Positions 1 to 19,328 of a DNA stretch of 19,328 nucleotides are shown one piece after another. Positions within the stretch are counted from its first letter, which is position 1, and every line of letters begins with the position of its first letter. The position numbers and the translations under genes were made by a program. Where the stretch lies: contig JAOTYS010000035.1 of NCBI GenBank assembly GCA_029861795.1, forward strand, positions 1 through 19,328, in the 5' to 3' direction. The stretch comes from Gammaproteobacteria bacterium (lineage in GTDB: Bacteria; Pseudomonadota; Gammaproteobacteria; Arenicellales; JAOTYS01). Under the pieces are notes generated by a model that saw only the letters and a list, made by a program, of their open reading frames with translations, did not search any database and was not told the DNA's origin.

Positions 1-447
1 ACCTTGGAGAATCTTCGCGGTAAAGTCGTCGTCGTCACATTCATCTATACCGCCTGCGCTGACACCTGTCCGCTGCTGACAACCAAAATGGTGGGCATCC
101 AGAAGACACTCGGTGATGACTTCGGCTCGAAGGTCCATTTCGTTTCCATTACCGTCGATCCGGAGCGTGACCGGCCCGAGGTACTACAACTCTATGCGGC
201 GGCGCTGGGCTGCGACCCGGCGGGGTGGGCATTCGTGACGGGAACTGAGACCGAAATCACAGACGTTGCACGCGCTTATGGTGTCTACAAGAAGAAGCAA
301 TCCGCAGGAGATGTGGATCACAACCTATTGACCTCTATCATCGACCAGCAAGGCATGCTCCGCGTCCAATACATGGGTGACCGATTCGATCCGCACGAGT
401 TCATGGATGATCTGCAAAGCCTTCTCGCGGCGGACCCGGCCTCGTGA
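1..447 (+). CDS. SCO1/SenC family copper chaperone, 5'-truncated by the window edge
   Basis: Thioredoxin-fold, membrane-associated protein of the SCO1/SenC/PrrC family, which delivers copper to the CuA site of cytochrome c oxidase and can act as a thiol-disulfide redox protein. The metal-binding CADTCP motif (CxxxCP) has its cysteine codons at 52-54 and 64-66. The third copper ligand, histidine, is in the DVDHN segment at 319-321, and the ITVDPERDRPE stretch is typical of the family. The reading frame is open to base 1, so the N-terminus with its membrane anchor lies outside the window. The TTG at base 4 is not a credible start. The stop at 445-447 is 13 bp before the likely GTG start of the histidine kinase, so the genes are probably cotranscribed. 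The family call is firm. The link between SCO and the kinase signal is inference. Confidence 0.93.
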   Translation, partial: TLENLRGKVVVVTFIYTACADTCPLLTTKMVGIQKTLGDDFGSKVHFVSITVDPERDRPEVLQLYAAALGCDPAGWAFVTGTETEITDVARAYGVYKKKQSAGDVDHNLLTSIIDQQGMLRVQYMGDRFDPHEFMDDLQSLLAADPAS

Positions 448-460
448 CAGATATGGCCTT

Positions 461-2050
461 GTGACAGATTTGCGTCAGCGAGTAGTGGCCGGGATACCGG
501 CAGCGGAATGGCTGCCGCAGCTGGTCGCGCGGGTTCGGGCCACAGTCCATACCAAGTTGCTCGTCGCCTTCTTGGGCATCGTGGTCATGTTGGTTGCGCT
601 TGGTGCAGTGGGGCTGCGTGTGTTGCAGGAATCAAACCAACGCGCCGAAAGTCTTGTTAACCTGCAACAGAAGATCGCCGCCTATCGACAACTACAGGAC
701 AACACCACCGAACAGCTTTACACTGTGGTATCGGCGTTGTTGACTACGGATCAAAGCACGCTCGATGCGATGCGGCGTCAGCTGAACCAGTTTGCCTACG
801 ACTTTGATCGAGCGCAATTCGTCGCCCACGACGAGATCGACCTCCTCAATCAGATCGAGGCCGACTATGCAGAGCTCATCAGGGTAGGCACCGATATTAT
901 CGAGTTGACCCGCGCCGGCAAGTTAGCGGAGGGGCGGGAGCTTCAGCGCAAGCAAGCGATTCCACTCGCAGATCGGCTGGAGCGCTACACCAATTCGCTT
1001 GTCAACAAGGCCGAAGCCGACATGATCTCGAGCGCCGAGGTGAGTAACCAAGCGTACATCACCTCTCAAACGGTGGTCATTGGTGTCGCGTTGGTCAGCA
1101 TCATCTTGGCACTGGTGCTCGGCTATGCGATCTCCTGGTCTCTGGTGGGACCCGTCAAGCGAATGGATGCCCGATTCAAAGAGATCGCCCGCGGAGAGTT
1201 CTCGGGAGGAATTGAGGTAGCGAATCGGGATGAGCTAGGGGACCTCGCAGAGAATCTCAATAACATGTCTGAAGAGTTGGGGCGCTTGTATAGGGAGATC
1301 GAGGCGACAAGCCGACACAAGTCCGAATTTCTAGCCAATATGTCCCATGAGCTGCGCACTCCATTGAACGCCATCATCGGATTTTCAGAGGTATTGGCCG
1401 AGCGCATGTTCGGTGAGTTGAATGAAAAACAGGCGGAATACATTCAAGACATCCACGAGTCTGGCCAGCATTTACTTTCACTAATCAACGATATCTTAGA
1501 CCTCTCCAAGGTCGAAGCCGGCAGAATGGAGCTGGAGCTAAGTAAGTTCGATATAGGAGCCGCGTTGGAGAATGCCTTTACACTCGTCAAAGAGCGCATG
1601 GTCCGCCATGGGGTAAACCTCGATGTCGAGCTGGCCCCAGACTTGGGAGACATGGTTGGCGATCAGCGAAAATTCAAACAGATCCTCCTCAATTTGCTGT
1701 CGAACGCAGTCAAGTTCACCAATGAAGGTGGCAGGGTTAAGGTCGAGGCTGCACGTATGTCGGACAGGTTAGAGGTGACGGTCAGTGACACCGGTATCGG
1801 CATCTCGTCGGAAGATCAACGGGTCATCTTCGAGGAATTTCGCCAAGTGAGCTCGGATCACGGAAAAACGAGCGAGGGAACCGGGTTGGGGCTTACCCTG
1901 ACGAAGAAGTTTGTGGAGATGCATGGCGGGAAGATCTGGGTGGATAGCAAGATCGGTAAAGGATCCACGTTTGGATTTTCACTGCCACTCACGCCATCAG
2001 AGAGTATTCAAGCCTTGACCACCTCGTCAGATGAAGCAGTCGCGAACTGA
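461..2050 (+). CDS. Membrane sensor histidine kinase (HAMP-HisKA-HATPase)
   Basis: Inner-membrane histidine kinase of about 529 residues from a GTG at 461. The frame is open back to an ATG at 377, but that start would overlap the SCO gene by 71 bp and add a non-conserved arginine-rich stretch, so GTG 461 is preferred despite a weak ribosome site. Order: TM1 at about residues 33-53, a periplasmic helical region of about 150 residues resembling a four-helix-bundle sensor, TM2 at about 204-226, HAMP at about 227-280, HisKA with the H-box MSHELRTPLN (phospho-acceptor His296), then an ATPase domain with N-box LLNLLSNAVKF, DTGIGI and GTGLGL. All catalytic boxes look intact. It has no receiver domain, so the two downstream receivers are the natural phosphate acceptors. 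The ligand cannot be told from sequence. Confidence 0.95.
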   Translation: MTDLRQRVVAGIPAAEWLPQLVARVRATVHTKLLVAFLGIVVMLVALGAVGLRVLQESNQRAESLVNLQQKIAAYRQLQDNTTEQLYTVVSALLTTDQSTLDAMRRQLNQFAYDFDRAQFVAHDEIDLLNQIEADYAELIRVGTDIIELTRAGKLAEGRELQRKQAIPLADRLERYTNSLVNKAEADMISSAEVSNQAYITSQTVVIGVALVSIILALVLGYAISWSLVGPVKRMDARFKEIARGEFSGGIEVANRDELGDLAENLNNMSEELGRLYREIEATSRHKSEFLANMSHELRTPLNAIIGFSEVLAERMFGELNEKQAEYIQDIHESGQHLLSLINDILDLSKVEAGRMELELSKFDIGAALENAFTLVKERMVRHGVNLDVELAPDLGDMVGDQRKFKQILLNLLSNAVKFTNEGGRVKVEAARMSDRLEVTVSDTGIGISSEDQRVIFEEFRQVSSDHGKTSEGTGLGLTLTKKFVEMHGGKIWVDSKIGKGSTFGFSLPLTPSESIQALTTSSDEAVAN

Positions 2051-2086
2051 TCACTACAACATGCGCTATGGGGGGCAACTCACGTT

Positions 2087-2482
2087 ATGGGTGATGAGCT
2101 GATCTTGATCATCGAGGACAACGAAAAGAATCGCAAATTGCTGCGAGACGTCCTGAATGCCAAAGGCTATCGGACATTGGAGAGCGAGACGGCTGAGCAC
2201 GGGATTGAGATCGCTCGTGAGAGTCACCCAGCACTAGTCCTGATGGACATTCAGCTGCCGGGGATCGACGGCATCGAAGCCCTACGACGGCTGCGCGCGG
2301 ACTCGATGACAGCGCATATTCCAGTCATCGCGGTCACCGCGTCAGCAATGCATTACGACCGTGCGCAGATTGAGAGCGCAGGGTTCGACGGGTATCAATC
2401 CAAGCCGGTTAAGATCAAAGAAATCCTCGAAGCAATACGTGAAACGCTTGATCGCGGTGTCGGTGAGGACATCTGTGAGTAG
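2087..2482 (+). CDS. Single-domain response regulator, DivK-like
   Basis: 131-residue CheY-fold receiver with no output domain, so it must act through protein contacts or as a phosphate shuttle. Key receiver residues are all present: acidic pair E10-D11, phospho-acceptor D54 in LMDIQLPG, T84 in AVTASA and K106 in SKP. The EDNEKNRKLLRDVL and MDIQLPGIDGIE stretches are closest to the DivK type of receivers, which typically partner with HisKA kinases. A G-rich ribosome site (GGGGG around 2070-2074) lies about 12 bp before the ATG. The gene starts 36 bp after the kinase stop, and its last 8 bases overlap the GTG start of the receiver-cyclase, implying translational coupling. The DivK name describes similarity only; a role in cell-cycle control is not implied. 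Confidence 0.93.
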   Translation: MGDELILIIEDNEKNRKLLRDVLNAKGYRTLESETAEHGIEIARESHPALVLMDIQLPGIDGIEALRRLRADSMTAHIPVIAVTASAMHYDRAQIESAGFDGYQSKPVKIKEILEAIRETLDRGVGEDICE

Positions 2483-3587
2483 TTCAGCAAAAATTCTGGT
2501 GGTCGACGACACGCCGATGAACGTCAAGCTGTTGGCTGATCGGCTTTCGGCAAAGGGTTACGACATCGCTACCGCAGGGTCTGGTGCGGAAGCGCTGAAA
2601 CGCATGGACGAATGGCAGCCCGACCTCGTGCTCTTAGATGTCGTGATGCCAGGAATGAGCGGGTACGAGGTATGTCGTAAGATACGAGAAAATACTAACA
2701 CCAGTATTCTTCCGGTAATCATGATTACTGCACTCGATCCCGGTGAAGAGAGAATCAAAGGACTCGACGCTGGAGCCGACGACTTCCTAAGTAAGCCGGT
2801 AAATACCGCTGAACTGGAAGCACGCGTTCGATCTTTGCTGCGCATTAAGGAACTGTACGACAAGGTACAGTCGCAAGCCGCGGAGCTTGCCCAGTGGAAT
2901 AAGGAGCTAGAGTCACGGGTACAAACGCAGGTGGAGCAAATGGAGCGCCTGGCCCGACTTAAGCGATTCCTTTCACCGCAGGTCGCCGAATTGATCGTCT
3001 CTTCTGGCGACGAATCAAGGCTCAACAGTCATAGAAGCCAAATCGCCGCGCTATTTTGTGATATACGCGGATTTACTCGTTTTTCTGAGACTGCCGAGCC
3101 GGAAGACGTTATTGCTGTCCTGCAGACTTATCACGAGGAAATGGGCAAGCTCATTCATGAATTTGAAGGAACCATCGACCACCGGGCAGGGGACGGTATT
3201 ATGGTGCTGTTCAACGACCCCTTACCGTGTGACGATCCAGGCGTGCAGGCGGTGCGGATGGCGGTCGCCATGCGTAAGCGCATGAACGTTCTTGCGGGTG
3301 AATGGGGAAAACTCGGCCACGAGCTCGGATTTGGAATAGGTATGTCGATGGGTTATGCAACGCTCGGTCTGGTTGGATTTGAGGGGCGCTTCGACTACTC
3401 CGCACATGGAAGTGTCGTCAACCTAGCGGCGCGGTTGTCTGATGAAGCAAGTGATGGTCAGATACTAATTAACCAACGAGCTTATGCTGCAGTCGAGGCT
3501 CAAGTCGAGGCGGAACCGATTAGGGAGCTATCTCTAAAAGGTTTTCAGCAACCGATAAAAGCTTTCAATATAAAAGGCCTGAATTAA
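2475..3587 (+). CDS. Response regulator with class III adenylate/guanylate cyclase output domain
   Basis: 370-residue cytosolic protein. The N-terminal receiver (about 1-122) has acidic pair D11/D12, phospho-acceptor D55 in LLDVVMPG, T85 and K107. A predicted coiled-coil linker spans about 125-165. A class III nucleotide cyclase domain spans about 187-370. Both metal-binding aspartates are present (D196 in FCDIRGFT, D240 in AGDGIM), as are the transition-state residues N316 and R320 in VNLAAR. The usual purine-selecting lysine position carries His236, and the partner Asp/Thr position is Ser309, so substrate choice (ATP or GTP) is uncertain. GTG 2475 is preferred over an upstream ATG at 2361, because the intervening 38 residues lie in the receiver gene and are not receiver-like. 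A GGTGAGGA ribosome site sits about 6 bp before the GTG. It is probably the output of the upstream kinase. Confidence 0.93.
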   Translation: MSSSAKILVVDDTPMNVKLLADRLSAKGYDIATAGSGAEALKRMDEWQPDLVLLDVVMPGMSGYEVCRKIRENTNTSILPVIMITALDPGEERIKGLDAGADDFLSKPVNTAELEARVRSLLRIKELYDKVQSQAAELAQWNKELESRVQTQVEQMERLARLKRFLSPQVAELIVSSGDESRLNSHRSQIAALFCDIRGFTRFSETAEPEDVIAVLQTYHEEMGKLIHEFEGTIDHRAGDGIMVLFNDPLPCDDPGVQAVRMAVAMRKRMNVLAGEWGKLGHELGFGIGMSMGYATLGLVGFEGRFDYSAHGSVVNLAARLSDEASDGQILINQRAYAAVEAQVEAEPIRELSLKGFQQPIKAFNIKGLN

Positions 3588-3784
3588 CCGGAATTGGCCG
3601 AATCCAAGCTCGTTAGAGAATACCGCGTTCGGGATACGGTTCATTCCGCGCGATTCTTCCGTAGGCAAATCGACTCAAATCGAGAGTTTGAAACCTTTTG
3701 TGCAACATTAACTCGGCACTCATGCAGGTGACTGATAGTGAAGCGAAAGGTACAAGCCCAACGCTCAAAGGCGCACGGTCAATG

Positions 3785-4423
3785 CTATCCGGTTGCGTTC
3801 GGTAGCGGATGCCCTGGCATTAGCTCATAGGGGTGCACCCACCCCGGAAGCGCTTTGATATCCTCCAACCATCGGCCGACATTCGGGTAGGTGGTCCAGG
3901 TGACGCCTATTTCATCCGGCCAGAAAAGATACCCGCACATCGAGATATCGGCGATAGTAGGGCGATCTCCGAGGGCGAACTTTCGCGTCTTTAGGTGGTC
4001 ATTCAGAACGTTGAGCGCTCCTTCCGATCGTCCACGCAGAAATTCTGTGACAGGCGTCTCCCCGGTTTTTCCGAAAGTTCGCAAAAAACGCAGGGTGGCC
4101 GTGTAACTGGTCAGCTTGTGATTATCGAACAGAAGCCACCTTAGTATTTCCCGTCTTTCATCCTCATTCTCCGCGCCAAACTGACCAAGCTCGTTCGCGA
4201 GGTAGTCCAGTATGACGCCAGACTGGCTGAGTTTCTTACCGTTATGTTCCAGTACCGGCGCTTCACCCATTTCATTAATCGCGCGATACTCAGGTGTGCG
4301 TGTCTCGCCATTGAAATAATCCACAAACCGCGGCGTCCAATCCGCCTGACAAAGGTTCAGCATCAACGCCGCCTTGTAGGCGTTGCCGGACTGTGCGAAG
4401 CAATACAATAGGTATTCGGCCAC
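3785..4423 (-). CDS. Glutathione S-transferase family protein
   Basis: 212-residue soluble protein with the GST layout. An N-terminal thioredoxin-like half carries QSGNAYKA near residue 12 (candidate catalytic serine), the cis-proline segment GEAPVLEHNGK, and the glutathione-contacting SQSGVILDYL. An all-helical half follows with LGDRPTIADISMCGYLFW, the usual N-capping motif of GST helix 6. Translation starts at a GTG (no ATG fits), 7 bp after the stop of the upstream small conserved gene, so the two are probably coupled. Substrate cannot be inferred. It is unlike the second GST of this window, which has a catalytic-type cysteine, so the two are not recent duplicates. Confidence 0.9.
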   Translation of the reverse strand: MAEYLLYCFAQSGNAYKAALMLNLCQADWTPRFVDYFNGETRTPEYRAINEMGEAPVLEHNGKKLSQSGVILDYLANELGQFGAENEDERREILRWLLFDNHKLTSYTATLRFLRTFGKTGETPVTEFLRGRSEGALNVLNDHLKTRKFALGDRPTIADISMCGYLFWPDEIGVTWTTYPNVGRWLEDIKALPGWVHPYELMPGHPLPNATG

Positions 4424-4430
4424 AAATGGT

Positions 4431-4712
4431 TCAAGTCTGATAGGTATCGCGAACCGTGCTCAATCTGGTGTTTCCCTGGACAGGTGTGCGGCGGGCATCC
4501 AAAACCTTCACCTCGTACCCAGGATAGGCTTGCCGAAATCGGCCCTGTTTCCACGCCTCAACCGTGATATCCCCACTCGCTGCAATTTCGAAGGGGTACT
4601 GTGGCAGCTGTTCCTTGTCACTTCTGACATCCGTCCCGTCTAGATATAGGAACCGAACTTCAAAATGTTCGATCCTTCGAATCTTGCGTTCCACGTTTCC
4701 TATGGTCGACAT
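4431..4712 (-). CDS. Small conserved protein of unknown function
   Basis: 93-residue protein without signal peptide or membrane segment. It has a charged N-terminus followed by a compact region (FLYLDGTDVRSDKEQLPQYP, DITVEAWKQGRF, YPGYEVKVLDA, NTRLSTVRDTY) that looks like a folded conserved domain rather than chance translation. I believe similar short proteins exist in other Gammaproteobacteria but cannot name the family. It lies between the PAS gene (100 bp upstream) and the GST gene (7 bp downstream) on the same strand. Tight spacing with the GST gene supports a real gene. The ribosome site is weak. No function is assigned. Confidence 0.7.
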   Translation of the reverse strand: MSTIGNVERKIRRIEHFEVRFLYLDGTDVRSDKEQLPQYPFEIAASGDITVEAWKQGRFRQAYPGYEVKVLDARRTPVQGNTRLSTVRDTYQT

Positions 4713-4812
4713 AGTCTTGTTTTTGCTAGTCGGAACGCGAGGACAGCAACAGACAGTGGACTGAATCTCAACTCGAGCCGCAATGCGGTCCGTGTTGATG
4801 TTGCGCTCGTGC

Positions 4813-5283
4813 CTAGTGAAAAAGTGAGTGGATTCGCTCGCGCAAGCGCTCTGCCTCCCCTAACAACGCGTTCTGGAAAGTCGCATCATCAGCAACTATA
4901 TCTTTTTCTTCTAACAGAAGCATCGCCGCTGCACCATCACCGCTCACACCCTCCAAAGGGACGATCGCCACGCCCAAGGTGATCGGTTCGCTCTTCGTGC
5001 TTAGTAGAAATTCTTCCGAATACTTGATCTCGTTGGTCTCGTTTACCGCCCGTATGGTCGGACAACCCCACGCACAAGACTCATTTTGGACGGGCAGCAA
5101 CTCAAAACACCGCTTACCGAACCACTCCTTTGAGATCAGTTGGCGACCGGGTTCGTTGAGATAGACAAACTCCATATCTCCTGTGACAACGATACATGGA
5201 TGCGCTTCCTCTTCGAGGAAGGACCAGCGAAGGGATAGCTCGTCTTCGAGCGCCGACTTTGGCTTTGAGGAATCAGTGGCCAT
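4813..5283 (-). CDS. Stand-alone PAS-domain protein with a three-cysteine motif
   Basis: 156-residue soluble protein. Residues about 20-125 fit a PAS fold (IVVTGDMEFVYLNEPGRQLI start, GKRCFELL, later strand ending AAMLLLEEKDI). It ends in a short helical tail (LLGEAERLRERIHSLF) that could mediate dimerisation. There is no kinase, GGDEF or DNA-binding output. Cys59, Cys70 and Cys74 form a C-x10-C-x3-CP pattern, known from PAS domains in many sensor kinases and sigma-54 activators, where redox or metal sensing is suspected but usually unproven. Start ATG 5283 follows a GAGGAG ribosome site at about 10 bp spacing. It may sense a small molecule or redox state and act through a partner; the partner is unknown. 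Confidence 0.8.
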   Translation of the reverse strand: MATDSSKPKSALEDELSLRWSFLEEEAHPCIVVTGDMEFVYLNEPGRQLISKEWFGKRCFELLPVQNESCAWGCPTIRAVNETNEIKYSEEFLLSTKSEPITLGVAIVPLEGVSGDGAAAMLLLEEKDIVADDATFQNALLGEAERLRERIHSLFH

Positions 5284-5485
5284 GCACTGTGTACTCCTCG
5301 GTTCCAGGACAGGAGATACTTTAGCGCGTTTAGCTGGAAAAGGGCAGATTTATTCTATTTTCTTTCAGCCCAAGGAGTAGGACACATGAGATCTGCAAGG
5401 AGTGCCGCAGCTGCACGTTCGAGCAGCCAGAACCGTTCATGGATATCGCACGAAGCGCCTACTCAAGCTCATCGGTATGATTCCC

Positions 5486-6549
5486 TTATAACCATTTTTT
5501 CTTTTTGAAATAGAAAAGCAGAATTAGGGCTATTCCGACAAAACCAATCCATAGTGCCGGGTAAGCCCACTTCCATTTGAGTTCGGGCATGTACTTAAAA
5601 TTCACACCGTATATGCCAGCTACGAAAGTCAACGGTATAAAAATGGACGCAAATACCGTTAGGACTTTCATAACTTCATTCATTTTGTTACTAACACTAG
5701 ATACGTAGATGTCTAGCAAACCAGATACCATATCTCTGTACGACTCCATCGCCTCTGATACCAGCAATGCATGATCATGCACATCCCGGAAATATATCCG
5801 TGTCTTGCCCTGAATTAACGCAGATTCACTGCGCCCAATCTCACCTAGTAATTCTCTTAGTGTGAAATCGATCTCCGCGTAACTATTAACTCGCGTTTGA
5901 TGCGTTGAATGGTCGCCAGTGTTTCTGGTGTCGGATTAGTTAATAATTCCTCCTCCACTGAATCAAGGACTTCATCCAACGAGTCCTGCAAATGGAAGTA
6001 TAAATCCACCACTGTATCTAGGATAGCGTAGGATAGGAAATCTGCTCCTCTGCTTCTGAAATGGCCTCTGCTGTTTTTGATTCGCTGTCTGACAGGTTCG
6101 AATATTTGGTCTTGCTTCTCTTTGAACGTAAAGACGTCATTTTTTAGCAGCAAAACGCTAATCTGCTCATGGTTGACAGTGAACTTATCTCCTTCCAGTG
6201 ACAATCCTTTAAATACAAAAAACAAATAGTCATCATGCTCTTCGAACTTGGGTCTTTGATGGGTGTTCAGTATATCTTCAAGCACGAGTGGATGAATTCC
6301 AAAATGCTGACCGACAGCTTCTATTACGCCTACGTCCTTTAACCCTTCAATATTCACCCAGCTGATTGTGTCCTTCTCTTTGTATGGAAGGAGCTCGTTA
6401 ACTGACTGAACGGTGTGCTCCTCGAATTCTTGCTGACTATAGCTAACAACAGAGATTCGAGTTTCCCCTTCTAGGACTTCGCCGACATGTACAAGTGACC
6501 CCGGCGGCAATCCTGCTTTTTTTGACGCACTGCTTAATGATTCAACCAT
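5486..6549 (-). pseudogene. corA: CorA-type divalent cation transporter, interrupted by a one-base frameshift
   Basis: Reading from the ATG at 6549, the frame gives the cytosolic N-terminal domain of a CorA Mg2+/Co2+ channel (segments PLVLEDILNTHQRPKFEEHD and IKRELIVTRRSI) and stops at 5857-5859. The next frame, from about 5860, continues without loss as LRELLGEIGRSESALIQGKT, then the pore helix MNEVMKVLTVFASIFIPLTF, the signature YGVNF with MPEL, TM2 and the terminal KKKKW. One base appears missing at about 5861-5866: five bases, TCACA on the coding strand, stand where two codons (usually for Trp-Pro) are expected. Corrected length is about 354 residues, normal for CorA. No other disruption is seen, so a recent mutation or a sequencing error is as likely as real decay. 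The signature is GVN rather than the usual GMN. Confidence 0.88.
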
Positions 6550-6904
6550 TTGTAGTTACTTACATGGTTCCGATTATGAATCCGAGCAACGTTAGGATTC
6601 ATAAACTTGCGCCGATTGTCGAGCACGTTCCGCTATGCTTATAACTTTTAAAGAGTTTATCAAGAGACACCTTACCAATATCCCTCCCCATCGGATGGCC
6701 CACGCCGCATTTAGCGTGCTCGACACATCTACATTCAAAGTGCTAATTGCTCATAGTCTTGAGTTAGGCCAGGTTCAAGCAGACGCGGCACGAAACCAGC
6801 TCTCCAGCTAAGTCAATAGTGTTCTCGATCTTATGCCGCTTGGGGAGCTCTAGTGTCTAGTGTGTCAGATCATCTGAAGACTGGTTCCGATTCCTTTGTT
6901 TGAG
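6550..6904. other. 355-bp intergenic stretch with an 11-bp inverted repeat
   Basis: No convincing gene on either strand. It lies between the corA-type gene start and the end of the downstream-facing GST gene, both on the minus strand, so it should hold the corA promoter. A perfect 11-bp inverted repeat is visible: TGTCGAGCACG at 6617-6627 and CGTGCTCGACA at 6715-6725, with 87 bp between. That spacing is too long for a simple terminator or single operator. No T-run follows either arm. Confidence 0.4.
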
Positions 6905-7513
6905 CTACTTGCTCAATCCCTCCGCCTTCATTGTTTCTACGACGGCTGGGCGGGCTGCAATGCGTCCCATGTAGTCGGTGAGAGTCGGCCAGTTGCTCAT
7001 GTCCACCTTGTGATAATTGGTCCAACCAAGGATGGTGAACAGGTAGGCGTCCGCTATGGTGTACTGATCACCCATCAGAAATTGCCTGCTATCGAGATGC
7101 TGGGAGAGAAAATCACAACGCTTGCCAAAAGTGGCAATCTGATTTTCCTTCCACTCCGGCGTGATATTGGGGTTAAACAGTGCGCCGAGGGTTTTATGGA
7201 ACTCTGTAGATATGAGATTTAACCATTCCAACATGCGGTAGCGATCCATTGTGCCCGCCTTCGGTGCCAGGCCAGACTCCGGCATCTGGTCTGCGATGTA
7301 CTGCACCGTCACGGCCGCTTCGGTCAGGATCTGTCCGTCGTCTAGTTTCAGGGCAGGCACATATCCCTTTGGATTGACCTTGGTAAAGTCTTCGCCACTC
7401 GCGGTTTGCTTATTGGCGAGATCCACTTTCTCTAAGTCAAAAGTCAGGCCGGCTTCGCGCAGCGCAATGTGTGGTGCCATGGAGCAGGCGCCCGGAGCGT
7501 AGTACAGTTTCAT
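6905..7513 (-). CDS. gstA: Beta-class glutathione S-transferase (GstA-like)
   Basis: 202-residue soluble GST resembling bacterial beta-class enzymes such as E. coli GstA. It begins MKLYYAPGACSMAPHIALRE, where Cys10 occupies the catalytic cysteine position of the class. The cis-proline loop NPKGYVPAL and LTEAAVTVQYIADQ (glutathione contacts) follow. The helical half contains FLMGDQYTIADAYLFTIL, the conserved folding motif. Length equals the family norm. The start is well supported: GGAGGG lies four bases upstream of the ATG. Likely role is glutathione conjugation or glutathione-dependent detoxification in the cytosol. It stands alone, with a 0.34-kb gap upstream shared with the divergent GYD gene. 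Confidence 0.94.
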   Translation of the reverse strand: MKLYYAPGACSMAPHIALREAGLTFDLEKVDLANKQTASGEDFTKVNPKGYVPALKLDDGQILTEAAVTVQYIADQMPESGLAPKAGTMDRYRMLEWLNLISTEFHKTLGALFNPNITPEWKENQIATFGKRCDFLSQHLDSRQFLMGDQYTIADAYLFTILGWTNYHKVDMSNWPTLTDYMGRIAARPAVVETMKAEGLSK

Positions 7514-7851
7514 AAATCCCTCCGATATCGTTGGGTTGCGGTGTGTTTACTGCGATCAAAGGGTCAGAGTACTTGAAAGCAATCCCAATGGCCAAGTGAA
7601 TCGTGCCGGAAATCTGACTCTCCGTCTGGTTTGATGGCCTGGGGTCGCAGGCGTATGATGCTTGCCGGAGGGGAAGGATCGACATGTCCTTCCACATTAC
7701 AACTCTAACCCTCCGCTAACTTCGTCAGACTTTTGCTTTTTGAGGGTTTCTGCCCTCCGTTCTCTGGCATCAAGTTCATTCGCGCAATCAGACTGTGTTC
7801 TCTTCCAACGTGAGGAGACGAGTACTGACAAGCAACAGGAGGATTGAGATC
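7514..7851. other. Divergent intergenic region with a perfect 7-bp hairpin
   Basis: No gene is supported. This 338-bp stretch must hold the promoters of gstA (minus) and the GYD gene (plus). A perfect hairpin, GGAAGGA (7672-7678) pairing with TCCTTCC (7687-7693) over an 8-base loop, has no following T-run, so it is not a standard terminator. The sequence AGGGTCAGAGTACTT at about 7560-7574 resembles ends of REP-associated transposase elements, but nothing else of such an element is present. Confidence 0.35.
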
Positions 7852-8145
7852 ATGGCAACATTTATTACACTTGGAAATTTCACGGAGCAAGGGATCCGCG
7901 ACGTTAAGCAATCGACACAGCGCGCAAAAGCGTTCCAAGAAATGGCTGAAAAGGCAGGCGTAACAGTCAAGGCTATTTATTGGACGGTGGGTGCCTATGA
8001 TCTGGTAGTCATCATCGATGCGCCAGACGGAGAAACCGCTACGGCTCAGCTCTTGAGTGTTGGAGCGATGGGCAACGTACGCACTCAAACACTGCGGGGC
8101 TTTTCCGCGGAAGAGATGGACGGCATCCTCGCCAATATGGCTTAG
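7852..8145 (+). CDS. GYD-domain small protein
   Basis: 97-residue soluble protein of the GYD family, named for the conserved Gly-Tyr-Asp that appears here as WTVGAYDLVVIIDAPD (GAYD variant). The dimeric ferredoxin-like fold is expected. MATFITLGNFTEQGIRDVKQ at the start and LRGFSAEEMDGILANM at the end are typical. The ATG at 7852 is chosen over an upstream in-frame ATG at 7795 because a strong CAGGAGGA ribosome site (7836-7843) lies directly before it. The family's function is not established. It is followed after 32 bp by the dihaem protein gene on the same strand, so cotranscription is possible. Confidence 0.9.
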   Translation: MATFITLGNFTEQGIRDVKQSTQRAKAFQEMAEKAGVTVKAIYWTVGAYDLVVIIDAPDGETATAQLLSVGAMGNVRTQTLRGFSAEEMDGILANMA

Positions 8146-8177
8146 GATAAAAGCGGCCACGAGCTGCAGGTATCGCT

Positions 8178-10397
8178 GTGCGAGCTTTCCTGTCCACAGT
8201 ATTGGTCTTGTGTCTCACACAGGAAAGCAACGCAGCGCCTGCAACTCGCACCGTCAGTTATCCGATGTCGGCGCTCACATCAAAGACGCTCGACACACCC
8301 GGGCGACGTACTGTAAAACCGATCGACCCGGGGCTAGACACGCCGGTGATCGGGCGGTCTGTGTTCGACTTTCTGTTTGCCGTTGAGCAAGACGGCGAAG
8401 TCGCCTACGACGTACCGTACCCATTTAGCGTTTTGCTCGCACGCATTCGGGCGAGGCTTTCGACGAGCGCGGGGGATCCACTCAAGCGGGTATTGATCCC
8501 CATCGGCCGCTCGCTGCATCGCCATGCCGCAGCACCCGATTATTTTCGCTATCCGCGGGTAGTGATAGGCGTGGATGCGGAACCTGCACAACGAGAGGGC
8601 GAGGCCGGCCTGTTGCTCAGGGATCGCCTCTATCTAGGCTACCAGGAAAAGGCGAACAGTATCGAGGTGATTAGCTATAACAATGAAGCGGGTCGGTTCG
8701 AGTTTCAATTGGTCCACAATTATGCGCCCGGACTGAAACCACGCGTGCACTATGCCAACCGGGCATTGTGCATGAGCTGTCATCAGAATGCAGCTCCGAT
8801 TTTCCCGCGACCACCATGGCTAGAAACGGATGCCAACTTCAAGATCGCCACCCGCATTAGTGAAGCTCGTCCCAGCGCCTATACCGATTCCCTGCTTCTT
8901 TCAAGATTCGGTCCGCCGTCTATTCTCGATTACAGCAGCGACCGGGCAACTTACTATTCGAGCTATCAACTTCTTTGGCGTGAAGGGTGTGGAGGTGACA
9001 CGCGCGAGGCGGTAAGTTGTCGGGCGGCAGTTTTGCTTGCATTACTGCAATACCGACTTACGGCTTCGTGGAACTTCGATGAAGGGTCGCCGCGGTATCG
9101 CGACGAATTTGTGCCCGTGGTGACCCGCAACTGGCAGCAGCGATGGCCGAACGGACTCCACATCCCGACCGCCGATATCCCCGACCGCAATCCTCTACTG
9201 ACCGGGGAGCACATTCATGCCGAGCTCGATCCGCTGGCAGTGCGTCCGCCTCGAGCCACTTGGACCAATCCAAGACCCATCATTTTTACCAGCATGATCA
9301 AGCGTCTTGCCGAATTCCTCACCGAATCCGACGTCAAGCGACTCGATCGGTTCCTGTATCGCTCGACGCTCGAGAGCGAGGTCGCGCACGAAATATATGA
9401 AGGCACATGCCAGTTAGTAAAAACCCCCGAATCAAACGACGCTTGGCAACTGCAATTTTCCTGTAACGACTCGGAGCAGGACACCACACCAATCATTAGT
9501 GTCGGAGGTCGCATCTTGATTGAGGGCGAACGGCTGCAACGAGGAAAGATAGATCACCTGGTGCTGGATGGGATACCAGAGAACCTCTTCCTCAATCTGG
9601 GAAATGCAAGCGTTGATGACGATGGCCAAACTCGACAACTCAATGCACGTCTATTCTCAGATCAAGGCAAGCTTAACGCCAGGCGCCACGACGGCAATCT
9701 GATCCAGAGCATGACTCTGCGATGGCAACGATCAGCAGAGCTAGGGCGCGAGACGACTGCGGCCTTCAGAGGTCAAGTGCAGTTGAATATGCGTCACGAC
9801 TTTTCTAAGGTTCGCCGTGCCATTGCGCGCATGGTTGGGGATACCCTGGCGGCCAAGAGCGATGCCCTGTCATCAAAACCGTTTCGCCGGCGAAGTATAG
9901 TGAGCGCCGTCTACCGCAATCTAGATATGCCCGCAATTAAATGGTGCTGTCACGATGTGGCGTCGAGGCTACCGTTGGTCGTAAACGAGCACAAATCTGT
10001 CTCTCCAAGTACCCCGTATGACACTGGCTTCGAAGCGCTACAATCGTTTCGCAACCACTGTGGGGCTTGTCATCAGACTACGAACCAATTCCCACCTGGT
10101 TTCTTGCACGGAAATACCGAAAAAACCATGCGCAATCTTGAGCATTGCGCGCCACGGATACTTTACCGGCTGAGCATGTGGGAGCAATCCGCTAAGGCTC
10201 GGCCACGATCTCCTATGCCACCGCAACATTGGATCCGCAGGGTAACGTTGTCGGAAGAGCATTGGCGACAGAGCGAGTCACTTAACGCGCTTCGCTCTTA
10301 CGCTAGCGAACTACTTGGAGCAGAGAGAGTCTTCCAAGACGTAGACCAAGTCTTCACAACAGATTACGACGCCCTGCCTCCGTGTCTGCCTGACTAA
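8178..10397 (+). CDS. Large exported dihaem c-type cytochrome-like protein, uncharacterised
   Basis: 739-residue protein from a GTG at 8178, with a weak CAGG ribosome site 8 bp upstream. The N-terminus reads as a signal peptide (RAFLSTVLVLCLTQESNA, cleavage before APA), so it should be periplasmic. Two CXXCH haem-c sites are about 430 residues apart: C198-M-S-C-H202, followed by QNAAPIFPRPPW, and C628-G-A-C-H632, followed by QTTNQFPPGF. I recall similar CHQN-APIF-RP-W segments in long uncharacterised proteins of Proteobacteria, but no name is attached. The long middle part shows no catalytic motif I recognise, and no transmembrane helix beyond the signal is obvious. A role in periplasmic electron transfer or oxidation is inference from the haem sites. 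Confidence 0.85.
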   Translation: MRAFLSTVLVLCLTQESNAAPATRTVSYPMSALTSKTLDTPGRRTVKPIDPGLDTPVIGRSVFDFLFAVEQDGEVAYDVPYPFSVLLARIRARLSTSAGDPLKRVLIPIGRSLHRHAAAPDYFRYPRVVIGVDAEPAQREGEAGLLLRDRLYLGYQEKANSIEVISYNNEAGRFEFQLVHNYAPGLKPRVHYANRALCMSCHQNAAPIFPRPPWLETDANFKIATRISEARPSAYTDSLLLSRFGPPSILDYSSDRATYYSSYQLLWREGCGGDTREAVSCRAAVLLALLQYRLTASWNFDEGSPRYRDEFVPVVTRNWQQRWPNGLHIPTADIPDRNPLLTGEHIHAELDPLAVRPPRATWTNPRPIIFTSMIKRLAEFLTESDVKRLDRFLYRSTLESEVAHEIYEGTCQLVKTPESNDAWQLQFSCNDSEQDTTPIISVGGRILIEGERLQRGKIDHLVLDGIPENLFLNLGNASVDDDGQTRQLNARLFSDQGKLNARRHDGNLIQSMTLRWQRSAELGRETTAAFRGQVQLNMRHDFSKVRRAIARMVGDTLAAKSDALSSKPFRRRSIVSAVYRNLDMPAIKWCCHDVASRLPLVVNEHKSVSPSTPYDTGFEALQSFRNHCGACHQTTNQFPPGFLHGNTEKTMRNLEHCAPRILYRLSMWEQSAKARPRSPMPPQHWIRRVTLSEEHWRQSESLNALRSYASELLGAERVFQDVDQVFTTDYDALPPCLPD

Positions 10398-10432
10398 ACG
10401 GACTTGGTGCACCTCTACAAGACACGTCATCA

Positions 10433-10502
10433 TTGTAGGTTCGCCTTCAGGCGAACTTAAAGGCTCGACGATATAGGTCGCGGCAAGATGCCGCTCCTAC
10501 AA
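10433..10502. repeat. Pair of inverted REP-like elements (REPIN-like)
   Basis: Two REP-type palindromes face each other within 70 bp. The outer arms TTGTAGG (10433-10439) and CCTACAA (10496-10502) are exact complements. The left unit (10435-10456) has stem GTTCGCC-TTCA-GGCGAAC. The right unit (10478-10500, minus strand) reads GTAGGAGC, GGCATCTTGCC, GCGA, the standard GTAGGAGC...GCGA form of REP elements in Pseudomonas, Xanthomonas and relatives. Such pairs are mobilised by REP-associated tyrosine transposases (RAYTs) encoded elsewhere in the genome; none is in this window. Confidence 0.7.
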
Positions 10503-10517
10503 ATGGAACAAACTCCC

Positions 10518-10540
10518 GTAGAAGCACCTTCCAGGTGCGA
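10518..10540 (+). repeat. Single REP-like palindrome
   Basis: Third unit of the cluster, 23 bases like its neighbour at 10478-10500: it begins GTAGAAGC, has stem GCACCT-TCC-AGGTGC and ends GCGA. The frame GTAG...GCGA and the length match while the stem bases differ in a compensated way, which is the mark of REP families rather than of a simple terminator. No T-run follows. Confidence 0.55.
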
Positions 10541-10599
10541 TGTCATCCTGAGACATATATCGTGTGCCTGAAGGATCTAATCTCGTTTGGGTATGGGGC

Positions 10600-10639
10600 G
10601 CGTTATCTGACATGAGTATGTAGGCATAGCCCATACCCA
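10600..10639 (-). pseudogene. Relic fragment resembling the neighbouring tyrosine phosphatase gene
   Basis: These 40 bases align without gaps to 10975-11014, inside the phosphatase gene, with 35 identities by hand count; the first 14 bases are identical. Translated on the minus strand, the fragment gives GMGYAYILMSDNAP, against GMSYACIPMSDNAP in the intact gene, the segment with the general-acid aspartate. Similarity fades on both sides. It is most simply the remnant of a tandem duplicate or of a lost paralogue, possibly eroded by insertion of the REP cluster next to it. Confidence 0.6.
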
Positions 10640-10700
10640 AAGCATAGTGCTTTATTGGATCGATGGATGTACCTAAGGCGCACGTGTAAAGGACTCGCCA

Positions 10701-11171
10701 CTATGAGCATCGCGAAAGCACCTGTGGGGCGAACTCATCCCAGCCTTCAGCCGATAACGCGATAGGTCGAACTTCACGCACACGCCCGATGGCTTGCGTG
10801 ATCGTGAACCCGTATTGCCTCATTAAGAAATAGGATAGAAATAGTCCCGTTCTGTCCTTTCCTGCGCTGCAATGCACCAGAACACCCATACCTTTATCGA
10901 TCTCAGACTCGGCAAATTCATAGGCCAGAGGGAGCGCTTTAATACAGCGCTCGTGGTCGCCGGGAAAGGGTGGAGCGTTATCTGACATCGGTATACAGGC
11001 ATAGCTCATACCCATCGCTTCGAAATCTCTGGGATGACACAACACGCCATCATTCACCGACAGAACCGCGCCAATGCCGCCAGTCTTTAACGCGTCGAGG
11101 CGCCACGGATCTTGGTCCGGCCCAGGACGTCCAGCTAGTTGCCCGTCTATTACCCAGAAAACTTTGTCCAT
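10701..11171 (-). CDS. Dual-specificity/tyrosine phosphatase family protein
   Basis: 156-residue soluble phosphatase. The Cx5R loop is complete: VHCSAGKDRTG with nucleophile Cys101 and phosphate-binding Arg107. Asp64 in PMSDNAPP is the probable general acid. The KDRT form of the loop is common in bacterial tyrosine and atypical dual-specificity phosphatases, some of which dephosphorylate phosphoinositides. The N-terminus VIDGQLAGRPGP matches the start typical of this group (an entry strand followed by LAGRPGP). No signal peptide, so cytosolic. The gene is single, minus strand, 153 bp downstream of the rubredoxin-fusion gene. The target is unknown. Confidence 0.9.
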   Translation of the reverse strand: MDKVFWVIDGQLAGRPGPDQDPWRLDALKTGGIGAVLSVNDGVLCHPRDFEAMGMSYACIPMSDNAPPFPGDHERCIKALPLAYEFAESEIDKGMGVLVHCSAGKDRTGLFLSYFLMRQYGFTITQAIGRVREVRPIALSAEGWDEFAPQVLSRCS

Positions 11172-11324
11172 ACGTTCGAAAGCTAGTTTAAGTGAAAAGA
11201 CCTATTCGTCAGGCCAATAATCGAAATCAAATTCGACAAAAACGGATTCGTCATTATCCACATCTCGAGCATTAACACTGCCTTTTCAGGTATTAGACCG
11301 GCAATCCCTTGTTATGGCTATATA

Positions 11325-12047
11325 TCATCGGCCGGAACGTTCGTCCTTGACTGCGTGCCGGAAATCTCCAATCCATTGCCTAAAGTCTGCCACATAATTG
11401 TACCCACAAACCGTGGTCAAGGCGCGCCCAGAGATAAGCTCAATGATGCGTGACGCTCGCGCCCGTATCTCGTCCATCGGGCTATAGGGATTTAGGTGCA
11501 TGTTTGGCCCAGGCGGAAAGGCATAGTCACAGGTGAATAGCACGTCGTTATAGATATAGATGGTGAATCCAGGGGTATGGCCGCCGATGTGGTACGCCTC
11601 AACGCCATGTGCCACAAAGTCTCCTTCAAAGCGATCATCAATCGGAAACTGCTTGACCAAGGGTCCGTCCGCATCCAGGGCATGGAGATGGACTTTTGTG
11701 CTCCATTGCTCTCGATACAGGTTTGACGCGCCCATAAAATCTGGGTGTGTGAAGTAGATTTCTTGAACGGGCTCTAGATCTCGATTAAACGCCGATGGAC
11801 AATCTACCCATAGCGCACAATCATCGGTCAAAATTCGGTAAGCGGCGTGCTCATAGCCGAGTCGCGGTACAGACATTAGCTGAGTGACATAATCATTGAC
11901 TGGATTAGGTGTGACTCGATAAGTTCGTTCCGCCTCCTCCCAGTCAATAAATGTGTCATGACGTGCGCCACAGAACGGACACACCTCGGGCATCTCGCCG
12001 ATCATGTTGTATCCGCAAACTTTGCATACCCACTGACCTTTACTCAT
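11325..12047 (-). CDS. Rubredoxin-like domain fused to a metallo-beta-lactamase-fold domain
   Basis: 240-residue protein from the ATG at 12047. This start is chosen over ATG 12065 because an AAAAGGA ribosome site lies about 6 bp upstream of it. An N-terminal rubredoxin-type knuckle has Cys8, Cys11, Cys23 and Cys26 (WVCKVCGYNM, VCPFCGARHD) and should bind iron or zinc. Residues about 50-235 follow the metallo-beta-lactamase fold, but the metal site is altered. The HxHxDH motif is THPDFMG (His101, Asp103). GGHTPG with His157 and the aspartate in TCDYAF (Asp174) remain. The last motif is VCGYNY, without histidine. Flavodiiron proteins combine similar domains, but in a different order and with complete ligands. 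It may be redox-active rather than a hydrolase. A thiol or gas-related role is speculation. Confidence 0.83.
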   Translation of the reverse strand: MSKGQWVCKVCGYNMIGEMPEVCPFCGARHDTFIDWEEAERTYRVTPNPVNDYVTQLMSVPRLGYEHAAYRILTDDCALWVDCPSAFNRDLEPVQEIYFTHPDFMGASNLYREQWSTKVHLHALDADGPLVKQFPIDDRFEGDFVAHGVEAYHIGGHTPGFTIYIYNDVLFTCDYAFPPGPNMHLNPYSPMDEIRARASRIIELISGRALTTVCGYNYVADFRQWIGDFRHAVKDERSGR

Positions 12048-12269
12048 CGTCATTCCTTTTGGCATTCATAGGCTGAAAGCACAATCCTGGGGCACCGTAC
12101 TGGAAATGCCGTTATCAGCACAGATTTGAACAATGCGATCGGATGGGTTTTCTCCTTGAGGGGATGTTAAAGATATCAACTAAGTATGCGCTTCGACGCG
12201 ACCAAGAGCCAACCGTGTCCCGTCCGGCCGGCGTATCGGTGTCATGCGGTTTTTCGCTACTATGCCCTG

Positions 12270-14381
12270 ATGGTAACTCAGACTTCGCTGCCTCACCGAC
12301 TTGACCCTTTGTTGAACCCCCGCTCCGTCGCCGTAGTGGGTGCATCCGGTAGACCCGGTCGCCCGGGCTACGACACGCTGCGCGCTTTGTCGATAATGAA
12401 TTTCAAGGGGGCCGTCTACCCAGTCACGCCGACTTATCCGGCGATTGATGGATACAAGTGTTATCCCGACATGGAAAAACTTCCCCAGCAGGTTGACCTC
12501 GCGGTGATCGCCGGCAGCAGCGCGCGCATGGAACAACAGCTCGAGCAAGCGTTTCGTTGTGGTGCTCGAGCAGCGCTGGTGTTTGCCAACGCTAATGAGC
12601 GAGTGGACACTGATTCCGGTTTCCGTGACCGGATTGCCGCATTAGCGCACGCGGCCAATGCACCTTTGGCAGGTCCTTACACAATCGGGTTCGTCAATCA
12701 TGCGAGGCGCGTCGCCGCATCGTGGGTACCACCCAAGGAAACTCATATTGAGCCCGGCGGCATTGTCGCTTTGATCCAATCCGGATCCACCTACGCTTTC
12801 TCGTTGACCACGGACCCCCGGATGCGCTTCGCGCTGGTCGTGCACCCCGGACAAGAACTCGACGTTACCGTGGCCGAATATATGGACTACGCACTGCGGA
12901 TGCCTGAAACACGGGTGATTGGTTTGTTTCTGGAGACCATTCGGGATCCTGATGGATTCTTGCAGGCATTATCCAAAGCCGAAGACCGGGGCATTCCCAT
13001 CGTCGTACTCAAAATGGGTCGTTCTGAAGCGGGTGCCCGACATGTTATCAGCCATGCTGGAAGATTGGCCGGCAGCGAACAGGCGTTCCAAGCGGTAGTT
13101 CGCCGCTACGGCGTTTTTCGTGCCTACACCATGGAAGAATGGTGGGCGACGATATTAATGTTGAGCCACACGCGTGCACCAGGCGAAGGTGGTGTCGCCG
13201 CGATCACCGACTCCGGCGGTCAACGTGCGCTGTTGTCGGATCTTGCCAGTGACATTGGTCTCGAATGGGCGTCGATTTCCGATGCCACAAAAAGTCGCAT
13301 CGCACAGCGGCTGGATCCAACGTTGATGCCGGAGAATCCTTTGGACGCTTGGGGAGGGGACCCTGATTGGCCGCAGCGTTTCAAGCACCACTTTGAGGCG
13401 CTAATGGACGACCCGGCAACGGCAATAGGGGTGATGTTTACCGAGTACAGTAGTGGACCCAATGATCCAATGTCTAAGGAAATGGCGAACGTGTGCATAG
13501 AAGTTGCTTCACAGTGCAACAAGCCCGTCGTTGCGGCCCAGTTCACCGCGAGACATTTTTATCGTGACGCAATCGATCAATTGACCACCGCGGGAGTCCC
13601 CGTGCTGGATGGCGGGCGCAACACCCTCATCGCGCTCAAACGCACGCTGGAATTTCGCGATCGGTCGAAGCCGTGTGCCCCAACGCCGATCCATAGTATT
13701 GATTCACAAATCGTCACGAAATGGCGAGAGAGGTTACAAAGCAAAGAACCACTGAACGAACATCTTGCCCTATCGATGCTTGGCGAATTGGGACTGTCTA
13801 TTTCCCGCAGTGCGCAAGCCCGTTGTCTGGATGAAGCAATAGCGGTCGCAGAACGTATCGGCTATCCGGTTGTCTTGAAAACCGCGCAACAAGATCTCAC
13901 CCACAAAAGCGAGCATAACGGTGTGCACTTGAACCTGTGCGATCCCGGTGCGCTACGTGATGCGTACAGCGATATCAGCACTCGCCTTGGCGCTGCAGTA
14001 TTGATTGCGGAGATGGTGGAGGATGGCACTGAAATTGCGCTCGGCATGACTCGGGATCAACAGTTCGGCCCGATCGTGATGGTCGGTGCTGGTGGAGTTT
14101 GGGTCGAGTTGTTCAATGATGCGTGTTTCGTCTTGCCGCCGTTCGATGAAAGTGGGGCGCAAGCCGCGTTGCGAGAGCTCACTGTATTTAAATTGCTGCG
14201 AGGCTTTCGCGGCCGGCCGCCCGCAGATCTCTACAAACTGGCCGCGCTGATCAGCCGCTTCTCAGTAATCGCCACAGAGTTTTCAGATATCATTGCCGAG
14301 ATCGATATCAATCCCGTGATCGCCGGGGCAAATCGTTGCACCGCCGTAGATGCGCTGATCGTCCCATTGACTCAAACCTAA
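12270..14381 (+). CDS. ADP-forming acetate/acyl-CoA synthetase family protein
   Basis: 703 residues from the ATG at 12270; the frame is open back to 12186, but homology begins at LLNPRSVAVVGAS. Domain order is that of single-chain acyl-CoA synthetases (ADP-forming). A CoA-binding Rossmann domain (about 12-140, VVGASGRPGRPGY) comes first. A succinyl-CoA-ligase-like region follows with SHAGRLAGS, whose His262 is the expected phosphohistidine, then a second flavodoxin-like part (ITDSGGQRALLSDLA). A C-terminal ATP-grasp domain spans about 480-703 (GYPVVLKTAQQDLTHKSE, IVMVGAGGVWVEL, EIDINPVI). It interconverts an acyl-CoA plus ADP and phosphate with the free acid plus ATP; the substrate is not evident. 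The stop is close to the start of the dehydrogenase gene, so the two are likely one operon. No clear ribosome site is seen at ATG 12270. Confidence 0.92.
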   Translation: MVTQTSLPHRLDPLLNPRSVAVVGASGRPGRPGYDTLRALSIMNFKGAVYPVTPTYPAIDGYKCYPDMEKLPQQVDLAVIAGSSARMEQQLEQAFRCGARAALVFANANERVDTDSGFRDRIAALAHAANAPLAGPYTIGFVNHARRVAASWVPPKETHIEPGGIVALIQSGSTYAFSLTTDPRMRFALVVHPGQELDVTVAEYMDYALRMPETRVIGLFLETIRDPDGFLQALSKAEDRGIPIVVLKMGRSEAGARHVISHAGRLAGSEQAFQAVVRRYGVFRAYTMEEWWATILMLSHTRAPGEGGVAAITDSGGQRALLSDLASDIGLEWASISDATKSRIAQRLDPTLMPENPLDAWGGDPDWPQRFKHHFEALMDDPATAIGVMFTEYSSGPNDPMSKEMANVCIEVASQCNKPVVAAQFTARHFYRDAIDQLTTAGVPVLDGGRNTLIALKRTLEFRDRSKPCAPTPIHSIDSQIVTKWRERLQSKEPLNEHLALSMLGELGLSISRSAQARCLDEAIAVAERIGYPVVLKTAQQDLTHKSEHNGVHLNLCDPGALRDAYSDISTRLGAAVLIAEMVEDGTEIALGMTRDQQFGPIVMVGAGGVWVELFNDACFVLPPFDESGAQAALRELTVFKLLRGFRGRPPADLYKLAALISRFSVIATEFSDIIAEIDINPVIAGANRCTAVDALIVPLTQT

Positions 14382-14399
14382 TCGTCGGTGTTCACCAAC

Positions 14400-15344
14400 A
14401 TGACAGAGAAAACGACTAACTCCATTGCACATGTTACCTGTATTGGCACCGGCCTAATCGGTAGCGGATGGGCGGTGCATTTCTTGAGAGCAGGTCTGCA
14501 CGTCGTTGCTTATGACCCCAATCGCAACGCGGAGAAGTATCTGCGCGATACAGTCGACAGGGCCTGGCCGTCTGTTCAGAAACTCGGTCTTAATGCCCAC
14601 GCCTCTGTCGATCGTTTGCAGTTCACCGACGACTTGCCAGATGCCCTTGCGCACGCACAATTTGTCCAAGAGAGCGCGCCGGAGGACGAAACACTGAAGA
14701 TGGAACTACTCAAACAAATTGACGCGGTGGCTGCGCCTGATGTTGTCATCGCTTCGTCCAGTTCGAGTTTCCTGGCCGGACGCCTGCGCAGTAAATGCGA
14801 AGCTCATCCGTATCGGGTACTGGTGGGGCACCCGTTTAATCCGCCGTATCTGATTCCTTTGGTCGAAGTCGTCGGCGGAGGGAGTGCTGATCCGCAAGCA
14901 GTGGAGCGTGCCGTTCAATTCTATCGCGACAGTGGCAGCCGGCCGATTGTGCTGAAGAAAGACATCCTGGGATATGTGGCCAATCGTTTGCAGCTCGCCG
15001 TCATGCGCGAGATCTTTCATTTAGTGGCGGAAGACGTCTCGAGTGTCGCGGATATCGACGATGCTATAGCTTATGGACCGGGGTTGCGCTGGGCCATTAA
15101 GGGACCCTGTGAGATTTTTATGCTCGCAAGCCAACGCCCGGATCAATTTGCACAATTCATCGATTTGATCGTCGAAGAGATCGACATGGGTTGCGTCGCA
15201 GTGGACCGGCCTACAATCCGGGAGGGTGTTCGCGAAACCATTGTCCAAGGTGTCGGTGCAAATCAACCCAATCTATCGTTTGAACAACGCCTGCTGGAAC
15301 GGGATCAAAAGATTATTGCTCTGAGACAAACATTGGTTATATAG
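14400..15344 (+). CDS. 3-hydroxyacyl-CoA dehydrogenase/L-carnitine dehydrogenase family protein
   Basis: 314-residue NAD-dependent dehydrogenase from the ATG at 14400; a GTG at 14388 is an alternative and ribosome sites are weak for both. The N-terminal Rossmann fold has the GTGLIGSGW dinucleotide loop (G16-G23) and ends in AYDP, whose aspartate favours NAD over NADP. His144 in GHPFNPPYLIPLVEVVGG is the catalytic histidine of the family. The C-terminal helical domain holds DILGYVANRLQLAVMRE and YGPGLRWAIKGP. The last two and the length resemble carnitine dehydrogenase and other stand-alone 3-hydroxy-acid dehydrogenases more than fatty-oxidation FadB. It oxidises a 3-hydroxy acid or its CoA ester. 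Pairing with the upstream ligase suggests a short acid-catabolism pathway; the substrate is inference. Confidence 0.9.
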   Translation: MTEKTTNSIAHVTCIGTGLIGSGWAVHFLRAGLHVVAYDPNRNAEKYLRDTVDRAWPSVQKLGLNAHASVDRLQFTDDLPDALAHAQFVQESAPEDETLKMELLKQIDAVAAPDVVIASSSSSFLAGRLRSKCEAHPYRVLVGHPFNPPYLIPLVEVVGGGSADPQAVERAVQFYRDSGSRPIVLKKDILGYVANRLQLAVMREIFHLVAEDVSSVADIDDAIAYGPGLRWAIKGPCEIFMLASQRPDQFAQFIDLIVEEIDMGCVAVDRPTIREGVRETIVQGVGANQPNLSFEQRLLERDQKIIALRQTLVI

Positions 15345-15399
15345 CGAATTATCCGAGCAAGGTGTGGTCAGGTCGCCACTCCAATGAGAGCATAGAGAT

Positions 15400-15485
15400 G
15401 AGTCCATATACGGATATACGTAAGCAGTCGTACCTCAGCATCGTAAATCACGTTGCTTGCAAACGAGCAGGAGTCCATATACGGA
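15400..15485. promoter_or_regulatory. Two copies of a 15-bp near-palindromic repeat, candidate operators
   Basis: GAGTCCATATACGGA occurs exactly at 15400-15414 and again at 15471-15485, 71 bp apart. The core TCCATATACGGA is symmetric at 10 of 12 positions about its centre, the form expected of a site for a dimeric DNA-binding protein. It lies in the 164-bp convergent gap between the dehydrogenase end and the pilZ end, so it is not upstream of any annotated gene in the window. The role is therefore open: operator for an unseen transcript, a repeat-family member, or chance. Confidence 0.35.
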
Positions 15486-15508
15486 CGTTCAGACTCTACC
15501 CTCGCCTA

Positions 15509-15895
15509 TCACAGGGTGTGGGTAGGGCGATCGGGGGTCAGAACACTGCCCAGAATAGCTTCTATTTTGCCCCGAGCCTTCTCTTCTTCCTTGAATTGAA
15601 TCCCAACACCGGCGGCACGATTTCCCTGGGCGCCAATCGGCGTCATCCACACGATGTGGCCCGCGACCGGAATTTTGTCCTTCTCTTCCAATAGAGTCAG
15701 CAGTATGAATACCTCTTCACCTAGCTTGTATTTTTTGTTCGTAGGCACAAATAATCCTCCCCCCTTTAAGAACGGCATATATGCCGAATACAGGGTATTA
15801 TTGTCCTTAATGGTCAGGGACAAGACAGTGGGACGTGTTTTTCCGTTCGATCCGAAAGAACCTTTACCCTTGTCAGAATTAGTTCTGTCTGCCAT
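15509..15895 (-). CDS. pilZ: Type IV pilus PilZ-domain protein
   Basis: 128-residue cytosolic protein closely matching the namesake PilZ of Pseudomonas and Xanthomonas: LSLTIKDNNTLYSAYMPFLK, GGLFVPTNKKYKLGEEVFIL, KIPVAGHIVWMTPIGAQGN, RAAGVGIQF and the terminal RPTHTL. Pilus-type PilZ lacks the RxxxR c-di-GMP motif, and none is visible here. In known systems it binds the pilus ATPase PilB and the EAL domain of FimX rather than the nucleotide itself. Here the first 20 or so residues are a charged, flexible extension. It normally follows holB, but here it lies 72 bp downstream of a REC-GGDEF-EAL gene on the same strand, probably one transcript. Confidence in identity is high. Confidence 0.95.
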   Translation of the reverse strand: MADRTNSDKGKGSFGSNGKTRPTVLSLTIKDNNTLYSAYMPFLKGGGLFVPTNKKYKLGEEVFILLTLLEEKDKIPVAGHIVWMTPIGAQGNRAAGVGIQFKEEEKARGKIEAILGSVLTPDRPTHTL

Positions 15896-15967
15896 CTAAT
15901 CTCATCCGCCTGAAGCAAGTAGCCCAAACAAATCCGTATGCTAACTGAAGGATTTGACAAGAAGTTG

Positions 15968-17788
15968 TCAAAATTCCCCAGGTGATATTGCCTCAGCAAT
16001 TGGTCGGGGAACGCTTACGCGATAGCCTTGGGCATAATCGATTCCGATCTCTCGCACCCTTTCGAGGATCTGATCATTCTCAACGGACTTGGCAATAGTT
16101 CGCTTGCCCATCACTTTCGCAATGCGATTGATTGACTCGACTAGCGATAGGTCGATTGGATCGTCGATGATTTGTTTTACAAGCGTGCCATCGATCTTCA
16201 AGAAACTCACCAACAGGTTTCTGAGGTAGGAAAACGAGGATAATCCACTTCCAAAACCATCCAGTGCAAATCTGCAGCCCGATGAACTAAGGGTGTTGAT
16301 AAAGCGAGTAGCACCTGCAAAGTTCGCGATCGCGGCCGATTCCGTGATCTCAAAACAAATCTTTTCGCGCTGGATCTGGGTCTCGTCAAATACCCGGTTA
16401 ACAAACTCTAGAAACGCCTCATCCCCCAGTGAGTGGCCCGACAAGTTGATGCTACACAAATATAGGTCGTCCAGATGAAAGGGGTGATCTCCGAGCCATT
16501 TGAGTGCAGTTTCGACCACCCAGCGGTCAATTTTGCTGGATATGCCAAAGCGGTCCGCGGCCGAGAAAAGAGTGTCTGGCATCACTATGTCCCCTTGTTC
16601 GTCTTCCATGCGCAGAAGCAATTCATAGAACTTTCCAACTTTCTCTACTTGCTTGAGGGGTACGATTTCCTGCAAATCAAGACGGAACCGATTCTGCTCC
16701 AGCGCACTTTGAATGCGTGATATCCACAGCATCTCACCGTGGCGCCGCACCACCTCCACATCATCCTCGTGGGTGACGTGGATACGTTTGCCGCCTTTGT
16801 CCTTGGCTTCGTAACACACAGCATGCGCTGCACCGAGGACCGTCGGGATACTCTTGCTCATCTCAGAGATGGCCACGATGCCGATGCTCATCCCGATATG
16901 GAAACTCTGGCCGTCCCAAAAAAATCGGGAATTCTCGACCACGTTACGCAGGCAGTCTGCCACGCGTCGTGCCGACTCAAGGGAACAGCGTTCGAGTAAG
17001 ACACCGAACTCATCGCCCCCCAAACGCCCCAAGGTGTCCTGTTTCCGTATCCAGCCGCGCAGCAACTGACCGAGCTGGCGCAGTAATTCGTCCCCTACCA
17101 CATGACCGTAGGTGTCATTGATGGTTTTGAACTGATCCAAATCCATATAGCACAGAGCGTGCTGGACGGATTCACATTTCGCCGAGTCCAACAGTTTTTG
17201 CATGCGGTGTTCAAACTCGACACGGTTCACCAACCCAGTCAAACTGTCATGGCTTGCCTGGTGCAACAAGGACGTGCTCTCCGCTACCCCAATTTCTAAC
17301 CTGCCGTGTGCCTGACTTAATGCGGTGGCCGCTGCCGCGTTGGCACGTGTGAGGTCAATACGCTCAGAGCACCGGTCGAGTGTCGCCACCAGCTCGTCAG
17401 CGTGAAAAGGTTTGCAGAGATAGTCATAAGCTCCTTCTTTGAGGGCAGCGATGGCCGTGTCAGCGGTAGCAAAAACGGTCATGACCACGCACAAAACGTC
17501 CTGGCGTAGCCGCTTGAGCGAAGTAATCAGATCTATGCCGCTGCCTTGCCCCAGCCGAACATCGATCAGGACCACGTCTGCGCCAAACGAGACCAATGAT
17601 CGCTGCGCGTCACGAGAGTTGTAGGCAAGTTCCACCTCGTATTCTTCCAGTGTAAGCATAGTGAGGAGGGTGTTCGCAAAGTCGCGGTCGTCCTCAACAA
17701 TCAAAACCCGAGGTTTTGATTGTGGGTCCACATTCTTCAGCTCGCCGGATGTCGCGGCCGTGGTGCGGAGATTGTGAATCGTTGCCAT
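15968..17788 (-). CDS. REC-GGDEF-EAL c-di-GMP signalling protein with degenerate EAL domain
   Basis: 606-residue cytosolic protein. An N-terminal receiver (about 26-145) has E32, D33/D34, phospho-acceptor D76 in LIDVRLG and the CKPF lysine. A short helical linker follows. The GGDEF domain (about 180-345) carries HDSLTGLVNR, DLDQF and an intact RLGGDEFG (257-261), so diguanylate cyclase activity is plausible. No RxxD inhibitory site is evident at the usual position. The EAL domain (about 355-600) keeps INLS, EITES, LKIDG and DYAQGY. However, EAL reads ELL (389-391), the DDFG metal pair reads DGFG (Asp510, Gly511), and the AExVE motif reads AKSVE (Lys567), replacing the proposed general base. 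Phosphodiesterase activity is probably lost. It lies just upstream of pilZ, like a FimX-type partner, though FimX has a degenerate GGDEF and a PAS domain. Confidence 0.93.
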   Translation of the reverse strand: MATIHNLRTTAATSGELKNVDPQSKPRVLIVEDDRDFANTLLTMLTLEEYEVELAYNSRDAQRSLVSFGADVVLIDVRLGQGSGIDLITSLKRLRQDVLCVVMTVFATADTAIAALKEGAYDYLCKPFHADELVATLDRCSERIDLTRANAAAATALSQAHGRLEIGVAESTSLLHQASHDSLTGLVNRVEFEHRMQKLLDSAKCESVQHALCYMDLDQFKTINDTYGHVVGDELLRQLGQLLRGWIRKQDTLGRLGGDEFGVLLERCSLESARRVADCLRNVVENSRFFWDGQSFHIGMSIGIVAISEMSKSIPTVLGAAHAVCYEAKDKGGKRIHVTHEDDVEVVRRHGEMLWISRIQSALEQNRFRLDLQEIVPLKQVEKVGKFYELLLRMEDEQGDIVMPDTLFSAADRFGISSKIDRWVVETALKWLGDHPFHLDDLYLCSINLSGHSLGDEAFLEFVNRVFDETQIQREKICFEITESAAIANFAGATRFINTLSSSGCRFALDGFGSGLSSFSYLRNLLVSFLKIDGTLVKQIIDDPIDLSLVESINRIAKVMGKRTIAKSVENDQILERVREIGIDYAQGYRVSVPRPIAEAISPGEF

Positions 17789-18527
17789 GCGTAACTCTGA
17801 CCTATGAATGTTTTCTTACCGTGCTCGATTTGATTGAGCTTGGGGGGCAGTGGAACAGTAAAGCCTGCTACTGACCTAAACTTTAGAGTACCTAGGCGGT
17901 GCTTGCGTAAATTATTGTAAAAACGGCTTGATATGAACGAATAGAAAAACGCTGAGTTCAGAATTTTTCTGGATAAAACCCATGTTTCTGATGGCCAAGC
18001 ATGACATGGGACGCCGGCATCGTCTGTAGGGCGAACGCCTTTGGGCGAGGTTTGGCTAAAGGTTGACTTCTGGTCCTCGATAGGACGACGTCTGCTTTTC
18101 GGTCCTTTTGAACCGACATTCAGAAGCTGAAGCACGAAGGACTGGATCACGCCCTGAGTTGTTCCGTCAAGTCTAGGTTGGGGTCCCCGCTTGATTGAGG
18201 GGCGGTGATCTTCTCCGTTTCAGCGCCTTCAGATAGGTAACTGCACTGCACGCAGTTCGTGTCTGCCAACAACGATACAGGATTCGCTGAGCCAGAATCA
18301 GAACATAGGTGCTGAGCCGGTTACGAAGATGCGCCGCCTGGAAGGCTGCCCTACATCGTTGATGTTGACGGCACCATAGTTCCGGGCTCCACAAGCAGTC
18401 CTTCGAAGCGTCCCTCACACTGGCGATTTTTTGGTCGAGGGTTGCCTGTCAAAGGTGTTAAACTATTCCGAGCGGTTAGACATCTACCTGTAAAACGCAC
18501 GAAGACACCGTCGATGGAGATATCCAG
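17789..18527. other. Gene-poor 739-bp stretch
   Basis: It lies between the divergent REC-GGDEF-EAL gene and the secreted lectin-like gene, so it should hold both promoters. Open frames on the minus strand at 17737-18150 and 18173-18418 lack ribosome sites and recognisable domains and are not called. A weak REP-like unit sits at 18026-18048. The remainder looks like decayed or non-coding sequence; I recognise nothing else. Confidence 0.5.
18026..18048 (+). repeat. Possible fourth REP-like unit
   Basis: Begins GTAGGGCGAA, has a short stem CGCC-TTTG-GGCG and ends GGCGA, 23 bases in all, as in the cluster at 10478-10540. Its CGCC-TTNN-GGCGA core is close to the unit at 10435-10456. The stem is short, so it may be a degenerate copy or chance. 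Confidence 0.35.
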
Positions 18528-19172
18528 ATGAAGAAGTTGCTATCTATGCTTGCTTCAAGCCTGATCGTTTTTCTCAGCGCATCCTATGCAACAGCCCAGG
18601 ACAATGGCATGAGTTTTTTTATTACCAGCGTGAATCCCGGCAACGGCGGCGATCTCGGCGGACTTGAAGGGGCCGACGCCTATTGCCAAAAGTTGGCCGA
18701 ATCAGTCGGTGCGGGTGGACGTACTTGGCGAGCGTACTTGAGCACTGAGGCGCCTGACAAACGAGGCGAAAGCGCCAGACTCCGAATCGGTCAAGGCCCT
18801 TGGTATAACGCCAAAGGCGAGCTGATCGCCAAAGACCTCACCGAGCTGCACCTCTACAATAAAACCATCCTTTTAGAGACGGCGCTCAATGAAAAAGGCG
18901 AACTCGTCAACGGACGTTACGATAAGCCGAATGAGCACGATATACTGACCGGCACCCAGGATGATGGCATGGCTTATTTTCCCGATGATGCGGACCACAC
19001 CTGTAACAACTGGACCAGCAGTGACGCAGGCAGCGCCCAGGTTGGTCATCATGATCGCCACGGTGGCGGCAATACCTCATGGAACTCCGCTCATGCCACA
19101 AGAGGTTGCAGCCTTGAGGCAATCGCAAGCACCGGTGGTGCCGGTTTGTTTTATTGTTTTGCTGCAGACTGA
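18528..19172 (+). CDS. Secreted protein resembling DUF1554/lectin-like domain proteins
   Basis: 214-residue exported protein. A clear signal peptide (MKKLLSMLASSLIVFLSASY, then ATA and cleavage before QD at residue 24) directs it to the periplasm or outside. The mature part starts with FFITSVNPGNGGDLGGLEGA followed by DAYCQKLAES, then TWRAYLST, RLRIGQGPWYNAKGELIA and, near the end, CNNWTSS, WNSAH and GLFYCFAAD. This order (N-terminal GGL-GAD-C-LA, middle AYLS, C-terminal CNNWTS) resembles the DUF1554 domain known from Leptospira and other secreted C-type-lectin-like folds. Four cysteines in the mature part could form two disulfides. GGAGA lies 7 bp before the ATG. It stands alone, and the ligand is unknown. 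Confidence 0.85.
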   Translation: MKKLLSMLASSLIVFLSASYATAQDNGMSFFITSVNPGNGGDLGGLEGADAYCQKLAESVGAGGRTWRAYLSTEAPDKRGESARLRIGQGPWYNAKGELIAKDLTELHLYNKTILLETALNEKGELVNGRYDKPNEHDILTGTQDDGMAYFPDDADHTCNNWTSSDAGSAQVGHHDRHGGGNTSWNSAHATRGCSLEAIASTGGAGLFYCFAAD

Positions 19173-19328
19173 CCCATAGATAATTGTTACGGAGCTGGCG
19201 AAGCAGCACGTAGATCCGCCGGTGCAGCGGCACGTGCGGTGGAGTTATGCCCGCGCGCGGTCCGACGATTCCAATGCCTTCCAATGACAGTGACGGGTCG
19301 CAAACCGCCCTTCAATAATATGTATCGT
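19173..19328. other. Right-edge intergenic stretch
   Basis: 156 bp after the secreted protein gene. It contains GC-rich, partly self-complementary sequence around 19217-19243 (CCGCCGGTGC and GCACGTGCGG) but no hairpin with a T-run and no gene start that I can support. Confidence 0.3.

Follow-up and report, generated by a model that had tools for sequence, protein, structure and literature searches.

The window, by which we mean the whole stretch of 19,328 nt analysed here, carries two adjacent genes on the minus strand. The upstream ORF (15968–17788) encodes a REC-GGDEF-EAL protein of 606 aa, whose GGDEF-EAL module was assigned to the RbdA type from Pfam and from 5xgb, its best PDB match in both sequence and structure. 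The downstream ORF (15509–15895) encodes a 128 aa type IV pilus PilZ, identified from its PDB matches and conserved sites. As the first-pass annotation had read it, the ORF list places pilZ 72 bp downstream of its neighbour (gap at 15896–15967). In a scan of positions 15300–18600 no sigma-70 site was detected (shuffle mean 3.2), and the single terminator-like site lies inside the REC-GGDEF-EAL gene (shuffle mean 3.3); both counts are below their shuffle means, and the only usable outcome is that the gap is free of terminator-like sites.

Only a single contig is known to carry the pair, and a CorA-like gene elsewhere in the window is frameshifted, so the assembly or the genome is not flawless. 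Both points would fit an assembly chimera, in which the pilZ end has been wrongly joined to an unrelated GGDEF-EAL region. We consider this very improbable, as both genes are complete and separated by a short gap, and their GC contents (0.49 for pilZ and 0.53 for the REC-GGDEF-EAL gene) are near the window mean of 0.53.

Pfam finds three domains only in the 606 aa protein: Response_reg (REC) at aa 28–137 (17378–17707, minus strand), GGDEF at aa 178–334 (16787–17257, minus strand) and EAL at aa 358–592 (16013–16717, minus strand). A PAS domain was not found. In the alignment the REC domain retains D33, D34, D76, T104 and K126, which we take to be the canonical REC residues. In PDB sequence searches the protein scored 450 bits with RbdA/PA0861 (5xgb) and 162 bits with FimX (4j40), and the EAL domain alone scored 267 and 102 bits, respectively, FimX being the next match after RbdA. 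Foldseek, run with the model of the near-identical protein P0001, placed three RbdA structures on top with 5xgb as the best. The protein is thus RbdA-type by sequence and fold kinship over GGDEF-EAL, and its earlier description as a FimX-like module is not supported.

The protein search scored 7997 sequences, 6460 of them at an E value of 1e-100 or better, and the best 120 were listed. Among those listed, P0001 is the nearest and differs at one residue (A254, where the window has Gly, as do 7 of the 173 homologues described below). P0002 and P0003 come next, with 70% identity across 74% of the query; PAS families are recorded for both in the search listing and none for P0001. A quick tree of 65 rows, calculated without bootstrap and with P0001 left out, unites the window protein with P0002 and P0003 in one clade (SH-aLRT 99), with branch lengths of 0.43 for the window protein and 0.18 and 0.21 for these two sisters. 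We considered that the protein might represent a conserved pilZ-linked family. This was rejected: both sisters have full EAL motifs, and pilZ is near relatives of the gene in 0 of 80 loci with flanks of up to 8 kb, an outcome that the first-pass annotation had itself named as refuting. Separately, in P0003 the phospho-acceptor of REC is replaced (D76N) while the EAL motifs are whole, which is the reverse of the window protein.

To compare single positions, the window protein was aligned with 173 homologues, comprising 119 of the best 120 matches (P0001 excluded) and 54 proteins from examined loci; these rows are not independent, and some loci carry the same gene twice. The EAL motif itself reads ELL (aa 389–391; 16616–16624, minus strand). 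The idea that this is a broken EAL motif was rejected, as RbdA, P0002 and P0003 also have ELL and the glutamate of the motif is Glu in 173/173 homologues. Two other substitutions, both reported by the first-pass annotation, are of a different kind. At the metal-binding DD site the window protein has D510-G511 (16256–16261, minus strand); among the 173 homologues, position 511 is occupied by Asp in 170, Asn in two and His in one, and DG occurs in no other row. Where the catalytic-base Glu is expected, followed by Phe, it has K567-S568 (16085–16090, minus strand); at position 567, 172 of the 173 homologues carry Glu and one carries Lys. None of the 173 has both 511 and 567 altered, so the changes are not a family trait and the conservation in close homologues that was to be checked was not found. 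All 57 translated locus proteins (the 54 in the alignment and three further ones) keep D511 and E567. As far as seen, the decay of EAL motifs thus appears private to the window protein. P0001 also carries G511 and K567, which makes a sequencing error less likely, with the caveat that P0001 may not be independent of the window.

Three papers bear on the consequence of these changes. The aspartates of the DDFGTG motif coordinate the catalytic metals (PMC5301497), an EAL domain with a non-conserved EGVE base has been classed as inactive (PMC12900916), and RmcA lost phosphodiesterase turnover when its DD was mutated to NN (PMC7825114). Since the metal-site DD and the catalytic-base Glu are both changed, phosphodiesterase activity has very likely been lost from the EAL domain, in line with its dead look in the first-pass annotation.

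Whether such a domain could still hold c-di-GMP was assessed with the contacts described for X. citri FimX (PMC7288161), which we placed on X. campestris FimX; the letters agree at 14/14 positions, and T680 falls outside the fragment. Seven of the 14 contacts are identical in the window protein (Q463, L480, R481, P491, D508, Q673 and G674). This count is no evidence against binding, because P. aeruginosa FimX, a true c-di-GMP binder, has eight of the same 14. The c-di-GMP contact F654 (PMC7288161), a Phe in both FimX proteins, RbdA, P0002 and P0003, corresponds to Ser568 in the window protein; this position is Phe in 139/173 homologues. E653 corresponds to Lys567, and to Pro in P. aeruginosa FimX. 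With the equivalent of F654 absent, the proposal that the protein senses c-di-GMP through its EAL domain is not secure, and the label of EAL receptor must be regarded as uncertain.

The GGDEF domain was described as intact, which is correct for the GGDEF motif (aa 257–261; 17006–17020, minus strand) and for the RxxD I-site formed by R248 and D251 (17036–17047, minus strand). However, the domain deviates at three well conserved sites. Position 322 is Asp in 172/173 homologues and His in the window protein (D322H; 16823–16825, minus strand). Positions 333 and 334 (R333G and N334K; 16787–16792, minus strand) are Arg in 152 and Asn in 156 of the 173 homologues, and the window residues Gly and Lys are each found in 7/173. 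R446 of PleD contacts the GTP phosphates (PMC7288161), and from the spacing to the invariant K329 we infer that R333 would be its equivalent. As R333G would remove this residue and D322H is also unusual, the label of active cyclase is uncertain, and the claim that the protein makes c-di-GMP is not secure.

The absence of PAS may be traced to the segment between REC and GGDEF. In P0002 and P0003 the PAS region is flanked by two coiled-coil repeats, and the linker of the window protein (aa 145–178; 17255–17356, minus strand) aligns over its full length with either of them; the linker resembles the first repeat up to about residue 173 and the second from L174. This alignment was done on P0001, which is identical to the window protein in this region. 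The pattern suggests that an in-frame deletion between the two coiled-coil repeats removed the PAS domain. In the P0001 model the linker lies within a single predicted helix (aa 130–179) linking REC to GGDEF, and the REC-GGDEF half of the model matches WspR (3bre) with a TM score of 0.77 of the target over 322 columns in Foldseek. The model was built from 21 aligned sequences and has a mean pLDDT of 85.0 (67 for residues 511–520) and a pTM of 0.53, so the domain folds are usable and the domain arrangement is not.

Relative rates were compared for the window protein and its sisters. Over GGDEF-EAL the window protein has 45–51 changes against 22–26 for P0002 with four out of four outgroups (p 0.0007–0.011), and, as a weaker difference, 36–44 against 22–30 for P0003 (p 0.044, 0.46, 0.0092 and 0.052). 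GGDEF alone is faster at p < 0.05 in five of eight comparisons and EAL alone in two of eight, none of the latter against P0003. The acceleration is thus not special to EAL, and since GGDEF carries changes too the decay is not confined to it. No acceleration of REC was seen in the six comparisons with data.

These results bear on the possibility of relaxed selection, by which the GGDEF-EAL half is decaying and pilZ has become adjacent through a chance rearrangement. This would account for the longer branch of the window protein and for its 17 changes at 172 sites that are invariant in eight other rows, spread across both domains, where P0002 has 3/158 and P0003 8/163; the absence of the arrangement from the other pilZ loci examined fits as well. 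Yet the ORF runs through 606 codons free of stops, the REC residues are kept without acceleration, the GGDEF motif and I-site are retained, and P0001 repeats the protein with a change at a single residue. Because REC is not faster and its residues are retained, this is not plain whole-gene decay, and relaxed selection may act on the output half. As an account of the whole locus we find relaxed selection unlikely, while giving it a real chance.

Judged from its sequence, the second gene is a genuine pilZ of the type IV pilus kind. Its 128 aa product contains Pfam PilZ and gave four PDB matches, all of them Xanthomonas-type PilZ including complexes with FimX and PilB (best E value 8.8e-41); with NCBIfam TIGR02266 it scored 42.7 bits, under the 68.7-bit cut-off. 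At 39 sites conserved in at least 90% of 132 orthologues it shows one deviation, compared to an orthologue mean of 1.2. In a PilZ tree it belongs to a set of eight rows (95/84), its own terminal branch being 0.28 long and the neighbouring forks too weak for a claim of descent. Of the residues with which X. citri PilZ contacts FimX or PilB, F49, L51 and W69 are kept, while I10 (Val) and M117 (Leu, as in 10/132 orthologues) are conservatively changed. F49, L51 and I10 serve towards FimX and W69 towards PilB (PMC8389850). Across the orthologues F49 is found in 131/132, L51 in 130/132 and W69 in 132/132, and since these contact residues are kept almost everywhere they identify no partner.

To place the pilZ neighbourhood in context, we compiled 134 other pilZ loci from 133 genomes, of which 18, 28 and 28 were stored and 60 were hand-picked and fetched, with others passed over, partly near contig ends. 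pilZ matches were found in 64/109 genomes of one set and 263/369 of another, and weaker-scoring pilZ were left out of the 134. Flanks were mostly 1.5 or 3 kb, and in 121/134 loci neither flank was shorter than 1.4 kb. By a neighbour rule derived here rather than taken from a published definition, holB is present in 131/134 loci, tatD in 116/134 and one or both in 134/134, and one of the two lies within 300 bp of pilZ in 131/134. In contrast, tblastn found neither holB nor tatD in the window, where a convergent dehydrogenase-like gene lies downstream of pilZ. None of the 134 loci has a GGDEF-EAL neighbour of pilZ; partial matches to the REC-GGDEF-EAL query occur in two, L254 having a REC stretch 1.8 kb away and L295 a GGDEF stretch 2.4 kb away. 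The neighbourhood of the window pilZ is thus truly unusual among the loci examined, in agreement with the first-pass annotation, which had noted its departure from the usual holB-pilZ context. Literature searches, confined to open-licence PMC papers and for most of these to the title and opening of the abstract, listed no report in which the pilZ of a type IV pilus neighbours a GGDEF-EAL gene. Among the genomes listed with a match there is one pilZ per genome, except for two in each of G009, G058 and G406, the second being a fragment in G009 and G058. pilZ is displaced as judged within the window, and a second, holB-linked pilZ may lie elsewhere in the genome.

A dead-looking EAL domain adjoining pilZ calls to mind FimX. 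In such an analogue with reversed logic, REC would control c-di-GMP synthesis, the dead EAL would hold c-di-GMP, and the signal would pass via PilZ to PilB. The retained REC residues, GGDEF motif and I-site are consistent with this, as are the PilZ residues described above, with I10 as Val (roles from PMC8389850), and a contact count that does not speak against binding. W445 of FimX is a PilZ contact (PMC11656802) outside our aligned fragment, and W355 of the window protein would be at its place if the alignment is gap-free. On the other hand, the PilZ contact residues are near-universal, even in the order of G002, where a FimX search matched 36/109 genomes and 27/27 translated loci have DD and E. 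F654 and E653 are replaced by Ser568 and Lys567, the PilZ-contact stretch M488/M489/A493 (the review numbers the Met 487 and 488) reads I, V and T, R333G would remove the PleD R446 equivalent, and the kinship is with RbdA. Moreover, PMC8389850 reports that binding was not seen between purified P. aeruginosa FimX and PilZ. Weighing these points, we regard the FimX analogue as quite unlikely.

Among known systems, FimX shares with the window protein an N-terminal REC and a C-terminal EAL that probably has no phosphodiesterase activity, but the window protein lacks PAS and with it the REC-PAS-GGDEF-EAL architecture. The GGDEF motif of FimX is degenerate while that of the window is intact, unusual as R333G and D322H are, and the aligned positions 510, 511 and 567, which are D, G and K in the window protein, read S, Q and P in P. 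aeruginosa FimX. The FimX REC is without a phosphorylation site (PMC8389850), unlike the window REC, in which it is intact. The bit scores set FimX kinship far below that with RbdA, the F654 contact is changed, and the PilZ link is by binding in Xanthomonas FimX and by neighbourhood only in the window. RbdA (PA0861, Pseudomonas aeruginosa) is the closest solved GGDEF-EAL module, with ELL and the I-site common to both; it is a phosphodiesterase with DD and the catalytic Glu, whereas the window protein has DG and K, an N-terminal REC and no PAS. Studies disagree on the cyclase activity of RbdA, which one of them observed and another did not (PMC7825114). WspR (PA3702), a REC-stalk-GGDEF response regulator, matches the REC-helix-GGDEF half of the window model through 3bre and differs in that the window protein has a C-terminal EAL. 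The window PilZ is like that of the holB-pilZ-tatD cluster in sequence and conserved sites, and differs by its upstream REC-GGDEF-EAL gene in place of holB and tatD. In Acidithiobacillus mobile elements, GGDEF-EAL and PilZ genes occur in one vicinity (PMC6416229), and the likeness is one of gene vicinity. Scans of part of the window ORFs with Pfam and NCBIfam found no mobile-element genes.

Taken together, we favour, with moderate confidence, a receiver-controlled output protein of the RbdA GGDEF-EAL type in which PAS and the phosphodiesterase site have both been lost, and which lies directly upstream of a displaced type IV pilus pilZ; this combined loss is, as far as seen, found only in the window protein. 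The dead EAL and the unusual pilZ context of the earlier interpretation are kept here, and its FimX-like module is not. In the sequence of events we propose, the deletion between coiled-coil repeats would have fused REC to GGDEF via one helix, as in WspR, and the EAL would no longer cleave c-di-GMP. The two genes are probably on one transcript. Phosphorylation of REC would tune GGDEF dimerisation and any remaining cyclase activity, and the usual role of PilZ as a partner of PilB is most likely unchanged. Direct signalling from the REC-GGDEF-EAL protein through PilZ is possible. A bolder version holds that pilZ was captured by a receiver-controlled c-di-GMP synthase and that the dead EAL now provides PilZ with a platform for docking or sensing, so that FimX-like control would have evolved twice, the second time out of an RbdA-type enzyme that produces its own signal at the pilus motor. 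This seems to us slightly more doubtful than the FimX analogue, and a FimX-like circuit as such has a low probability.

A displaced pilZ beside a c-di-GMP protein represents a natural experiment on the partners of PilZ, given that pilZ is normally found with holB and tatD in the loci examined. If the two proteins interact, the pair would show that the role of FimX can arise again from an ordinary phosphodiesterase, and would provide a testable case of an EAL domain that changed from an enzyme into a partner. If they do not, the gene offers a readable case of GGDEF-EAL remodelling, with PAS deletion, EAL death and a receiver that was kept.

Several other features of the window were observed. 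Just downstream of pilZ there is a perfect 15-bp direct repeat, GAGTCCATATACGGA, at 15400–15414 and 15471–15485 (starts 71 bp apart); shuffles average 0.01 matches, and the repeat is absent from 308 fetched loci. The 164-nt gap region just downstream of pilZ, folded as minus-strand RNA, has a z of −2.1, with 3/200 shuffles folding at least as well. At 5486–6549 (minus strand) lies the gene recognised from its sequence as presumably encoding a CorA-like transporter; a frameshift near 5857 divides it into two ORFs, and its GC content is 0.39–0.43 against 0.53 for the window. At 377–3587 (plus strand) Pfam identifies three consecutive genes, for a histidine kinase, a single-domain response regulator and a REC-nucleotide cyclase, the last being a second receiver-controlled cyclase in the window. 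The 739 aa protein encoded at 8178–10397 (plus strand) is without a Pfam match at E 0.001 and contains two CxxCH motifs. The best matches of other window proteins were distant, at 54% for the dehydrogenase and 57% for the histidine kinase (109 genomes each), and 40% for an acyl-CoA ligase and 36% for a glutathione transferase (20 genomes each).
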